Origin: an uncultured Lachnospiraceae bacterium
Lineage (GTDB): Bacteria; Bacillota; Clostridia; Lachnospirales; Lachnospiraceae
Assembly (NCBI GenBank): GCA_949840915.1
Contig: CATKXY010000009.1
Location: 47,701-111,700 of the forward strand
Length of the DNA: 64,000 nucleotides
Direction: 5' to 3'
The translations under genes and the position numbers were made by a program. The notes beneath the pieces are model-generated. The model was not told the origin of the DNA. It did no database searches and worked only from the letters and a program-made list of their open reading frames with translations. The first letter of the stretch is position 1, and each line of letters opens with the position of its first letter. Below, piece by piece: positions 1 through 64,000 of this stretch.

Positions 1-1281
1 TTCGTAAGAGATGGAATTGATCAGCGCCCGGCCGGGGTAATGGCGCAGCGCCGCCTCCAGTACCTCCACATGGCTGGAATCCAGCGACAGGGGCAGATTG
101 GTCACCTCGCTGATCTCCTCCAGAACCCGGAGCATCATGGCTTTCTCGTCGATTCCGCTCATTCCCATATTGATATCCAGAATCTGCGCACCGCCGGCCT
201 CCTGCTCCTCCGCGAACCGGAGCGCCCGGTCCGTTATTCCCTCCCGAAGCTCTGCCTGCAATGCCTTTTTGCCGGTGGGATTAATGCGCTCGCCTACCAC
301 CATGAAATTTCCGTTCAGATTGAATTCCACCGTCATGCGCTCGCTGGCAAGATATCTCATCCCCTCCGGCCGGCGGCTCACCTTGGCGCCTTCCCTCTTT
401 CCAAGACGCCCATACAATGCTTGGATATGCTCCGGCGTGGTACCGCAGCATCCGCCCAGCACAGTGGCGCCCACATCATAAAGCAGACACATTTTCTCCC
501 CGAACTCCTCCGCTCCCATATCATAGCAGGTGCGGCCCTCCGCATTCAGAGACGGAAATCCTGCATTCGGTTTGGCGATTATTGGTACTGTAGTCACTTC
601 TGCAATATTTTGCAGGATTTCCTGCATTTTCTCAGGCCCGGTGGAGCAATTCACTCCTATGGCACAGGCTCCAAGGCTCTCCGCTACCACGGCCGCTGTC
701 CTGGCATCCGTGCCATAGAGCATACGTCCCTGGGCCTCAAAGGTAAAGCTCACCATCACGGGCAGTTCACAGACCTCCTTCGCCGCAATCAGAGCCGCTC
801 TTGTCTCCGCAAGGCTCATCATCGTCTCCACAACCAGCAGATCCGCTCCCGCATCCGCCAACAAAAGTATCTGCTCCTTGTAGACATCAATCAACGTCTC
901 AAGCTCCATTTTGCCCATGGGCCGCAATTGTTCTCCGGTCATAGTGATATCTCCGGCCACATAGACCTTTCGCCCCACAACGGTCTGTGCCGCCCGTTTT
1001 GAGATACCCACCAGATCACGGATCATGCGTTCCATCTGATTTTCCAGACCGTATTCCGCAAGCTTGATTCTATTTGCCGTAAAAGTAGGCGCGTAAAGAA
1101 TATCCGTTCCCGCCGCCACATATCGTTCCTGCAGGTTCTGCAGCACGTCCCGGTGCTCAAGAATCCACTTCTCCGGACAGACCCCTGACGGCATTCCCGC
1201 ATCCACCAGATTAGAGCCCGTGGCACCGTCAAGATACAGAATCCCCTGTCCTGCTAATTCTAAAAATTCAGCTTTTGTCAT
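1..1281 (-). CDS. metH: Cobalamin-dependent methionine synthase MetH, N-terminal part (runs off the window)
   Basis: The ORF track misses this frame because the gene leaves the window at base 1. Reading the minus strand from the ATG at 1281 gives MTKAEFLELAGQG and about 427 codons without a stop. The first ~300 residues are a homocysteine S-methyltransferase barrel: the zinc ligands appear as GVNCS and later GGCCGT. A pterin-binding domain follows (FMVVGERINPTG, then LDINMG), which takes the methyl group from methyltetrahydrofolate. In the family a B12-binding part comes next and must lie outside the window. The enzyme makes methionine from homocysteine in the cytoplasm. A GGGG stretch a few bases upstream is a modest ribosome binding site. 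Only ~170 bases separate it from the divergent lipoprotein start; I see no SAM riboswitch there. Family call is firm; the missing C-terminus means total length cannot be given. Confidence 0.93.
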   Translation of the reverse strand, partial: MTKAEFLELAGQGILYLDGATGSNLVDAGMPSGVCPEKWILEHRDVLQNLQERYVAAGTDILYAPTFTANRIKLAEYGLENQMERMIRDLVGISKRAAQTVVGRKVYVAGDITMTGEQLRPMGKMELETLIDVYKEQILLLADAGADLLVVETMMSLAETRAALIAAKEVCELPVMVSFTFEAQGRMLYGTDARTAAVVAESLGACAIGVNCSTGPEKMQEILQNIAEVTTVPIIAKPNAGFPSLNAEGRTCYDMGAEEFGEKMCLLYDVGATVLGGCCGTTPEHIQALYGRLGKREGAKVSRRPEGMRYLASERMTVEFNLNGNFMVVGERINPTGKKALQAELREGITDRALRFAEEQEAGGAQILDINMGMSGIDEKAMMLRVLEEISEVTNLPLSLDSSHVEVLEAALRHYPGRALINSISYE

Positions 1282-1455
1282 ACAGATACCCCATCAATTA
1301 TTCTAAAATAGTCCGGCATTTCAATATTGCCTAGAGATAAATATACCACACCGCCGCCTGCTCCGCAAATAACTTCTTAAGATTTCTGATAATTGTTGCT
1401 AACCTATTGGGAATATGATAAATTTGTAAATAGCTTTACATCGGAGGAAGTAGAT

Positions 1456-1926
1456 TTGAAAAAGAAAACTTTACGGATGCTTACGGGACTGCTGGCAGCT
1501 GCCGCACTTTCGGCCTGTGGTACAGATCCTGAGATTACACAGTTTAAGAAGGAGGTAGACGCGTTCTGTACCTCCGTTGCTGAATTGCATGAATCCATCA
1601 ACGGGATCGATGCGCAGTCCGACGATTCCGCAGCATTGGTACTCACATATCTGGATCAGCTCGACAGACAGTTTCAGGACTTCGCAGAGCTCGATTTTCC
1701 CAAAGAGTATGACTACCTGGAGCCTCTCGCCGACGAGGCGGGCGACTATATGACAGAAGCCGTTAACAGCTATCACCAGGTCTACGAAAGCGAAGCTTTT
1801 AATAAGGACACTGCCGCTTATGCCAGAGAAAACTCTGCAAGAGCGCTAAAACGCGTACAGATCATTATGAGTATTCTCCGGGGCGAAGACCCGTCAGCCG
1901 CACAGACAGACTCAGCGGCCGATTAA
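1456..1926 (+). CDS. Small putative lipoprotein, function unknown
   Basis: The track starts at 1393, but a GGAGGA at 1443-1448 sits 7 bases before a TTG at 1456. Starting there gives a classic lipoprotein signal: a basic KKK start, a hydrophobic stretch (LTGLLAAAAL) and the lipobox LSAC-G. The mature part of about 135 residues is acidic and helical, with no transmembrane segment, and has no motif I recognise. It would be anchored to the outer face of the membrane. It stands alone, divergent from metH and convergent with the next gene, and is followed by a hairpin at 1964-1995. The TTG start is inferred from the ribosome binding site and the signal peptide. Confidence 0.75.
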   Translation: MKKKTLRMLTGLLAAAALSACGTDPEITQFKKEVDAFCTSVAELHESINGIDAQSDDSAALVLTYLDQLDRQFQDFAELDFPKEYDYLEPLADEAGDYMTEAVNSYHQVYESEAFNKDTAAYARENSARALKRVQIIMSILRGEDPSAAQTDSAAD

Positions 1927-1963
1927 ACGGTTCCTGTATTTAAACAACAAAAAGGGTATTATG

Positions 1964-1995
1964 AAAGGCTGCCGCAGATCCCTGCAGCAGCCTTT
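1964..1995. terminator. Hairpin between convergent genes
   Basis: AAAGGCTGC pairs with GCAGCCTTT (9 bp), and an inner GCAG/CTGC extends the stem. It lies 38 bases after the lipoprotein stop and 41 bases before the end of the DUF4870-like gene. The U-tract is poor on the plus strand; on the minus strand CCCTTTTT follows some distance away. Probably a shared terminator, but not a textbook one. Confidence 0.5.
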
Positions 1996-2035
1996 ATGTA
2001 TGACTTGTTTATCATTATGGCTCTTATCACCCTTA

Positions 2036-2326
2036 TTATTTCAGGAGATGAATCTTGCCAATCAGAGGAAGCTCTTTCTCCTCATCCTTGCAGACAGAAA
2101 CAATACCCATAATTACAAACACCAGCCAAGCAACATACCCAACGCAGGCAACGATCCAGCCAACAACGGGAATCACGCTCAGCACACTCAGAATCATCAT
2201 AAAGAGGAACAGAACCAGACCCTGATTCAAGTGGAACTTAGCACCTTCCTTGTCTCCTGCAAGGAATGCAATCAACCAGAAGATGATGCCGAGATACGCA
2301 AAAATACCAGTTACTTTCTTATTCAT
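2036..2326 (-). CDS. Small membrane protein, DUF4870/Tic20-like
   Basis: A 96-residue protein with three predicted hydrophobic segments (FAYLGIIFWLIAFL, LVLFLFMMILSVLSV, WIVACVGYVAWLVFVIMGI). The spacing, with KFHLNQGL after the first segment, matches small DUF4870-type proteins, whose biochemical role is unknown to me. GGAGAA lies just upstream of ATG 2326. It has its own readable promoter at 2379-2407 and no obvious partner gene. It sits in the cytoplasmic membrane; topology is inferred from hydrophobicity only. Confidence 0.7.
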   Translation of the reverse strand: MNKKVTGIFAYLGIIFWLIAFLAGDKEGAKFHLNQGLVLFLFMMILSVLSVIPVVGWIVACVGYVAWLVFVIMGIVSVCKDEEKELPLIGKIHLLK

Positions 2327-2378
2327 AATTTTCTCCTTTTCCGCCCATTAGGACTGTAAATATATCATGTCAAAAGGT

Positions 2379-2407
2379 ATGATATCACATGTAAAGGCTT
2401 TTGTAAA
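2379..2407 (-). promoter_or_regulatory. Sigma-A-like promoter for the DUF4870-like gene
   Basis: On the minus strand TTTACA, 17 bases, TATCAT, about 50 bases upstream of the start at 2326. A second TTGACA lies a little downstream at 2368-2373 without a good -10. Confidence 0.55.
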
Positions 2408-2457
2408 GATACATTTTTAAGAAAGCTTTTAGGAAACTTTCATAAAAACATAAGATT

Positions 2458-2889
2458 CTACATCAGGATGCCAAAGCCAAATTTCAGTACATTTTTGAGT
2501 ATGCAGTTCAGTACCAGTACGACCACCATTCCGTACATGATCCACACCTCAAACTTCATCCCTTTTATCAGAGGAACACGCAGCTTCTCCAGAGTGTGGC
2601 TGAGCATGAACCATGCATACATCAATACCACATACATCACCAGAGGGTGATACCAGGCTGACTGCAGAAAATCTCCGCGAAAAAGCGCGAGCAGCGATCT
2701 CGTTCCGCCGCATCCGGGACAGTAGATTCCCCAAAATTTCCAAAACAGGCATTCCGACGACTCCGGTAGTAGCGGCACAAGCCAATTGGTGATCAGGAAA
2801 GCGCCGATGATCCCTATCGGCAGCAGAACCCATCCCGTCCGGTAAAGATACTCCTCCGTGCTTAATAGTTTTTTCTCTTTCTCTCTCAT
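2458..2889 (-). CDS. DUF2752 family membrane protein
   Basis: About 143 residues from ATG 2889, chosen because GGAG lies 8 bases upstream; the track's GTG at 2898 has no such site. The hallmark is the CPGCGGTRS motif in the middle, followed by a hydrophobic helix containing the YHPLV segment, as in DUF2752 proteins. Three or four membrane segments are visible (VLLPIGIIGAFLI, PLVMYVVLMYAWFML, WIMYGMVVVLVLNCIL). The family's function is unknown. It lies downstream of the DUF4190 gene but is separated from it by a terminator-like hairpin at 2951-2982. Confidence 0.8.
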   Translation of the reverse strand: MREKEKKLLSTEEYLYRTGWVLLPIGIIGAFLITNWLVPLLPESSECLFWKFWGIYCPGCGGTRSLLALFRGDFLQSAWYHPLVMYVVLMYAWFMLSHTLEKLRVPLIKGMKFEVWIMYGMVVVLVLNCILKNVLKFGFGILM

Positions 2890-2950
2890 ATCGATCAATC
2901 ACTCCATTGCCGCCGCACCCCTGGCAAAAGCCTTTTCCTCATAGGAATAT

Positions 2951-2982
2951 AAGAAGAGTCCTGCATCGGCAGAACTCTTCTT
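2951..2982 (-). terminator. Rho-independent terminator after the DUF4190 gene
   Basis: AAGAAGAGT-C-CTGC pairs with GCAG-A-ACTCTTCTT, a 13-pair stem with one mismatch and a 4-base loop. On the minus strand it is followed by ATATT; the stem itself ends in CTTCTT. It could act in both directions. Confidence 0.65.
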
Positions 2983-3023
2983 TTGTAAATCATTCTTTTT
3001 TCCTGCCGGTTCAACAGATCTCT

Positions 3024-3407
3024 TTACATTGCCTCAAGCAGAAACACAAAAATGTAATAAATCATCGAAAAAACATTGAATACAATACCGACGATGGAAC
3101 AGATCAATCCTGCCGTACCTACACCGCTCTTACTCTGCTTGTTCGCTATGATAGCCATAATCAGTCCGGCAATACCGAAAATAATACCGCCGCCGCAGCA
3201 ACAGGTCATTACGATGGCAATGATACCCATCACCAGCGCTGCAATCGCAAGACCGGGAGTGGTTTCGGAATTGTTCTCCACCACGGGATCTGTGTAAATG
3301 TTTCCGGAGTACTGGTTTGTGTTGTCCTGATAGTAGGTGTTGGTATTATTTCCCGTCACCTGCCCGTTCTGTCCGTTTTGCTCGTTTTGAAAATTCTGTC
3401 CGTCCAT
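3024..3407 (-). CDS. DUF4190 domain membrane protein
   Basis: A 127-residue protein. The first ~50 residues are a Gln/Asn-rich soluble tail (NFQNEQNGQNGQ). Two hydrophobic segments follow: GLAIAALVMGIIAIVMTCCCGGGIIFGIAGLIMAII and a second starting GTAGLICSIVGIVFNVF. The pattern of a small-residue membrane hairpin with a charged KQSKSG turn is that of DUF4190 proteins, whose function is unknown. The Cys-Cys-Cys-Gly-Gly-Gly turn inside the membrane is typical of clostridial members. AAGGAGAAAG lies just before ATG 3407. Confidence 0.8.
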   Translation of the reverse strand: MDGQNFQNEQNGQNGQVTGNNTNTYYQDNTNQYSGNIYTDPVVENNSETTPGLAIAALVMGIIAIVMTCCCGGGIIFGIAGLIMAIIANKQSKSGVGTAGLICSIVGIVFNVFSMIYYIFVFLLEAM

Positions 3408-3549
3408 TCTTCTTTCTCCTTTTACCTAAATTGTTTGCTGAAACAAAATCCAGACATGATCCTTATAAGTATTCGCGCCCCCTCATGAACAATATATGAG
3501 CTCTATGTCTGTTTTAGGTCAATCTCAGGCTAAAACTCACATAATGGAC

Positions 3550-3578
3550 AGTATACACGATATATGACAGCTTTGCAA
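3550..3578 (-). promoter_or_regulatory. Sigma-A-like promoter for the DUF4190 gene
   Basis: Minus strand TTGCAA, 17 bases, TATACT, immediately downstream of the chemotaxis receptor stop. It implies a ~135-base leader for the DUF4190 gene. The leader holds no motif I recognise. Confidence 0.5.
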
Positions 3579-3583
3579 GTATT

Positions 3584-5158
3584 TTATACCTTGAATACCT
3601 GCATGCTGCTTGTAAGGTTCTCCGCCTGTCCTGCCACCTCGACGGCATGTGCTTCCATATCATGCATCAGATCCGTCAATTCCTCGACGGAAGCGCTGAT
3701 CTCCTGAGCCGCAGCCGCGTTGGACTCGGAGGTGTCGCCCAGCTTCTCAACCTCACCGGAAATATTATTGATCTCCCTCACAGTATTCTCAACCGCTTTG
3801 TCAATCTCCGCTACTCTCGCACCGATTTCCTCAATGTCTGCATTCACACTCTCAAAGGATCTGATGACATCTTTGATGCCCTTGATATTGTTGTCGTTGT
3901 TTGCCACCACATCCTCAATGCAGTCGGCACACTCCTTGAAATCATAAGTAATGTTCTCAATTATGACTTTAATACTGCTGAGATCCTCGCTGGTCTTCTC
4001 GCTCAAATCGCGGATGCTGCCAGCCACAACAGAGAAGCCCCGGCCGGACTCTCCTGCACGGGAGGCCTCGATGGAAGCGTTGAGACTCAAGAGCTTTGTC
4101 TGGGATGCAATCTCGTCAATACTCTTGACAATATCTACCATCTGGGCGATAACCTCATTTGTTGCCTTGATTTTCTCTGCGATGCTTCTGACACTCTCAG
4201 TCATATTTTCGCTGCTCTCGCTCACAGATTCAATCTTTTCCTGCATACTGGTGCCATTGTCACTCAGACGCCCGGAGCAATCCACAATATTAGTGACAGA
4301 GTGCTGAATATCACTGCTGCTCTCCTGCACCAGATTAACAGAATTATTTACATCACTGACCACCTGTGCCATCTGAGTGCTTCCGTTTGCCACCTCCTCG
4401 ATGGCAGTTGCAATCTCCTTGGATGCACTCAAAGTGGAAACTGCCGTCTCCTTGAGAGTTTCCGCTGTGCCGTGAACACTGATGCCCACAGAATTGATAT
4501 TGGTCACCACATTGTTCAGATTGCTCAGCATCTTCTTGACATGCCCATCCATCTTGGCAACCTCGTCAAATCCCTTCATGGGCTCCTGATCGCCTGTCAG
4601 ATCGCCGTCAGCTACCTGATTGACAGTCTCGCTCACCCGCAGAATAGTTCTGGCAATTCTTCCGGCCACCAGATAGACAACCACGGCAGATACCAGCAGA
4701 ATGCCGACTCCCATAGCCAGAATTGATACCAGCAGCTTGTTCAGAGCCTCCTGAACCTCCGCCTGGGGTTTACCGGCAAATACCATGCCTCCCTCCACGG
4801 GAACATAATAGCCATAATAGCTCACACCGTTCACATTGACATCCGTGCTGAAGTATTCCTGACCCTGGCCGATGACTGCCTCCACGACTTCGGGGGACGC
4901 CTTGGTACCCACGGCGCCCTCGATAGAGCTCTCCACTCTGGTGTCGCCCTCGAATACCGTTACGTCCACATCCATACTCTTATAAGCATTGATGTCTTCG
5001 CTGAGATATCCGTTCAAAGCGATATTGAGCTGGTTTTTGTTGGCTTCGATCAGGGACTTCTCCGCCAGAAAGACGGAAAAGACGCTCACCACCACGCCGA
5101 GCAGCATCAGCGGAATCAATACCAATGCGATCAGCTTCGCTTTTAATCCCATTTTCAT
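3584..5158 (-). CDS. Methyl-accepting chemotaxis protein with extracellular sensor domain
   Basis: A 524-residue membrane receptor. TM1 is at residues ~8-28, then a ~115-residue extracellular domain resembling a single Cache fold ([11 protein letters not shown] near its end), TM2 around 145-168, a HAMP linker and a long helical signalling domain. The kinase-contact hairpin reads [18 protein letters not shown], a close variant of the family consensus, so coupling to CheA/CheW is expected. The ligand is not readable. GGGGG lies 7 bases before ATG 5158. The gene begins only 15 bases after the end of the GGGtGRT frame with no terminator between them, so it is probably cotranscribed with the NifU-like and GGGtGRT genes. 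Confidence 0.92.
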
Positions 5159-5173
5159 TTAGAGACCCCCTCT

Positions 5174-6184
5174 CTAAAACTTGCCTGCAGCGGCTGCCTC
5201 CTCAATCGATACTGCGACTGCCACCGTCATGCCTACCATAGGATTATTTCCTGCACCGATCAGCCCCATCATCTCCACATGAGCCGGAACAGAAGAAGAA
5301 CCTGCAAACTGTGCGTCGGAGTGCATACGTCCCAGCGTGTCGGTCATGCCGTAGGATGCAGGACCTGCAGCCATGTTGTCGGGATGAAGGGTACGCCCGG
5401 TGCCGCCGCCGGATGCAACGGAAAAGTATTTTTTGCCCTGCTCGATGCATTCCTTTTTGTATGTACCTGCCACAGGATGCTGGAATCTGGTGGGATTGGT
5501 GGAGTTTCCTGTGATGGAGACATCAACGCCCTCCTTATGCATGATCGCAACGCCCTCGCAGACATCGTTTGCGCCATAGCAGTTTACCTTTGCGCGAAGC
5601 CCGTCGGAATAGGACTTGCGGAACACTTCCTTCACCGTGTTGGTATAGGGATCATACTCCGTCTCAACAAAGGTGAAGCCGTTGATACGGGAGATGATCT
5701 GTGCAGCATCCTTGCCCAGACCGTTCAGAATTACTCTCAAAGGCTTGGTGCGTACCTTGTTTGCCTTCTCTGCGATACCGATAGCGCCCTCCGCAGCGGC
5801 AAAGGACTCATGACCTGCCAGGAAACAGAAGCACTCCGTCTCCTCCTCCAGGAGCATCTTGCCCAGATTGCCGTGTCCGAGACCAACCTTGCGGGTGTCC
5901 GCAACGGAACCGGGGATACAGAAAGCCTGAAGGCCCTCACCGATGGCGGCAGCCGCATCTGCAGCTTTTCTGCAGTCCTTCTTGATCGCGATCGCAGCGC
6001 CCACCGTGTAAGCCCAGCAGGCATTCTAAAAGCAGATGGGCTGAATGCCCTTTACCTGATTGTAAACATCAAGTCCGGCATCCTTTGTGATCTTCTCAGC
6101 CTCTTCAATGGAAGCGATGCCGTAGCTGTTTAATACGGAATTGATCTTGTCAATTCTTCTCTCATATGATTCAAATAAAGCCAT
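5174..6184 (-). pseudogene. GGGtGRT protein gene interrupted by an in-frame TAG at codon 53
   Basis: Translation from ATG 6184 (AAGGAGGA upstream) gives MALFESYERRID and runs to CF, where codon 53 is TAG (6026-6028, minus strand). The same frame then continues without another stop to 5174. The total, 335 sense codons, is about the family's usual length. The signature GGGTGRTLHPDNM and MTDTLGRMHSDAQ are present in the second part. The position before NACWAY is normally occupied by an amino acid (I expect Glu), so GAG to TAG is the simplest explanation. The downstream part has no ribosome binding site of its own. GGGtGRT proteins are of unknown function and usually neighbour the NifU-like gene seen here. 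Either a real nonsense mutation, a sequencing error, or readthrough; TAG is used as an ordinary stop elsewhere in the window. Confidence 0.85.
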
Positions 6185-6203
6185 CTCGCGTGTCCTCCTT
6201 CTC

Positions 6204-6896
6204 TTATTCCTGTCTGGGGTCAATAATCTTCACAGCGTCAGCGACACGGCCGTACTGACCTTTCGCCTTCTCGTAAGCAGTGTTGGGATCATCGCCCTTT
6301 TTGATGAAGTCGGTCATCTTTCCAAGGCTCACAAACTGGTAACCGATGATCTGATCGTCGGCGTCCAGTGCAATACCGGTCACATAACCCTCTGCCATCT
6401 CCAGATAGCGGGGACCTTTTTTCAATGTACCATACATAGTGCCGACCTGGCTTCTGAGCCCCTTGCCCAGATCTTCCAGCCCTGCGCCTACGGGCAGACC
6501 GTCCTCGGAAAATGCGCTCTGCGTACGGCCATATACAATCTGCAGGAACAGTTCTCTCATGGCAGTGTTGATCGCATCGCACACCAAGTCTGTATTCAAT
6601 GCTTCCATAACGGTTCTCCCGGGAAGGATCTCAGCCGCCATGGCTGCGGAATGCGTCATTCCGGAGCACCCGATTGTCTCCACCAGAGCCTCCTGAATAA
6701 TACCTTCCTTTACGTTCAAAGTCAGCTTGCAGGCACCCTGCTGAGGCGCACACCAGCCCACACCGTGAGTCAGACCGGAAATATCCTTGACATCCTTTGC
6801 CTTCACCCACTTTGCTTCTTCGGGAATGGGCGCACAGCCGTGGTTGACTCCCTGCGCTACGGGACACATCTCTTCAACTTCTTTTGAATAAATCAT
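6204..6896 (-). CDS. NifU/IscU-like iron-sulfur scaffold-type protein paired with GGGtGRT
   Basis: The track starts at 6998, but AAGGAGAG lies just upstream of ATG 6896, giving MIYSKEVEEMCP and 230 residues. Conserved-looking cysteines occur at MCPVAQG, GVGWCAPQQGAC and ETIGCSGMTHS; the last block resembles the N-terminal NifU/IscU fold. By family this is annotated as an iron-sulfur scaffold, but cluster binding has not been inferred here beyond the cysteines. The GGGtGRT gene starts 19 bases downstream with its ribosome binding site in the gap, so the two form one transcription unit. Upstream (6897-7061) is AT-rich and should hold the promoter; TATAAA is visible near 6990 but the -35 is poor. 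Confidence 0.8.
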   Translation of the reverse strand: MIYSKEVEEMCPVAQGVNHGCAPIPEEAKWVKAKDVKDISGLTHGVGWCAPQQGACKLTLNVKEGIIQEALVETIGCSGMTHSAAMAAEILPGRTVMEALNTDLVCDAINTAMRELFLQIVYGRTQSAFSEDGLPVGAGLEDLGKGLRSQVGTMYGTLKKGPRYLEMAEGYVTGIALDADDQIIGYQFVSLGKMTDFIKKGDDPNTAYEKAKGQYGRVADAVKIIDPRQE

Positions 6897-7025
6897 GTGA
6901 ACTCTCCTTTCAAATCTCTTGCTTATGATTATGTCCGGGGATGCTGTCATTCCCCCGAAAATAACATAACTCTTTTTTATTTTCGCATATTTATACAAAA
7001 AAATCCAGTAGTTTTAACAATTATT

Positions 7026-7086
7026 TACGCTAAAATCATCCTGTCACACAACGACAGGCCGCTACGCTAAAATCATCCTGTCGTTG
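7026..7086. repeat. 20-bp direct repeat with interleaved 10-bp inverted repeat at the end of an ABC gene
   Basis: TACGCTAAAATCATCCTGTC occurs at 7026-7045 and again at 7063-7082, 37 bases apart. The second copy encodes the last residues and stop of the ABC ATPase; the first lies just beyond it. CAACGACAGG at 7049-7058 is the exact inverse of 7077-7086. On the minus strand this makes a hairpin whose loop contains the stop codon. Confidence 0.85.
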
Positions 7087-7874
7087 GCGAACTCTCCTCC
7101 GCTGACTTCCTCGAACCTGGCCAGCAGGTCTTTCACATGGAGATTTTTCTTCTCTTCACCGGAGACATCGTAAATCACGCGGCCCTCATGCATCATGATC
7201 AGGCGGTTGCCATGGGCGATGGCATCTTTCATATTGTGAGTTACCATCATGGCGGTGAGGTGGTTTTCAGAGATGATCTGATCACTGATCTCCAGCACCT
7301 TGGCTGCCGTTTTGGGGTCCAGCGCCGCAGTGTGTTCGTCCAGCAACAGCAGTTTGGGCTGTTTTAAGGACGCCATGAGCAGCGTGATGGCCTGCCTCTG
7401 CCCGCCGGACAAAAGTCCGACCTTGCTGGTCATTCGATCCTCGAGTCCAAGCCCCAGGACACACAGCTTCTCGCGGAACAGCTCCCGCTCCGGCTTTGAA
7501 ATACCCCATTTCAAAGTGCGTCTCTGGCCTCTGCGATAAGCGATGGCCAGGTTCTCCTCGATATCCATGGTGGCGGCAGTCCCGGTCATGGGATCCTGAA
7601 ACACCCTTCCCAGATATGGGGCACGCTTGTGCTCAGCCAGTCTGGTGATATCGGTGCCGTCTATGATGATCCGGCCCTCGTCCGTGGGCCAGACTCCTGC
7701 AATGGCGTTCAGCGTGGTCGATTTGCCCGCGCCGTTGCCTCCGATGATCGTGACAAAATCTCCCGGATTCAGATTCAGATCAACACCGTTTAAGGCCGCC
7801 TTCTCGTTGATGGTTCCACGGTTAAACACCTTATGGACATTTGAGATCTCCAGCGCATATCCCGTCTTGCTCAT
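7062..7874 (-). CDS. ABC transporter ATP-binding protein (TrpXYZ/COG1101-like)
   Basis: The track frame reaches up to 8195, but the real start is ATG 7874, which overlaps the permease stop as ATGA. This gives 270 residues. Walker A reads GGNGAGKST, the Q-loop follows at RVFQDP, the signature is LLSGGQRQ, Walker B is LLLLDEHTAALD and the switch His is in VTHN. The unusual DEHTAALD (rather than DEPT) is typical of the ATPases that pair with PF04392 binding proteins. It powers import with the next two genes upstream, and the overlap implies translational coupling. The 3' end carries the repeat described separately. Confidence 0.92.
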   Translation of the reverse strand: MSKTGYALEISNVHKVFNRGTINEKAALNGVDLNLNPGDFVTIIGGNGAGKSTTLNAIAGVWPTDEGRIIIDGTDITRLAEHKRAPYLGRVFQDPMTGTAATMDIEENLAIAYRRGQRRTLKWGISKPERELFREKLCVLGLGLEDRMTSKVGLLSGGQRQAITLLMASLKQPKLLLLDEHTAALDPKTAAKVLEISDQIISENHLTAMMVTHNMKDAIAHGNRLIMMHEGRVIYDVSGEEKKNLHVKDLLARFEEVSGGEFANDRMILA

Positions 7875-8821
7875 GCCTTGACCACCCCCTTCTTCCTCAA
7901 ATGCTTCTCCTTCAGATAAGGAACTGCCAGAAACAGCGCCACAACGACGGCGGAGAATAATTTCATATAGTCTGAAGGCATTTTCAGCCAAAGCACAAAC
8001 TGATAAACCATATAGTAAATTACCGCTCCAATGATTACGGCCATCTGCGTGAACGCAAAGGCCAGCTTCTGCTTTGCGGCAAATTTTCCAAAGAGCACTT
8101 CGCCGATAATCACGGCAGCCAGACCGATAACGATGGCGCCGCGTCCCATGTTGACATCCGCCGAGCCCTGAAACTGCACGTAGAGCGCGCCGCACATACC
8201 TACCATACCGTTAGAGATCATCAGGGCGAGCACCTTGACAAGATCCGTGTTGATTCCCTGTGCCCTGGCCATGCTGGAATTACAGCCTGTGGCACGGATG
8301 GCCTGCCCGCTCTCCGTCCCGAAATACCAGTACAGGATTCCTACGAGCACCACCAGAAACAGAGCTAGTCCTGCAAAAAACAAAATTCTGGACCCCGTGC
8401 TTCCACCCGTCACATAGCGCAGCGATACCACCAGCGGATACTTGTCCACACTCACGGGCTGATTGGCCTTTCCCATGATCACCAGATTGACCGAATACAG
8501 AGAAAGCTGCGTCAGAATACTTGCCAAAATCCCCGGTATCCCCAGGGAAGTATTTAAGAGCCCCGTCACCAACCCGGCCAGCATACCCGCAGCAAAAGCG
8601 ATGGGCAGAGTCAGGATGGGAGAAACGCCTCCCCGTATCAGCATTACCGATACCGCCGCACCCGTGGTAATGGAGCCGTCCACTGTCAGATCTGCGAAAT
8701 CCAGCAGCCGGAAGGTGATATAAACGCCCAGCGCCATAATGCCCCATATCATTCCCTGTGCGATGGAGCCCGGCCATGCGCGCAGAAGCGCCATTGGATT
8801 CAGTGACAAAAAGTATTCCAT
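7871..8821 (-). CDS. ABC transporter permease (TrpY/COG4120-like)
   Basis: A 316-residue integral membrane protein with about eight hydrophobic segments (MIWGIMALGVYITFRLLDFADL, VVLVGILYWYFG, AFTQMAVIIGAVIYYMVYQF). FRLLDFADLTVDGS is the cytoplasmic-loop type motif of permeases in the branched-chain/TrpXYZ group. It lies between the binding protein and the ATPase of the same strand. GGAGAGAG precedes ATG 8821. The 93-base gap to the binding-protein gene contains a hairpin (8851-8883). Confidence 0.9.
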   Translation of the reverse strand: MEYFLSLNPMALLRAWPGSIAQGMIWGIMALGVYITFRLLDFADLTVDGSITTGAAVSVMLIRGGVSPILTLPIAFAAGMLAGLVTGLLNTSLGIPGILASILTQLSLYSVNLVIMGKANQPVSVDKYPLVVSLRYVTGGSTGSRILFFAGLALFLVVLVGILYWYFGTESGQAIRATGCNSSMARAQGINTDLVKVLALMISNGMVGMCGALYVQFQGSADVNMGRGAIVIGLAAVIIGEVLFGKFAAKQKLAFAFTQMAVIIGAVIYYMVYQFVLWLKMPSDYMKLFSAVVVALFLAVPYLKEKHLRKKGVVKA

Positions 8822-8850
8822 CTTCTCTCTCCTTTTTCCCCTGATTCAAA

Positions 8851-8883
8851 GACAGGGATACCGCATCTGGCGCCATCCCTATC
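8851..8883 (-). other. Intercistronic hairpin between binding-protein and permease genes
   Basis: On the minus strand GATAGGGAT pairs with ATCCCTGTC (9 pairs, one G-U). There is no U-tract directly after it. Such stems between a binding protein and its permease often stabilise the upstream mRNA part; here that is inference only. Confidence 0.4.
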
Positions 8884-8914
8884 CCAAAATCATATTGTCC
8901 TTAATAAATTCTCA

Positions 8915-9883
8915 TTATTCCTGAGGAAGCTCAATCGCAACATAGCCCTCGGGCACTGTGATCCCAAGCTCCGCGCAGATCTTCTCATTGTATTTCTTGG
9001 TCACATTGGGAGCAAAACGAACCTCCATAATGGAGATATCCGCACCGCCCTCCAGAATCTCATATGCCATCTCGCCCGTGGTATAACCGAGATCGTAATA
9101 GCTGATAGAAAGCGTAGCCACGCCACAGCCGCCGCAGATTCCCTCCTCACCTGCAATGACGGGGATTTTTGCGGGTCCTACCACATTGTAGACAGTCTCT
9201 GTGACAGATGCCAGCGTATTGTCGGTGGGAATATAGAGCACATCGCACTCGCCTGCAGCAGCGGTAGTCACCGCCTGCACCTCGTTGGTATCGGCAATAG
9301 GATATGTCTTGTAAGCGATGCCGTCCTCATCCAGCGCGGCTCCGAAAAGCTCAACCTGATACAGTGAGTTCGCCTCTGCCGAGCAGTACAGCAGTCCCAC
9401 CTGCTTTACGTCAGGGAAAAGCTCCACCAGCATATCCTCCTGCTCTGCGATAGGCGCAAGATCGGAGGTACCGGAGATATTTCTGCCGGTAGTCCCGGTC
9501 CAGCCGCTCAGCTCCAGAGCTGTGGCATAATCTGTCACCGAAGTGCCCAGAACCGGTATGGAAGTGGTTGCCGCTGCCGCTGCCTGCAGGGGAGAAGTGG
9601 CGTTTGCAAGGATCAGATCCACTCCGTCAGACACAAAGCCGTTACAGATCGTCGCCGCAGTCGTCTGCTCACCCTGCGCATTCTGCAGATTAAACTTCAC
9701 CTTGTCGCCAAGCTTATCCTTCAGCGCATCCTGAAAGCCCTGGGTCGCAGCATCCAGCGCCGCGTGCTCCACCAGCTGGCAGATACCCACATTGTAGACC
9801 TCCTCCTGCTTCTCTCCGCAGCCTGTCAGGCTCATGGCCGACATTGCCGCCACAAGCAGAAATGCCATCATTTTCTTTTTCAT
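8915..9883 (-). CDS. ABC transporter substrate-binding lipoprotein (PF04392, TrpX-like)
   Basis: A 322-residue lipoprotein: MKKKMMAFLLVAAMSAMS then lipobox LTGC-G. The mature part starts VYNVGICQLVEHAALDAATQGF, the usual opening of PF04392 (COG2984) binding proteins, and contains VLGTSVTDYATA and IPTDNTL as in that family. Members near Trp T-boxes bind tryptophan, but the specificity cannot be read here: there is no T-box, and instead a promoter plus a perfect palindrome upstream. GGAGGAGAG lies before ATG 9883. First gene of the three-gene importer. Confidence 0.92.
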   Translation of the reverse strand: MKKKMMAFLLVAAMSAMSLTGCGEKQEEVYNVGICQLVEHAALDAATQGFQDALKDKLGDKVKFNLQNAQGEQTTAATICNGFVSDGVDLILANATSPLQAAAAATTSIPVLGTSVTDYATALELSGWTGTTGRNISGTSDLAPIAEQEDMLVELFPDVKQVGLLYCSAEANSLYQVELFGAALDEDGIAYKTYPIADTNEVQAVTTAAAGECDVLYIPTDNTLASVTETVYNVVGPAKIPVIAGEEGICGGCGVATLSISYYDLGYTTGEMAYEILEGGADISIMEVRFAPNVTKKYNEKICAELGITVPEGYVAIELPQE

Positions 9884-9904
9884 AATTCTCTCCTCCTCGG
9901 GTAT

Positions 9905-9934
9905 TTTAGAACTTTAACCGATTAAAGTTCTAAA
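9905..9934. promoter_or_regulatory. Perfect 13-bp palindrome, likely operator in the leader of the ABC importer
   Basis: TTTAGAACTTTAA and TTAAAGTTCTAAA flank a 4-base centre. It lies about 13 bases downstream of the -10 box and 21 bases upstream of the start codon. The symmetric AT-rich form suits a dimeric repressor of MarR/TetR type acting as a block just after the promoter; an RNA hairpin is also possible. No regulator gene is adjacent. Confidence 0.7.
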
Positions 9935-9946
9935 TAATCACAGTAA

Positions 9947-9975
9947 AATATACACCATAATCCGTATTCTGTCAA
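9947..9975 (-). promoter_or_regulatory. Strong sigma-A promoter of the ABC importer
   Basis: Minus strand TTGACA, exactly 17 bases, TATATT. The palindrome at 9905-9934 follows within the first ~40 transcribed bases. The promoter abuts the 3' end of the beta-helix gene. Confidence 0.8.
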
Positions 9976-9986
9976 TATTCCCTGCC

Positions 9987-10667
9987 TCATCGTTTGGCGA
10001 CAACCTCAGAGTCCTTCTTAAAGATATGTTTTGCGGGTAGGAAGCCTCTCACACTTGAGATAGGATAAACATTGGAATCTCTGCCGATAACGGTCCCCGG
10101 ATTCAGGACACTGTTACAGCCCACCTCCACGCGGTCGCCCAGCATGGCGCCCATTTTCTTCAGACCTGTCTCCATGGCAAAAGGCCCGCTGTCTGATTCA
10201 CCCTTTACCACAACCGGCGTCTTGTCGCTCTTAACATTGGAAGTGATGGAGCCCGCGCCCATATGCGCCCGAAAACCCAGCACACTGTCGCCCACATAAT
10301 TATAATGCGGCACCTGGACCTTATTGAACAGCACCACATTCTTGAGCTCTGTGGAATTTCCCACCACCGCGCCCTTCCCTACGATGGCATTGCCGCGGAT
10401 AAAGGCACAGTGCCTGATCTCAGCCTCCTCATCAATGATGAGCGGACCGTTTAAGCAGGCGGTAGGAGCCACGCTGGCACTCTTTGCCACCCAGATATCC
10501 TCTCCCCGTTTCTCGAACCGATCCGGCGAGAGCGTCGCTCCCAATTCCAGAATATAATCGTGGATAGCAGGCAGTACCTCCCATGGATAAATGACATCCT
10601 CAAACAGCTTAGCGGCAATCGTCTCCTTTAAATCATACAACTCCTTCACTGTAATTTCCGGCAACAT
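9987..10667 (-). CDS. Left-handed beta-helix (hexapeptide repeat) protein, GlmU-C-terminal-like
   Basis: Start ATG 10667 is chosen because AGGAGG lies 7 bases upstream; the track's extension to 10769 overlaps topB. The 226-residue protein has a ~60-residue helical start (VKELYDLKETIAAKL) followed by hexapeptide-type repeats: AEIRHCAFIRGNAIVGKGAVVGNSTE, then GSITSNVKSD and VEVGCNSVLNPGTVIGRDSNVYP. This is the left-handed beta-helix of acyl/nucleotidyltransferase C-terminal halves. The N-terminal pyrophosphorylase domain of GlmU is absent, so the common annotation as UDP-GlcNAc pyrophosphorylase is doubtful. A sugar or amino-sugar acyltransferase role is possible; the substrate is unknown. Confidence 0.75.
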   Translation of the reverse strand: MLPEITVKELYDLKETIAAKLFEDVIYPWEVLPAIHDYILELGATLSPDRFEKRGEDIWVAKSASVAPTACLNGPLIIDEEAEIRHCAFIRGNAIVGKGAVVGNSTELKNVVLFNKVQVPHYNYVGDSVLGFRAHMGAGSITSNVKSDKTPVVVKGESDSGPFAMETGLKKMGAMLGDRVEVGCNSVLNPGTVIGRDSNVYPISSVRGFLPAKHIFKKDSEVVAKR

Positions 10668-10719
10668 TTTCCGTCCTCCTGTCATTTTGATACTAAATAT
10701 TATTCCGTCTTTCTGAACT

Positions 10720-12780
10720 TTACTTGTTCTGTTTCTTATAATTGGCCTCCGCTGCCTGAAACTGCGCATAGAGATTTCCCTGATTGTTCATCTGCTTTAC
10801 ATAATTGGTGCGCCTGATCACAAAATCGCTGAGCTTTCCCATGTACTCCTGTGATGTGATCTGTCCCTCTGCCACCTGGGCAAGTCCTTTCTCCCAGCTG
10901 GCGGTGAGCGCCGGATTCAAAAGCGGCTTGATGGAGGCGTCCACCACGTCGTAGATCATCTCCCCCATGAGTGTGGGCGTCAACACCTGCGTCTTTTTAT
11001 TCAGAGCAAGATATTCAATATTCACCAGCTTTTTGAGAATTTCCGCGCGGGTGGCGCTGGTCCCGATCCCGTTGCCCTTGATCTGGGCGCGCAGCTCCTC
11101 ATCCTCAATAAACTGTCCGGCGTTTTCCATGGTCAGGATAATACTGCCCGAGGTATATCGCTTGGGCGGGGTAGTCTCCCCCTCCTTGATCTCATATCCC
11201 CCCACAGTGACCGAGTCTCCTTTTTTAAGCTTCATCAGAAGTGCACAAAGCTCCGCGTCGCATTTCTCCTCCGTCTCTGCGCCCTCACCGGAAGTGTTTT
11301 CCCTGGCTTCCTTTCCGTCTGATCCGCCTTTGCCATCTTTGGCATCTCTCCCGTCCTTCTTAAAGGAATAGGCGGCGGCTTTCAGATATCCCTCCTGTGC
11401 GAGCACCTTGAAATTGGCAAAAAATTTCTCTTCCTTCACCTTTATGCAGAGAGCAAATTTCTGATACACGGCGGCAGGATAAAAAATACTCAGGAAACGC
11501 CTGGCAATCATCTCATACACATTGGCGGAGACAGGCGGCAGTCCTCTGAGATTATTCAGCCCTTGCCCGGTGGGAATGATGGCATAGTGATCCGTGATCT
11601 GCTTGTCATTCACATAGCGGGTCTTTGCAATCTTTTTATAGCCGTCCCCGGACAATATCTCCGATGCAAGCTGCGCTGTCTGCGCATAATTGCGAAGCCC
11701 GTTGATGTTTTTATGTATCTCCTTTGCCACTGCCGTGGAGAGCACTCTGGCATCCGTTCTGGGATAGGTGACCATTTTTCGCTCGTAAAGCTCCTGGACG
11801 ATGCGCAGCGTTTCATCGGGACTGATCTTGAACCATTTGGAGCAGTCATTCTGCAGCTCCGCAAGATTATAGAGCAGAGGCGGATTCTTATTCTCCTTTT
11901 TCCGCTCGATTCCCTCTACAACTACATCTCCCGCAGGTTCCTTCTGAAGATGTTCTATCAGCTTCTGCGCCGATGCCCTGTCCTTAAATCCATTTTCTTT
12001 ATAGAGCTCGGGCGAGGCATAGAAGACAGATCCCTCTGCCGCCTTCCACTCTCCCGTAAACTGCTTATTCTGCAGACAAAACTCTCCCAGCACGCGGTAG
12101 AACGGCGTCTTTACAAAGGAGCGTATCTCCCGTTCCCGATTGACGATCATGCCGAGCACACAAGTCATGACACGCCCCACGGAGATCACCGCCCGATCCC
12201 GCTTCAGATAATCCTTTACGGTTCTTCCGTATTTTAAGGTGAGTACTCTGGAGAAATTGATGCCCATCAGATAATCTTCCTTGGCCCGCAGATAGGCTGC
12301 ATCACTCAGAGCGTCATAGGCCGAGAGATCCTTTGCCTCCCGGATGCCGCGCAGGATCTCCTCCTCCGTCTGGGAGTCGATCCATACCCGGAGCCGTCTC
12401 TTGCCCCGGACTCCGGAGAGCTGCTCCACCAGCCTGTAGATATACTCCCCCTCACGCCCGGAGTCTGTGCAGACATAAATTGTCCCCACATCCTGACGGT
12501 TTAAAAGTCCGCTCACAGTCCTGAACTGCCTGGCTGCACTCTCAATGACCTCATAGCGAAATGTCTCCGGGATGAAGGGGATCGTATCAAAGCTCCAGCG
12601 ACGGTATTTCTCATCATAAACCTCGGGATAACTCATGGTGACCAGATGCCCCACACACCAGGTCACAATGGCCTCCTCTGATTCCAGATACCCGTCGCAT
12701 TTGCGCATATTTAATTTTAAAGCGCCGGCAAACTCTCTTGCCACGCTGGGTTTCTCAGCTATAAAAAGGTTTTTACTCAT
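10720..12780 (-). CDS. topB: DNA topoisomerase III
   Basis: A 686-residue type IA topoisomerase. The N-terminal Toprim domain shows LFIAEKPSVAREFA and the metal-binding CTDSGREGE. The catalytic tyrosine is in MVTYPRTDAR, and SATRAEIL follows as expected. The C-terminus (after ~620) is a short helical tail with no zinc fingers, so this is TopB-like rather than TopA. Residues ~490-515 hold an unusually charged Gly/Lys/Asp/Glu insertion (GRDAKDGKGGSDGKEAREN). It relaxes and decatenates DNA. It starts 3 bases after the upstream ATPase stop, so the two are cotranscribed. Confidence 0.95.
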   Translation of the reverse strand: MSKNLFIAEKPSVAREFAGALKLNMRKCDGYLESEEAIVTWCVGHLVTMSYPEVYDEKYRRWSFDTIPFIPETFRYEVIESAARQFRTVSGLLNRQDVGTIYVCTDSGREGEYIYRLVEQLSGVRGKRRLRVWIDSQTEEEILRGIREAKDLSAYDALSDAAYLRAKEDYLMGINFSRVLTLKYGRTVKDYLKRDRAVISVGRVMTCVLGMIVNREREIRSFVKTPFYRVLGEFCLQNKQFTGEWKAAEGSVFYASPELYKENGFKDRASAQKLIEHLQKEPAGDVVVEGIERKKENKNPPLLYNLAELQNDCSKWFKISPDETLRIVQELYERKMVTYPRTDARVLSTAVAKEIHKNINGLRNYAQTAQLASEILSGDGYKKIAKTRYVNDKQITDHYAIIPTGQGLNNLRGLPPVSANVYEMIARRFLSIFYPAAVYQKFALCIKVKEEKFFANFKVLAQEGYLKAAAYSFKKDGRDAKDGKGGSDGKEARENTSGEGAETEEKCDAELCALLMKLKKGDSVTVGGYEIKEGETTPPKRYTSGSIILTMENAGQFIEDEELRAQIKGNGIGTSATRAEILKKLVNIEYLALNKKTQVLTPTLMGEMIYDVVDASIKPLLNPALTASWEKGLAQVAEGQITSQEYMGKLSDFVIRRTNYVKQMNNQGNLYAQFQAAEANYKKQNK

Positions 12781-12783
12781 AAA

Positions 12784-13797
12784 TCAGCTCTTTCGATATG
12801 CCTCCCTCACAAAACCCGGAAATGCATCTTCCACGATCTCCTTGTAAAACTGCTTCGGCGTAAGCTCCTCGAGGAGACTTTGATATGGATAGATAAAACG
12901 AAAATAAAAACGCACATAGGGCTTTGTGATACGGTATGCTCCCGCCCCAACCTTCTCCACCAGATCGATCTCCATCAGATTCTTCAGATAGACGCTGATC
13001 TTTGCTCTGGAAAATGCGGTTCGATGATAGATGTCATTGAGCCTGCCGCCGCCCGCCGCCATGGTGGTGAGAATCGTATTGTACACGGATGTCTCTCTCA
13101 GCTCCTCCGCAAGGCACCCGGCCATCTCCCCGTGAATACTGCTGTATTTGTCCACGATGTTGTGAATCAGATTGTCCGAGGCGCTCAGCTGCCTGTCCGT
13201 CCGGTTCCAGAGTCCGGGTACGCCTCCCAGAACCGCGTACAGCTGAACACAGTCATCCTGACTGTACTCTGCATAAAGCTCCTGCATCCTCTGAATGCCA
13301 AGCTCCCGGACCTTCAGGAAACCGGAGATTGCGGCAGCCTCGCCGCCGATTTTCCTGACCATGCTGTTCTCTACCCAGCCCGCCGCCGAACTGCACAGGA
13401 TTACCAAAAGAGGCACGCCGCTGTTTTTAACAAATAGATTCAGCTTGGTAAAAAAGCCCGTGCCGCCTTTGACCAGATAGTGAAACTCGTCAACGACAAA
13501 GACCGTTTTCTCGTCGGATGCCGTTCCTGCCGCCTTCTCAAAGATCGCCTCATACTCGGGACAGGCTCCGGATTCCTCCTGAGGCAGTCCCAGCTCTCTG
13601 GCCCACTGATAGCGCTGTTCCCTGTCAGAGCAGGATCGCGCCCTGTAATAAACAGCCTTTTTATCCTTACAGAAGTCTTTTAACAACGCGGTCTTGCCCA
13701 CACCCGTCTGCCCGTAGACCACCAGTATACGGCTGTTCTCCGAGCCAAAATACTGATTCAGATAATGCAGCTCCGTCTCCCGTCCCACAAAAGTCAT
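12784..13797 (-). CDS. Archaeal-type ATPase with winged-helix C-terminus (COG1672-like)
   Basis: A 337-residue protein opening MTFVGRETELHYLNQYF with Walker A VYGQTGVGKTALL and Walker B VFVVDEFHYL. After the AAA-type domain comes a winged-helix region (GRLNDIYHRTAFSRAKISVYLKNLMEIDLVEKV). This is the layout of COG1672 archaeal-type ATPases, which often continue into a DUF234 nuclease-like domain of ~100 residues. Here the protein ends soon after KPYVRFYFRFIYPY, so that domain is mostly missing. Function is not known; it sits immediately upstream of topB and 10 bases from the EAL gene. Confidence 0.75.
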   Translation of the reverse strand: MTFVGRETELHYLNQYFGSENSRILVVYGQTGVGKTALLKDFCKDKKAVYYRARSCSDREQRYQWARELGLPQEESGACPEYEAIFEKAAGTASDEKTVFVVDEFHYLVKGGTGFFTKLNLFVKNSGVPLLVILCSSAAGWVENSMVRKIGGEAAAISGFLKVRELGIQRMQELYAEYSQDDCVQLYAVLGGVPGLWNRTDRQLSASDNLIHNIVDKYSSIHGEMAGCLAEELRETSVYNTILTTMAAGGGRLNDIYHRTAFSRAKISVYLKNLMEIDLVEKVGAGAYRITKPYVRFYFRFIYPYQSLLEELTPKQFYKEIVEDAFPGFVREAYRKS

Positions 13798-13807
13798 AAG
13801 TTTATCC

Positions 13808-15535
13808 TCATATAATTCCCTGCAGCATTTTGTCGATGTCTTCCGGCGGCTGAGGCCTGCCCAGAAGATATCCCTGAATCATATCACAGCCGATGGCGTG
13901 AAGATAATTATACTGAGCTTCCTCCTCCACTCCCTCCGCAATGGATTCCACCCCCAGGGATTTCACCATATTGATAATGGACTCTGTGATGATCCGGGTA
14001 GCTCCGTCAGTCAAAACGGTGTCGATAAAGCTCTTGTCGATCTTAAGCGTATCGATGGGCAGCTTTTTTAAATAGGACAAAGAGGAGAATCCTGTGCCGA
14101 AATCATCCAGCGAAATGCGGATGCCGGTCTCCCTGAGAACCTTCAGCTTTTCGATGACCTTGTTAAAGTCCTCAATGAGAATACTCTCTGTGATTTCGAT
14201 TTCTACCTCGTTTGGTTTCACACGGTACTGTCCTATGATCCGCAAAAGCTCCTCGACAAAATCTTCCCGATTGTACTGTACCGCTGAAATATTGATGGAT
14301 ACAATGAAGGGTATCCCGTAACGCTCACGCCAGCCGGCATAATACCTGACGCTCTGTTCCACCACCCAGCTTCCTATGGGAACAATACATCCGTTCTTTT
14401 CCGCGATGGGGATAAAGACATCCGGGCTGATCATATGTCCGGTATCATCCTTCCAGCGGATCAATGCCTCCACACCCCGAAGCTTTCTGTTGCCGGTGTA
14501 ATACTGCGGCTGAAAATAAAGCAGGAAATTGCTGGTGAACACAGCTTCTTTAAGCTTGTTCTCCATCTCGATATTGTTCAGGAAATCGTTCAGTATGGGT
14601 GTGTCAAAATACTGAATCGTATTCTTGCCCATGCTCTTACAGCGGAACATGACGATCTCTGCACAGTTGATCAGATCCAATGCCGATGCGGCCGCCTCCG
14701 GATACTCGGCCACGCCGATGCTGACCGTGACACTGGCCTGCTGGCCTCCGCTCAGGGAAAAGGGAGACGCGGTTCTGCCCTCAATGGCTTTATGGATATG
14801 CTCAACGCTGCGGCTGCCGGAAGGATCATAGATGGCAATGCAATACACGTCATTATTCAGGTGGCAGACAATCACGTCCTCATCGGAAAACTCCTTTAAA
14901 AATGCGCCGAAGGTCTGGATCAGTTCATCTCCTATCACCATGCCCATACCGTCATTGATCTTCTTGAAATCATCAATATCTACCACCATGACGCTGACGA
15001 TGCTGTGTTCCACCTTCGCTCTTCTTATAAACTCTCCCAAAAGCGTCACAAAGTAATTGCGGTTGAACAATCCTGTCATGGCGTCGTAATGAGCCATATA
15101 AATCAGTTCGTCCCGCTGTATCTTCTGCTTTGTGGTGTCCTCCACCACGATCAGTTTGTCACGGGCAGCCCCCAGTTCATCGTATAACACAGTGGTCCGG
15201 AAGGAATACCAGCATTTTCCGTCCCTGTGTCTGCACTCCAGTTCAGAGAATTCCTTTCCGCTCTTCTCCGCAAACAGAACATCTCTGAGAGGCATGATAC
15301 AGACATCCTCCACCTCGTCAAATATCTTTGCGATATCCTTAATGTCCTGAATGTCAAAATTAAAAAACTCCCGCCATTTGCCCATGGTGATGATCTCGTT
15401 CTTCTCAAAAGAATAGTAAAGATAAGCACAGTTGGACGTATCGCAGATCATCTTATACATCTTTTCCCTTGCGTTAAGCTTTTGATTCATCGCTTTCAGC
15501 AGATCTAACTGATAGTGCAGCTCATTCATACTCAT
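13808..15535 (-). CDS. c-di-GMP phosphodiesterase with degenerate GGDEF domain (PAS-like/GGDEF/EAL)
   Basis: A 575-residue cytoplasmic protein. The first ~145 residues, after a coiled start, resemble a PAS fold ending in LIVVEDTTKQK. A GGDEF domain follows (AHYDAMTGLFNRNYF), but the active loop reads HLNNDVY instead of R-GGDEF, so cyclase activity is unlikely. The EAL domain from ~320 keeps every catalytic element: EALIRW, SINISAVQ, EITES, LDDFGTGFSSL, KIDKSFI, AEGVEEEA and QGYLLGRP. It should hydrolyse c-di-GMP. The degenerate GGDEF may sense GTP or only regulate. It lies in the argH-asd run and may share its transcript. Confidence 0.9.
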   Translation of the reverse strand: MSMNELHYQLDLLKAMNQKLNAREKMYKMICDTSNCAYLYYSFEKNEIITMGKWREFFNFDIQDIKDIAKIFDEVEDVCIMPLRDVLFAEKSGKEFSELECRHRDGKCWYSFRTTVLYDELGAARDKLIVVEDTTKQKIQRDELIYMAHYDAMTGLFNRNYFVTLLGEFIRRAKVEHSIVSVMVVDIDDFKKINDGMGMVIGDELIQTFGAFLKEFSDEDVIVCHLNNDVYCIAIYDPSGSRSVEHIHKAIEGRTASPFSLSGGQQASVTVSIGVAEYPEAAASALDLINCAEIVMFRCKSMGKNTIQYFDTPILNDFLNNIEMENKLKEAVFTSNFLLYFQPQYYTGNRKLRGVEALIRWKDDTGHMISPDVFIPIAEKNGCIVPIGSWVVEQSVRYYAGWRERYGIPFIVSINISAVQYNREDFVEELLRIIGQYRVKPNEVEIEITESILIEDFNKVIEKLKVLRETGIRISLDDFGTGFSSLSYLKKLPIDTLKIDKSFIDTVLTDGATRIITESIINMVKSLGVESIAEGVEEEAQYNYLHAIGCDMIQGYLLGRPQPPEDIDKMLQGII

Positions 15536-15564
15536 ACCTCTTATCTCATGCAGCCTTCCAGCAG

Positions 15565-16650
15565 TTATTTTCTGGTGATATATCCCTGCGCCTTCAAAAG
15601 CTCTGCGCAGAGCACTGCACCGCCTGCTGCACCGCGGACCGTATTGTGGGAAAGCCCTACAAACTTCCAGTCATACACTGTGTCCTCGCGGAGACGTCCC
15701 ACACTGACGCCCATACCGTTCTCATAGTCCACATCCAGCGCCACCTGAGGTCTGTTATCCTCCTCCAGATACTGTATAAACTGCACCGGGGCACTGGGAA
15801 GCCCCAGTCTCTGCGGCTCTCCCGAGAAACTGCGCAGTTTCTCGATCAACTGCTCCTTCGTGGGCTTTTTATTGAATTTGACAAACACGGCCGCCGTGTG
15901 ACCGTTCAGCACAGGTACACGGATACACTGACAGGTTATCACCGGGCCTTCGGCAGGCTTGATCACGCCGTCCTCAATCTTTCCCCAGATGCGCAGAGGC
16001 TCCTTCTCACTCTTCTCCTCCTCGCCGCCGATGTAGGGGATGATATTTCCCTCCATCTCGGGCCAGTCCTTAAAGGTCTTTCCCGCACCGGATATTGCCT
16101 GATAAGTGGTCGCCACCACCTCTGTGGGCTCAAACTCCTTCCACGCAGTGAGCACGGGAGCATAGCTCTGGATGGAACAGTTGGGCTTTACTGCCACAAA
16201 TCCCCTGACAGTTCCCAGGCGCTTTTTCTGGAAGTCAATCACCTTCATGTGCTCAGGATTGATCTCAGGCACCACCATCGGCACATCGGGTGTCCAGCGG
16301 TGGGCACTGTTGTTGGATACCACGGGAGTCTCTGTCTTCGCATAGTCCTCCTCGATCTTTTTGATCTCCTCTTTAGTCATGTCCACAGCGCTGAACACAA
16401 AGTCCACCTGTGAGGCCACGGCCTCCACCTCGTTCACATTCATGACAATCAGCTTCTTTACGGCCTCCGGCATAGGAGTGTCCATCTTCCAACGGTCTCC
16501 CACCGCCTCCTCATAGGTCTTGCCTGCGGAGCGGGGGCTTGCGGCGATGGTAGTCACCTCAAACCACGGATGATTCTCCAGCAGCGCGATAAAACGCTGC
16601 CCGACCATGCCTGTTCCGCCTAAAATTCCAACCTTTAACTTCTCGTCCAT
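15565..16650 (-). CDS. asd: Aspartate-semialdehyde dehydrogenase
   Basis: Start ATG 16650 follows AGGAGGAAATC; the track's longer frame overlaps argH. The 361-residue enzyme opens KVGILGGTGMVGQRF, the NADP-binding loop. The catalytic cysteine is in KPNCSIQ. EGNIIPYIGGEE and the catalytic-His region VLNGHTAAV are those of the archaeal/fungal-type subgroup. It converts aspartyl phosphate to the semialdehyde, the branch point to lysine/diaminopimelate, threonine and methionine. It follows argH by 31 bases and is likely in the same operon. Confidence 0.95.
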   Translation of the reverse strand: MDEKLKVGILGGTGMVGQRFIALLENHPWFEVTTIAASPRSAGKTYEEAVGDRWKMDTPMPEAVKKLIVMNVNEVEAVASQVDFVFSAVDMTKEEIKKIEEDYAKTETPVVSNNSAHRWTPDVPMVVPEINPEHMKVIDFQKKRLGTVRGFVAVKPNCSIQSYAPVLTAWKEFEPTEVVATTYQAISGAGKTFKDWPEMEGNIIPYIGGEEEKSEKEPLRIWGKIEDGVIKPAEGPVITCQCIRVPVLNGHTAAVFVKFNKKPTKEQLIEKLRSFSGEPQRLGLPSAPVQFIQYLEEDNRPQVALDVDYENGMGVSVGRLREDTVYDWKFVGLSHNTVRGAAGGAVLCAELLKAQGYITRK

Positions 16651-16681
16651 TTTGATTTCCTCCTGTTTATTCTGTATGCAT

Positions 16682-18100
16682 TTATTCTTCTTCCCACCCG
16701 CTCTGATCGGGCAGCCATTCCGCTTCCTCCGCGAGATACTCTCTGTGCAGCGCAATTACCTCTCTCATCGCATCAGGCCCGGGCGCACCTACCGTCAGAC
16801 GCTTCTCCACACAGGTCTTGAGAGACACCGCATCATAAATATCATTTTCAAATTTATCGCTTATGTTCTGCAGCTCCTCCAGTGTCAATGCATCGATGGA
16901 AGTATTCTTCCCGATACAGTAGAGCACCAGCCTGCCGATGATACCGTGCGCATCCCGAAACGGTACTCCCTTGTTGACCAGATAATCTGCCGCATCCGTG
17001 GCATTGGTAAAGCCGTTCATGGCGCTCTCCGCCATGCGCTCTCCGCGGAACCTCATGGTCGCCAGCATCCCCGTGAACAGACTGATGCACTCCTTCGCCG
17101 TGTCAAAAGCGTCGAAGGCCATCTCCTTGTCCTCCTGCATGTCCTTATTATAGGCCAGAGGCAGTCCTTTCATCGTGGTGAGCAGACTCATCAGCGCGCC
17201 ATAGACGCGGCCTGTCTTGCCCCGCACCAGCTCCGCAATATCAGGGTTCTTCTTCTGAGGCATGATGCTGCTCCCGGTAGAAAAGGCGTCATCGATCTCC
17301 ACAAACTGATATTCGTTGGAGTTCCATATGATGATCTCCTCGGAAAAACGGCTCAGATGCATCATCACTGTGGAAAGCGCCGCCAGAAACTCAATCAGAT
17401 AGTCTCTGTCCGCCACGGAGTCCATGCTGTTTAACGTAGGGCCCTCAAAGCCCATAAGCTTTGCCGTGTACTCTCTGTCCAGCGGATAAGTAGTACCCGC
17501 CAGCGCTCCCGCCCCCAGCGGGCAGAAATTCATTCGTTTAAAAATATCATACATGCGGAGCCTGTCCCGCTTAAACATCTCAAAATAGGCGCCGTAATGA
17601 TGCGCCAGTGTGGTGGGCTGGGCCTTCTGCAGATGGGTGAAGCCCGGCATGTAGGTTTCCACATGCTCCTCCATTGTATTCAAAATCGCCTCCAGCAGCT
17701 TCTTTAAAAGATCATCCACCAAAAGCACCTGCAGACGCGTGTAGAGTCTCATATCCAAAGCCACCTGATCGTTGCGGCTCCTGCCGGTGTGAAGCTTCTT
17801 TCCCGCATCCCCGATCCGCTGAATCAGATTTGCCTCCACAAAGCTGTGAATATCCTCATACTTATCGTCAATTACAAGCTTCCCGCTCTCCACATCCTCC
17901 CGGATAGATCTGAGCCCGCCGACAATGCTCTGCATCTCGTCCGAAGTGAGAATTCCCTGCTTTGCCAGCATACATACATGGGCCACACTGCCCTCAATGT
18001 CCTGGTGGTATAGTCTCTTGTCAAATCCGATGGAGGCGTTAAACTCGTATACCTGTCTGTCCGTCTCCTTGGTAAAACGCCCTCCCCATAATTGTGCCAT
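16682..18100 (-). CDS. argH: Argininosuccinate lyase
   Basis: A 472-residue member of the fumarase/aspartase superfamily. MAQLWGGRFTKETDRQVYEFNAS is the usual start; TGRSRNDQVALDMRL and the mobile catalytic loop GSSIMPQKKNPDIAEL are intact. It splits argininosuccinate into arginine and fumarate. GGAGAG lies upstream of ATG 18100, and a promoter (TTGCAT-17-TAAAAT) is readable ~40 bases further up. No argG is in the window; asd follows directly. The pairing with asd suggests one amino acid biosynthesis transcript. Confidence 0.97.
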   Translation of the reverse strand: MAQLWGGRFTKETDRQVYEFNASIGFDKRLYHQDIEGSVAHVCMLAKQGILTSDEMQSIVGGLRSIREDVESGKLVIDDKYEDIHSFVEANLIQRIGDAGKKLHTGRSRNDQVALDMRLYTRLQVLLVDDLLKKLLEAILNTMEEHVETYMPGFTHLQKAQPTTLAHHYGAYFEMFKRDRLRMYDIFKRMNFCPLGAGALAGTTYPLDREYTAKLMGFEGPTLNSMDSVADRDYLIEFLAALSTVMMHLSRFSEEIIIWNSNEYQFVEIDDAFSTGSSIMPQKKNPDIAELVRGKTGRVYGALMSLLTTMKGLPLAYNKDMQEDKEMAFDAFDTAKECISLFTGMLATMRFRGERMAESAMNGFTNATDAADYLVNKGVPFRDAHGIIGRLVLYCIGKNTSIDALTLEELQNISDKFENDIYDAVSLKTCVEKRLTVGAPGPDAMREVIALHREYLAEEAEWLPDQSGWEEE

Positions 18101-18135
18101 AGCGCTCTCCTTTATCTGTCAGATAATTAAATTTA

Positions 18136-18164
18136 ATTTTAACACAAACCGTAACCGAATGCAA
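18136..18164 (-). promoter_or_regulatory. argH: Sigma-A-like promoter of argH
   Basis: Minus strand TTGCAT, 17 bases, TAAAAT, with the ribosome binding site ~25 bases downstream of the -10. No ARG-box-like palindrome was recognised beside it. Confidence 0.65.
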
Positions 18165-18203
18165 CATAAGCTGCTTTTTTCTGTTTTCCCTTTTGATAAA
18201 GCT

Positions 18204-18830
18204 TTATGGGGCTCTCAGGGAGCTCTTCGGATTCTCAGCCTCAAACTCAAATATACAGCGCTCGTACGCGTTGATCACATGAGTGTCCTGATATTTGTCA
18301 TACCGCTTAAAATTTCTCCCATAGGACAGGTGAACATGTCCGTGCAGAAAAAATTTGGGATGATATTTTTCAATCAGATTCCGAAAAATCTGAAATCCCT
18401 GATGGGGCAGATCCCTGCCGTCATTTAACTGATAGGCCGGCGCATGTGTTACCAGGATGTCAAATCCCCTCTTTTTAAATATTTGGAACCACAGCCTGGC
18501 CACTCTCGCCCGCATCTGCCACTCCGTATACTGATGGGTCCCCGGACTGTAGCGCATGGAACCGCCAAGTCCCAGGATCCGGATTCCTTTATACACATAA
18601 ATCTGATCTTCGATACAGACACAGCCCTCCGGCGGGGATTTTTCATACTTTCCATCGTGATTCCCGTGTATATACAATACCGGAACGGATGACAGCGTCA
18701 CCAAAAATGACAGATAATCTGAATCCAGATCGCCGCAGGAAATGATCAGATCAATTCCCTCGAGCTTGCTCTTATGAAAATAATCCCACAAATATTCGGA
18801 TTCTTTATCTGCGATCACCAGTATCTTCAT
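18204..18830 (-). CDS. Metallophosphoesterase family protein
   Basis: A 208-residue calcineurin-like phosphoesterase. Motifs in order: LVIADKES (motif I, which normally reads D-x-H; the His is missing), ISCGDLDSDYL, IHGNHDG, VTHAPAY and LHGHVHLSYG. Four of five motifs are intact, so metal binding and activity are likely, though the first site may be altered. The substrate is unknown. Its ATG at 18830 overlaps the stop of the upstream ParB-like/BMP gene (ATGA), which implies coupled translation and a functional link. Confidence 0.85.
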   Translation of the reverse strand: MKILVIADKESEYLWDYFHKSKLEGIDLIISCGDLDSDYLSFLVTLSSVPVLYIHGNHDGKYEKSPPEGCVCIEDQIYVYKGIRILGLGGSMRYSPGTHQYTEWQMRARVARLWFQIFKKRGFDILVTHAPAYQLNDGRDLPHQGFQIFRNLIEKYHPKFFLHGHVHLSYGRNFKRYDKYQDTHVINAYERCIFEFEAENPKSSLRAP

Positions 18831-20755
18831 GATGTAAGCTGACCTTCCTTTTTCTTCACACCCTGCTGCTCTACCACGGGCGCTGCCTGCTCTTTCAGCT
18901 CTCCGCTGTCCGGAATGGAGCCGATGACATTCTCCGCAAGCCAGTCCATGGTCATGATCTCCTCCGGCGACAGGCTTCCTTCCGGATCTTCAGTCACCGC
19001 ACCGTTCTGCGCATATAAAATACCCGAAAACGGATTGAAAGCCTCGGTGCATATGGCCGTTTTCAACAGACCCGACAGGCGTTTCTGACCAATGGGCAGA
19101 TGCTTGGAGAACACCACATCCACAACTCCCTCCGACATTCCCCACCAGTAATTGATCGCTTTTTTGCCCGCCAGATCATCATCGTACTTCCATGTCCCGT
19201 CCAGTATTGTCAGAATCAGCTGTTCATAAAACTTGCCCCAATGCCAAAGCGGCATGGCTAAATTTTTAGATCCCTCCTGACCGATGTGATACAGTCCAAA
19301 ATACCGGGAGGCCTCCTCCGGAACCGTCATATCTCTGCCGGAAACACAGGAAACTCCCATTTCTCCGATCTTCTGTTCAATATCCATCTCTTTTTTTGCA
19401 GACCATTCCAGATAGACTTTTGCCCTGGGATTTGTCAGCTTGGCCCCCAGTGCAAACGCATTGATGTTAGCGATAGATCCGTAGATCGGATAATCCGCGA
19501 TATAGGCCAGCCTGTTGTTGTCAGCCATCGCTCCCGCAATAGCCCCCATCAGAAATTTTGCCTCATACATACGGGAATAATACGTCCGGATATACCTGTG
19601 GGAAGTATTTAAGGAACAGTTTAGTATCCGGACTTTGGGATTTTCAATTGCAGCCTTCACGCTTGCCTGCGCAAAGGGAGGCGTTGTGGTAAAGATCAGA
19701 TCGCAGCCTGAATTCACAGCGTCCTCAAGCAGGCCGTCCACGTTTTCCCTGGTTCCGTTCTCGTAACTCACCGTATGTACTTCCTCCGGGAAGGTCTGTT
19801 CCAAATGCAGTCTTCCGAGCTCATGGGCATAGGTCCACGCACTGGTCCCGGGGGTCTTTTCGTAGATAAACGCTATCTGCAGTTTTCGTGCGGCCGGGGC
19901 AGACAGATGCAGGATATCAAACAGAGACTTCTTTTTCTGATTGGGTTTCATCTGCAGATCGATCTCCGAGTTCTCCCCCATAAGCACAAACTCTTCCCAG
20001 CTCTTAGCCACCAGCTGATGGATCTCGTCAGTGGTCTTGTCATCTATCGTGTCATAACCATGCAGCGTGATAAATGCCAGAAATGCGTCTCCCGGCGTGA
20101 TATTCAGCTTATCTCCGCCCTTGGCGCGGTATTCGGAGGCAAACCAGGTGTACATGGAACTGAATTTCATCAATTCCTCATCCGTCCACATTTCCCCCGG
20201 CTCCTTTCCCACCGCTTCCTGCAGCTTTGCAAAGGAACCCTCCTGGGTAAACCAGATATAGTTGATGGGCGCAGCGCGGTAAAAGTCCAGGAATTCATAG
20301 TATATCTTATTTTCCTTTTCCTCGGTGCGCTTGGGTATCACACGGATGACATTCCCGGGAATCGACACCGCCCCGCTGTATTTCATAACGCTGACTCTTT
20401 TGTTTCCCTCTGAAACATAAAATTTATTCATATATTCATAGGCCTTGATGGGCTCGCGAATACCCTCTTCCACATGGGAATCCAGAAGCTGAGCCCACTT
20501 ATAGGAAAACTCCGTATCCTCTCCCAGAAGAGGCATAAAATTTCCCGCAAAAGAACTGCTTCTCGCAACAGTCTTGGTTCCCACGATCTGCTCTATGGGG
20601 ATCTGTACGAGACCGATGGACACCTCCGAATAGGCAGTCCGGTCCGGTAAAATATCATCCAGCACCTGCAGGATCGGCTTCTCTCCCTTAAGCATCCTTG
20701 TCTGATAGTCCTTTTTTCCTGATTTCAATGCTTTCCTGTATTCTTCTCTTCCCAT
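18827..20755 (-). CDS. Cytoplasmic BMP-family (PF02608-like) binding protein with N-terminal ParB-like domain
   Basis: Start ATG 20755 (MGREEYRKALK) is chosen because AGGAGG lies 5 bases upstream; the track's start at 20803 lies on the -10 box. The 642-residue protein has no signal peptide or lipobox. Residues ~45-150 look like the ParB/sulfiredoxin fold (VQIPIEQIV, then IREPIKAYEYMNKFYVSEGNKRVSV). From ~290 a BMP-type periplasmic-binding domain is readable: KLQIAFIYEKTPGTSAWTY, DLIFTTTPPFAQAS, FLMGAIAGAMA, RLAYIADYP and FALGAKLTNP. BMP proteins normally bind nucleosides outside the cell; here the domain must act inside. A sensor or nucleotide-acting enzyme is possible, but no function is established. 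Overlaps the phosphoesterase gene. Confidence 0.8.
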   Translation of the reverse strand: MGREEYRKALKSGKKDYQTRMLKGEKPILQVLDDILPDRTAYSEVSIGLVQIPIEQIVGTKTVARSSSFAGNFMPLLGEDTEFSYKWAQLLDSHVEEGIREPIKAYEYMNKFYVSEGNKRVSVMKYSGAVSIPGNVIRVIPKRTEEKENKIYYEFLDFYRAAPINYIWFTQEGSFAKLQEAVGKEPGEMWTDEELMKFSSMYTWFASEYRAKGGDKLNITPGDAFLAFITLHGYDTIDDKTTDEIHQLVAKSWEEFVLMGENSEIDLQMKPNQKKKSLFDILHLSAPAARKLQIAFIYEKTPGTSAWTYAHELGRLHLEQTFPEEVHTVSYENGTRENVDGLLEDAVNSGCDLIFTTTPPFAQASVKAAIENPKVRILNCSLNTSHRYIRTYYSRMYEAKFLMGAIAGAMADNNRLAYIADYPIYGSIANINAFALGAKLTNPRAKVYLEWSAKKEMDIEQKIGEMGVSCVSGRDMTVPEEASRYFGLYHIGQEGSKNLAMPLWHWGKFYEQLILTILDGTWKYDDDLAGKKAINYWWGMSEGVVDVVFSKHLPIGQKRLSGLLKTAICTEAFNPFSGILYAQNGAVTEDPEGSLSPEEIMTMDWLAENVIGSIPDSGELKEQAAPVVEQQGVKKKEGQLTS

Positions 20756-20794
20756 TACATCCTCCTGTTTTACACCTTTTATGGTTTCATTCAT

Positions 20795-20824
20795 ATTATA
20801 CAATAAATCAAAATTTTATGCGAA
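20795..20824 (-). promoter_or_regulatory. Promoter of the ParB-like/BMP gene
   Basis: Minus strand TATAAT (20795-20800) with TTCGCA 18 bases upstream. The -10 is perfect, the -35 weak. It sits in the short (82-base) divergent gap with the ABC ATPase, so the two directions may be coregulated. Confidence 0.55.
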
Positions 20825-20837
20825 GAAAGGTCTGTGT

Positions 20838-21614
20838 ATGACTACCCCCTATATGCTCCGGCTACAAAATATCAATTATTCCTATCATACTCTGCACGGC
20901 GAGACCAATGTCCTCAAGGACTTGTCCTTCGACGTAAAGGAAGGGGAATTCGTGGCGGTGGTAGGTTCCAGCGGATGCGGTAAATCAACTCTTTTATCAA
21001 TTATCGCAGGACTTCTGTCGCCCGAGTCCGGCACCATTGCCGTGAACAACCCTGACGGCTCCCTTCACTATCCGAGAGTGGGTTACATGCTGCAGCACGA
21101 TCATCTGTTTGAGTGGCGCAGCGTCTACAAAAATGTGATCCTTGGGCTGGAAATCAACCATATGCTCACGCAAGAGCGGATCAATTATGTAAATCAGCTG
21201 CTGCAGGACTATGACCTCGAGCAGTTTCGCGGCAAACGCCCCGGAGAGCTCTCCGGCGGCATGAAGCAGCGGGCCGCTCTGATCCGCACCCTGGCTCTGG
21301 ATCCTCAGCTTCTGCTTCTGGATGAGCCCTTCAGCGCGCTGGACTATCAGACGAGGCTCTCCGTGTCGGCCGACATCTGCAGACTCATCCGCCGCACCGG
21401 CAAAACCATGCTTCTGATCACCCATGATCTATCGGAGGCCATCTCGCTGGCAGACCGTGTCATCGTTCTGAGCAGACGCCCGGCCACTGTAAAATGTGAG
21501 ATTCCCATTCATCTGACGCTGACAGACGACTCTCCTCTGGCGGCCAGAAATGCGCCGGAATTCAACAGTTATTTCAATCGATTATGGGAGGAGATCAAAA
21601 ATGGAGAACCTTAA
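20838..21614 (+). CDS. ABC transporter ATP-binding protein, NitT/TauT type
   Basis: Start ATG 20838 (MTTPYMLRLQNINYSYH) after GAAAGG. The 258-residue ATPase shows Walker A VGSSGCGKSTLL, signature ELSGGMKQRAAL, Walker B LLLLDEPFSALD and the His in ITHD. The LSGGMKQR form and DYQTR after the D-loop are typical of the nitrate/sulfonate/taurine/thiamine-precursor ATPases (TauB, SsuB, ThiZ). It overlaps the permease gene by 14 bases. No substrate-binding gene is adjacent, so the substrate cannot be named. Confidence 0.9.
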   Translation: MTTPYMLRLQNINYSYHTLHGETNVLKDLSFDVKEGEFVAVVGSSGCGKSTLLSIIAGLLSPESGTIAVNNPDGSLHYPRVGYMLQHDHLFEWRSVYKNVILGLEINHMLTQERINYVNQLLQDYDLEQFRGKRPGELSGGMKQRAALIRTLALDPQLLLLDEPFSALDYQTRLSVSADICRLIRRTGKTMLLITHDLSEAISLADRVIVLSRRPATVKCEIPIHLTLTDDSPLAARNAPEFNSYFNRLWEEIKNGEP

Positions 21615-22425
21615 AGTCAATACTCATGCGGAGCCCACAAAACAGGAGCTGTTCATGCGGCAGCATCTCAGACACCACAGGCAGATTGCTCTCCTGCGCC
21701 TGCTCCTGCTGGTGCTTTTTTTGATTGTCTGGGAGGTAAGCGCCCGCACCGGAGTTATCGACAGCTTCTTCTTTTCCAGTCCCTGTAAGGTAATGCTGCT
21801 TCTGTGGGAGATGTGCAAAGATTACAGTATTTTCGGGCATGTAGGCATCACCCTGTTCGAGACCTTAGTCAGCTTCCTGCTGGTATTTCTGGTGAGTCTC
21901 GTCACCGCTACTCTGTTGTGGTACTCGCAGAAGCTGTCGGAGATACTGGAGCCCTATCTCGTGGTTTTGAACAGTCTGCCCAAATCGGCTCTGGCTCCTC
22001 TCTTTATCGTCTGGCTGGGTACCGGGACCAAGACCATCATTGTGGCCGGCATCTCCGTGGCGGTATTTGGTTCCATCATAAGCTTTTACACTGCGTTCAG
22101 GCAATGTGACCCTGAGAAGATCACTCTGATCTACACCCTCGGCGGAAGCAGACGGGATGCATTCCATAAGGTAGTCCTGCCCGCATCCGTTCCGCTGCTC
22201 TTAAGCACCACCAAAGTCAATATCGGCCTGGCCCTGGTGGGCGTAATTATCGGAGAGTTCCTGGCTGCCAGAAGAGGTCTGGGATATCTGATCATCTATG
22301 GCTCACAGGTATTCCAGCTCAATCTTGTGATCCTAAACGTATTGCTTCTGTGCATTATTGCCATGGGATTTTACAAGGGCATTCAGATGATTGAGCATCA
22401 CATCCGAAAAAAGATGCAATTGTAA
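21601..22425 (+). CDS. ABC transporter permease, NitT/TauT (SsuC/TauC) type
   Basis: Start ATG 21601, inside the end of the ATPase gene; 274 residues. Six hydrophobic segments are seen, beginning LLRLLLLVLFLIVWEVSA, and the EAA-like cytoplasmic loop reads IYTLGGSRRDAFHKVVLPASVPLLL, as in TauC/SsuC permeases. GEFLAARRGLGYLI near the end is also characteristic. Translation is probably coupled to the ATPase. The gene ends before the tRNA terminator region on the opposite strand; it has no clear terminator of its own. Confidence 0.9.
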   Translation: MENLKVNTHAEPTKQELFMRQHLRHHRQIALLRLLLLVLFLIVWEVSARTGVIDSFFFSSPCKVMLLLWEMCKDYSIFGHVGITLFETLVSFLLVFLVSLVTATLLWYSQKLSEILEPYLVVLNSLPKSALAPLFIVWLGTGTKTIIVAGISVAVFGSIISFYTAFRQCDPEKITLIYTLGGSRRDAFHKVVLPASVPLLLSTTKVNIGLALVGVIIGEFLAARRGLGYLIIYGSQVFQLNLVILNVLLLCIIAMGFYKGIQMIEHHIRKKMQL

Positions 22426-22462
22426 AAGACTGAAAATTCCCGCAGACAAAGCTGTCCGCGGG
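22424..22462 (-). terminator. Rho-independent terminator of tRNA-Thr
   Basis: On the minus strand CCCGCGGACA pairs with TGTCTGCGGG (10 pairs, one G-U), loop of 4, followed by AATTTTCAGTCTTTT. It lies 19 bases past the tRNA 3' end. The stem may also mark the end of the plus-strand permease transcript. Confidence 0.75.
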
Positions 22463-22481
22463 AACCATACATACCCTGTAA

Positions 22482-22554
22482 AGCTGAAAATGGGACTCGA
22501 ACCCACGACCCCTTCATTACGAGTGAAGTGCTCTACCAACTGAGCTATTTCAGC
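22482..22554 (-). tRNA. tRNA-Thr (anticodon CGT)
   Basis: Minus strand GCTGAAATAGCTCAGTTGGT is the 5' end. The acceptor stem GCTGAAA/TTTCAGC is perfect (7 bp). The D-arm has AGCTCAGTTGG, the anticodon stem CTTCA/TGAAG frames loop CTCGTAA (anticodon CGT, reads ACG), and the T-arm has GGGTTCGAGTCCC. The CCA end is not encoded. It stands alone, with its own terminator. Confidence 0.95.
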
Positions 22555-22651
22555 ACATGGCGCGCCCAGGCGCAACCAACAAACTATATTATAATCGGTA
22601 TTTTGTATTTTTGCAACAAAAAATTTAATTTATGGTCAAATATTCCCTTTT

Positions 22652-23674
22652 CTATATGGTCTTCTTCCTGGACATCCGCAGATATTCCATAGCTGTCTGA
22701 AGCGGTATACTCAGCTTATTCTGCAGTTTTTCCAGAATCGCGTCCTCAGAGAGGCCGTACTCCATGCCCATCTCTATAATTCCTTCTGCTTTACCCTCTG
22801 CTTTACCCTCTGCCATTCCCTCCGCCTTGCCTTCTGCTCTTCCCTCTTCCTTCCAGTCCCGTCTCATTTCCTCTACCGCCAGACACATATTGCACTCTCC
22901 TTTTGTAAATATATCCGTTTTCTTTAAGATATCCACACTGTCCGTCATAACCGCCATAGTCTCCGCCGTCTCCGGTGTCAAATGGGAAAACGCCTCCCCG
23001 CTCCACAGCCTTATCAATCCATCTTTATCCTGCCGCAGCTGCAGCACCGCCAAAAGCAATTTTAAATCTGTGCCAAAACATGTGAGATCATGCTTCTCTC
23101 CCGCACAAAACAGCGTCATTCCGTAATCATGAAATAAATCCTGCCAGCCATCGGCATCTTTTCCGAACCGCATCATGTCCTTCAGGCTTCTCGGCCCGTT
23201 CCAGGGTTCTGTTCCATGATAAAAACAGATCGTATAGACAGGACTGAGTTTATCCTCCTGTCTCAGCCGTTTTATCCAGTTCCCCGCAGACCGCCCCTGC
23301 ATTTCCATCGCCGCTCTCCTGCGGCTTATGATATCCCGTATCTGCCGTCCATACTCCATCTGGTCATAACGCATGATGCGCCAAGGCATTGCGTAGTCGA
23401 TGGCATTTTGATTCTCAACCGCCGTAATGATAAAACTCTCTCCTGTTCTCATCCTTTTTCGGATATCCCGAACGCTCCCCTCATACCGGAGCTGTTCTCC
23501 GGCCTTCGCCTGAAAAACGGCATCCGAAAAAACATCCACACAGCGCTCCGAGGCATCCTCCAGCAGTTCCCCCCGCACCACCGGCCTGCCGTCAAAGAGT
23601 ACGGCATTAAACAGATCCGCAAACCTCTCGTTGTCCGACAGGTAGCGGTACATCGCATCGTCGTATTTTCCCAT
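22652..23674 (-). CDS. Rpn/PD-(D/E)XK family nuclease-transposase-like protein
   Basis: A 340-residue protein opening MGKYDDAMYRYLSDNERFADLFNAVLFDG, the usual start of Rpn-type (recombination-promoting nuclease/putative transposase) proteins of Clostridia. The nuclease core reads SFIITAVENQNAIDYAMPWRIMRYD: ENQ stands at the position of the E-x-K or E-x-Q motif. The C-terminal third ends in an Ala-Glu-Gly-Lys repeat array (EGRAEGKAEGMAEGKAEG), common in this family and encoded by 12-bp repeats. AGGAGG lies before ATG 23674. Such proteins cleave DNA and promote RecA-independent recombination in E. coli; the role here is not known. Confidence 0.8.
   Translation of the reverse strand: MGKYDDAMYRYLSDNERFADLFNAVLFDGRPVVRGELLEDASERCVDVFSDAVFQAKAGEQLRYEGSVRDIRKRMRTGESFIITAVENQNAIDYAMPWRIMRYDQMEYGRQIRDIISRRRAAMEMQGRSAGNWIKRLRQEDKLSPVYTICFYHGTEPWNGPRSLKDMMRFGKDADGWQDLFHDYGMTLFCAGEKHDLTCFGTDLKLLLAVLQLRQDKDGLIRLWSGEAFSHLTPETAETMAVMTDSVDILKKTDIFTKGECNMCLAVEEMRRDWKEEGRAEGKAEGMAEGKAEGKAEGIIEMGMEYGLSEDAILEKLQNKLSIPLQTAMEYLRMSRKKTI
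22782..22850 (-). repeat. 12-bp tandem repeats coding Ala-Glu-Gly-Lys/Arg/Met in the Rpn gene
   Basis: Imperfect 12-base units (TTTACCCTCTGC type on the plus strand) occur about six times in frame. Two adjacent units are identical. Because the unit is a multiple of three, slippage would alter protein length without a frameshift. Confidence 0.8.
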
Positions 23675-23974
23675 AATCCTCCTGTCTGCAGAGGACTCGT
23701 CAAGCGCCAGCCCTCCGCCACTGTCCCTATTTACCTGATACTTCGTTTAAGTGGAAAAAGGCATCCTTGCCGCGGCAGAACTGCCGTAGAAAATCCAGAA
23801 TATTTTCAACACGATTTTATGTTTTGTAAAATCATTTTAATGCATTTCAGCCCCACTGTCAAGTGCCGGCACAAATTTGTGATTGTTTCATGGCTCAATT
23901 TGATACATGAGTCCCCGACACAAGTATGATACCTGCGCCGGAGGCTGACCTCTTTGTATGATATTCTCAATATT
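23675..23974. other. 300-base gene-free stretch: Rpn leader and promoter
   Basis: Holds a strong promoter (23834-23862) and a ~150-base leader for the Rpn gene. In the leader CGGCAGTTCTGCCG forms a 6-bp hairpin, and GGCA-AGGA-TGCC followed by TTTTT could form a short alternative stem. A 21-codon GTG-started reading frame overlaps it but has no ribosome binding site. Nothing else was recognised. Confidence 0.5.
23834..23862 (-). promoter_or_regulatory. Strong sigma-A promoter of the Rpn gene
   Basis: Minus strand TTGACA, exactly 17 bases, TAAAAT. Transcription would begin near 23827, about 150 bases before the Rpn start codon. Confidence 0.75.
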
Positions 23975-24301
23975 CTAATCTTTCCAGAACTTAAGCAGCA
24001 CATCAAGAGGTTTTGCCGTGATCTTGAATTTAACCGTCTTAGTTCCGCCGTAATCGTTCAGACCTTTGAAGGTCACAGTTGCAGAGCCTTTCTTGGTGTT
24101 GTTCCGGTAACTGCCCGGCACAGGTGTTATGGTAATCTTTGTCTCCTTCCGATCCGTCCCAAGAGGAGTACTCCTCTCGGGAATGCTCTTCTGCGGATAC
24201 CCCGGGTTCTGCCGCCTGTACGAATATTCCCGTCTCCGGTACCCAGACATTGCCAAACGCCAATGACACGCAGAGCACATTTTAGGAAGCATTCGTATCA
24301 T
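23975..24301 (-). pseudogene. Remnant of a secreted repeat protein: signal-peptide fragment plus one C-terminal half-repeat
   Basis: Two minus-strand frames carry parts of one decayed gene. The frame ending at 24039 reads LCVSLAFGNVWVPETGIFVQAAEPG, a typical secretion signal, but a TAA lies directly upstream and no start remains. The frame ending at 23975 reads NNTKKGSATVTFKGLNDYGG then TKTVKFKITAKPLD, which matches the second half of the C-terminal repeats of the large secreted protein at 38436-44837. The middle of the gene is deleted and the two ends are out of frame. The reading as a 108-residue ORF in the track is therefore not a real protein. Confidence 0.75.
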
Positions 24302-24321
24302 CCTCTGCGGCTGTGGCTCCC

Positions 24322-25176
24322 TTACTTATCCGCTCCGCGCAGATGCACATCCAATTGATTGAACGGAATCTCAATCTCCGCCTCATCCAGTACATATTTG
24401 CAATTTTCTGTGATACGCCATTTTCCTTCCCAGAACTCTTCATTTGTGAACCAGCACCGAAGGTTTAAGAATACGGCGGACTCTCCCAGTTCTTCCACAA
24501 ATACATTGATATCCTTGCTCTTTAAAACCTTATCGTCCTCCCTGAGCATTTGAAGCAAAACATCCTTTGCCTTTTTCAGGTCAGCCCCGTAAGCGATCCC
24601 TACCTTCACATCCGCCCGCCGGCAATGTCTTGTGGTGACATTCACAATACTGTTGTTGGCCAGAGCACCGTTTGGCAGGATAATTTCCCGGTTGTCGGGT
24701 GTCACCAGCTTCGTATAAAAAATCTGGATCTCCGAGACCTCGCCCTCCTTACCCGAAGCACCCTCCACGATATAATCCCCCACCTTAAACGGCTTTAAGA
24801 GCAGGATCAGCACGCCTCCGGCCAGATTGGAAAGACTTCCCTGAACCGCCAGACCGATGGCCACGCCGGCGCTTCCCAGAAGGGCGACAATGCTTGCCGC
24901 GTCCACACCAAAGGAGGATGCGATCATAAAGGCCAGAACCACATACAGAGCGGCCTTCAGGAAGGAATCCGCAAACTGTACCACACCCACATCAGCCTTC
25001 GCTCTCTCCATCCCCCGGTGTACTGCTCTGCGAATAAATTTAATGACCTGCGAACCGATAATAAAACAAATCACGGCGAAGAGTACACGTCCGCCTAAAT
25101 TCAAAGCTTTCTCACCCAGGCTGTTCAGCATGGTCTCGATCAGAACCGGATCCGGCTTCAGCCCGAAGCGGCTCAT
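24322..25176 (-). CDS. mscS: Small-conductance mechanosensitive channel, MscS family
   Basis: A 284-residue protein with three membrane segments; the third, lining the pore, is the Gly/Ala-rich ALLGSAGVAIGLAVQGSLSNLAGGVLILLLKPF. The beta domain follows (GDYIVEGASGKEGEVSEIQIFYTKLVTPDNREIILPNG) and the C-terminal alpha/beta part is complete. It opens under membrane tension to release solutes during osmotic downshock. Its ATG overlaps the glgB stop by 4 bases (ATGA), so it is translated from the glgB message. Confidence 0.94.
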   Translation of the reverse strand: MSRFGLKPDPVLIETMLNSLGEKALNLGGRVLFAVICFIIGSQVIKFIRRAVHRGMERAKADVGVVQFADSFLKAALYVVLAFMIASSFGVDAASIVALLGSAGVAIGLAVQGSLSNLAGGVLILLLKPFKVGDYIVEGASGKEGEVSEIQIFYTKLVTPDNREIILPNGALANNSIVNVTTRHCRRADVKVGIAYGADLKKAKDVLLQMLREDDKVLKSKDINVFVEELGESAVFLNLRCWFTNEEFWEGKWRITENCKYVLDEAEIEIPFNQLDVHLRGADK

Positions 25177-27572
25177 TGTTTCTTACCTCCTGCCGCAGAC
25201 TTTTTCACAGAGGTCTTCTTCCCGACTGAAGTCTTTTTCGCGGAGGTCTTTTTTACAGCAGTCTTTTTTTCTGCTGCCGGCCTTTTCACGGGCGTGTTCT
25301 TCCTGATACGTTCCTCGATGACCCTGGTCAGCTCCTCCTCCGTGTAGGGTACGAAACGCAGTATGCTCAGGGATTGTGCCGCCAGCTTCACGGTGATGGA
25401 CTGTTTCCTGTCGTCCCACTCTCTGTCCGTGGCCGCCTTGACACGACTGTTCACCACGCCGCTTCCGCCGTATTTCAAAGCGTCGGTATTCAAAATCTCT
25501 TTGTATTTTCCCTCATAGGGAACGCCTGTGGTAATCTCCTGCTCCACTCCGGCAAAATTCGCCACGATCAGCAGCACATCCTCAGGGTCTTCGGTCTTTC
25601 TTAAAAAAGTCAGATAACAGTCATTGGCAGAGATATTGTTAATCCACTCAAAGCCCTCCGGACTGTCGTCCAGCGCATAAAGCGCGGGAGTGCCGCAATA
25701 CAGACTGTTCAAATCCTTCACAAGCTCCGCCACGCCGGCATGATCAGGCTGTTCCAGCAGCTCCCACTGCAGCCTTCGATTCTCGTTCCACTCGTCAAAC
25801 TCCGCAAAATCCTGCCCCATGAACAGAGCCTTCTTGCCGGGATGAGTCATCATATAGCCGTAGGTAAGCCTGAGGGCGGCAAACTTGTCCTTTGGCTCCC
25901 CGGGCATCTTACCGACCATGGTGGCCTTGCCGTGTACCACCTCGTCATGTGAAAACACCAGCATAAAATGCTCGCTGTACGCATAGATCATGCTGAAGGT
26001 GAGCTCTCCGTGATGATGGCTTCTGAAATAGGGATCATATTTGATATAAGTCAGATAATCATTCATAAATCCCATATTCCACTTTAAATCAAAGCCCAGA
26101 CCGCCCTCTTCCAGAGCGCCTGTAATCTGAGGAAACGCCGTACTCTCTTCAGCGATGGAGAGCACACCGGGATTGCGCTTTTTCAGAACGGAGTTCAGAT
26201 GCTTGATCATCTCGATGGCCTCCAGATTCTCTTTGCCGCCGTACATATTTGCAACCCACTCTCCGTCGTTTTTGCCATAATCTAAATAGAGCATACTGGC
26301 CACTGCATCCATCCGAATGGCATCCGCATGAAATTTTTCCACCCAGAAGAGTGCATTTGCAATGAGATAATTGCTCACCTCAGGGCGGCCGTAATTGTAG
26401 ATCAGCGTCCCCCAATGAGGATGGAAGCCCTGCCGGGGATCTTTGTGCTCATAGAGACAGGTGCCGTCAAAATTGGAAAGTCCATAGGTATCTCTGGGAA
26501 AATGGGCAGGAACCCAGTCCAGAATGACACCGATTCCCGCTTTGTGCAGCTCGTTTACAAAATACATAAAATCCTCAGGGCTGCCATAGCGGGCGGTGGG
26601 CGCGTAATAGCCGATAACCTGATAGCCCCAGGAACCGTCGAAGGGATGCTCCATCACGGGCATCAGCTCAACATGAGTATAATTCATCTTTTTCACATAT
26701 TCGATCACCTTGGGAGCGATCTCTCTGTAATTGGCATAAACCTCTCCCTCTCCGGGCTCCACAAAAGAACCCAGGTAGAGCTCGTAGACGCTGACAGGTG
26801 CATTGCCTGTCTGGAAGCGCTCCCGGTTGAGGATAAACTCCTGATCTTCCCAGGCAAAGCCTCGCAGATCGGCCACCACCGAGGCTGTCTCCGGACGAAG
26901 CTGTGCCGCATTGCAGTAAGGATCCGCCTTCAGATAGGTGACGCCGCCGCGCAACTTCAGCTCGAATTTATAGTTATCCCCCTTTTGTACGCCGGGGATG
27001 AACAGTTCAAAGATACCGGAATCCCAGAGTCTGCGCATCTGATGCACTCTGCCGTCCCAGCCGTTAAAGTCCCCCGTCACACTGACACGCATGGCCCCGG
27101 GAGCCCACACCGCAAACAGCACGCCCTCCTGACCGTCAAGCTCCATGGGATGTGCTCCCAGCTTCTCATAGATCGTATAGTGAATGCCGTTTTTGAATTT
27201 ATCCGTGTCTTCCTTTGTGATAACCGGAGCAAAGCGATAAGGGTCTCCCAGCTCTCTCTTCACACCGTCTTTTCCTGTTACAAGGAAGGTGTAGGCGGGG
27301 AGCTTCTTCGCCGGGATCAGGGCGGCAAAATACCCGTCCTCATCCGCCAGCTCAAGCGGAAAATCTTTCTTCCAGAATGCCTCGCTCTCAGCGCCTGTAC
27401 CCGTACCGTTCCACTTGATCTGCGCTTCCTTCGCCTCGGGAAAATATGCCTGCAGAAGGATGCGGCCGCCGGACTTATGCGGTCCCAGAATAGCATGGGG
27501 ATCGTCGCTCTCCGAATATATGATCTCCTCGATCTGAGGCCAGTTCATCAATTTATACAGTTTATTTGTCAT
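25173..27572 (-). CDS. glgB: 1,4-alpha-glucan branching enzyme with Lys-rich tail
   Basis: A 799-residue GH13 enzyme. The N-terminal modules (from DPHAILGPH) are the GlgB N and CBM48 domains. The catalytic barrel keeps DWVPAHFP, the nucleophile region DAIRMDAVASMLY, the acid/base IAEEST and FSHDEVVHGKATM. It introduces alpha-1,6 branches into glycogen. The last ~40 residues are an extension rich in Lys, Ala, Ser and Thr (KKTAVKKTSAKKTS), like histone H1 tails, not usual in GlgB. GAGGAGAG lies before ATG 27572. It follows the DUF1015 gene by 43 bases and overlaps mscS. Confidence 0.95.
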   Translation of the reverse strand: MTNKLYKLMNWPQIEEIIYSESDDPHAILGPHKSGGRILLQAYFPEAKEAQIKWNGTGTGAESEAFWKKDFPLELADEDGYFAALIPAKKLPAYTFLVTGKDGVKRELGDPYRFAPVITKEDTDKFKNGIHYTIYEKLGAHPMELDGQEGVLFAVWAPGAMRVSVTGDFNGWDGRVHQMRRLWDSGIFELFIPGVQKGDNYKFELKLRGGVTYLKADPYCNAAQLRPETASVVADLRGFAWEDQEFILNRERFQTGNAPVSVYELYLGSFVEPGEGEVYANYREIAPKVIEYVKKMNYTHVELMPVMEHPFDGSWGYQVIGYYAPTARYGSPEDFMYFVNELHKAGIGVILDWVPAHFPRDTYGLSNFDGTCLYEHKDPRQGFHPHWGTLIYNYGRPEVSNYLIANALFWVEKFHADAIRMDAVASMLYLDYGKNDGEWVANMYGGKENLEAIEMIKHLNSVLKKRNPGVLSIAEESTAFPQITGALEEGGLGFDLKWNMGFMNDYLTYIKYDPYFRSHHHGELTFSMIYAYSEHFMLVFSHDEVVHGKATMVGKMPGEPKDKFAALRLTYGYMMTHPGKKALFMGQDFAEFDEWNENRRLQWELLEQPDHAGVAELVKDLNSLYCGTPALYALDDSPEGFEWINNISANDCYLTFLRKTEDPEDVLLIVANFAGVEQEITTGVPYEGKYKEILNTDALKYGGSGVVNSRVKAATDREWDDRKQSITVKLAAQSLSILRFVPYTEEELTRVIEERIRKNTPVKRPAAEKKTAVKKTSAKKTSVGKKTSVKKSAAGGKKQ

Positions 27573-27615
27573 GTGGGGACTCCTCTCCTCTATTTTATGC
27601 CTTATTGATTATGCC

Positions 27616-28881
27616 TTACAACTCATGCAGAAACAAACCGCTGCGCAGCTTGGGTTCAAACCATGTCGATTTAGGGGGCATCAGTCTTCCGGCATCCGCC
27701 ACTGCAAACAGCTCTGCGATCGAGGTGGGATACATGGAAAATGCCACCGCCATTTCTGCCCGCTCCCCGGGATGCTTTGGCGTACATCTGCGCTCCAGTT
27801 CGCAAAGTCCTCTGATTCCGCCCACAAAGTCAATTCGCTTATCCGTCTTTGTATCTCCGATGCCAAGGATGGGCGCCAGCAGATAATCCTGCAAAACAGA
27901 CACGTCCAGACCTGCCACCACGTCCGTGTCACAGATTTCAGGCTTTGCCGTCAGACAGTACCATACACCCTCCAGATACATGCCGAACTCTCCCTTTTTC
28001 TGAGGGACATAGCCCTTACCTTTTAAGGTTTCTTCTCTGCGCACAATAAAATGCTCCCTGACTCTGTCCAGAAAAGCTTCCGCAGAAAGCCCGTTCAGAT
28101 CTCTGACCACACGATTGTAGTCCAGTATCCTGAGCTCCTCGTCCGGAAAGAGCACCGACAGAAAATAGTTGAACTCTTCCTCACCGGTGTAGTCTTGATG
28201 CTCCTCTCTCCGCTTCAGACCAACCTTCACTGCAGAGGCACAGCGATGGTGCCCGTCGGCAATATAGAGTGCAGCCATCCGGTCAAAGCTGTCTTTCAAA
28301 GTTTTTAACTGCTCCTCCCCGTCGATCCGCCACACCCGGTGTCCCACACCGTCGTCCGATATAAAGTCATACAGAGGCTTCTGTCTTTTCTCTGCCTCCG
28401 TAAGCCGTCTCAATGCCTCGTCGGCGCGATAAGCCAGAAAGATCGGGCCGGTCTGCATGTTACAGACATCCACATGCCGGATGCGGTCCTGCTCCTTGTC
28501 CGCTCTGGTGTTCTCATGCTTTTTGATCACATTGCCGCAATAATCATCGATGGATGCACAGGCCACGATCCCTGTCTGACTGCGTCCGTCCATAGTCTGC
28601 TCATAGAGATAGCAGCACGGCTTGTCCTCTCTCACGAAGCTCCCCTCCGCGATCCGCTCCCCGAGCATTTCTTTTGCCTTCTCATAAACCTCCGGAGCAT
28701 AAGTGTCTGTCTCCGGACCAAACTGTGTCTCCGCTCTGTCGATGGCAAGGAAGGAATAGGGATTCTGCGCCACCACGGCGCAGGCCTCCTCACGATTATA
28801 TACATCATAGGGAAGCGCCGCTATTTTGTCCTCCAGCCCCTCTTTTGGGCGATAGGCACGAAACGGTCTGATCACTGCCAT
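27616..28881 (-). CDS. DUF1015 family protein, possible ParB/SerK-like serine kinase
   Basis: Start ATG 28881 (MAVIRPFRAYRPK) after AAAGGA; 421 residues. The protein carries IADGHHRCASA, the motif that in DUF1015 proteins resembles the catalytic DGHHR of ParB-type serine kinases (SerK, SbnI). ALPYDVYN near the start and FNYFLSVLFPDEELRILDYNRVV are other family landmarks. serC and serA lie just upstream on the same strand, and no serB was found in the window. Phosphorylation of free serine is therefore an attractive guess, not an established function for this family member. Confidence 0.8.
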   Translation of the reverse strand: MAVIRPFRAYRPKEGLEDKIAALPYDVYNREEACAVVAQNPYSFLAIDRAETQFGPETDTYAPEVYEKAKEMLGERIAEGSFVREDKPCCYLYEQTMDGRSQTGIVACASIDDYCGNVIKKHENTRADKEQDRIRHVDVCNMQTGPIFLAYRADEALRRLTEAEKRQKPLYDFISDDGVGHRVWRIDGEEQLKTLKDSFDRMAALYIADGHHRCASAVKVGLKRREEHQDYTGEEEFNYFLSVLFPDEELRILDYNRVVRDLNGLSAEAFLDRVREHFIVRREETLKGKGYVPQKKGEFGMYLEGVWYCLTAKPEICDTDVVAGLDVSVLQDYLLAPILGIGDTKTDKRIDFVGGIRGLCELERRCTPKHPGERAEMAVAFSMYPTSIAELFAVADAGRLMPPKSTWFEPKLRSGLFLHEL

Positions 28882-28954
28882 ATTTTTTCCTTTTTCCTTT
28901 CTGCCACACATGTTGTATGACTTTTCCGTATTTAATAATTTTACCAAAAAAAGC

Positions 28955-28983
28955 TATACATAACAAGCATCAGGTGCTAAAAT
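28955..28983 (+). promoter_or_regulatory. Extended -10 promoter for the 92-residue ORF
   Basis: TATACA, 17 bases, TAAAAT, with TGC directly before the -10 (extended type). The start codon is ~37 bases downstream. Confidence 0.6.
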
Positions 28984-29019
28984 ATCTTTGAAAATAATCG
29001 GGAAAGAGAGGTTGTCAAA

Positions 29020-29298
29020 ATGACCGATGAAAACAGAGCGATTTTGAAGCGCATCAATGATTACAGCGAGAAGGTTCTCGGCGATATCGACCCGCAGAAG
29101 GTTCAGGTGTCCGCACAGCTGGACAAACTCCGGCCTATTCTGCAGGAGATCGCCGATGAAAAAAATATGACACTGGAAGATGTATTTATTCTCTATATGG
29201 ATATTCAGAGCGAGGCAGTGTGTGCCAGCGAAGCTAAGCTCCGGGATGAGCTGGAGGATCTGAACGATGGCGACGGCATGCCTCTACTGTTCCGCTAA
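29020..29298 (+). CDS. Small acidic protein, function unknown
   Basis: A 92-residue soluble protein with no membrane segment, mostly helical (DKLRPILQEIADEKNMTLEDVFILYMDIQSEAV), ending in an acidic stretch. I recognise no family. Support comes from its own promoter, GAAAGAGAGG upstream of ATG 29020 and codon use like its neighbours. It overlaps the stop of the convergent glycosylase gene (CTAA). Confidence 0.7.
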   Translation: MTDENRAILKRINDYSEKVLGDIDPQKVQVSAQLDKLRPILQEIADEKNMTLEDVFILYMDIQSEAVCASEAKLRDELEDLNDGDGMPLLFR

Positions 29299-29828
29299 AA
29301 CGGCGGCATCTCAATTCGCTTCCCCCATTCCTCCGTCAGTCTCTCAAGATTCCACGCGGCATTGGCCGGACTTGTGGAGGGCAGTTTAATGATTTTATTC
29401 TCGTGGAGACCCCGTTTTTTACAGCCCGCTTCGCAGTATTTCTGAAAAAGTGCGTATGCTTTGCCTCCGTTTAAATAAATTCTCTGAATGGAGGCCCTGT
29501 CTAAAATAATATTCATATCATTGGGCGCCGCATTCCTGATGGAACTGTCGGAGGAGCCGATGATATCACAGGATTCTATCACATCCCACAGAGCAATTTT
29601 GTTTCTCAAAAGAAATGCCCGTTTCTCCTGAATGGAGCCGGGCATTTGCTCATGACAGAGCGCCGAGAGCACCCGCCAGAATCTATTCTGCGGATGCCCG
29701 TAATAAAATTGCTGTTCTCTGGACTTCACAGACGGCATCGACCCCAGAATCAGTATCCGGGAGTGCTCGTCAAACACGGGTCCGAAGGTATGGGTAATAC
29801 GCTGATATTGATTCTCTGAACCGGACAT
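29295..29828 (-). CDS. DNA-deoxyinosine/uracil glycosylase family protein
   Basis: A 177-residue member of the uracil-DNA glycosylase superfamily. ILILGSMPSVKSREQQFYYGHPQNRFW is the motif of the hypoxanthine/deoxyinosine glycosylase subgroup, with NRFWRVLS following as in Mug-like enzymes. The second active-site loop is KLPSTSPANA. It should remove deaminated purine (hypoxanthine) or uracil from DNA. Its ATG follows the serA stop by zero bases, so it is probably in the serC-serA transcript; that association looks incidental. Confidence 0.82.
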   Translation of the reverse strand: MSGSENQYQRITHTFGPVFDEHSRILILGSMPSVKSREQQFYYGHPQNRFWRVLSALCHEQMPGSIQEKRAFLLRNKIALWDVIESCDIIGSSDSSIRNAAPNDMNIILDRASIQRIYLNGGKAYALFQKYCEAGCKKRGLHENKIIKLPSTSPANAAWNLERLTEEWGKRIEMPPF

Positions 29829-30995
29829 TTATTCCTTCACCACTCTCACGCGGAACACACCCTCGATCTGCTCTAAGGCTTTTACCGCCTCCTTGGGCGC
29901 GGGTGCCTCAATATCCAGCATGGTATATGCATACTCTCCCCGGGACTTATTCATCATATCAGTGATATTAATGCCTTTGTCACCGAATTCTGCGGTAAAT
30001 TTCGTGATCATATTGGCGATATTTTTGTGGAAGATCGCAACACGGCCGGCCTTTGTGCAGACACCCATATCACATGCGGGGAAATTAACGCTGTTTCTGA
30101 TATTACCGTTTGCGAGATAGTCCATCATCTCCTCCACTGCCATCACCGCACAGTTATCCTCGCTCTCCTCCGTGCTTGCTCCCAGATGAGGAATCACGAT
30201 GCAGCCTTTTTGGCCCGCGGTAGTGGGATTGGGAAAATCAGACACATAATGTGCAATCTTTCCGCTTTCAATTCCCTCCAGCACATCTGTCTCGTTTGCA
30301 AGCAGATCCCTTGCAAAATTTAAAATCACCACACCTTGTTTCATCTTGGCGATGGCTTCCCGATTGATCATGCCCTTGGTGGAATCCAGCAGAGGGACAT
30401 GAACCGTGATATAATCACACTCCGCATAGATATCGTCCACATTGATGACATGCTTCACCTTCCCGGAAAGCTGCCATGCAGCATTCACGGACAGATAGGG
30501 ATCATAGCCATAGACCTCCATTCCCAGATGGATCGCTGCGTTGGCTACCTTCACTCCGATGGCTCCCAGACCGATGACGCCCAGCTTCTTGCCCATGATC
30601 TCTGTCCCGGCAAAATTCTTTTTCTCTTTTTCCGCGGCTTTGGCAATATTCTCATCCTCTCCGGAGGACTTCACCCATTCGATACCGCCCACAACGTCTC
30701 TGGCAGCCAGCAGCATTCCCGCAATCACCAGTTCCTTAACGCCGTTTGCGTTGGCTCCGGGCGTATTGAACACCACAATGCCCTGCTCTGCACATTTATC
30801 CAGAGGAATATTATTTGTACCCGCTCCTGCCCTCGCCACGGCCAGCAGCTTCCCGGGCAGTTCCATCTCATGCATGGAGGCGCTGCGCACCAGAATACCC
30901 TCCGCCTCGTTGATCTCCTCCGTCAATGCGTAATCGGCGGTGAGCTTGGACAACCCATTCTGGGAAATGGGATTCAAACAATTAATCTTATACAT
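29829..30995 (-). CDS. serA: D-3-phosphoglycerate dehydrogenase
   Basis: A 388-residue SerA. The NAD-binding site is KLGVIGLGAIGVKVANAA; the catalytic His sits in IPHLGASTEESEDNCA and the catalytic Arg in NFARDLL. The Glu usually found in the V-F-x-x-E-P segment is not seen; the segment reads SDFPNP. An ACT domain closes the protein (NITDMMNKSRGEYAYTMLDIE) and probably binds serine. It makes phosphohydroxypyruvate, the first step of serine synthesis. It lies 27 bases after serC, in one operon. Confidence 0.95.
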   Translation of the reverse strand: MYKINCLNPISQNGLSKLTADYALTEEINEAEGILVRSASMHEMELPGKLLAVARAGAGTNNIPLDKCAEQGIVVFNTPGANANGVKELVIAGMLLAARDVVGGIEWVKSSGEDENIAKAAEKEKKNFAGTEIMGKKLGVIGLGAIGVKVANAAIHLGMEVYGYDPYLSVNAAWQLSGKVKHVINVDDIYAECDYITVHVPLLDSTKGMINREAIAKMKQGVVILNFARDLLANETDVLEGIESGKIAHYVSDFPNPTTAGQKGCIVIPHLGASTEESEDNCAVMAVEEMMDYLANGNIRNSVNFPACDMGVCTKAGRVAIFHKNIANMITKFTAEFGDKGINITDMMNKSRGEYAYTMLDIEAPAPKEAVKALEQIEGVFRVRVVKE

Positions 30996-31022
30996 TTCTG
31001 CGTTCTCCTTCTATCTGCTATC

Positions 31023-32108
31023 TCACTTCAGATTCTCTGCCTCAAACTGTCTCATGAACTCCACCAGCTTCTCCACACCCTCGATGGGCATTGCATTGTA
31101 AATGCTGGCGCGCATACCGCCAACAGTCCTGTGGCCCTTTAAATTTTCAAAGCCTGCGGCCTTTGCCTCTTTTACAAATTTGGCATCCAGCTCCTCGTCC
31201 CCGGTTACAAAGGGCACATTCATCAGAGAGCGGTCCTCCCTGCGCACAGTACCCTTAAACAGCTTACTTTCATCCAGGAAATCATAGAGAATCTTCGCCT
31301 TCTTCTCATTGTGCGCCTTCATAGCGTCCAGGCCGCCCATCTTCTTGATCCACTTGAACACCTTGCCGCAGATATAAATACCGTAAGCGGGCGGGGTATT
31401 ATAAAGCGAGTCATTGTCCGCATGTGTTTTGTATTTCAGCATGGTAGGGGTGCCGGGAAGCACATCCTCGGTGATCAGATCCTCGCGGATGATCACGATG
31501 ACCACGCCTGCAGGTCCGATATTCTTCTGCACACCGCCGTAGATGACGCCGTATTTTGTCACATCCACAGGTTCGGACAGGAAACAGCTGGACACGTCAG
31601 ACACCAGAGTCTTGCCCTTGGTGTTGGGCAGCGTCTTGAACTTAGTACCGTAGATAGTGTTGTTCTCACAAATATAGACATAATCCGCATCCTCGCTTAT
31701 GGGCAGATCGGAACAGTCGGGAATATAAGAAAAGGTCTCATCCTCTGAGGAAGCGATCTTGTTGGCCTTGCCGTAAATCTGAGCCTCCTGATATGCTTTC
31801 TTGGCCCACTGCCCGGTGACAATATAATCGGCAACTTTATTTTTCATCAGATTCATGGGAATCATCGCAAACTGCTGGCTTGCACCGCCCTGCAGAAACA
31901 ACACCTTATAATTGTCCGGAATCTTCATCAGCTCGCGAAGATCAGCTTCAGCCTCCTTGATAATCGTGTCATATGCTTTGGAACGGTGGCTCATCTCCAT
32001 GACGGACATCCCGGTTCCCCGGTAATCGAGCATCTCCTCCGCAGCCTCTCTCAAAACCTCCTCGGGCAGAACCGCAGGACCTGCCGAGAAATTGTAAACT
32101 CTTGCCAT
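31023..32108 (-). CDS. serC: Phosphoserine aminotransferase
   Basis: A 361-residue fold-type I PLP enzyme opening MARVYNFSAGPAVLPEEVL, the standard SerC start. The PLP lysine is in YGGVQKNIGPAG, and SDVSSCFLSEPVD carries the cofactor aspartate. RVGGMRASIYNA-type residues (TVGGMRASIYNAMP) close the site. It converts phosphohydroxypyruvate to phosphoserine with glutamate. GAGGAGGAAAT precedes ATG 32108. Promoter TTGACT-17-TATGCT is ~70 bases upstream. Confidence 0.97.
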   Translation of the reverse strand: MARVYNFSAGPAVLPEEVLREAAEEMLDYRGTGMSVMEMSHRSKAYDTIIKEAEADLRELMKIPDNYKVLFLQGGASQQFAMIPMNLMKNKVADYIVTGQWAKKAYQEAQIYGKANKIASSEDETFSYIPDCSDLPISEDADYVYICENNTIYGTKFKTLPNTKGKTLVSDVSSCFLSEPVDVTKYGVIYGGVQKNIGPAGVVIVIIREDLITEDVLPGTPTMLKYKTHADNDSLYNTPPAYGIYICGKVFKWIKKMGGLDAMKAHNEKKAKILYDFLDESKLFKGTVRREDRSLMNVPFVTGDEELDAKFVKEAKAAGFENLKGHRTVGGMRASIYNAMPIEGVEKLVEFMRQFEAENLK

Positions 32109-32178
32109 TTCTCATTTCCTCCTCATGCTATGTATCAAATTTCCAAAATCAAACATTGCAGAAAACTCATTAAGTTAT

Positions 32179-32207
32179 AGCATAAGCTTTCTTGTTGCTT
32201 TAGTCAA
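32179..32207 (-). promoter_or_regulatory. Sigma-A-like promoter of serC-serA
   Basis: Minus strand TTGACT, 17 bases, TATGCT. The ~65-base leader shows no T-box or other riboswitch. Confidence 0.6.
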
Positions 32208-32235
32208 CTGCATTGTTAAATTTTTTACAATTTGT

Positions 32236-32252
32236 TTGTCTGCGACAGACAA
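32236..32252. other. Short perfect hairpin between ldt and serC
   Basis: TTGTCTG-CGA-CAGACAA. On the plus strand a T-run (TTTTTT) follows 8 bases later; on the minus strand, where the transpeptidase gene ends 19 bases upstream, no T-run follows. Possibly a weak terminator of antisense transcripts; unclear. Confidence 0.35.
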
Positions 32253-32270
32253 TTACAGCTTTTTTGTCTT

Positions 32271-33785
32271 TTAGCCCTTCGGCGTCTCCGCAGGATCCTC
32301 CCCGTAAAACATCACAACAGGAGTACCGATCTCCACGCTGTCATAGAGCTCTTTTGCCACCTCCGGCGGCAGATTCACGCAGCCGTGGGAACCGTTTGTC
32401 TTGTAGATATCCCCGCCAAATTCGCTGCGCCAGTCGGCATCGTGAAGACCGATGGCTCCTTTGACAGGCATCCAGAATTTCACCGGTGTCGCGTATCCCG
32501 GCCCCCGGAGCGTCCGGTTTTTCTGCTTGTTATAGACAAAATTCACGCCCTCCGGCGTACTCATACGTCTGCGGGCATTGCCGCTGACCACATCTGTCTC
32601 CAGTGCAAGCTCACCGTCCACATAATAATACAGCTTCTGCATTCCCAGATCCACTTCGATATAAGTATCCCCGAGATCAGCGCTGCCGCGGTGATAGGCG
32701 TCTCTGGAGTACTCCGGCGTGCGGACCACTCCTCGCCCAGCCGTCTGCCCCTCTTGTTTCTCCCCGTCAAATCCGCTCTCCCAGGCCGCAAGCTGCTCCA
32801 GATACTGCCAGAGCCAGACCGTCTCCCGTTTCTGATTGATGGTAGTTCCGTAAGTCACGCCCTGCACATACACAATATCGCCCCTTGTACTCTGAAAAGC
32901 CCATTCTTTGCCATAGGTATCATGAACGGATGCCATCTCCCGGATCCAGTCCTCGATACGATCAGTCATCAGTACAAAGCGGCCGGCATCGTCCTGTACG
33001 GGAAGCCCTCCCGGCTGCTCCTCTCTTTGTAGAAAGGCCGCCATCTGCGCCGCATCCGGCTTCTCGGCTCCGTCCCCGAAATCATAGACCGGCCCGTTTT
33101 CCTGGAAATAATCTATCCGGCTCCAGATCTGTGCCAGCTGCTCCTGTGCCTCCGTAAACGGCACATCGTAATAGCATCCGGCTTCTATGAGGTTGACGCT
33201 GTCGTGTCCCATGAGGATGGCGCTCCTTGCCGTCTCATAAGCTTTCTTTTCATCCAGCCTGCGATGCAGTCCGTCATAGAGCGTATATCCTGCACTATCG
33301 TCATATTCTATGCGATAATCCTCCTCTTTGCGAAAGCCTTCGGCAATTTTCTCCCAGAATTCCTGCAGCACCATCTCCTCAACGGACACCGCCGCCTCCA
33401 GCCGGTGCTCTCTGCCAGGGAACAGGTTTGCAACCCAGAACCATGAATTCTGTGATGTCAGATATTTGTTTAAACCGGCCTCATAATCCAACGTGCGATG
33501 CAGCGATTCCATGGAGACCGTCCAGCTCGTCTCCGTGGAATCGCTGCCGATTCTGTCATATCCCACTATGGTAAAATTTTCCGGAGCCTTTGTCTGCTCC
33601 AAAAGCTGAGCGTTGACCTCCTGCACGGAGCTCCCTGTACAATATACGCCGTTGATCCATGTGTTGACTGCAAAACCGGTCCTATAATACAGTGCCAGAC
33701 CAAGATAGCCCAGACACAGAAGTATTACAATTATCATGCAGCAAACAGCAGGCCCTCTTGTCCGTTTTTTCATAACCCGTCCCAT
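32271..33785 (-). CDS. Membrane-anchored L,D-transpeptidase (YkuD) with peptidoglycan-binding-like domains
   Basis: About 504 residues. An N-terminal TM anchor (AVCCMIIVILLCLGYLGLALYY) is followed by two PG_binding_4-like regions (~40-300) and a C-terminal YkuD domain. The catalytic motif is SHGCVNLPPE with GLHDADW upstream, as in active enzymes. It cross-links or modifies peptidoglycan by 3-3 bonds outside the membrane. ATG 33785 (MGRVMKK) is preferred over the track's GTG 33791; ATG 33773 is also possible. The start lies within an inverted repeat (33786-33812) that could hide the ribosome binding site. It follows ilvB by ~27 bases. Confidence 0.88.
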   Translation of the reverse strand: MGRVMKKRTRGPAVCCMIIVILLCLGYLGLALYYRTGFAVNTWINGVYCTGSSVQEVNAQLLEQTKAPENFTIVGYDRIGSDSTETSWTVSMESLHRTLDYEAGLNKYLTSQNSWFWVANLFPGREHRLEAAVSVEEMVLQEFWEKIAEGFRKEEDYRIEYDDSAGYTLYDGLHRRLDEKKAYETARSAILMGHDSVNLIEAGCYYDVPFTEAQEQLAQIWSRIDYFQENGPVYDFGDGAEKPDAAQMAAFLQREEQPGGLPVQDDAGRFVLMTDRIEDWIREMASVHDTYGKEWAFQSTRGDIVYVQGVTYGTTINQKRETVWLWQYLEQLAAWESGFDGEKQEGQTAGRGVVRTPEYSRDAYHRGSADLGDTYIEVDLGMQKLYYYVDGELALETDVVSGNARRRMSTPEGVNFVYNKQKNRTLRGPGYATPVKFWMPVKGAIGLHDADWRSEFGGDIYKTNGSHGCVNLPPEVAKELYDSVEIGTPVVMFYGEDPAETPKG

Positions 33786-33812
33786 GCGCACACATCCTGT
33801 TCCTATGTGCGC
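33786..33812 (-). repeat. 7-bp inverted repeat at the ilvB/ldt junction
   Basis: GCGCACA (33786-33792) and TGTGCGC (33806-33812) surround a 13-base loop and abut both the ilvB stop and the transpeptidase start. No U-tract follows, so it is more likely to affect translation or mRNA stability than termination. Confidence 0.45.
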
Positions 33813-35504
33813 TTATTCTGATTTTTCAACCAGATCGTCTCCGTCAAACACCTGATCGATGGGCGCTCCCGCAGGAACCATGGGAAATACCTTATCATCC
33901 TCAGGGATCACACACTCTATCAGCACGGGTGCCTTCATGGCGATGGCCCGCTCGATGGCAGGAGCCACCTCCTCCTTCGTGGTGACACGGATAGCCCCGC
34001 AGCCGAGTCCCTCCGCCACCTTACAGAAGTCTACCTCATCCTTCAGCACGGTCTGAGAATAGCGTTTGCCGTAAAACAGTGTCTGCCACTGACGCACCAT
34101 CCCCAGCACATGATTGTTGATGACGATCTGAATAATGGGAATATGATAGCGGCTGGCGGTGGCCAGCTCATTCATATTCATTCTGAAGCAGCCGTCCCCC
34201 GCGATGTTGACGCACAGTCTGTCGGGCTGCCCCACCTGAGCACCGATGCACGCGCCCAGTCCATAGCCCATGGTGCCAAGCCCGCCGGAAGACAGGAAGG
34301 TTCTGGGCCGGGTATATCTGTAATACTGCGCAGCCCACATCTGATGCTGTCCCACATCAGTGGTGATCAGCGCCTCTCCCTTGGTAATACGGTCAAGCTC
34401 CTCCAGCACATAGGGGCAGGAAAGCTTTTCCCCGTCATATTTCAAGGGATATTTCTCCTTTAACCCGGCAATGGCCTGCAGCCAGTCCGGGTGACTCTTC
34501 TTACCCTGTTTTGCTATGCGTGCGTTCAGATCCGTGAGCACCGATTTCAGATCACCGATCAAAGCGGCGTCCACGCGGATGTTTTTGTTGATCTCCGCCG
34601 CATCGATATCAATCTGCACGATTTTTGCGCCCTCTGCAAACTTCTTCGGATTGCCGGTGACACGATCCGAGAATCTCGCCCCCAGAGCCACCAGCAGATC
34701 GCATTGACTCACTCCCAGATTGGAAGCCTTGGTGCCGTGCATACCGATCATGCCTGTATAGCGGGAGCTTGTGCCGTCAAACGCACCCTTGCCCATCAGC
34801 GTGTCACACACCGGTGCATCGATAAGCTCTGCAAACCCGGCAACCTCCGCGGATGCCTCTGAAATCACGGCGCCGCCTCCCAGATAGATATAGGGCCTCT
34901 CCGCGTCCTGAATATATTGGAGCACCTGCTCCATATCCGCCTCCGTATAAGAGACTTTTCTCTCAGGCGCTTTGATATCCGTCGGCACAAATTCGCACAT
35001 GGCCGCCGTCACATCCTTGGTGATGTCAACCAGCACAGGGCCGGGACGTCCGCTTTTTGCAATCTCAAATGCCTTGCGGATAGTATCTGCAAGCTCCTCC
35101 ACATTCTTGACAATGTAACCGTGCTTGGTAATGGGCATGGTCACACCGGCGATATCCACCTCCTGAAAGCTGTCCTTGCCGAGCAGGGGAAGCGTCACAT
35201 TTGCGGTGATGGCAACCACAGGCACGGAATCCATATATGCGGTGGCGATTCCGGTCACCAGATTGGTGGCGCCGGGGCCGCTGGTGGCAAGACACACCCC
35301 CACCCTGCCCGTGGCACGGGCATAACCGTCCGCCGCATGCGCTGCTCCCTGTTCATGGGAGGTGAGGATATGACGAATCTCTTCGCTGTGCTTATACAGT
35401 GCGTCATAAATATTCAGGATCGCGCCGCCGGGATATCCAAACACCGTGTCAACGCCCTGTTCTTTCAAACATTCCACTACGATTTCTGAGCCGTTTAAAA
35501 GCAT
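33813..35504 (-). CDS. ilvB: Acetolactate synthase, large subunit
   Basis: Start ATG 35504 (MLLNGSEIVVECL) with AGGAGG 6 bases upstream; 563 residues. The catalytic Glu is in TSHEQGAAHAADGYAR. The TPP/Mg motif spans AGDGCFRMNMNELATAS and ends in VINN. FAD-type AHAS features (GMIGMHGTKASN) are present, so this is anabolic AHAS and not catabolic AlsS. It forms acetolactate and acetohydroxybutyrate for Val/Leu/Ile. It starts one base after ilvD. No ilvN regulatory subunit follows. Confidence 0.95.
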   Translation of the reverse strand: MLLNGSEIVVECLKEQGVDTVFGYPGGAILNIYDALYKHSEEIRHILTSHEQGAAHAADGYARATGRVGVCLATSGPGATNLVTGIATAYMDSVPVVAITANVTLPLLGKDSFQEVDIAGVTMPITKHGYIVKNVEELADTIRKAFEIAKSGRPGPVLVDITKDVTAAMCEFVPTDIKAPERKVSYTEADMEQVLQYIQDAERPYIYLGGGAVISEASAEVAGFAELIDAPVCDTLMGKGAFDGTSSRYTGMIGMHGTKASNLGVSQCDLLVALGARFSDRVTGNPKKFAEGAKIVQIDIDAAEINKNIRVDAALIGDLKSVLTDLNARIAKQGKKSHPDWLQAIAGLKEKYPLKYDGEKLSCPYVLEELDRITKGEALITTDVGQHQMWAAQYYRYTRPRTFLSSGGLGTMGYGLGACIGAQVGQPDRLCVNIAGDGCFRMNMNELATASRYHIPIIQIVINNHVLGMVRQWQTLFYGKRYSQTVLKDEVDFCKVAEGLGCGAIRVTTKEEVAPAIERAIAMKAPVLIECVIPEDDKVFPMVPAGAPIDQVFDGDDLVEKSE

Positions 35505-35505
35505 A

Positions 35506-37185
35506 TCATACCTCCTGCTTTCCGGGTATTTCCAACACTGCACCCCTGTTGCCGCTGGTCACCAGCTCGCGGTATCTGGACAGATAGCCGGTTGTGACCC
35601 TGGGCTCTCTGGGCTGCCATTTTGCACGGCGCTCTGCAAGTGTCTCGTCGGAGACCAGCACATCCAGCGTGTTAGCCGGAATATCAATGCGGATGATATC
35701 TCCCTCCTCCACCAAGGCGATAGGGCCGCCCACTGCCGCTTCAGGGGACACATGCCCGATGGACGCGCCGCGGGACGCACCCGAAAAGCGTCCGTCCGTG
35801 ATCAGCGCCACGGAGGAACCAAGCCCCATACCGGCAATGGCCGATGTGGGATTGAGCATCTCTCTCATGCCCGGACCGCCCTTGGGACCCTCATAGCGAA
35901 TAACCACAACATCTCCGGCCGCGATCCTGCCGCCCTTGATGGCGTCGATAGCGTCCTCCTCACAGTCGAATACTCTCGCAGGGCCCTCGTGTACCATCAT
36001 TTCAGGCACAACGGCGGAGCGCTTCACCACACCGCTGTCAGGGGCGAGATTTCCCTTTAAGATCGCGATACCGCCTGTCTCGGAATAGGGATTTTCCACA
36101 GGACGGATAACCTCGGGATTCAGATTGACACAATTTTTGATATTCTCCCCAATGGTGGTACCGTTTACAGTCATGCAGTCCAAATTCAGGAGATTCTTCT
36201 TGGTGAGCTCATTCATCACAGCATACACGCCGCCGGCCTCATTGAGATCCTCCATATAAGTGGGGCCTGCCGGTGCAAGATGACACAGATTCGGGGTCTT
36301 TGCGGAGAGCTCGTTTGCGATATCCAGATTCAGCTCAACACCTGCCTCCCTTGCGACAGCGGGCAGATGCAGCATGGAATTGGTGGAACATCCCAGCGCC
36401 ATATCCACGGTCAGCGCATTCATAAATGCATCCTCCGTCATGATATCCCGGGGCTTGATGTCCTTTTCCACCAGCTCCATTATCTTCATTCCCGCGCGCT
36501 TTGCCAGACGGATTCTGGCGGAATACACCGCGGGGATCGTACCGTTTCCCTGAAGCCCCATTCCGATAGCCTCGGTGAGACAATTCATGGAATTGGCGGT
36601 GTACATACCGGAACACGAACCGCAGGTAGGACACGCCTTCTCCTCAAACTCACACAGATCCTCCTGCGTCATGGTACCCGCAGCCACGCTTCCCACAGCC
36701 TCAAACATGGAGGAGAGACTTCTCTTCTGCCCCTTCACATGCCCTGCCAGCATGGGTCCGCCGGATACAAACACCGTTGGAATATTCAGTCTTGCCGCCG
36801 CCATCAGAAGGCCGGGCACGTTTTTATCACAGTTCGGCACACACACCAGACCGTCAAAACCATGGGCCAGCGCCATGCACTCTGTGCTGTCCGCAATCAG
36901 ATCTCTGGTCACCAGAGAATATTTCATGCCGATATGTCCCATGGCGATCCCGTCGCACACCGCGATCGCGGGGAACACAACAGGCATACCTCCGGCCATG
37001 GCAACACCCATCTTCACAGCCTCCACAATCTTATCCAGATTCATATGACCGGGCACAATCTCATTGTAGGAACTCACAATACCGATCATGGGACGGCGGC
37101 GCTCCTCCTCCGTGTAGCCCAGTGCGTTGAACAGGCTGCGGTGAGGCGCCTGCGCATTTCCAATCTTTACAGAATCACTTCTCAT
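35506..37185 (-). CDS. ilvD: Dihydroxy-acid dehydratase
   Basis: A 559-residue enzyme with iron-sulfur ligands at [10 protein letters not shown] and [17 protein letters not shown], plus [11 protein letters not shown] and a catalytic-region [14 protein letters not shown]. It dehydrates dihydroxy acids to 2-keto acids in Ile/Val synthesis. The start [18 protein letters not shown] is the usual one. It lies between leuB (60 bases upstream) and ilvB (adjacent), in the order leuB-ilvD-ilvB. Confidence 0.97.
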
Positions 37186-37245
37186 ACTCGTATCCTTCTT
37201 TCCGTTAGATTCAATATCAGCTTCGGTATCAACTTCAATTATCGA

Positions 37246-38331
37246 TTACTTTATTCTTTCGACAAGCAGATCGCCCATCCCGGAGCATCCCACTTTCACA
37301 CAACCCTCGGACATAATGTCTCCCGTGCGGTAGCCGTCGCGGAGCACCTGCTTTACGGCGCCCTCAATGGCGTCCGCTTCCGCATCCAGGTCAAAACTGT
37401 AACGCAGCATCATGGATGCACTCAGAACTGTCGCGATGGGATTGGCGATGTCCATGCCCGCGATATCCGGCGCGGATCCATGACTGGGCTCATACAGTCC
37501 AAACTTGCTGTCGTTTAAGCTGGCGCTGGCCAGCATTCCGATGGAGCCTGTGACCATACTGGCTTCATCGGAGAGAATGTCTCCGAACATATTCTCCGTG
37601 AGAATCACATCAAACTGGGCCGGATCCTTTACCAGCTGCATCGCGCAATTATCAACCAGCATATGCTCCAGCTTTACCTCAGGATAGTCCTTTGCGACCT
37701 CCTCCACCACTTTCCTCCAGAGTCTGGAGGAATCCAGCACATTGGCCTTGTCCACGCTGGTTACCTTCTTTCGGCGCTTCATGGCAATGTCAAAGCCTTT
37801 GATGGCGATACGGCGTATCTCATTTTCGTCATAAGTCAGTGTGTCAACGGCCTTGCGCACCCCGTTTTCCTCCACGGTCCTGCGCTCTCCAAAATACAGA
37901 CCTCCCGTGAGCTCCCGCATGATCATCATGTCAAATCCTGCAGCGCTGATCTCCTCCTTCAGAGGACAGGCCCCCGCCAGCTCCTCATAGAGCACTGCGG
38001 GCCTCAGATTCGCAAACAGGTTCAGAGCCTTTCTGATCGCCAGGAGCCCTGCCTCCGGACGCAGATTCGGCGGAAGCTGATACCACGGCGAGGTGGTGGT
38101 ATCCCCGCCGATGGAACCCATCAGCACGGCGTCCGCCGCCTTTGCAGCGGCAATAGCCTCCTCAGTCAGCGGAACCCCATGCACATCGATGGACGCACCG
38201 CCCATCAGAATATCTGTAAACTTCATCTCATGTCCGTACACGTCTGCCACTTTATTTAAGACCTTCCTGGCCTCTGCCACGATCTCCGGTCCGATTCCGT
38301 CGCCGGGGATACAGGTAATATTTAATTTCAT
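37246..38331 (-). CDS. leuB: 3-isopropylmalate dehydrogenase
   Basis: A 361-residue isocitrate/isopropylmalate dehydrogenase. [14 protein letters not shown] opens it; the catalytic site has [17 protein letters not shown] and later [32 protein letters not shown]; the cofactor site contains [18 protein letters not shown], indicating NAD. It acts in leucine synthesis. It is the first gene of leuB-ilvD-ilvB and has its own promoter. leuA and leuCD are not in the window. Confidence 0.97.
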
Positions 38332-38387
38332 CGTCGAATGACCTCCTGCCTCTTTTGCTTCTCTCTGTTCTCACAAAGCTTCTTTTT

Positions 38388-38416
38388 ATCATAACTGATA
38401 TGAACGCAAATTTCAA
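38388..38416 (-). promoter_or_regulatory. Sigma-A promoter of leuB-ilvD-ilvB
   Basis: Minus strand TTGAAA, 17 bases, TATGAT, only ~20 bases past the stop of the 2133-residue protein. The leader is about 50 bases, too short for a T-box or attenuator. Confidence 0.7.
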
Positions 38417-38435
38417 CCCTGTGGAAAACCAAATG

Positions 38436-41400
38436 TTACCGATTCCACCACCATACAAATCGTTTAGATTTAATCTTAAAGGGAACCGTTTTTATTCCGC
38501 CGTAGTCCCCGACACCCCGGATGATCATTTTCGCTGTGCCTGTCCTGACGTTATTCTCATAACGGACGATCTCGTAATTTTCCGGCTGCAGAATCTGCCG
38601 GCCCAGTTTAACTGTCAGAATGTCCTTCCCGGGTTCGATGTCGCCGCCGGTGTAGTACTGGACGGGAATCGTCACCCGGGCTTTGCTTATGCCCTGCTTT
38701 ACGATGCGATAGTCTCCCGATACCGTCCCGCAGTACTGATTCTTTCCCGTCGCCGTCACCGTGACACAGGTGCCCGCCGGAAGTATATCATCCGCATCCA
38801 CCGCATCTCCTGCCATTCTGTGGACGCTGGACGCGCCGTTTGTGACGTCCGCGTCATATTTATAGGTATAACTACAGGTAAAATCTTTTCTGTGTGTAAG
38901 CTTCTTACCGTTTATATCGTATATGACAGGTATGGAGACATAGCCTCCGCGCCTGCCTGTATAGGCTCTGTCATCTGCGGTCAAAGAGAGTGAGCCGACA
39001 TCCTTAGCCGTGATAGTGAAGCTAAGTCCTACAGCGCCTTTAAAGTTTCCTTTTCCCTTAATCGTCAGCACGGGAGATTTCCCGGCATCTGATCTGTCTG
39101 TTAAAGCCGTATTGTTTTTATAGGATAAGGTATAGTTGCTGCCTGCCGTGAGGATTCTGTCACGATATCTGACCACAGGTACCGGCTTGCTGCCTCCCTT
39201 TTCATAGCTCACGGAGATCGATTCACGATTTTCCACGGTGACAAGGTTCTGCGCATCCTCCAGGATATCATATGGTGTGATACGGAACGTCTTTTTCATC
39301 GTGCCGCTGTAACCGTTGATCCCCTTAAAGACGACGGCTGCCGTTCCCGCTTCCGTATTTCGGATATAGCTGACCTCATAATCTCTTCCCTCCTCCAGTG
39401 TCACCGCCGGGGTATTTCTGTCCCTGACATAGGTGAGATGATACGGCAGCAAACCTGAATCTTTGGTAATCTTCTCTCCTGTATATACAACAGATTTCGG
39501 CAGATCATTGACCTTGACTTTGCTCAGCGGGATCCCTGTGATCTTGAAGGTAACCGTCTTCTCACCGGCATACTCCCCCATTCCGGTCAGTCTGACTGTG
39601 GCTGTTCCGATATCGGTGTGATTGCTGTAATCCGCCGTATAGTCCTTTCCCTCCGTGAGCGTCTGCTTTCCGTAAGTCACCCTGAGAACAGGTTCAACGG
39701 GCGCTCCCGTGTAAATCTGATCCGTAATCTTTCCCACCTTCGCCTTGGCCATCAGCATCTTGGAAGTGATCTCAAAGAATACGGTTCTCTCCCCGCAGTA
39801 ATTTCCCTTGCCGGTAATCGTCATGGAATGACTGCCGATTTCTCTGTAGGCTCCCTCACGGGTATCGTTATAGCTTACCGTATAGTCCCTGTTTTTCCTG
39901 AGTGTACTGCCGCCCCGTCTGACCACAGGATTCGGCTTTTGCGTCTTCTGATTATAGGCTAAAACGATTCTGCCCACAGTGACATCCGCACTGTTGTCCG
40001 AGATATCCTTCGGGGTGATCTTAAAGGAGGCCGTCTGTGTGCCTGTATAGTTTCCTTTTCCTTTCACCGTGATCACAGGCGCTTTCTTTGCCTGGAATCC
40101 GGCATCGTCACTCCCCAAAACATACGCCGCCTTGTTTCTCGCGTATTTGACAGTATAGTCCCTTCCCTCCTTCAGTCGTACCGTTTTGTCATATACCCTG
40201 ACGTCAGGCTTGATGGCTGTCCCCGTGTACTCATATCCGTCCGCATTGATTCCCGCGATCCACAAACCGTCGGGAATCCTGCCGTCCTGAGGCATATCGA
40301 TATCCAGAATACCGTCTCCATCCCCGTCTTCGCCGTCATCGCCGTCATCGCCGTCATGCGTTCCGTTACCGTCGTCTCCCGTGACAGTGATCAGGCAGGA
40401 AGCCGAACAGGAGCCTGCCGTCGCCGTAATCTCTGCCGTTCCCCCAGAGACAGCCCGCACCAGGCCCTCCTCTGACACAATCGCCACCGTCTCGTCGCCG
40501 GATGTCCAGAGCACGCTCCCGTAATCGGCGCCTTCAGGTTCGACCGCCGCTGTAAGCTGCACTTCCCCCGGTCCCGCCTCCGCCATGGAAAGCGTATACT
40601 CCTTATAATTTAACGAAATTCCGGTCACAGGGATATTCAACCGCTCATATCGTGCACACAGCTCCAGATTCTCCGTGACTGCCATGTCAAAATCAAAGAG
40701 TGTATCTCCCAGATACCAGCCCGTAAAACGATATCCCGGCACCTCGGGCGCCGTGACCGCAGTTACGGTCTGCCCGCTCTCCAGACGTTCTTCCTTCAGC
40801 AATTCTCCTTTTTCATTCAGGAACCTCACGCTGCATATGACTGCTCCCGGCGTCCATACATGATATTCCAGCGTCCTCGCACCCTCGTAAAGCCCTATTC
40901 CCGTAACTGTGACGGAATACTTTCCCGCCTGCCATACGGCATAGTCCCCGGATATGATATAATCCACGCCGGCCTGCAATACCTCTCCTCTGTATACAAC
41001 AGAAACCTCCGCATACTGTTCCCCGTCCGCAGCATAGAGATCCGCCGCCGTAATATCCGCACCGCCGATGTCTCTGGGAGCCATCTCCACCACATACAGC
41101 TCCCGGTCCTCATATTCCTCCCGGTTTACATAAGACAGCGCAAGATTTCCCTCCGTGTCCGTGACTTCCTGACCGATATACAGAATATTGTCGGCGGTGA
41201 GAAGCACGTTCGCGGCGACGTCTTTTACCACATAATACTGATAACGCCTCTGGGGAACCAACCCTGAAAATCTGTCCGGATCCACTATCTCTATGACCCG
41301 TCCTTCTGCGGATGATCCATCCGACTGCGCACCTATAGCACTCCCGGCTCCCGACAGAATTTCATCATAACTTACGACAGTCGTTTTAGCAGCCCCCGCC

Positions 41401-44400
41401 GTCAAAGCAGTCCGGAATGCCTCAGTGATATTAATCAGATCCGCATTGACAGCGCCGCTATTGAGCAAATACAAAGTACCGTCCGCTCCGCGGGCCTCCG
41501 CCCTTGCATTAGCCCATCCTGCACGAACAGGCTGATTTATTTCCACAACTCCATCGACTTCTTTGGTCAATCGTTTGTAATTGATAAAATAAGAATACAG
41601 TTCTCCGGAATCATTCAATGCCCAATAGCATTGTTTTCCGCCCCAGTTTGAATAAGCCAAATCAGTATAAAAGCTGCCGTCAACCTTCTCAGACGGAACA
41701 TTTCCCTGTCCAAACCATGTATACAGCTCCCCGGAATCATTCAACAGCATATGATCCGCATATCCGCCGTAAACCTGCTTCACATTCTGTGCGATCAGGA
41801 CTGGTTTATGATTAGCCGTATCTGATGTAGACGATCCCCATTGATACAGATCCCCATTATTTTGGACCGCAAGCACTACCGGAATCTGACTCGTATTACA
41901 AGATACGGTTTTCACATCGTCCAACACAAAGACAGGCTCACTTACACTATCCGAATCGCTGTACCTGTCTCCTTGTCCCAATACAGAGCCAATATTGGTT
42001 CCCCACATATACAAGGTACCGTCCTTCGTGATCGCCATGGCAAAAGGACAATAATAGGTACCCCTCGGTCCACCGTCCCAGGTAAAAAAGAAAACATCGT
42101 CCAACACCTTCGCAGGTTTGTAACAGGCTATGCCCTGTGATCCTGTTCCCAAGATACCACTCTCTTTGTTACTGTAATATCCTCCGTCATTACATCCCCA
42201 TGAATACAGGCTGTCAGTCTCTGTCAAAGCAAATATGGCATGTTGGCTCGACGGAACCGTGGCAGGGGCGTAAACCTGCTTTACTCCCTCCATTACCAAT
42301 TGGGGACTATAAACATCGTTTTCCTTTCCCGTCCCCAGCAGACCATACTTACCGCTTCCCCACATATAAAGATTGCCGTTGCTTGTAATCGCGGCGCAAA
42401 CAGCGGTATCCGCATTCGAAGCGTGCAAAGAGATCGCGTCGATCTTACTGCCGCCCAGAACTCCTGCAACTTTGTGCGGCGAATGACAATCCTCGGTATC
42501 GCCCGTTCCCAGAACGCCGCTTGTATTGCGTCCCCATGAATACATTTCTCCATCATTTGTCACCGCAAATACCGCGTTTCTGAAAATTATGGCATCCTTG
42601 ACATTATCCAGCGCTTTAACAGGCACCGCCGAATCAGTGGTAGTTCCGTTCCCCAATTGTCCGTATGTATTATTGCCCCAAAGATACAGCGCATCATCCG
42701 ACGCAATCACCGCGCTGACGCCGGCGTTTGAACCTACATACTGAATAACCTCTCTGACATTCGGAAGCCCGGCTGTAGTCTCATTCAAATCTACATTCAG
42801 AAGGAACACGGTACTTTCCGCCGTGACATGGCGCGTTACCTCCCCAACTACATCCTTTCCCTTCTTCACTTTCACATGATAATCACGATTCGGATAAAGC
42901 CAGAAAGAACACTTCCCGTTTTCGTCGGTAGTCTGTTTCAGACTGTCGATTTCTACCTGTAAATCCTTCTGCAGGAGTCCCTTTTCATCCTTTACGACAA
43001 AATGGATCTCACATCGTGTATTAGGACATTTGCCAAACCGGAAACCGGAGTGATGGCAGATATCATTATACCAGTCCTTATCCAGCAAATTGAATTCCCA
43101 AGGTTCTACAGAAGCTGCCAGCTTGGGAAACATTGCAATTTTTATGTTTGCCCCCAGCTCACAGCCCACTTTGAGATGCCCCTCCACACATATGGTGCAG
43201 TCATGGTGCAGAACAGGATTGGACAGCTGAAGGGTCTTTGCATCAAGCGTAATTCCAGCCGTAGCAGATATTTTGAGTTCTCCTATCAACCCGAATAAAA
43301 TACTTACCGTAGGTTCAAATTCCAGCCCGACAAAAAGCTCTATCTCTGCACTTATATCCAGAATCGGATCTTTGCTCTCTTTGACAGAATTGACTTTGTT
43401 ATTGGATATTTCAAAACCCACAGTCGACTCAGTTATAAGGCTCAGATTTACCTCCCCTTTACCCCTGAGCACAAAACGAAGCGGAAACTCCAGCGTGATG
43501 AGACCTCCCGCCAGAAAAGGGATCATATAGTCTCCCAATAAAAGTTTGATCTCACCTTCCGCTTCATAATACCCTTTTATTGTCTCTTTATGGGTAATTC
43601 TGAGTTCAAAGTACTTTTCCTTGGTGGTCATATAATACTTCAGGTATGATTTTATTTCACAGGCAAAATCTATTTTAAATTTTCCATCTAAAGAAGGAAC
43701 CACATCGCCGGGCTTTGTCTCGTCCAGTATCCCGGATTCCTCTTCCTTCTCAATGGTAAATTTGAATGTCACACCCGGAGCTTCATTTGAACCGACCTCA
43801 TCCACTTCCTTACCTTCATAATGAACAAGGGCATCGCAGTGATCCAGATTCACTTCCGCGTTCTCTCCGTCCCCACTGTTATCCAGCTTGATATATTCCA
43901 GAAAGTCTTGAATATCCGTTGTGTCCTTTGCCACGATTTTCAGGCTGTTTAAATTATTTCCGCCCGGTATGACTCTCTTCACTTCTATGTATATAAAATT
44001 ATTTGTGTCATACTCATAAGCGATTCTCTTGCCAACCATGGCCGATTGTAAAAATTTGCTGTCACAGTTGCGGAACTCAAAAGTATTGGTGTCCCGATCA
44101 AAATTCACCAGCTCATTTCTCTTCCCAATGATCGGATCAATGCCGGCGCTCTGCAGTTTCGGCACAGACGCGTCTGCCTCCACCTGTGATACACGGATCA
44201 CATCCTCCTTCAGGATCATAAAGTTGGTAGTCACGTCCCCGTCCAGATTGACCACTCTGTCCTCGGCGAATTCCTCTGTCGTCATAGCCATGAGCTCCTG
44301 CATCGCCTGCGTATACATGGAGGACTCATATTCGCCGGCAAACGGGGCAAGGGACTCGGTATCGACAAGCCATCCCCTGATATAAAAATACTGCGGCATA

Positions 44401-44837
44401 TCGGCGACGTCCACTTCCACTGTAGCTTCTGTCTGATCTGCCTGTACCAAAGTCTGCCCAAATCCCAGAAACTGTATGTTTTTCTCGTCAAAAACAGCCA
44501 CCAGAACACTGCAGTCTCGCTGCGTACCCAGCGTCACCGCAAACTCTCTGTCTGCGGTTCTTTCTATTGAGGTGATATAACATCCCGCCGCAGCCTCCTG
44601 AGACTCCCGGGCAATCTCCTCCTGCATGGAACTGTACAACGTATCGTTCATCCACTGAGAAAGCTCGCCTGCATCCACGCCAGAGTGCGTACCGCCGTCC
44701 TCCGCTTCTTCCGCAGAACTGTGTACCGCTTCCTCCGGAATGTTCTCCGTCTCATGAATCTGCGCCGCCAGAGCATTCATATCCATGGATGTCACCGTCA
44801 ATGCAACTGCCAGCAATGCTGCAATCAATCTTTTCAT
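38436..44837 (-). CDS. Giant secreted repeat protein with RCC1-like propeller, InlB-like, Big_2 and C-terminal repeats
   Basis: A 2133-residue protein. A signal peptide (MKRLIAALLAVALTVTSMDMNALAAQ) shows export. Residues ~30-690 are mixed beta regions without a recognised family. Residues ~700-1085 hold about eight RCC1-type repeats (YLWGNNTYGQLGNGT, YSWGRNTSGVLGTGD, YMWGSGKYGLLGTGK). An InlB/Flg_new-like unit (YRFTGWYLGDTLFDFD) lies at ~1330-1400 and a Big_2 Ig-like domain at ~1400-1487. A Gly-Asp linker (GDDGEDGDGDG) leads into seven ~85-residue repeats (GKGNYTGTQTASFKITPKD type). There is no LPXTG or transmembrane end, so attachment, if any, must be non-covalent. Role unknown; adhesion or polymer binding is a guess. 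No clear promoter is seen close by. Confidence 0.88.
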   Translation of the reverse strand: MKRLIAALLAVALTVTSMDMNALAAQIHETENIPEEAVHSSAEEAEDGGTHSGVDAGELSQWMNDTLYSSMQEEIARESQEAAAGCYITSIERTADREFAVTLGTQRDCSVLVAVFDEKNIQFLGFGQTLVQADQTEATVEVDVADMPQYFYIRGWLVDTESLAPFAGEYESSMYTQAMQELMAMTTEEFAEDRVVNLDGDVTTNFMILKEDVIRVSQVEADASVPKLQSAGIDPIIGKRNELVNFDRDTNTFEFRNCDSKFLQSAMVGKRIAYEYDTNNFIYIEVKRVIPGGNNLNSLKIVAKDTTDIQDFLEYIKLDNSGDGENAEVNLDHCDALVHYEGKEVDEVGSNEAPGVTFKFTIEKEEESGILDETKPGDVVPSLDGKFKIDFACEIKSYLKYYMTTKEKYFELRITHKETIKGYYEAEGEIKLLLGDYMIPFLAGGLITLEFPLRFVLRGKGEVNLSLITESTVGFEISNNKVNSVKESKDPILDISAEIELFVGLEFEPTVSILFGLIGELKISATAGITLDAKTLQLSNPVLHHDCTICVEGHLKVGCELGANIKIAMFPKLAASVEPWEFNLLDKDWYNDICHHSGFRFGKCPNTRCEIHFVVKDEKGLLQKDLQVEIDSLKQTTDENGKCSFWLYPNRDYHVKVKKGKDVVGEVTRHVTAESTVFLLNVDLNETTAGLPNVREVIQYVGSNAGVSAVIASDDALYLWGNNTYGQLGNGTTTDSAVPVKALDNVKDAIIFRNAVFAVTNDGEMYSWGRNTSGVLGTGDTEDCHSPHKVAGVLGGSKIDAISLHASNADTAVCAAITSNGNLYMWGSGKYGLLGTGKENDVYSPQLVMEGVKQVYAPATVPSSQHAIFALTETDSLYSWGCNDGGYYSNKESGILGTGSQGIACYKPAKVLDDVFFFTWDGGPRGTYYCPFAMAITKDGTLYMWGTNIGSVLGQGDRYSDSDSVSEPVFVLDDVKTVSCNTSQIPVVLAVQNNGDLYQWGSSTSDTANHKPVLIAQNVKQVYGGYADHMLLNDSGELYTWFGQGNVPSEKVDGSFYTDLAYSNWGGKQCYWALNDSGELYSYFINYKRLTKEVDGVVEINQPVRAGWANARAEARGADGTLYLLNSGAVNADLINITEAFRTALTAGAAKTTVVSYDEILSGAGSAIGAQSDGSSAEGRVIEIVDPDRFSGLVPQRRYQYYVVKDVAANVLLTADNILYIGQEVTDTEGNLALSYVNREEYEDRELYVVEMAPRDIGGADITAADLYAADGEQYAEVSVVYRGEVLQAGVDYIISGDYAVWQAGKYSVTVTGIGLYEGARTLEYHVWTPGAVICSVRFLNEKGELLKEERLESGQTVTAVTAPEVPGYRFTGWYLGDTLFDFDMAVTENLELCARYERLNIPVTGISLNYKEYTLSMAEAGPGEVQLTAAVEPEGADYGSVLWTSGDETVAIVSEEGLVRAVSGGTAEITATAGSCSASCLITVTGDDGNGTHDGDDGDDGEDGDGDGILDIDMPQDGRIPDGLWIAGINADGYEYTGTAIKPDVRVYDKTVRLKEGRDYTVKYARNKAAYVLGSDDAGFQAKKAPVITVKGKGNYTGTQTASFKITPKDISDNSADVTVGRIVLAYNQKTQKPNPVVRRGGSTLRKNRDYTVSYNDTREGAYREIGSHSMTITGKGNYCGERTVFFEITSKMLMAKAKVGKITDQIYTGAPVEPVLRVTYGKQTLTEGKDYTADYSNHTDIGTATVRLTGMGEYAGEKTVTFKITGIPLSKVKVNDLPKSVVYTGEKITKDSGLLPYHLTYVRDRNTPAVTLEEGRDYEVSYIRNTEAGTAAVVFKGINGYSGTMKKTFRITPYDILEDAQNLVTVENRESISVSYEKGGSKPVPVVRYRDRILTAGSNYTLSYKNNTALTDRSDAGKSPVLTIKGKGNFKGAVGLSFTITAKDVGSLSLTADDRAYTGRRGGYVSIPVIYDINGKKLTHRKDFTCSYTYKYDADVTNGASSVHRMAGDAVDADDILPAGTCVTVTATGKNQYCGTVSGDYRIVKQGISKARVTIPVQYYTGGDIEPGKDILTVKLGRQILQPENYEIVRYENNVRTGTAKMIIRGVGDYGGIKTVPFKIKSKRFVWWWNR

Positions 44838-44875
44838 ATGCTGTTCTCCCCCTCTGAGTGATCTAAAATAATCTA

Positions 44876-44911
44876 AAGAATAAAAAAGCAGTCCCCCAAA
44901 AGGAACTGCTT
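44876..44911 (-). terminator. Rho-independent terminator of the vanY-tgt-yajC run
   Basis: Minus strand AAGCAGT-T-CC, loop TTTTGGG, GG-G-ACTGCTT followed by TTTTTATTC. It lies 22 bases after the yajC stop and ~48 bases before the giant protein start, whose transcript may begin within or beyond it. Confidence 0.8.
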
Positions 44912-44933
44912 CCGGCTTCCTGCCACAAACGAT

Positions 44934-45266
44934 CTAGTTGCTCTCCGGCTTCTCCACTCTGCTGATAGCGGACTTGTCCATGGGAATACGGCAATTCTTG
45001 TTATTGCCAAATTCCACGATCACAGTGTCATCACTGATATCGATGACGATACCGTAAAAACCGGAGGTCGTCAAAACACAGTCGCCAAGCTCCAGAGACG
45101 CGATCATTGCCGCTACTTGCTTCCGCTCCTTCTGCTGAGGTCTCATCATAAAGAAATACAGCCCGCCAAAGAGTAATGCGTAAATGGCTATCGTGGTCAC
45201 GATTCCAAAAGAATTTCCTGCCGCCGCTGCATCTGCCTCTGTCATTCCTGTCAATAAAATACCCAT
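44934..45266 (-). CDS. yajC: Preprotein translocase subunit YajC
   Basis: About 110 residues from ATG 45266 (MGILLTGMTEAD); two ATGs stand in tandem at 45269 and 45266 and GGAGG is 4 bases before the second. One TM segment (IVTTIAIYALLFGGLYFFMM) is followed by the family hallmark RPQQKERKQ and a small beta domain (ELGDCVLTTSGFYGIVIDI). YajC is the accessory membrane subunit of the Sec-SecDF complex. tgt lies upstream, the common tgt-yajC order. Confidence 0.93.
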   Translation of the reverse strand: MGILLTGMTEADAAAAGNSFGIVTTIAIYALLFGGLYFFMMRPQQKERKQVAAMIASLELGDCVLTTSGFYGIVIDISDDTVIVEFGNNKNCRIPMDKSAISRVEKPESN

Positions 45267-45451
45267 CATTCCTCCATTCCGGCACATCTGGCCTGAAATA
45301 TTACCGCCTTCCCTGACCTGCTTTGCCCGTTCTGCTGTCTTAGGCTGCAGCGTTAGTCAAAAAGATGCATCCAGATTATAATACACAGAATTTGGGACAG
45401 GGGCAAGCCCTATTTTGCATTTCCTGCTATTTTTCATTATTTTTTTAGAAA
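45267..45451. promoter_or_regulatory. tgt-yajC intergenic stretch with candidate promoter
   Basis: 185 bases. Minus strand TATAAT at 45375-45380 is a perfect -10, but the best -35-like element (TTGCCC at 45401-45406) lies 20 bases upstream, so the promoter is uncertain. The rest is AT-rich with no gene recognised. Confidence 0.4.
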
Positions 45452-46621
45452 TCAGGATTTACCCGGAACCGACATACCTTCCAGCTTGCGCTTTTTGTAT
45501 ATACCAAACTCTCCCCGGTCCAGCGAGTCCCTTATCTCTTCCATCATTGTATTATAAAAATACAGATTGTGCAGCACACACAGACGCATCCCCAGCATTT
45601 CTTTTGCTTTTAACAGATGTCTGATATAAGCCCTGGAATACCTTCTGCAGGCGGGACAGCCGCAGCCCTCCTCGATGGGACGCCCGTCCGTCTCATATTT
45701 TGCATTAAAGAGATTTATTTTGCCGTGGTTGGTATAAAGATGCCCGTGCCGTCCGTTTCTGGTGGGATATACACAGTCAAAAAAGTCCACGCCGCGCTCC
45801 ACGCCCTCAAGAATATTTGCAGGAGTTCCCACTCCCATCAGATAAGTGGGCTTGTCCTTGGGCAGCCATGGTACCACCTCGTCCAGAATATGATACATCT
45901 CTTCATGCGTCTCTCCCACAGCAAGTCCGCCGATGGCATATCCGTCCAGCTCAAGCTCCGCAATGCGTTTTGCGTGTTCGATGCGGATATCGTCGTAGAC
46001 CGCACCCTGATTGATCCCGAACAGAAGCTGAGCCGGATTCACCGTCTCCTCCAGACCGTTCAGTCTCTTCATCTCCCGCTTACAACGCTCCAGCCATCTG
46101 GTGGTCCGTTCCACCGAAGCCTGCACATATCCTCTGTCCGCCTTGCTGGGAGCACATTCGTCAAAAGCCATGGCTATGGTGGAACCCAGATTGGACTGAA
46201 TCTGCATACTCTCCTCCGGACCCATGAAAATCTTTCTTCCGTCGATGTGAGAGTGAAAATATACTCCTTCTTCTCTGATCTTGCGAAGGCCTGCCAGCGA
46301 AAAAACCTGGAAACCGCCGGAGTCCGTAAGGATCGGTTTGTCCCAGGACATAAACCGATGCAGTCCGCCCATACGGCGGATGACCTGATCTCCCGGCCGC
46401 ACATGAAGATGATAGGTGTTGGAAAGCTCCACCTGCGTTTTGATCTGTTCCAGATCCTCAGTCGAAACGGCGCCCTTTATGGCGGCCACGGTCCCCACGT
46501 TCATAAACACCGGTGTCTGAATCACACCGTGTACGGTGGCAAACTCTCCCCGCTTGGCGTTCCCTTCCGTCCGGAGCAGACGGTATTTTGCCCTAAATTG
46601 ATTCTGTATCGTCTCTTCCAT
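45452..46621 (-). CDS. tgt: tRNA-guanine (queuine) transglycosylase
   Basis: A 389-residue TIM-barrel enzyme. The first catalytic Asp is in LTDSGGFQVFSL, the nucleophile Asp in GVDFFDCVYPTRNGRHG and the zinc ligands in CGCPACRRYSRAYIRHLL. It exchanges the wobble guanine for preQ1 in tRNAs with GUN anticodons. It starts 4 bases after the vanY-like gene and leads to yajC. Confidence 0.97.
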   Translation of the reverse strand: MEETIQNQFRAKYRLLRTEGNAKRGEFATVHGVIQTPVFMNVGTVAAIKGAVSTEDLEQIKTQVELSNTYHLHVRPGDQVIRRMGGLHRFMSWDKPILTDSGGFQVFSLAGLRKIREEGVYFHSHIDGRKIFMGPEESMQIQSNLGSTIAMAFDECAPSKADRGYVQASVERTTRWLERCKREMKRLNGLEETVNPAQLLFGINQGAVYDDIRIEHAKRIAELELDGYAIGGLAVGETHEEMYHILDEVVPWLPKDKPTYLMGVGTPANILEGVERGVDFFDCVYPTRNGRHGHLYTNHGKINLFNAKYETDGRPIEEGCGCPACRRYSRAYIRHLLKAKEMLGMRLCVLHNLYFYNTMMEEIRDSLDRGEFGIYKKRKLEGMSVPGKS

Positions 46622-46625
46622 ATTA

Positions 46626-47702
46626 TCAGTTATTCTCCAAATCCTCCCAAAGCTCCTCCAGTGTGATACCCTGCGCGGTGATCACCGTGGCCGCCTCTAC
46701 GCCCACATAGCGAAAATGCCATGGCTCATAATCGATACCCGTGACATATTCCTTTCCCTTGGGGTAACGTACGATAAAACCGAATCTGCAGCTATTCTCC
46801 GCCATCCATTTTCCGGCATCCGTATCTCCGAACTCCTGCTCCAGATCGGCGAAAGTGTCGCATGTGATATCCAGGGCAAGTCCGATCTCATGTTCGCTGT
46901 TTCCCGGCATGGTGACTGTTCTGCTGGAAAGCTGATAGGCCTCCATATAGGACATTCCCCGGTTCATATACTTATTTACTTTGTCATTGAAGAGATATAC
47001 CTGTCTCTCCGGCGGCCTGTATGGCGACCGGACTTTCAGTGTCAGCCCTTCATCCTTTGCCGCCTGCAGCATATCTGACAGATCATCCAAAATCCGCTCA
47101 TCGCACTTGAGATTGCCCACGATGGTTCCCAGCGTAAAACTGTAATCGTCCGGAATGGAATGCTGTTTGTTGATCAGAACCAGCCGCCAGTCATTGGCGT
47201 CAAAAACAAGCTCCCCGGACTCGTAAGCCTCCAGAATCTCCTCTGTCGTCCGCTCCGTTCCGCTGCCCCTGCCTTCAAGGGAAGCCAAAAGCTCAGAGGA
47301 ATCATAGGTATCAACACCAGCCATACCATGGGGATCCTCCTCATTCCAATCCTCAAGACCCTCCAGCACATCCTCATCAGCCAAAAGCTCCATATCCTCC
47401 AGGCTCAGGTCGGACTCGGGAGCCAGCTCCACACTGCTGTCCGCATCCGCCAGATCCCACTCCACTTCTCTTCCGTCCGCAGCGATAAACATGGGAAACG
47501 AAAAACTGCTGTAGACTACAAACAGGCAGAGGATCATCGTGAGCATGGAAAAACGCTTGCCGTTCCCGGCAAAATATGTCATTGCATGAAAAAAGAACAT
47601 GCTCACAACCAAAGCCGGCAGGGCCAAGATGCTGCATATTTTATTTTTTCTGCCGAATTGCAGTAATTTTTTTCTTACACGTTCCTTCAAAGTGTTTTTC
47701 AT
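46626..47702 (-). CDS. Membrane-anchored D,D-carboxypeptidase of the VanY/M15B family
   Basis: A 358-residue protein. After a basic start come two hydrophobic segments (ICSILALPALVVSMFFFH, MLTMILCLFVVYSSFSF), a ~120-residue acidic linker (DLSLEDMELLADEDVLEGL) and the catalytic domain. The zinc motif reads PGNSEHEIGLALDI and the second ligand group YEPWHFRYVG, both intact. It trims D-Ala from peptidoglycan stem peptides outside the membrane. Start: ATG 47702, but AAAGG is better placed for TTG 47705. It heads the run with tgt and yajC. Confidence 0.88.
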   Translation of the reverse strand: MKNTLKERVRKKLLQFGRKNKICSILALPALVVSMFFFHAMTYFAGNGKRFSMLTMILCLFVVYSSFSFPMFIAADGREVEWDLADADSSVELAPESDLSLEDMELLADEDVLEGLEDWNEEDPHGMAGVDTYDSSELLASLEGRGSGTERTTEEILEAYESGELVFDANDWRLVLINKQHSIPDDYSFTLGTIVGNLKCDERILDDLSDMLQAAKDEGLTLKVRSPYRPPERQVYLFNDKVNKYMNRGMSYMEAYQLSSRTVTMPGNSEHEIGLALDITCDTFADLEQEFGDTDAGKWMAENSCRFGFIVRYPKGKEYVTGIDYEPWHFRYVGVEAATVITAQGITLEELWEDLENN

Positions 47703-47767
47703 CAATCTGTGTGCCTTTATACGCCTCTATTATTACTTCTTATCTCATAATTGATGGAGACACTGAT

Positions 47768-47776
47768 ATCATAGCA
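47768..47776 (-). promoter_or_regulatory. Extended -10 element upstream of the vanY-like gene
   Basis: Minus strand TGCTATGAT fits an extended -10 (TG-n-TATAAT). No convincing -35 is visible. It would give a ~60-base leader. Confidence 0.5.
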
Positions 47777-47804
47777 TAGTTTACGGACAAATGCACTATT
47801 TTTC

Positions 47805-47833
47805 TTGCTTTTTTTAGAATTAATCTATATACT
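47805..47833 (+). promoter_or_regulatory. aroC: Candidate promoter of aroC
   Basis: TTGCTT, 17 bases, TATACT, about 80 bases before the start codon. The -35 is weak, the -10 good. Confidence 0.5.
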
Positions 47834-47911
47834 TGAATAAAATCCGAACCGTTTTGAGAAAGCTGTTGATAATTGACTGTACATAACCGGGAAAATAAAG
47901 GAGGAACTGCC

Positions 47912-49009
47912 ATGGCAGGGTCATCATATGGAACAATCTTCAGAATAACTACATGGGGTGAATCTCACGGCAAAGCCCTGGGCGTTGTTGTGGACGGCTG
48001 TCCTGCCGGACTGCCTTTGTGCGAGGAGGACATACAGAGCTATCTGAACCGGAGAAAGCCCGGCGCAAGCAGCATCGCGACCCAGCGCAAGGAGGATGAC
48101 TGCGTGGAAATCCTCTCCGGCGTATTTGAGGGCAGAACCACAGGCACCCCCATCTCCATGATGGTGCGCAACACTTCCCAAATCTCCCGGGACTATGGCA
48201 ATATAGCCTCCTGTTACCGGCCCGGCCACGCAGATTATACCTTTGATCAAAAATACGGTTTTCGGGATTATCGCGGCGGCGGACGCTCCTCGGGCCGGGA
48301 GACCGTGGGACGTGTGGCTGCAGGCGCAGTGGCCGCCAAAGTTCTCTCCCGCATGGGCATTACCGTGCAGGCATACACCCGCTCCATCGGCCCCATCGAA
48401 GCCGATCTGGAGCATTTCGATGCCAAAGCCATTCTGTGTACTCCCACCGCCATGCCTGACAGAGCGGCGGACGAGAGAGCCATGGCCTATCTGGAGGGCG
48501 CAAAAAAGCGTCAGGACTCCGTGGGCGGCTCCATGGAATGCCGTGTGTACGGGCTCCCTGCGGGGATCGGCGACCCTGTATTCGAAAAGCTGGATGCCAA
48601 TCTGGCTAAGGCTGCCATGTCCATCGGCGCCATAAAGGCAGTGGAGATTGGAGACGGTTTTGCGGTCTCAAAACGCTGCGGCAGCAAAAACAACGATGCA
48701 TTCCGCATGGAGAATGGCCATGTAGTCAAATCCACAAATCATGCGGGCGGTGTTCTCGGCGGTATCAGCGACGGAGACATGCTGCTTGTGCGCGCCCATG
48801 TAAAACCCACTCCGTCCATTTATCTCACCCAGTCCACCGTCAACCAAAGCGGCGAGGAAGTGGATCTCTCCATCCATGGCAGACACGATCCCATCATTGT
48901 TCCCCGGGCGGTAGTCGTCCTCGAATGTATGACCGCCATCACCGTCCTTGACGCGATGATGCTGAACATGTCCGCCAGACTGGAGAGTCTGGAAACCTTT
49001 TACAACTGA
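47912..49009 (+). CDS. aroC: Chorismate synthase
   Basis: Start ATG 47912 (MAGSSYGTIFRITTWGESHG) after AAGGAGG; 365 residues. Family motifs GESHG, the flavin-binding GHADYTFDQKYGFRDYRGGGRSSGRET and a C-terminal GRHDPII are intact. It makes chorismate from EPSP using reduced FMN. It is alone on the plus strand; its stop is 3 bases from that of the convergent lactonase-like gene, with no terminator between them. Confidence 0.97.
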   Translation: MAGSSYGTIFRITTWGESHGKALGVVVDGCPAGLPLCEEDIQSYLNRRKPGASSIATQRKEDDCVEILSGVFEGRTTGTPISMMVRNTSQISRDYGNIASCYRPGHADYTFDQKYGFRDYRGGGRSSGRETVGRVAAGAVAAKVLSRMGITVQAYTRSIGPIEADLEHFDAKAILCTPTAMPDRAADERAMAYLEGAKKRQDSVGGSMECRVYGLPAGIGDPVFEKLDANLAKAAMSIGAIKAVEIGDGFAVSKRCGSKNNDAFRMENGHVVKSTNHAGGVLGGISDGDMLLVRAHVKPTPSIYLTQSTVNQSGEEVDLSIHGRHDPIIVPRAVVVLECMTAITVLDAMMLNMSARLESLETFYN

Positions 49010-49012
49010 TCC

Positions 49013-50086
49013 TTAAGCTCTTCTGGTGCTGCCCAGCCTGTGGAATGCAATGCAGTTAGGCACATCCACCTTGATGGGCGGCCCGTTCATGATCATATTG
49101 CCCGCCTCCAGATTCAGATGGAAAAAGGTCATGTCATTGCTCTCATGGTTCAGAGATACAAGAAATTTGTCATTCGGGAAAAACTCTGCGTCCTTGGGAT
49201 ACTCTCCGCCCACGGGCAGACAGAATTTCTGTGTCAGGAACCCGGTCTCGGTGTTCACCGCAAAAACCACCACGGAATTATCCCCCGCATTGGAGGAGAG
49301 CATATATTTATAATCCCCGGAAAAACTCAGTGCGCTGGCAGCGTTGGTGCTGCCACGCTCGGGCTTCACTGTCCGGATCGTCTGGATCTTTTCAAACACC
49401 GGCATTCCGTTTTTGTCCTCATAGGAATACACGTCAATACAGCAGCTCCATTCATGCACAACATAGATAAAACGCCCGTCCAGAGAAATCTTGATGTGTC
49501 TGGGGGCGGAATCCAGCTCGCTGTGCAGGATATCTGCCAGCTGCACCTTCCCCCACTCCAGATTCATGCGGTAGATTTTCACATGATCCATACCCGGATC
49601 GGCTACCAGAAGATATTTATTGTCATGGGTCATGCGGGCACAGTTGATGTGGGGGCGGGAATTGCGCTCCGCAATGCTGCCCAGTCCCTTGTGGAACACC
49701 TCGTCCGTGATCTCACCGACGGAACCGTCCTCCTGCAGCTTTAACACGGTGAGCTTGCCGTCATGGTAACCCGCCACAAACAGATAGCTGTCCGTGTAAT
49801 CCGTGGACACATAGCAGCCCCTCATACCGTTGATGGGAGCGAAATTTATGATCTCCAGATTGCCGTCCGGCAGAATATTATAGGACTCCACTCCGAAATC
49901 CGTGATGGAATACAGGTACTGGCAATTGTGCGAGATTGTGAGGTAGGAAGAATTGGTGATCTCCACCTTACTCTTCTCCTTAAAACGTCCCCTCTCCATA
50001 TCCACATCATATATCTTGATCCCATGGCTGTCTCCCTGGGTGTAAGTCGACACATATGCCACATATTTTTCTTTCGCCTTTGCCAT
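49013..50086 (-). CDS. Lactonase family seven-bladed beta-propeller (6-phosphogluconolactonase-like)
   Basis: A 357-residue cytoplasmic protein without a signal peptide. The blades carry the family pattern: YLTISHNCQYLYSI, RPHINCARMTHDNKYLLVADPGMDHVKIY, PRHIKISLDGRFIYVVHEWSCCIDVYSY and KDAEFFPNDKFLVSLNHESN, as in PF10282. Members include a 6-phosphogluconolactonase and many of unknown substrate, so the exact reaction is unproved. AAAGGAGG precedes ATG 50086, with an extended -10 promoter ~60 bases upstream. Confidence 0.85.
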   Translation of the reverse strand: MAKAKEKYVAYVSTYTQGDSHGIKIYDVDMERGRFKEKSKVEITNSSYLTISHNCQYLYSITDFGVESYNILPDGNLEIINFAPINGMRGCYVSTDYTDSYLFVAGYHDGKLTVLKLQEDGSVGEITDEVFHKGLGSIAERNSRPHINCARMTHDNKYLLVADPGMDHVKIYRMNLEWGKVQLADILHSELDSAPRHIKISLDGRFIYVVHEWSCCIDVYSYEDKNGMPVFEKIQTIRTVKPERGSTNAASALSFSGDYKYMLSSNAGDNSVVVFAVNTETGFLTQKFCLPVGGEYPKDAEFFPNDKFLVSLNHESNDMTFFHLNLEAGNMIMNGPPIKVDVPNCIAFHRLGSTRRA

Positions 50087-50136
50087 AATAAACCCTCCTT
50101 TAAAGCTCTGCCCAAGCCGTGTTTTTGCTCCTTAAC

Positions 50137-50165
50137 AATATAGCACAATCCCCTTTCTTTTTGAA
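50137..50165 (-). promoter_or_regulatory. Promoter of the lactonase-like gene
   Basis: Minus strand TTCAAA, 17 bases, TATATT, with TGC before the -10 (extended type). Confidence 0.6.
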
Positions 50166-50198
50166 TACCTTTTCCAAAAAATTATTTGTGCAAAATTA

Positions 50199-50227
50199 TT
50201 GACATTCCCCGCGTTTTTCGATATTAT
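50199..50227 (+). promoter_or_regulatory. Strong sigma-A promoter of potABCD
   Basis: TTGACA, exactly 17 bases, TATTAT. It gives a leader of ~125 bases containing the 22-bp inverted repeat at 50288-50335. Confidence 0.75.
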
Positions 50228-50287
50228 TATCGTAATTTGTGCATAGGCAGCATCAAAACATGTATGAACATATACACAGATATAAAA

Positions 50288-50335
50288 AAATATACAGTAC
50301 ATGTCATATACTGATATGGCATGTACTGTATATTT
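50288..50335 (+). promoter_or_regulatory. 22-bp inverted repeat in the potABCD leader
   Basis: AAATATACAGTACATGTCATAT and ATATGGCATGTACTGTATATTT are inverse copies with a single G-U pair in RNA, around a 4-base loop. The right arm ends ~8 bases before the potA ribosome binding site region. No U-tract follows, so it is not a plain terminator. A long RNA stem or a large operator are both possible. Confidence 0.85.
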
Positions 50336-50360
50336 CAATATACGGGAAGGAACTGCGAGA

Positions 50361-51434
50361 ATGAAAAATGCTTTGGTGAATCTGGAGGGCATCACAAAAT
50401 CCTTTGACGGCCAGATGATTCTGGACGATTTAAACCTCTATATTAAGGAGAATGAATTTCTGACGCTCTTAGGTCCCAGCGGCTGTGGCAAGACAACCAC
50501 TCTGCGTATTTTGGGAGGATTTGAAAAGCCCGACAAGGGACATGTGATCTTTGAGGGTCAGGATATCACAAATCTTCCGCCAAATAAGCGCAATCTCAAC
50601 ACCGTATTCCAAAAGTACGCTCTATTTACACATATGGACATCGCGGAGAATATCGCCTTCGGCCTGAAGATCAAAAACAAGTCCAAGGCCTATATAAACG
50701 ACAAGATCCGGTACGCCTTAAAGCTGGTCAATCTCGACGGCTATGAGCACCGCATGCCGGACTCTTTGAGCGGCGGCCAGCAGCAGCGTATCGCCATCGC
50801 CCGGGCCATCGTGAACGAGCCTAAGCTCCTGCTTCTGGACGAGCCTTTGGGCGCTCTGGACCTGAAGCTCCGTCAGGACATGCAGTATGAGCTGATCCGC
50901 CTGAAAAACGAGCTGGGCATCACCTTCATCTATGTGACTCACGATCAGGAGGAGGCCCTCACCATGTCCGACACAGTGGTGGTCATGAACCAGGGCTATA
51001 TTCAGCAGATCGGTACCCCCGAGAATGTCTATAACGAACCGGAAAACGCTTTTGTGGCGGACTTTATCGGCGACAGCAATATCATCGGCGCCACCATGAT
51101 ACAGGATCGCCTGGTAGAGATTCTGGGCGCGCGCTTTGCCTGTGTGGACGAAGGCTTCGGGGAAAACAAGCCCGTGGATGTAGTCATCCGTCCCGAGGAT
51201 GTGGAACTGGTCTCACCCGATGAGGGCGTGATAAACGGAACAGTCACCCATCTGATCTTTAAGGGCGTCCACTATGAGATGGAAGTCATGGCAAACGGTT
51301 TTGAATGGCTGGTACAGTCCACCCGCATGCAGCCTGTGGGAACCCAAGTGGGAATCCGGGTGGCTCCCTTCAACATTCAGATTATGAACAAACCCGAATC
51401 CGAGGACGAGGAGGCCGTGGGTGTCAATGAATAG
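50361..51434 (+). CDS. potA: Spermidine/putrescine ABC transporter ATPase
   Basis: Start ATG 50361 ([15 protein letters not shown]) after GGGAAGGAA; 357 residues. Walker A is [12 protein letters not shown], the signature [15 protein letters not shown], Walker [13 protein letters not shown]; the C-terminal ~110 residues form the TOBE domain ([11 protein letters not shown]). It energises polyamine import with the next three genes. The stop overlaps the potB start by 14 bases. Confidence 0.95.
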
Positions 51435-52239
51435 AAAACTTTTATCCGCACCGTATCTGTTCTGGTCGGCCCTCTTTATTCTGGTGCCGCTGTGTATGGT
51501 ATTTTACTACGGACTCACCGACAAGACAGGCGCATTCACTCTGGAAAATATCCTGGCCATCGCCACACCCGAGCACTCCAAAGCTCTGTGGGAAGCATTG
51601 AAGCTGGCGTTTGTCAGCACGGTCATCTGCCTGCTCCTGGCCTATCCGCTGGCCATGATCCTGTGCGGCATGAATTCCCACAAGGATTCTTTCATCGTGC
51701 TGATCTTTATACTGCCTATGTGGATGAATTTTCTGCTGCGCACCATGGCCTGGCAGTCTCTTTTAGAGAAAACCGGGGTCATCAACGGAATTCTGGGCTT
51801 TCTGCATCTGCCCTCCCTGAATATCATCAACACACCCGCCGCCATTGTTCTGGGTATGGTCTACAATTTCCTGCCGTTCATGGTACTGCCCATTTACAAT
51901 GTGCTGGTCAAGATTGATAAAAACATAGTAAATGCCGCCAGAGACCTGGGAGCCAATCCCTTTCAGACCTTTCTGAAGATTCTGTTGCCTTTAAGTCTCC
52001 CCGGCATTTTCAGCGGCATTACCATGGTGTTTGTCCCCGCCCTCACCACCTTTGTAATCTCGAGAGTCCTGGGCGGCGGCAAGATCCTTCTGATCGGCAA
52101 TATCATCGAGGAGGAATTCACCAAGACCGACAACTGGAATCTGGGAAGCGGTCTCTCTATCGTACTGATGCTCTTTATCATATTTAATATGGTCATCTCT
52201 GCCGTGACCGATAAAGACGGGGAGGTGAATGCCCTGTGA
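51421..52239 (+). CDS. potB: Spermidine/putrescine ABC transporter permease PotB
   Basis: 272 residues from GTG 51421; ATG 51427 is the alternative, but GAGGAGG is best spaced for the GTG. Six membrane segments start with [20 protein letters not shown]. The EAA loop reads [26 protein letters not shown]. It pairs with PotC as the channel. Both ends overlap neighbouring genes (GTGA with potC). Confidence 0.93.
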
Positions 52240-53024
52240 GCAGACTTTACGGCGCTGTCAGAAAATTTTATATTGCGCTGATCTTTCTTTTTTTGTACGC
52301 CCCCATCGCGACGCTGATCGTACTCTCCTTCAACGCCAGCAAGACCCGGGCGAAATGGGGCGGCTTCACACTGAAATGGTATCAGAGCCTCTTTGGGAAT
52401 GACATTATCCTGCAGGCCTTGTGGAACACATTGGCCATCGCGTTCCTCTCCGCTCTCATTGCGACCGTCATAGGAACCGTGGCCTGTATCTCCATGCAGA
52501 ATATGCGCAGGAGCACCCGCTCCCTGATCATGGGAGTCACCAACATCCCCATGCTGAACGCGGATATCGTTACCGGCATCTCCCTGATGCTGTTATTTAT
52601 CAGTATAGGCATCCGGTTCGGATTCGGAACCATACTGCTTGCGCACATCACCTTCAATATCCCCTATGTGATTCTGAGCGTGATGCCCCGCATGAAACAG
52701 CTTAATCCCAGCACCTACGAAGCGGCGCTGGATCTGGGAGCCTCCCACATTCAGGCCTTCTTCAAGGTGGTGTTCCCGGATATCCTGCCCGGGATCTTCT
52801 CGGGCTTCCTGATGGCTTTCACCATGTCCCTGGATGACTTTATCATCACGCACTTCACCAAGGGACCGGGCATCGACACGCTGTCCACCAAGATTTACAC
52901 GGAAGTAAAAAAGGGAATCAAGCCGGAAATGTATGCCCTTTCCACCATTATCTTCGTCTCGGTTCTGATCCTGCTGCTTTTGATCAATTACACCCCGCGG
53001 GCGGGGCATAAAAAGGCCCGCTGA
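52236..53024 (+). CDS. potC: Spermidine/putrescine ABC transporter permease PotC
   Basis: 262 residues from GTG 52236, overlapping the potB stop as GTGA. Six membrane segments (FYIALIFLFLYAPIATLIVLSF first) and the EAA loop EAALDLGASHIQAFFKVVFPDILPGI. FTMSLDDFIITHFTKGPG near the end is typical of PotC. Confidence 0.94.
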   Translation: MSRLYGAVRKFYIALIFLFLYAPIATLIVLSFNASKTRAKWGGFTLKWYQSLFGNDIILQALWNTLAIAFLSALIATVIGTVACISMQNMRRSTRSLIMGVTNIPMLNADIVTGISLMLLFISIGIRFGFGTILLAHITFNIPYVILSVMPRMKQLNPSTYEAALDLGASHIQAFFKVVFPDILPGIFSGFLMAFTMSLDDFIITHFTKGPGIDTLSTKIYTEVKKGIKPEMYALSTIIFVSVLILLLLINYTPRAGHKKAR

Positions 53025-53049
53025 AAAGACTCGAAAGGATGAATCAACT

Positions 53050-54135
53050 ATGAAAAAAATATCGGGAAAAACAACTAAACGAATCGCTCTGGCGCTGGGT
53101 GCAGCTCTTGCCTGCGCCGCTCTGGCGGGCTGCGGCTCACCCTCCTCCGCCGGAAAAAACGGCGAACTGTATGTCTACAACTGGGGCGAGTACATCGATC
53201 CCGACACTCTGACTATGTTCGAGGAGGAGACCGGGATTAAGGTGATCTATGATGAATATGACACCAATGAGACCATGTATCCGAAGGTGGCGGCCGGCGC
53301 CTCTGTCTATGACGTGATCTGCCCTTCCGATTATATGGTCAACAAGATGATCGACAATGATCTGCTTCAGGAGTTGAACTTTGACAACATGCCCAATGCT
53401 CTCTCCAATATCGGCGCTTCCTACTATGATACCGCCGAGGAATTTGACCCCGGCAACAAATACTTTGTACCCTACTGCTGGGGAACCGTGGGGATCCTCT
53501 ACAATACCTCCATGGTGGATGAGCCCGTCACAAGCTGGTCTATCCTGTGGAATGAAAAATACAAGGATAATATTCTCATGCAGGACTCCGTGCGGGACGC
53601 TTTCATGGTAGCCCTGAAGCTGAACGGCAGCTCCATGAACACCCTGGATGTCAACGAGCTGGAGGCCGCCAGAGACGCTCTGATCGAACAGCGCCCTCTG
53701 GTGCAGGCATGGGTAATCGATGAGGTGCGGGACAAGATGATCGGCGGCGAAGCCGCCCTGGGCGTCATCTACTCCGGCGAGGCAATCTATACCCAGCGGG
53801 AAAACTCCGATCTGGAATATGTGATCCCCCAGGAGGGAACCAATGTGTGGCTTGACGGCTGGGTAATCCCGAAAAATGCCGCCAATAAAGAAAATGCGGA
53901 GAAATTCATTGATTTTATGTGCCGCGGAGATATCGCGCTGATGAACTTTGAGTACATCACCTACTCCACCCCCAATACTGCCGCCCAGGCTCTGATCAAG
54001 GACGAGGATATCAGAAATTCCGAGATTGCCTTCCCCGATCTGTCTCAATATAACAATCTGGAAACCTTTACCTATCTGGGTGAGGAAGGCGATGAGCTGT
54101 ACAATCAATACTGGAAGGAAGCGCGTTCCCAATAA
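53050..54135 (+). CDS. potD: Spermidine/putrescine-binding lipoprotein PotD
   Basis: A 361-residue lipoprotein: basic start, hydrophobic LALGAALACAALAGC-G lipobox. The mature protein opens LYVYNWGEYIDPDTLTMFEEETGIKV, the PotD hallmark, and includes YDVICPSDYMV and PYCWGTVGILYN. It captures spermidine or putrescine outside the cell and delivers it to PotBC. GAAAGGATG is upstream of ATG 53050. A perfect terminator follows. Confidence 0.95.
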   Translation: MKKISGKTTKRIALALGAALACAALAGCGSPSSAGKNGELYVYNWGEYIDPDTLTMFEEETGIKVIYDEYDTNETMYPKVAAGASVYDVICPSDYMVNKMIDNDLLQELNFDNMPNALSNIGASYYDTAEEFDPGNKYFVPYCWGTVGILYNTSMVDEPVTSWSILWNEKYKDNILMQDSVRDAFMVALKLNGSSMNTLDVNELEAARDALIEQRPLVQAWVIDEVRDKMIGGEAALGVIYSGEAIYTQRENSDLEYVIPQEGTNVWLDGWVIPKNAANKENAEKFIDFMCRGDIALMNFEYITYSTPNTAAQALIKDEDIRNSEIAFPDLSQYNNLETFTYLGEEGDELYNQYWKEARSQ

Positions 54136-54147
54136 TATCATCTAATC

Positions 54148-54179
54148 AAAAAGAGCAGGCCGAACAACCTGCTCTTTTT
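54148..54179 (+). terminator. Rho-independent terminator of potABCD
   Basis: AAAAAGAGCAGG, 8-base loop, CCTGCTCTTTTT: a perfect 12-bp stem with a built-in U-tract, 13 bases after the potD stop. The A-tract makes it able to work for the minus-strand Cys-rich gene as well. Confidence 0.92.
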
Positions 54180-54211
54180 GTCCCTATGGATCTTTGAGGA
54201 CTGACGTCTTT

Positions 54212-54577
54212 TTAGTTCTGGCAGCTGCAGCCTTCGTTGTAATAATTAAAATCCGCTCTGGGGGGAGGGGGCATCATGCCTCCGGGGGCATCGCAGCATG
54301 CCTCTCTTGCATCTCTGACAGCCTCTCTCGCATCCCTGACAGCCTCTCTCGCGTCTCTGGTGGCCTCTTTTGCCTCCCAGACAGCCTTGGCAGCCCTGCG
54401 CTCTTCGCACTCGCAGTCACGGTCCCGTCTGCAGCCGCAGTCTCCGCAGTTGGAGCCCGAATTACAGCAGTCGTTTCTGCAGCTGTTACCACAGCCGTTT
54501 CCGCAGAGACTTCCACAGTTGTTGCCGCAGCCGTTACCACAGCCGAACAACAGCAGCAATATAATCCAGCAATTCAT
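54212..54577 (-). CDS. Cys-rich small protein with heptad-repeat middle, function unknown
   Basis: A 121-residue protein in three parts. A short hydrophobic start (MNCWIILLLLF) leads into a Cys/Gly/Asn-rich stretch with about twenty cysteines (CGNGCGNNCGSLCGNGC). Residues ~58-95 are charged and repeat every seven residues (RDAREAV), so a coiled coil is expected; they are encoded by four 21-bp units (54301-54384). The end is GGMMPPPPRADFNYYNEGCSCQN. Clostridia encode many short ORFs that begin with a MN-WIILLLL-like segment, function unknown. The ribosome binding site is weak. Real gene status is supported by the in-frame repeats and the terminator on its side. Confidence 0.6.
   Translation of the reverse strand: MNCWIILLLLFGCGNGCGNNCGSLCGNGCGNSCRNDCCNSGSNCGDCGCRRDRDCECEERRAAKAVWEAKEATRDAREAVRDAREAVRDAREACCDAPGGMMPPPPRADFNYYNEGCSCQN
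54301..54384 (-). repeat. Four 21-bp tandem repeats coding a heptad
   Basis: Units GCCTCTCTTGCATCTCTGAC (plus A) onward at 54301, 54322, 54343 and 54364 differ at a few positions. Each codes seven residues of the R-D-A-R-E-A-V type. Confidence 0.85.
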
Positions 54578-54602
54578 GTTCAGATACCTGTTAATCGATG
54601 AT

Positions 54603-55187
54603 TTACTGTATTGTATTCCGCTTTTCCCGATTGTTGCCAGTCCTTTTTTGATCAGTTTGCTTTACAAGCTCCTGCCGGATACACCGAAAGGTCTTCTCCT
54701 CTCCCTCCTCGGCCAGCATCTTTAACATTCTCTCAAGCGTCTCTGCCGTCTCACGATGCAGCATGAGATTATTTTTTCCCCTGAGATAATACTCATAAGG
54801 AGACGCATCGGTATAATCCTTCCCCTTATAGATCTTACAGGCCGCAATACGGTCCATGATCATCTCCGCGATATAACGTCCCGGCATCGGAACAGGCCTG
54901 GTCTCCCCCGGCTTTTTGCCGCTGTAATCTACCCAGTATTCAAAATGATGCCTGTTGCGGCCCTTGTGATGCAGCCATGCGAGAGAATATCCCCTCGCTT
55001 CCCGCTCCGCGTCATTGGGGCTTCTGGTTCCCTGATAATACTTCATACCCACCCGGAACTCTGTGGGGCTGTATTTTGACAGATCATGCAGGATGCCCTG
55101 TCTGTAAAGTCCTACCCGAAAGCAGCCTTTGGCCACCAGAACCTTGTGATATGAAATTGTCTTGAAATGCTTCCAGGCACTGCCCAT
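54603..55187 (-). CDS. DUF5662 family protein
   Basis: A 194-residue soluble protein. The motif ILHDLSKYSPTEFRVG in the first third and HHKGRNRHHFEYWVDY further on carry His/Asp/Asn residues in an HD-domain-like order and match DUF5662. This is suggestive of metal binding; no activity is known. The ATG overlaps the upstream GH13-like stop by one base (TGATG), so the two are translated together. Confidence 0.78.
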   Translation of the reverse strand: MGSAWKHFKTISYHKVLVAKGCFRVGLYRQGILHDLSKYSPTEFRVGMKYYQGTRSPNDAEREARGYSLAWLHHKGRNRHHFEYWVDYSGKKPGETRPVPMPGRYIAEMIMDRIAACKIYKGKDYTDASPYEYYLRGKNNLMLHRETAETLERMLKMLAEEGEEKTFRCIRQELVKQTDQKRTGNNREKRNTIQ

Positions 55188-57130
55188 CAGTTCCGTGCTC
55201 CCTTTGGCGTTTCAGGCGCACCGGACACCCGCGTTTTCCCTGAAGCTCTCTTCCTTTTGCCCTTTTTGCGTTCTGCCTCATCCGCCACACCGATATAGAC
55301 GGAGCAGCTCCGGCCCGGCACAGTGAGATTCTGTTCGCCGGCAAACAGGCCGCTCTCCTCCGTACACTTTGCAAGCTGCCATTTCATACCGGCCGGAAGT
55401 CTGGGCATGGCCAGCTCCCTCGGCTCCCAATACATATTCAGTGCCAGATAGATGAATGCATCCTCCTCGTCCCGGCGGAGTCTGGCATATTTGCCGCAGT
55501 AAAGAATACCGATATGCCTGTTAAACCCTTCTGTACGGGGACGCCATGCGCTCTGCCCGTGATAGGACAGGTCAGGATATCCGCAGGATATATAATCCAT
55601 GATCTTCATCTCCTGTCCGGGATGAAGAATCGGATGTTCTCTTCGCAGCTTCACCAGTTCCCGCCAGAAGTCATAGATATCCGCATTTTTTCTCAGATCA
55701 TTCCAGTCCAGCCAGGTCACCGCATTATCCTGGCAATAGGGATTATTATTGCCCTTCTGGGAATTGCCGAACTCATCTCCCATAAAGATCAGCGGCGTTG
55801 ACTGGGTAAACAGCAGCATCACCATGGCATTTTTGATCTGCTTATGGCGCAGCGCAATCACCTTTTTGCGCCTGCAGGGTCCTTCCTCCCCACAATTCCA
55901 ACTGTAATTACAGTCGTTACCGTCCCGGTTGTCCTCCCCGTTTGCCTCGTTGTGCTTCCCGTCGTAAGAAACCATATCCATGAGCGTAAATCCATAGTAA
56001 TTGCTCATATAGTGGATGCGCCCCATTCTGTCCGGCATCCTGCGCATCTGATACAGCACAGAATCCAGCATTCCCTCATCACCCTTCAGATACCTTCTCA
56101 TGGCATAGAGATACTCGTCTGTGTAAGACGCAAGATTTGCCGTCTCGGGAGGCTCCTGCTCCCCGTATATCTGCGCCGTATCGAAGTAATAATACCAGAG
56201 CTTTGTATCCGAGAGCAGCTCGTCCGACGCGATCAGATTCACCGGAAGATTCTCTCCCATAAGATGAAAACCGTCCACATGATACTCCAATACCCAGAAT
56301 TTCAGAATTTCCGTGATCTCCATAGGCTTTACCGACTTGGGAAAATAGAACTGCAGAACAATTTCCATTCCCCTTCCGTGAAAAGCCCGGATCATTTCCT
56401 TAAACTCCGTACAAGGGTCTTCTCTCGCTGCGTAAGCAGCCTTTGGCGCATAGTAATAGCCTTGCTTATATCCCCAATAATTGCATTTTTTCGGCAGAAG
56501 CATGTCCATGTCCGCCTCAGATGTCATATACGCTCCCCGTCCATGAAGAGCCTCCCTGCGCTCCAGCTCCGTGGGCAGCTCGGCGAACTCATAGACCGGC
56601 TGAAGCTCCACGGTGGTGATGCCGGTCTCCTGCAGGTAATCCAGCTTCTCCGTCATTCCCAGAAAGGTTCCCCTGTGCTCCACACCGGAGGATGCATGTC
56701 TCGTAAATCCCCGCACATGAGCGCAGTAACAAACGCTCTCACTGTAAGGAAGCCGGGGACACTGATCATTCTCCCAGTCGAAAGCCTCTGTGGGGATCAC
56801 GGCCCGCCAGGTCTGCAGCCTGCGCTCCTTTCCGTAGGATACACGCCCCGCAAACATTCTTGCATATCTGTCCGGCACAACGGTATCACCTTCATAAAAC
56901 TGATAGGAGATGTCCTCCGCACAGATATCCGTCACACACATGCAATGTATGTTTCCAATGCGCCGGCTGGGTGAGAACGGCAGCTTACGCAGTTTCTTGC
57001 CGGTCTCTCTATCATAAATCAAAACCCCGCAGTCCTCCTTAGCGGACACAAATGCGAAACGGACTGCACCGTTTTCCGTGTGAGCTCCGAGAGGATATGG
57101 CTTTACGTTTGTATACTCAAATTTTGTCAT
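55187..57130 (-). CDS. GH13-family (GlgX/isoamylase-like) protein with all catalytic motifs lost
   Basis: A 647-residue protein with a CBM48-like N-terminal domain (YPLGAHTENGAVRFAFVSA) and a barrel clearly of the debranching-enzyme type (HNEANGEDNRDGNDCNYSWNCGEEGP, TPLIFMGDEFGNSQKGNNNPYCQDN). However, region I reads VLQFYFPK (normally D-x-x-x-N-H), region II VDGFHLMG (normally GFRFD), region III WYYYFD (normally E-P-W-D) and region IV SNYYGF (normally A-H-D-G-F). The nucleophile, acid/base and stabiliser are thus all replaced. About 30 residues between regions I and II also seem missing. It cannot be a normal glycosidase; a glucan-binding or regulatory role is the reasonable guess. Overlaps the DUF5662 gene. 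Confidence 0.85.
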   Translation of the reverse strand: MTKFEYTNVKPYPLGAHTENGAVRFAFVSAKEDCGVLIYDRETGKKLRKLPFSPSRRIGNIHCMCVTDICAEDISYQFYEGDTVVPDRYARMFAGRVSYGKERRLQTWRAVIPTEAFDWENDQCPRLPYSESVCYCAHVRGFTRHASSGVEHRGTFLGMTEKLDYLQETGITTVELQPVYEFAELPTELERREALHGRGAYMTSEADMDMLLPKKCNYWGYKQGYYYAPKAAYAAREDPCTEFKEMIRAFHGRGMEIVLQFYFPKSVKPMEITEILKFWVLEYHVDGFHLMGENLPVNLIASDELLSDTKLWYYYFDTAQIYGEQEPPETANLASYTDEYLYAMRRYLKGDEGMLDSVLYQMRRMPDRMGRIHYMSNYYGFTLMDMVSYDGKHNEANGEDNRDGNDCNYSWNCGEEGPCRRKKVIALRHKQIKNAMVMLLFTQSTPLIFMGDEFGNSQKGNNNPYCQDNAVTWLDWNDLRKNADIYDFWRELVKLRREHPILHPGQEMKIMDYISCGYPDLSYHGQSAWRPRTEGFNRHIGILYCGKYARLRRDEEDAFIYLALNMYWEPRELAMPRLPAGMKWQLAKCTEESGLFAGEQNLTVPGRSCSVYIGVADEAERKKGKRKRASGKTRVSGAPETPKGARN

Positions 57131-57161
57131 TATAGTCTCCTAGATGTCAACAGATAAAATT

Positions 57162-57190
57162 ATTATATAGTATTGCGCAAAAAATCACAA
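57162..57190 (-). promoter_or_regulatory. Sigma-A promoter of the GH13-like gene
   Basis: Minus strand TTGTGA, 17 bases, TATAAT, ~32 bases upstream of the start. Confidence 0.65.
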
Positions 57191-57200
57191 GCGATTATAA

Positions 57201-57229
57201 TTGAATTATCGAAATCACAGTATCATAAT
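57201..57229 (+). promoter_or_regulatory. Candidate promoter of the DUF1292 gene
   Basis: TTGAAT, 17 bases, CATAAT, ~32 bases before the start. It lies back to back with the divergent promoter at 57162-57190. Confidence 0.55.
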
Positions 57230-57260
57230 TCATAAAATACGCAAACCGAAAGGAGATGCC

Positions 57261-57578
57261 ATGGCAGACAAAAAGGATTACGAAAATGAGGAAATGACTG
57301 TAGAATTGGAGCTTGACGACGGTTCCCTGGTAAATTGTGCCGTAATCACTATCATCACCGTTGAGGGAAAGGATTATATTGTACTTCTTCCCCTGAATGA
57401 GAACGGAGACAATGAGGACGGCGAAGTATGGTTTTACGGCTACAGCGAAAACCCCGACGATCCCAACGAGGAGCCCAAGCTCGACTTTATCGAGAATGAT
57501 GAAGAATACGAGAAAGTGGTGGACGCTTTCGACGAATATCTGGACAATTGTGAATTTGACGAATTATTGGATGAATGA
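57261..57578 (+). CDS. DUF1292 family protein
   Basis: 105 residues from ATG 57261 (MADKKDYENEEMTVELELDDG) after AAAGGAGA; the track's upstream start lies in the promoter. It is very acidic. The pattern VELELDDGSLVNCAVITIITVEGKDYIVLLPL followed by an acidic tail is that of DUF1292, common in Firmicutes and of unknown function. The last 15 bases overlap the convergent helicase gene. Confidence 0.85.
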   Translation: MADKKDYENEEMTVELELDDGSLVNCAVITIITVEGKDYIVLLPLNENGDNEDGEVWFYGYSENPDDPNEEPKLDFIENDEEYEKVVDAFDEYLDNCEFDELLDE

Positions 57579-59495
57579 TAACTGTTTTTTGAGCGGATTT
57601 AAGAACCGGGACATCACCCTGGGGCGTTCTGTCGTACCTGTGGTACACAGAAGCTCCAGGTGTTTTTTTGCCCGGGTCATACCCACATAAAAGACTCTCC
57701 TCTCCTCCTCCACACTCTCCCTGTCGGGCAGACTGCCGCGGGGATAAATCTTTTCGTTGCAGTCGGGAATATAGACCCTGTCAAATTCCAGTCCCTTAGA
57801 GGCATGCACCGTCATGAGCCGGATGGCAGGGCTCTCCTTTTGTCCCTGCAAAAAAGTCCCTTCCCGGACCGTTTCCTGCGCTGCCTCCCACTGTGCCGCA
57901 CAGTCATAATCTCCCGCATCCTCCCGCAGAGTCTCCAGCAGATCCAGCCATTCCTCCAACTGCTCCCCCGCCTCCCTGCGGCTCTTCAGATACTCCTCAT
58001 AGCCCATGCTCCGGCAGATATAGAGAATCGCCAGTCCGGGCCGCATACCGCCTACTCTCTCAAGCTGCCGTTCCAGCCTGCAGATCCCTTCCGCAATCTG
58101 CCCGTCCCCCCGGCGTCCGCGCCTGTGGTACCAGTCCCTCATCCTGCCCAGATCAAGGGAGGTAAAATCTCCCAGGCTCTCCCTGCAGATATACCGTACC
58201 GGACGGTTCATGATCCGCAGGAAATCTTTTCTGTCACGGCCTCCCGCCGCCAGTCTCAGATATGCCATAATATCCTTCGCAATAAAGTGCTCATACAAAT
58301 TCCCTGACTGCTCCTTCATCTGATAGGGGATGCCCTCCCGGGAGAGCAGGGCGGCCAGGCCCTGCATACTTGCGTTGGTTCGGAAAAGCACTCCGCAGCT
58401 CTCCCCCGGACGGCTCTGCAGAAACTCTCCCAATTTCTCCTTCAGATAATTCAGCTCTCCCGTCCTGTCCCCAAAGCTGCGCAGGCACACACTGTCCTCC
58501 CTCGCAGGATCCCCTCTCCGGCAGTTCTCCGACGCCGCATAGCATTCTTTGAGGAACCGGTCCTTATTTTCACGGATCACCCGCTCCGCTGCCGTCACGA
58601 TCTCTCCCGTGCTTCTGTAATTGGCATTGAGAATGATTCTTCTGGCATTCAGCTCCTGTGCAAACTGTCTCAGACAGGCCGGCGAGGAGCCCCGGAAGCC
58701 ATAAATCGCCTGATCGTCGTCCCCCACCGCAAACAGATTTTGGCGGACGCCTCCCAGCAGTCTGACCACCTCATACTGCAGAGGATTGATATCCTGAAAC
58801 TCGTCAATCAAAATGAACCGGAATCTCTTCTGCCAGTACTCGCGCTGTATATCATCCTCCAGCAGAAAGCTCCTGCACTCATATGCCATATCGTCAAAGT
58901 CGATGCCGCCCTGCTTTCTGCACTGACATTGAAAGCGGTCAAAGACTTCCCTGAAACTACTGCGCCAGCTTGCCGCGAGACGCTTTGCCGCTGCTTCCTC
59001 ATCCCGGGTATTCTTATAAAACCCGATGGCGCACAAAAAAGACGCCGCCAGATCCTTGAGCGCGTCACGGTCGTAATACTCCTGCCGGGCTGCAGTCAGC
59101 TCCCTGAGAATGGTCAGCAGAAGGTTCTTCTCATGTGCCTGGGTGAGTAAAATTGTCCTGGATGAAAAATAATGAGACTGTAACAGAATATGATAGAAAA
59201 CAGAATGAAACGTGCCAAAATTCACCGGTTCGCTCCGGGCCGCCTCCCGCAGAAAACGCTGCTGCATGGACAACGCGGCGTCCTTGGTAAATGTGACGAC
59301 TAAAATATCTTCCGCAGGAATATGTTTTTCCCGAATCAGATACAGAATCCGTTTGACAATGACGGTGGTCTTGCCGGAGCCGGGGCCCGCCAGCACAAGC
59401 GCAGGCCCCTCCCCGTGGGTCGCAGCCTGAAGCTGCGGCCCGTTCAGCCCCGCCAGAAAACCTGTCTGCGGGACAATCATCTTGTTAGTCTGCAT
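57564..59495 (-). CDS. UvrD/PcrA-like superfamily 1 DNA helicase
   Basis: A 643-residue helicase. Motifs: Walker [25 protein letters not shown], Walker [58 protein letters not shown] and [15 protein letters not shown]. It is shorter than PcrA (~730) and lacks the long C-terminal extension, so I leave the symbol blank. It moves 3' to 5' along ssDNA and is likely a repair helicase. The start overlaps the gltX end by 11 bases. Confidence 0.9.
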
Positions 59496-60945
59496 GCTCT
59501 AAGAGCTCAATTCCTTTCCTGATGCGAACAAGACTCTCCTCCTTACCCAGCACCTCCATGATCTCGGTGGCGCCCGCAGGAGTCATCTGCTTTCCGGAGA
59601 CCGCAGTGCGGATCGGCCACATTACATAGCCGTTCTTTACTCCCTTCTCCTCCACATATTTTGCAAGAGTCTCATACAGCCCGTCATTACTGTAATCCTC
59701 CTGCTTCCCGAGAATCGGCAAAATATCTTTCAGAACCTCCAGAGAAGTCTCTGAATTGGTCTTCATTTTCTTGTGGGTATACATAGCCGCATCATATTCC
59801 GGCAGCTCCTCAAAAAAGTCCACATGATCAGCAATATCGGGAAATACCTCGATACGGGTCTTGACCATGGCGGCAATCTTTTTTAAGTCGAAGTCCTTTT
59901 TCAAAACCTCTCTCAGATAAGGCTCCGCCATCTCAAAAAACAAATCGAAATCCATGGCCTTGATATACTCGCCGTTCATCCAGCGCAGCTTCACGATATC
60001 GAATACAGCAGGCGACTTGCTGATGCGATGATAGTCGAACTCTTGAATCAGCTCCTCGAGTGTAAAAATCTCCCGATTGTCCTCGGGACTCCAGCCCAGA
60101 AGCGCAATATAGTTTACGATGGCCTCCGTCACAAAACCCTGCTCCAGCAGATCCTCAAAGGAGGAATGCCCGCTTCGCTTGGACAACTTCTTATGATTCT
60201 CGTCGGTGATCAGGGGCAGATGAATATAAACGGGACTCTGCCAGCCGAAGGCGTCATAAAGCCTCTGATACTTGGGCGAGGACGAGAGATATTCATTTCC
60301 CCGCACCACATGGGTGATATTCATGGTATGGTCGTCCACTACATTGGCAAAATTGTAAGTGGGATAGCCGTCGGACTTGATCAGAATCATATCGTCCAGC
60401 TCCGCGTTCTCCACAGTGATATCCCCGTAAAGCTCATCATGAAAGGTAGTCCGCCCCTCATTGGGAATATTCTGACGGATGACAAAGGGCTTTCCCGCGG
60501 CCAGATTCGCCTCCACCTCTTCCCTGGTCAGGGACAGACAATGTTTGTCATAGATGCTGATCTCCTTGCCCTCCACCACCTCTGTCTTCAGTCCTGCAAG
60601 TCTCTCCTTATCACAGAAACAATAATAAGCTTCGCCTTTCTCAACCAGCTCCTTTGCATATTGCATGTAAATCCCTGTCTTCATGCGCTCGCTCTGCACA
60701 TAGGGACCTACCCCGCCGTCTTTATCGGGTCCCTCGTCATGGATGAGTCCCGTCTTCTCCAGCGTGCTGTAAATAATCTCCGTGGCGCCCTCCACGAATC
60801 GCTCCTGATCCGTGTCCTCGATGCGCAGCATAAAATCTCCGCCGTCATGCTTTGCTATCAGAAATTCATACAGCGCCGAGCGCAGATTACCCACATGCAT
60901 ACGTCCCGTGGGACTCGGCGCGTAACGCGTCCTGATCTTTGTCAT
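59485..60945 (-). CDS. gltX: Glutamyl-tRNA synthetase
   Basis: 486 residues from ATG 60945 ([20 protein letters not shown]) with GGAGG upstream. The class I HIGH site is HVGN and the KMSKS site [16 protein letters not shown] is the Cys-x-Cys part of a zinc-type insertion. It charges tRNA-Glu (and possibly tRNA-Gln where GatCAB is used; not decidable here). The upstream neighbour is the hydrogenase, 42 bases away. Confidence 0.96.
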
Positions 60946-60987
60946 AAATACCTCCTCCGAAGCCACAATGCTTCCTGTCCTTTTTCT

Positions 60988-62511
60988 CTATAATACCCGG
61001 GGACCGCAGTCCCCGTCCTTTTCCTCCGGCACGCTGCGCTCCGCAGACTCTTTAAACTTTGCCACTTCCTTCGCCGCCTGGGCGATGGCGATATTGGTGC
61101 CTGCGCCGGCCACGCAGCCCCCCGGACATGCCATGCCCTCGATCAGACAGCCGTTCATCCTGCCGGCCTTGGCCAGAAGCAGCACCTTTTTACACTCTGC
61201 AAGGCTCTCCGCGTGTTCGATATGCACCTCGGTTCCCGGATAATAGGTATTGATGCAGGCCTCTATTGCGGAAGCCACACCACCGGCCACGCCGTAACCG
61301 CGTCCTGCTCCGGTCGCGTCCGTCATGGCATCCATTGCCCGAATCTCCTCCAGCAGAATCCCCTTCGCCTCAAACATACCCGTCAGCTCTTCAAATGTGA
61401 TGACAAAATCCACATCCGAGCGCACGGTTCTGCGGCTTGCCTCCAGCTTCTTGGAGGCGCAGGGCCCGATGAACACCACCGAAGCGTCAGGATGTTCCTC
61501 CTTGATGATCCTGGCCGTAGCCACCATGGGAGTCAGCTCATTGCTGATCTTGTCGATGGTCTCAGGAAACAGATTCTTCGCCATCACGGCCCAGGAAGGA
61601 CAACAGGAAGTCAGCGCAAAGGCCTGATTGCCGCTGGCCACCTCCTTCACATAATGCTCCGCCTCTGCCATACATCCCAAGTCCGCTCCTATGGCAGTCT
61701 CATACACATCCGCAAAGCCCAGCTCCTTCAGGGCGGTCTTAAACATGTCAGGCGTCACCTTAGGGCCGAACTGCCCCGCAAAAGCGGGCGCCACCTGTGC
61801 AATAATCTTTCTTCCCGACTGCATGGCACGGATCAATTGAAATATTTGTGATTTATCCGCGATGGCCCCAAAGGGACAACTCACCATACACATACCGCAG
61901 GATACACATAACTCGCTGTCGATCACGGCCCTGCCCGCCTGATCGGACTTGATGGCGCCGACTCCGCAGGCATGCTTACAGGGACGCTCCTTGTGACAGA
62001 TCGCGTCATAGGGACACACATCCTTACACTTGCCGCACTGAATGCATTTCTCCTGATCGATAACAGACTTTCCGTTCACCATGGAGATAGCTCCTCTGGG
62101 ACAGACCGCCTGACAGGGATGCGCCACACAGCCCATACAGGAATCCGTAATTTCATAACGATTCTCAGGGCAGGCATTACAGGCGGACGGAATCACCTGC
62201 ATCAGAGGAGGCTCATAATATTTCTCATCAATATTACTCTCCTCCAGCCCTTCCGTCAGGTGTCCGGGACGGGAACGGTTCTCCGGCCTCAGACTCATAC
62301 CCATAGCCAGACGAATGCGCTCCCGGATGATCGCCCGGTCTCTGTAGACGCTCTCGTGATACTGAGACTCCTCATAATCCACGATCTGATAGGGCAGGGC
62401 CTCCATATCATCCTTTAAGTTTGTGGAGTTATATGCCAGATTTGCCACTTCCTTAAATACTCTTCTCCGCCTCTGTCTGACAGGAGTGTCAATTCCTCTC
62501 ATATTGCTCAT
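60988..62511 (-). CDS. [FeFe] hydrogenase, group-B-type monomeric
   Basis: A 507-residue iron-sulfur protein. N-terminal Cys groups CNACPENRYEITDSCMGC, CIQCGKCKDVCPYDAIC and CVSCGMCMVSCPFGAI hold several [4Fe-4S] clusters. The H-cluster motifs are all present: L1 TSCCPSW, L2 GPCASKKLE and L3 EGMACPGGCVAGAG. The order and the N-terminal Cys-rich extension without an NADH-linked partner suit the group B (B1) type, whose physiological role is not established. It may take up or evolve H2. GAGG precedes ATG 62511. Confidence 0.92.
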   Translation of the reverse strand: MSNMRGIDTPVRQRRRRVFKEVANLAYNSTNLKDDMEALPYQIVDYEESQYHESVYRDRAIIRERIRLAMGMSLRPENRSRPGHLTEGLEESNIDEKYYEPPLMQVIPSACNACPENRYEITDSCMGCVAHPCQAVCPRGAISMVNGKSVIDQEKCIQCGKCKDVCPYDAICHKERPCKHACGVGAIKSDQAGRAVIDSELCVSCGMCMVSCPFGAIADKSQIFQLIRAMQSGRKIIAQVAPAFAGQFGPKVTPDMFKTALKELGFADVYETAIGADLGCMAEAEHYVKEVASGNQAFALTSCCPSWAVMAKNLFPETIDKISNELTPMVATARIIKEEHPDASVVFIGPCASKKLEASRRTVRSDVDFVITFEELTGMFEAKGILLEEIRAMDAMTDATGAGRGYGVAGGVASAIEACINTYYPGTEVHIEHAESLAECKKVLLLAKAGRMNGCLIEGMACPGGCVAGAGTNIAIAQAAKEVAKFKESAERSVPEEKDGDCGPRVL

Positions 62512-62552
62512 ATACCGTCCTCTTCCCTATAACACCTCAATGTTCGCCTTCA

Positions 62553-63242
62553 CTACTGAAAATCCATATGGTAATAATCATTCTCAATATATTCCTTCTC
62601 CAGCCATCTGCTGTCCGCGATTTCCCTGCCTCCGGCCATACCCAGAAGCCTCCTGAAATCATGCTTATACAATTCCTCATAAGACGGATTATAGCCGATC
62701 AGGACATTCTTATTTTTCCTCGCAATAAGGCGCATCAGATATCTGATTCCCTTTTTTGCATTCTCTGCGGCGCCCTTACCCTTAATATACACATTTATCT
62801 TATGGATCTCCCGATCTCTCGTGTAGATCCACAACGTATTCGTACCTTCCGGCTGGTACACCCAGAGGATATCCGTCATAGGTATCACACAGGCCATATG
62901 ATCCGCTCCCGAATAACAGATGGCGTCACATACGGCGATCAAACGTACAAACTGCGGCGCTCTCCCCGCCTCCCGCTCAAACCTCTCCGCAGAGAAACCG
63001 GGAATTGCAGACAGCCCTTCCTTAGCCTGCCCGTACCGATAACAGACAATCGCAAGATAAATTCCTGCAGCCGCAAGCGCCACCACCATCAAAACCATGC
63101 AGCCAAACAGCCTCAGAACCAAGTCTTCCGCGCTCTGACCGTTACTTGCAAAGATCAGAAGCAGCAGCAAGATCACCAGGACCACCATTATTATCACACC
63201 GTCGCTGACAATACCTTTTAACAGCTTTCGCAGACTTTTCAT
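62553..63242 (-). CDS. Putative membrane protein, function unknown
   Basis: About 229 residues from ATG 63242 (MKSLRKLLKGIVSDG), chosen for GGAGG 5 bases upstream. Two TM segments (VIIMVVLVILLLLLIFAS and LFGCMVLMVVALAAAGIYLAIVCY) are followed by a ~150-residue cytoplasmic domain rich in aromatic and charged residues, including IPMTDILWVYQPEGTNTLWIYTRDREIHK. I cannot name a family with confidence. It sits in a row with the next gene and likely shares its promoter at 63645-63673. Confidence 0.75.
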   Translation of the reverse strand: MKSLRKLLKGIVSDGVIIMVVLVILLLLLIFASNGQSAEDLVLRLFGCMVLMVVALAAAGIYLAIVCYRYGQAKEGLSAIPGFSAERFEREAGRAPQFVRLIAVCDAICYSGADHMACVIPMTDILWVYQPEGTNTLWIYTRDREIHKINVYIKGKGAAENAKKGIRYLMRLIARKNKNVLIGYNPSYEELYKHDFRRLLGMAGGREIADSRWLEKEYIENDYYHMDFQ

Positions 63243-63254
63243 CCACACCTCCTG

Positions 63255-63599
63255 TTAAGCCGATATAGCAGCCACCGCTAAAATATACAGAAACATTAAT
63301 AACAGCCCTCCCAGCACGATCAAAACACTCAATATCACCTTGAGAGCCGTCGACATCCTGGATTTGATAACTGCCCGCACCGCCCAGAATCCGCCAAAGC
63401 AGATCAGGGCTCCCGCAAGCCCAAAGAGCTGCCAGACCAGAACCGCTGCCACTGTCGAGCCGATAGCAGAGCCTGTACCGCCCTTTTTCTTGGCCGGCTG
63501 ACCGTCATCCGACGCCGCCACAGTACTATCCGCAAGCGGATCCGTGTAACTGCCGCTATTTACCGTGTCCTGCTGATTATTCTGTACTTCCTGTTCCAT
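63255..63599 (-). CDS. Small membrane protein with Asp/Gly-rich N-terminal tail, function unknown
   Basis: A 114-residue protein. The first ~45 residues are polar and end in a basic KKKGGTGSA; two hydrophobic segments follow (STVAAVLVWQLFGLAGALICFGGFWAV and VILSVLIVLGGLLLMFLYILAVAAIS). The polar-tail plus hairpin layout recalls DUF4190-type proteins but I see no clear match. GGGGGAAAAG precedes ATG 63599, and the next gene starts 12 bases after it. Confidence 0.7.
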   Translation of the reverse strand: MEQEVQNNQQDTVNSGSYTDPLADSTVAASDDGQPAKKKGGTGSAIGSTVAAVLVWQLFGLAGALICFGGFWAVRAVIKSRMSTALKVILSVLIVLGGLLLMFLYILAVAAISA

Positions 63600-63644
63600 T
63601 TACTTTTCCCCCTGTCCTAAGATTTTAAATATATAATAGAATAT

Positions 63645-63673
63645 ATTTTACACCAAAACCGCCTGCCGTTCAA
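63645..63673 (-). promoter_or_regulatory. Sigma-A promoter of the two membrane protein genes
   Basis: Minus strand TTGAAC, 17 bases, TAAAAT, ~45 bases upstream of the start at 63599. Confidence 0.65.
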
Positions 63674-63792
63674 CTGCAACTTGAATTGATGATAGAGTAA
63701 ACTTACTGTCAGTTGGAGAATCGCAGAGAGTTCCTGCCACAGATTTATCCAGACTTGTTTTTCTTAAGTTTACTTCTTTCCCGTGCCTGCTG

Positions 63793-64000
63793 TCAAATGT
63801 TACTTAGTCTCTCCCTGATTGCCAGTTTCTTTCTGATCTCAACACCGGGAATGGTTGCCTGCATCCTCTCCAGATACACCCTGTCGCTGTCATGCTGGCC
63901 GTGGAGCAGTTTTTTCAGATATCCTCTGCCAAATTTCGGTTCTATTTCCTCCCAGCCGGCAGCCTTATATTCCCGATGCGACCGCCTGTAGTGTACCAGG
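63793..64000 (-). CDS. C-terminal part of an unrecognised protein (runs off the window)
   Basis: The track gives only a plus-strand ORF here, but the minus frame entering at 64000 is open for 68 codons to a TGA at 63793-63795: LVHYRRSHREYKAAGWEEIEP, then GRGYLKKLLHGQHDSDRVYLE and LAIRERLSNI at the end. It is basic and helical. I see no known domain and the N-terminal part is missing, so no function is offered. Composition resembles its neighbours. Confidence 0.5.
   Translation of the reverse strand, partial: LVHYRRSHREYKAAGWEEIEPKFGRGYLKKLLHGQHDSDRVYLERMQATIPGVEIRKKLAIRERLSNI

Follow-up and report, generated by a model that had tools for sequence, protein, structure and literature searches.

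The leader of the potABCD mRNA in an uncultured Lachnospiraceae bacterium contains a hairpin that is a real, unusual, and lineage-specific element. It occupies positions 50288-50335 of the window (the entire stretch of 64,000 nucleotides that we analyzed). Our best explanation, which we hold tentatively, is that an inverted duplication arose recently in one lineage, was kept by selection, and acts as a stem in the leader of the mRNA.

A long hairpin ahead of potA

The first-pass annotation described an inverted repeat with 22-bp arms, one G-U pair, and a 4-base loop, and both pairing and folding bear this out. The arms and the loop (Table 1) follow each other directly, in the order left arm-ACTG-right arm, and the G-U pair joins T50304 to G50319. 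The annotation also placed the repeat between the transcription start and the ribosome-binding site of potA, which agrees with our analysis: behind a promoter that looks strong, the stem begins about 55 nt downstream of the predicted start and ends 10 nt upstream of the ribosome-binding site.

The 132-nt leader has a predicted folding energy of -38.1 kcal/mol, versus a mean of -20.0 kcal/mol for shuffled sequences (z = -6.5); no dinucleotide shuffle among 200 folded as stably. The leader has one dominant stem, on which the MFE and centroid structures agree. By itself, the stem has a folding energy of -28.0 kcal/mol in the window and -26.3 kcal/mol in the sister species (genome G116). Its inverted-repeat score is 21.5, while the maximum in 300 shuffles of the local 350 bp was 12.5. 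Among 464 kb of this genome, which we sampled in stretches, this is the strongest hairpin.

Table 1. Features of the potABCD leader and its surroundings, in window coordinates.
Feature	Position	Strand	Basis
Left arm, AAATATACAGTACATGTCATAT	50288..50309	+	inverted-repeat and fold analysis
Loop, ACTG	50310..50313	+	inverted-repeat and fold analysis
Right arm, ATATGGCATGTACTGTATATTT	50314..50335	+	inverted-repeat and fold analysis
Run of seven A (U-tract for the stem on the - strand)	50284..50290	+	direct reading; identical in the sister species
Predicted sigma-A promoter of potABCD, TTGACA-17-TATTAT	50199..50227	+	11/12 consensus positions
Predicted 5' leader of the potABCD mRNA	50234..50360	+	promoter position and potA start
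potA ribosome-binding site, GGAAGGA	50346..50352	+	direct reading
potA, ABC ATPase with TOBE_2 domain	50361..51434	+	Pfam PF00005, PF08402; ATG 50361 start common to relatives
potB, potC, potD	51421..54135	+	Pfam PF00528 twice and PF13416
Divergent gene, 7-bladed beta-propeller lactonase family	49013..50086	-	Pfam PF10282

Comparison of related loci places the window genome (G000) in a Lachnospiraceae lineage near MAGs that are labelled Acetatifactor. The three nearest relatives are G116 (loci L153/L033), G105 (L154/L034), and G063 (L155/L124). Gene order and promoter are preserved in all three, and the divergent arrangement of the lactonase gene and potA is identical in L153, L154, and L155. 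The leader itself ranges from 36 to 135 nt among relatives, and its sequence is strongly variable too.

We noticed two other elements in the window. Between the divergent promoters, at 50158-50182, there is a block in which 20 bp are unchanged between the two species, around TTTTTGAATACCTTTTCCAAAAA. This is possibly the promoter of the lactonase gene or a shared control site. At 33500-33547, within a long - strand ORF (32271-33791), is another inverted repeat with 19-nt arms (95% matched) and a 10-nt loop.

The hairpin is confined to two sister species

We compared 114 distinct potA leaders, including 95 from loci whose PotA is at least 80% identical. The hairpin is present in just two of them, from the window and from the sister species G116; the runner-up is an unrelated inverted repeat with a score of 13. 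The closest relatives after G116, with PotA 97% and 95% identical, share the gene order and have the potABCD promoter ahead of leaders that are hairpin-free. The first-pass annotation had proposed a search of related potA leaders for covarying stems and had said that a lack of conservation or covariation in close relatives would refute its reading; for the polyamine option, this is the outcome. With two carriers only, there was no covariation or compensatory change in the stem among the 114 leaders.

When we searched the DNA of 138 genomes from the genus, we found the hairpin in G000 and G116 only, as a single copy in each. There were no further copies in 397 genomes sampled from the family, and no match in the phages and viral contigs that we searched. 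Among plasmids, the sole match was of 23 nt in a haloarchaeon (E = 0.05). Allowing up to 3 mismatches, the pattern of the arms had one chance-level match elsewhere in each of G000 and G116, as many as a control pattern had. Because these searches found only two carriers, each with a single copy, the hairpin is not a widespread pot leader element, a repeat family, or a regulon site.

Several other identities for the hairpin were considered and rejected. A mobile or repeated palindromic element (of the REP or MITE type) does not fit with a single copy in G000 and G116 and none elsewhere in the searched genomes. ATATAC occurs as a direct repeat around the hairpin (50270-50275 and 50338-50343), which might be mistaken for a target duplication, but ATATAC is also found inside the left arm, and there is no other copy of the element. 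A search of 49900-50700 against Rfam, with E values up to 10, gave no riboswitch match. The matches that it did give were at chance level and mostly to models of eukaryotic microRNAs, which score any plain long hairpin; a sub-threshold match to potC RNA lies outside the stem and was rejected as well. Finally, the stem might be coding, either because the potA frame is open upstream to an ATG at 50301 or as part of a 34-codon ORF (50261-50364) that runs through the stem and whose TGA overlaps the ATG of potA. Neither has a ribosome-binding site, and both are absent from the hairpin-free relatives. The length of the 34-codon ORF is kept in the sister species, and the upstream opening of the potA frame is also found in both species.

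Origin of the hairpin

A tree of the lactonase gene, potA, and potB fully supports the separation of the window and G116 from the group of G105 and G063, as well as from all other members. Because the tree separates the two carriers from the rest, a single gain on the branch that leads to them is the simplest history.

The leader of L124 (G063) can be aligned with the window leader to the left and to the right of the stem (TATACACAG ... TATACGGGAAGGAA). When gaps are allowed, the best alignment shows that L124 lacks a 33-bp stretch that corresponds to the left arm and most of the loop. The right arm has weak similarity to the L124 leader and is possibly the older arm. The leader in G105 is short, and the whole hairpin region is absent.

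Template switching can make perfect stems in one event (PMC8794818). An inverted duplication of this type, in the common ancestor of the two sister species, would have formed the stem without stepwise changes in pairing, and a template switch that copied the right arm backwards would leave the gap of left arm plus most of the loop that we see relative to L124. Because the right arm bears just a weak resemblance to L124 (p about 0.09), we only infer that the hairpin probably arose in this way.

Probable selection on the hairpin

In aroC, the lactonase gene, potA, and potB, the window and G116 differ at 211 of 605 four-fold sites (35%). Across the hairpin, just 1 of 48 bases differs (P = 3 · 10^-8 for 1 or fewer at the four-fold rate). 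In the aligned local region, the only noncoding 48-bp windows with at most one difference lie over the hairpin. Relative to the immediate flanks in the leader, where 8 of 74 bases (11%) are substituted, the contrast is borderline (one-sided p = 0.07), since conservation is fairly high throughout the promoter and leader.

A functionless leftover of template switching, or of some small insertion, might also be confined to one lineage, and it would fit with leaders that vary freely across the genus and with local flanks that are themselves fairly conserved. We consider this rather improbable, since the hairpin has diverged by 2% versus 35% at four-fold sites. If one arm had corrected the other, this would not have slowed the divergence between species and so should not account for the low value. 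The strong conservation between the two carrier species supports some function: judging from these comparisons, the hairpin is probably under selection and not junk.

The sole change is from T to G at 50304, which converts the G-U pair to G.G and breaks it. If pairing alone were constrained, with transitions at a rate of 17%, we would expect about 3-4 pair-preserving transitions in the 21 Watson-Crick pairs, and we saw none (p about 0.02). Because there is no pair-preserving change, the sequence may be constrained as well as the pairing, a pattern that fits an operator at least as well as an RNA stem.

How the hairpin might act

If the hairpin acts as RNA, which we hold to be the most likely case, it would be a 22-bp double-stranded element in the mRNA, just upstream of the ribosome-binding site. 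RNase III could cut the stem and leave a short leader with an open ribosome-binding site. Alternatively, the stem could be a barrier to a 5' exonuclease and so set the stability of the mRNA. Either way, the basal level of the importer would be tuned. RNase III is encoded in both G000 and G116 (TIGR02191, above the cut-off). The closest known parallel is the leader of cspA in S. aureus, in which a 32-bp helix with almost perfect pairing precedes the ribosome-binding site; cutting by RNase III makes this mRNA more stable and better translated (PMC3386247). We infer the action as RNA, and RNase III or another RNase as the partner.

Stable hairpins just upstream of a ribosome-binding site can also hinder initiation (PMC3386247). 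Direct occlusion of the potA ribosome-binding site by the stem is unlikely, because the site is predicted to be unpaired and accessible with or without the hairpin. This predicted accessibility regardless of the stem also weighs against the reading as an RNA stem more broadly, as do the facts that only two genomes carry it and that the sole change breaks a pair.

The main rival is that the palindrome is a DNA operator at which a repressor, as a dimer or a tetramer, binds some 55-100 bp past the start and acts as a roadblock. We view this as a realistic though unlikely alternative. The apparent constraint on sequence, with no pair-preserving changes, is in its favor, and this genome has at least one other long inverted repeat at a promoter, with 19-bp arms, immediately ahead of a gene that reads as a BlaI/MecI-like repressor. 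Also, in many more distant relatives, a gene for an XRE-cupin regulator lies directly upstream of potA; it has no close counterpart in G000, G116, G105, or G063 (completeness is 85% for G000 and 99% for G116), so some other control would be needed. By the same token, the XRE-cupin regulator itself was ruled out as the protein that binds the hairpin. Against an operator, neither genome has a second copy of the arms or a site at any regulator's own promoter; 22 matched bases per arm far exceed what a dimer requires; the arms are not themselves palindromic; and relatives keep the promoter but not the palindrome. The sequence data are compatible with both an RNase target and an operator, the two other options that the first-pass annotation raised.

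The repeat ahead of the BlaI/MecI-like gene (locus L164, 12919-12966, on contig C2 of G000) lies between a TTGACA box and the gene, and each of its arms is symmetric (GTCTA...TAGAC). It is probably a double operator, judging by this arrangement.

The hairpin might instead affect transcription. The first-pass annotation reported that there was no U-tract, which holds for the + strand: the base of the stem is AT-rich, and the inner stem is followed by ATATTTCAAT, which is a poor U-tract. It does not hold for the - strand, where the same stem is followed by seven T.

One possibility is a weak attenuator, in which the inner stem and then UAUAUUUC cause partial termination ahead of potA. Of the 8 nucleotides after the inner stem (-20 kcal/mol), 5 are T, and the stem weakly passed a laxer test for terminators. 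Furthermore, 7 of 25 promoter-borne potA leaders have terminator-like hairpins, notably L126, L127, and L012, versus about 2 expected from shuffles. Yet the U-tract on the + strand is poor, and worse than that on the - strand, and the base of the stem is A-U-rich; there is no alternative antiterminator fold, and a standard scan for terminators made no call. Overall, we think that attenuation is quite improbable.

The seven T on the - strand raise the prospect of a terminator for antisense transcription that shields the divergent lactonase promoter. This seems the least probable of all the readings: there is already a bidirectional terminator-like hairpin after potD (54150-54179), there is no known - strand promoter inside potA, and the stem is not conserved.

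Other potA leaders in the genus have hairpins of their own. Those of L126, L127, and L012, which are from other species, share a stem (TCTCCATG ... CATGGGGA, enclosing CTGCC/GGCAG) that is followed by a U-tract and lies between the promoter and potA. This stem has no match in Rfam at gathering scores, and with its variable inner part it is a candidate for attenuating potABCD in a different lineage. The leader of L136, at the end of a contig, has a terminator-like hairpin (GCAGTATGCATAAGATGCATACTGCTTTTTT) just upstream of potA.

Polyamines

The first-pass annotation raised the idea of a polyamine-responsive RNA element by which the importer would regulate itself. Such an element might be riboswitch-like or work through an effect on binding of double-stranded RNA. 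In its favor, the operon behind this leader encodes a polyamine importer, and in Borrelia, spermidine lowers the mRNA of potA and potB, partly after initiation (PMC10319736). However, the stem is missing from every other potA leader that we examined beyond that of one sister species, so it is neither conserved nor covarying. As a simple stem closed by four loop bases, it provides no aptamer, and it does not match any riboswitch in Rfam. In Borrelia, the spermidine-dependent loss of pot mRNA involves the coding sequence of potB and no leader stem (PMC10319736). The sole well-supported class of spermidine riboswitch is a variant of SAM-I with a terminator platform, ahead of biosynthesis genes, and the authors of that study were not convinced by what had earlier been put forward for riboswitches that sense polyamines (PMC10853860). 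We therefore consider a polyamine-responsive RNA to be very unlikely. That sister species lack the stem argues against a role in core self-regulation of this importer.

If polyamines stabilise its A-U-rich helix, the new stem could in principle have been recruited in this lineage as a double-stranded RNA switch, at which RNase III or a double-stranded-RNA-binding protein acts in a polyamine-dependent way, so that the importer regulates itself without an aptamer. We give this little credence, even less than a polyamine-responsive RNA in general. On present evidence, there is no tie between the hairpin and polyamine sensing.

Comparison with known systems

A functional hairpin would be a clear example from nature of a long regulatory stem gained on a single branch. 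The orthologous promoter and operon in sister species without the stem allow a direct comparison, with and without it, of its effect on expression of the importer.

Like the spermidine riboswitch, the hairpin lies in the leader RNA of a polyamine-related operon. The riboswitch has a multi-helix SAM-I aptamer and a terminator and precedes biosynthesis genes, and the potA leader has neither a SAM-I-like multi-helix aptamer nor an intrinsic terminator with an alternative fold. The double operator of the BlaI/MecI type at L164 is also a long inverted repeat between a promoter and a gene, but each of its arms is operator-like and it precedes its own repressor gene; neither holds for the palindrome ahead of potA. 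Inverted repeats that were born by template switching resemble the hairpin in that a near-perfect stem appears at once on one branch and a related leader lacks one arm and most of the loop, although in the present case the ancestral sequence is only weakly recoverable.

The hairpin shares with the cspA leader of S. aureus a long, nearly perfect helix that precedes the ribosome-binding site in the 5' leader, in a genome that encodes RNase III. The cspA helix is longer (32 bp versus 22 bp), is nearer to the 5' end, and is conserved across its genus, and its cleavage has been shown, whereas the potA hairpin is found in only two species and is a putative RNase III substrate. Overall, the hairpin is a new instance of an already known type of element, which is probably under selection and whose mechanism lies among actions as RNA, as DNA, or as a terminator.
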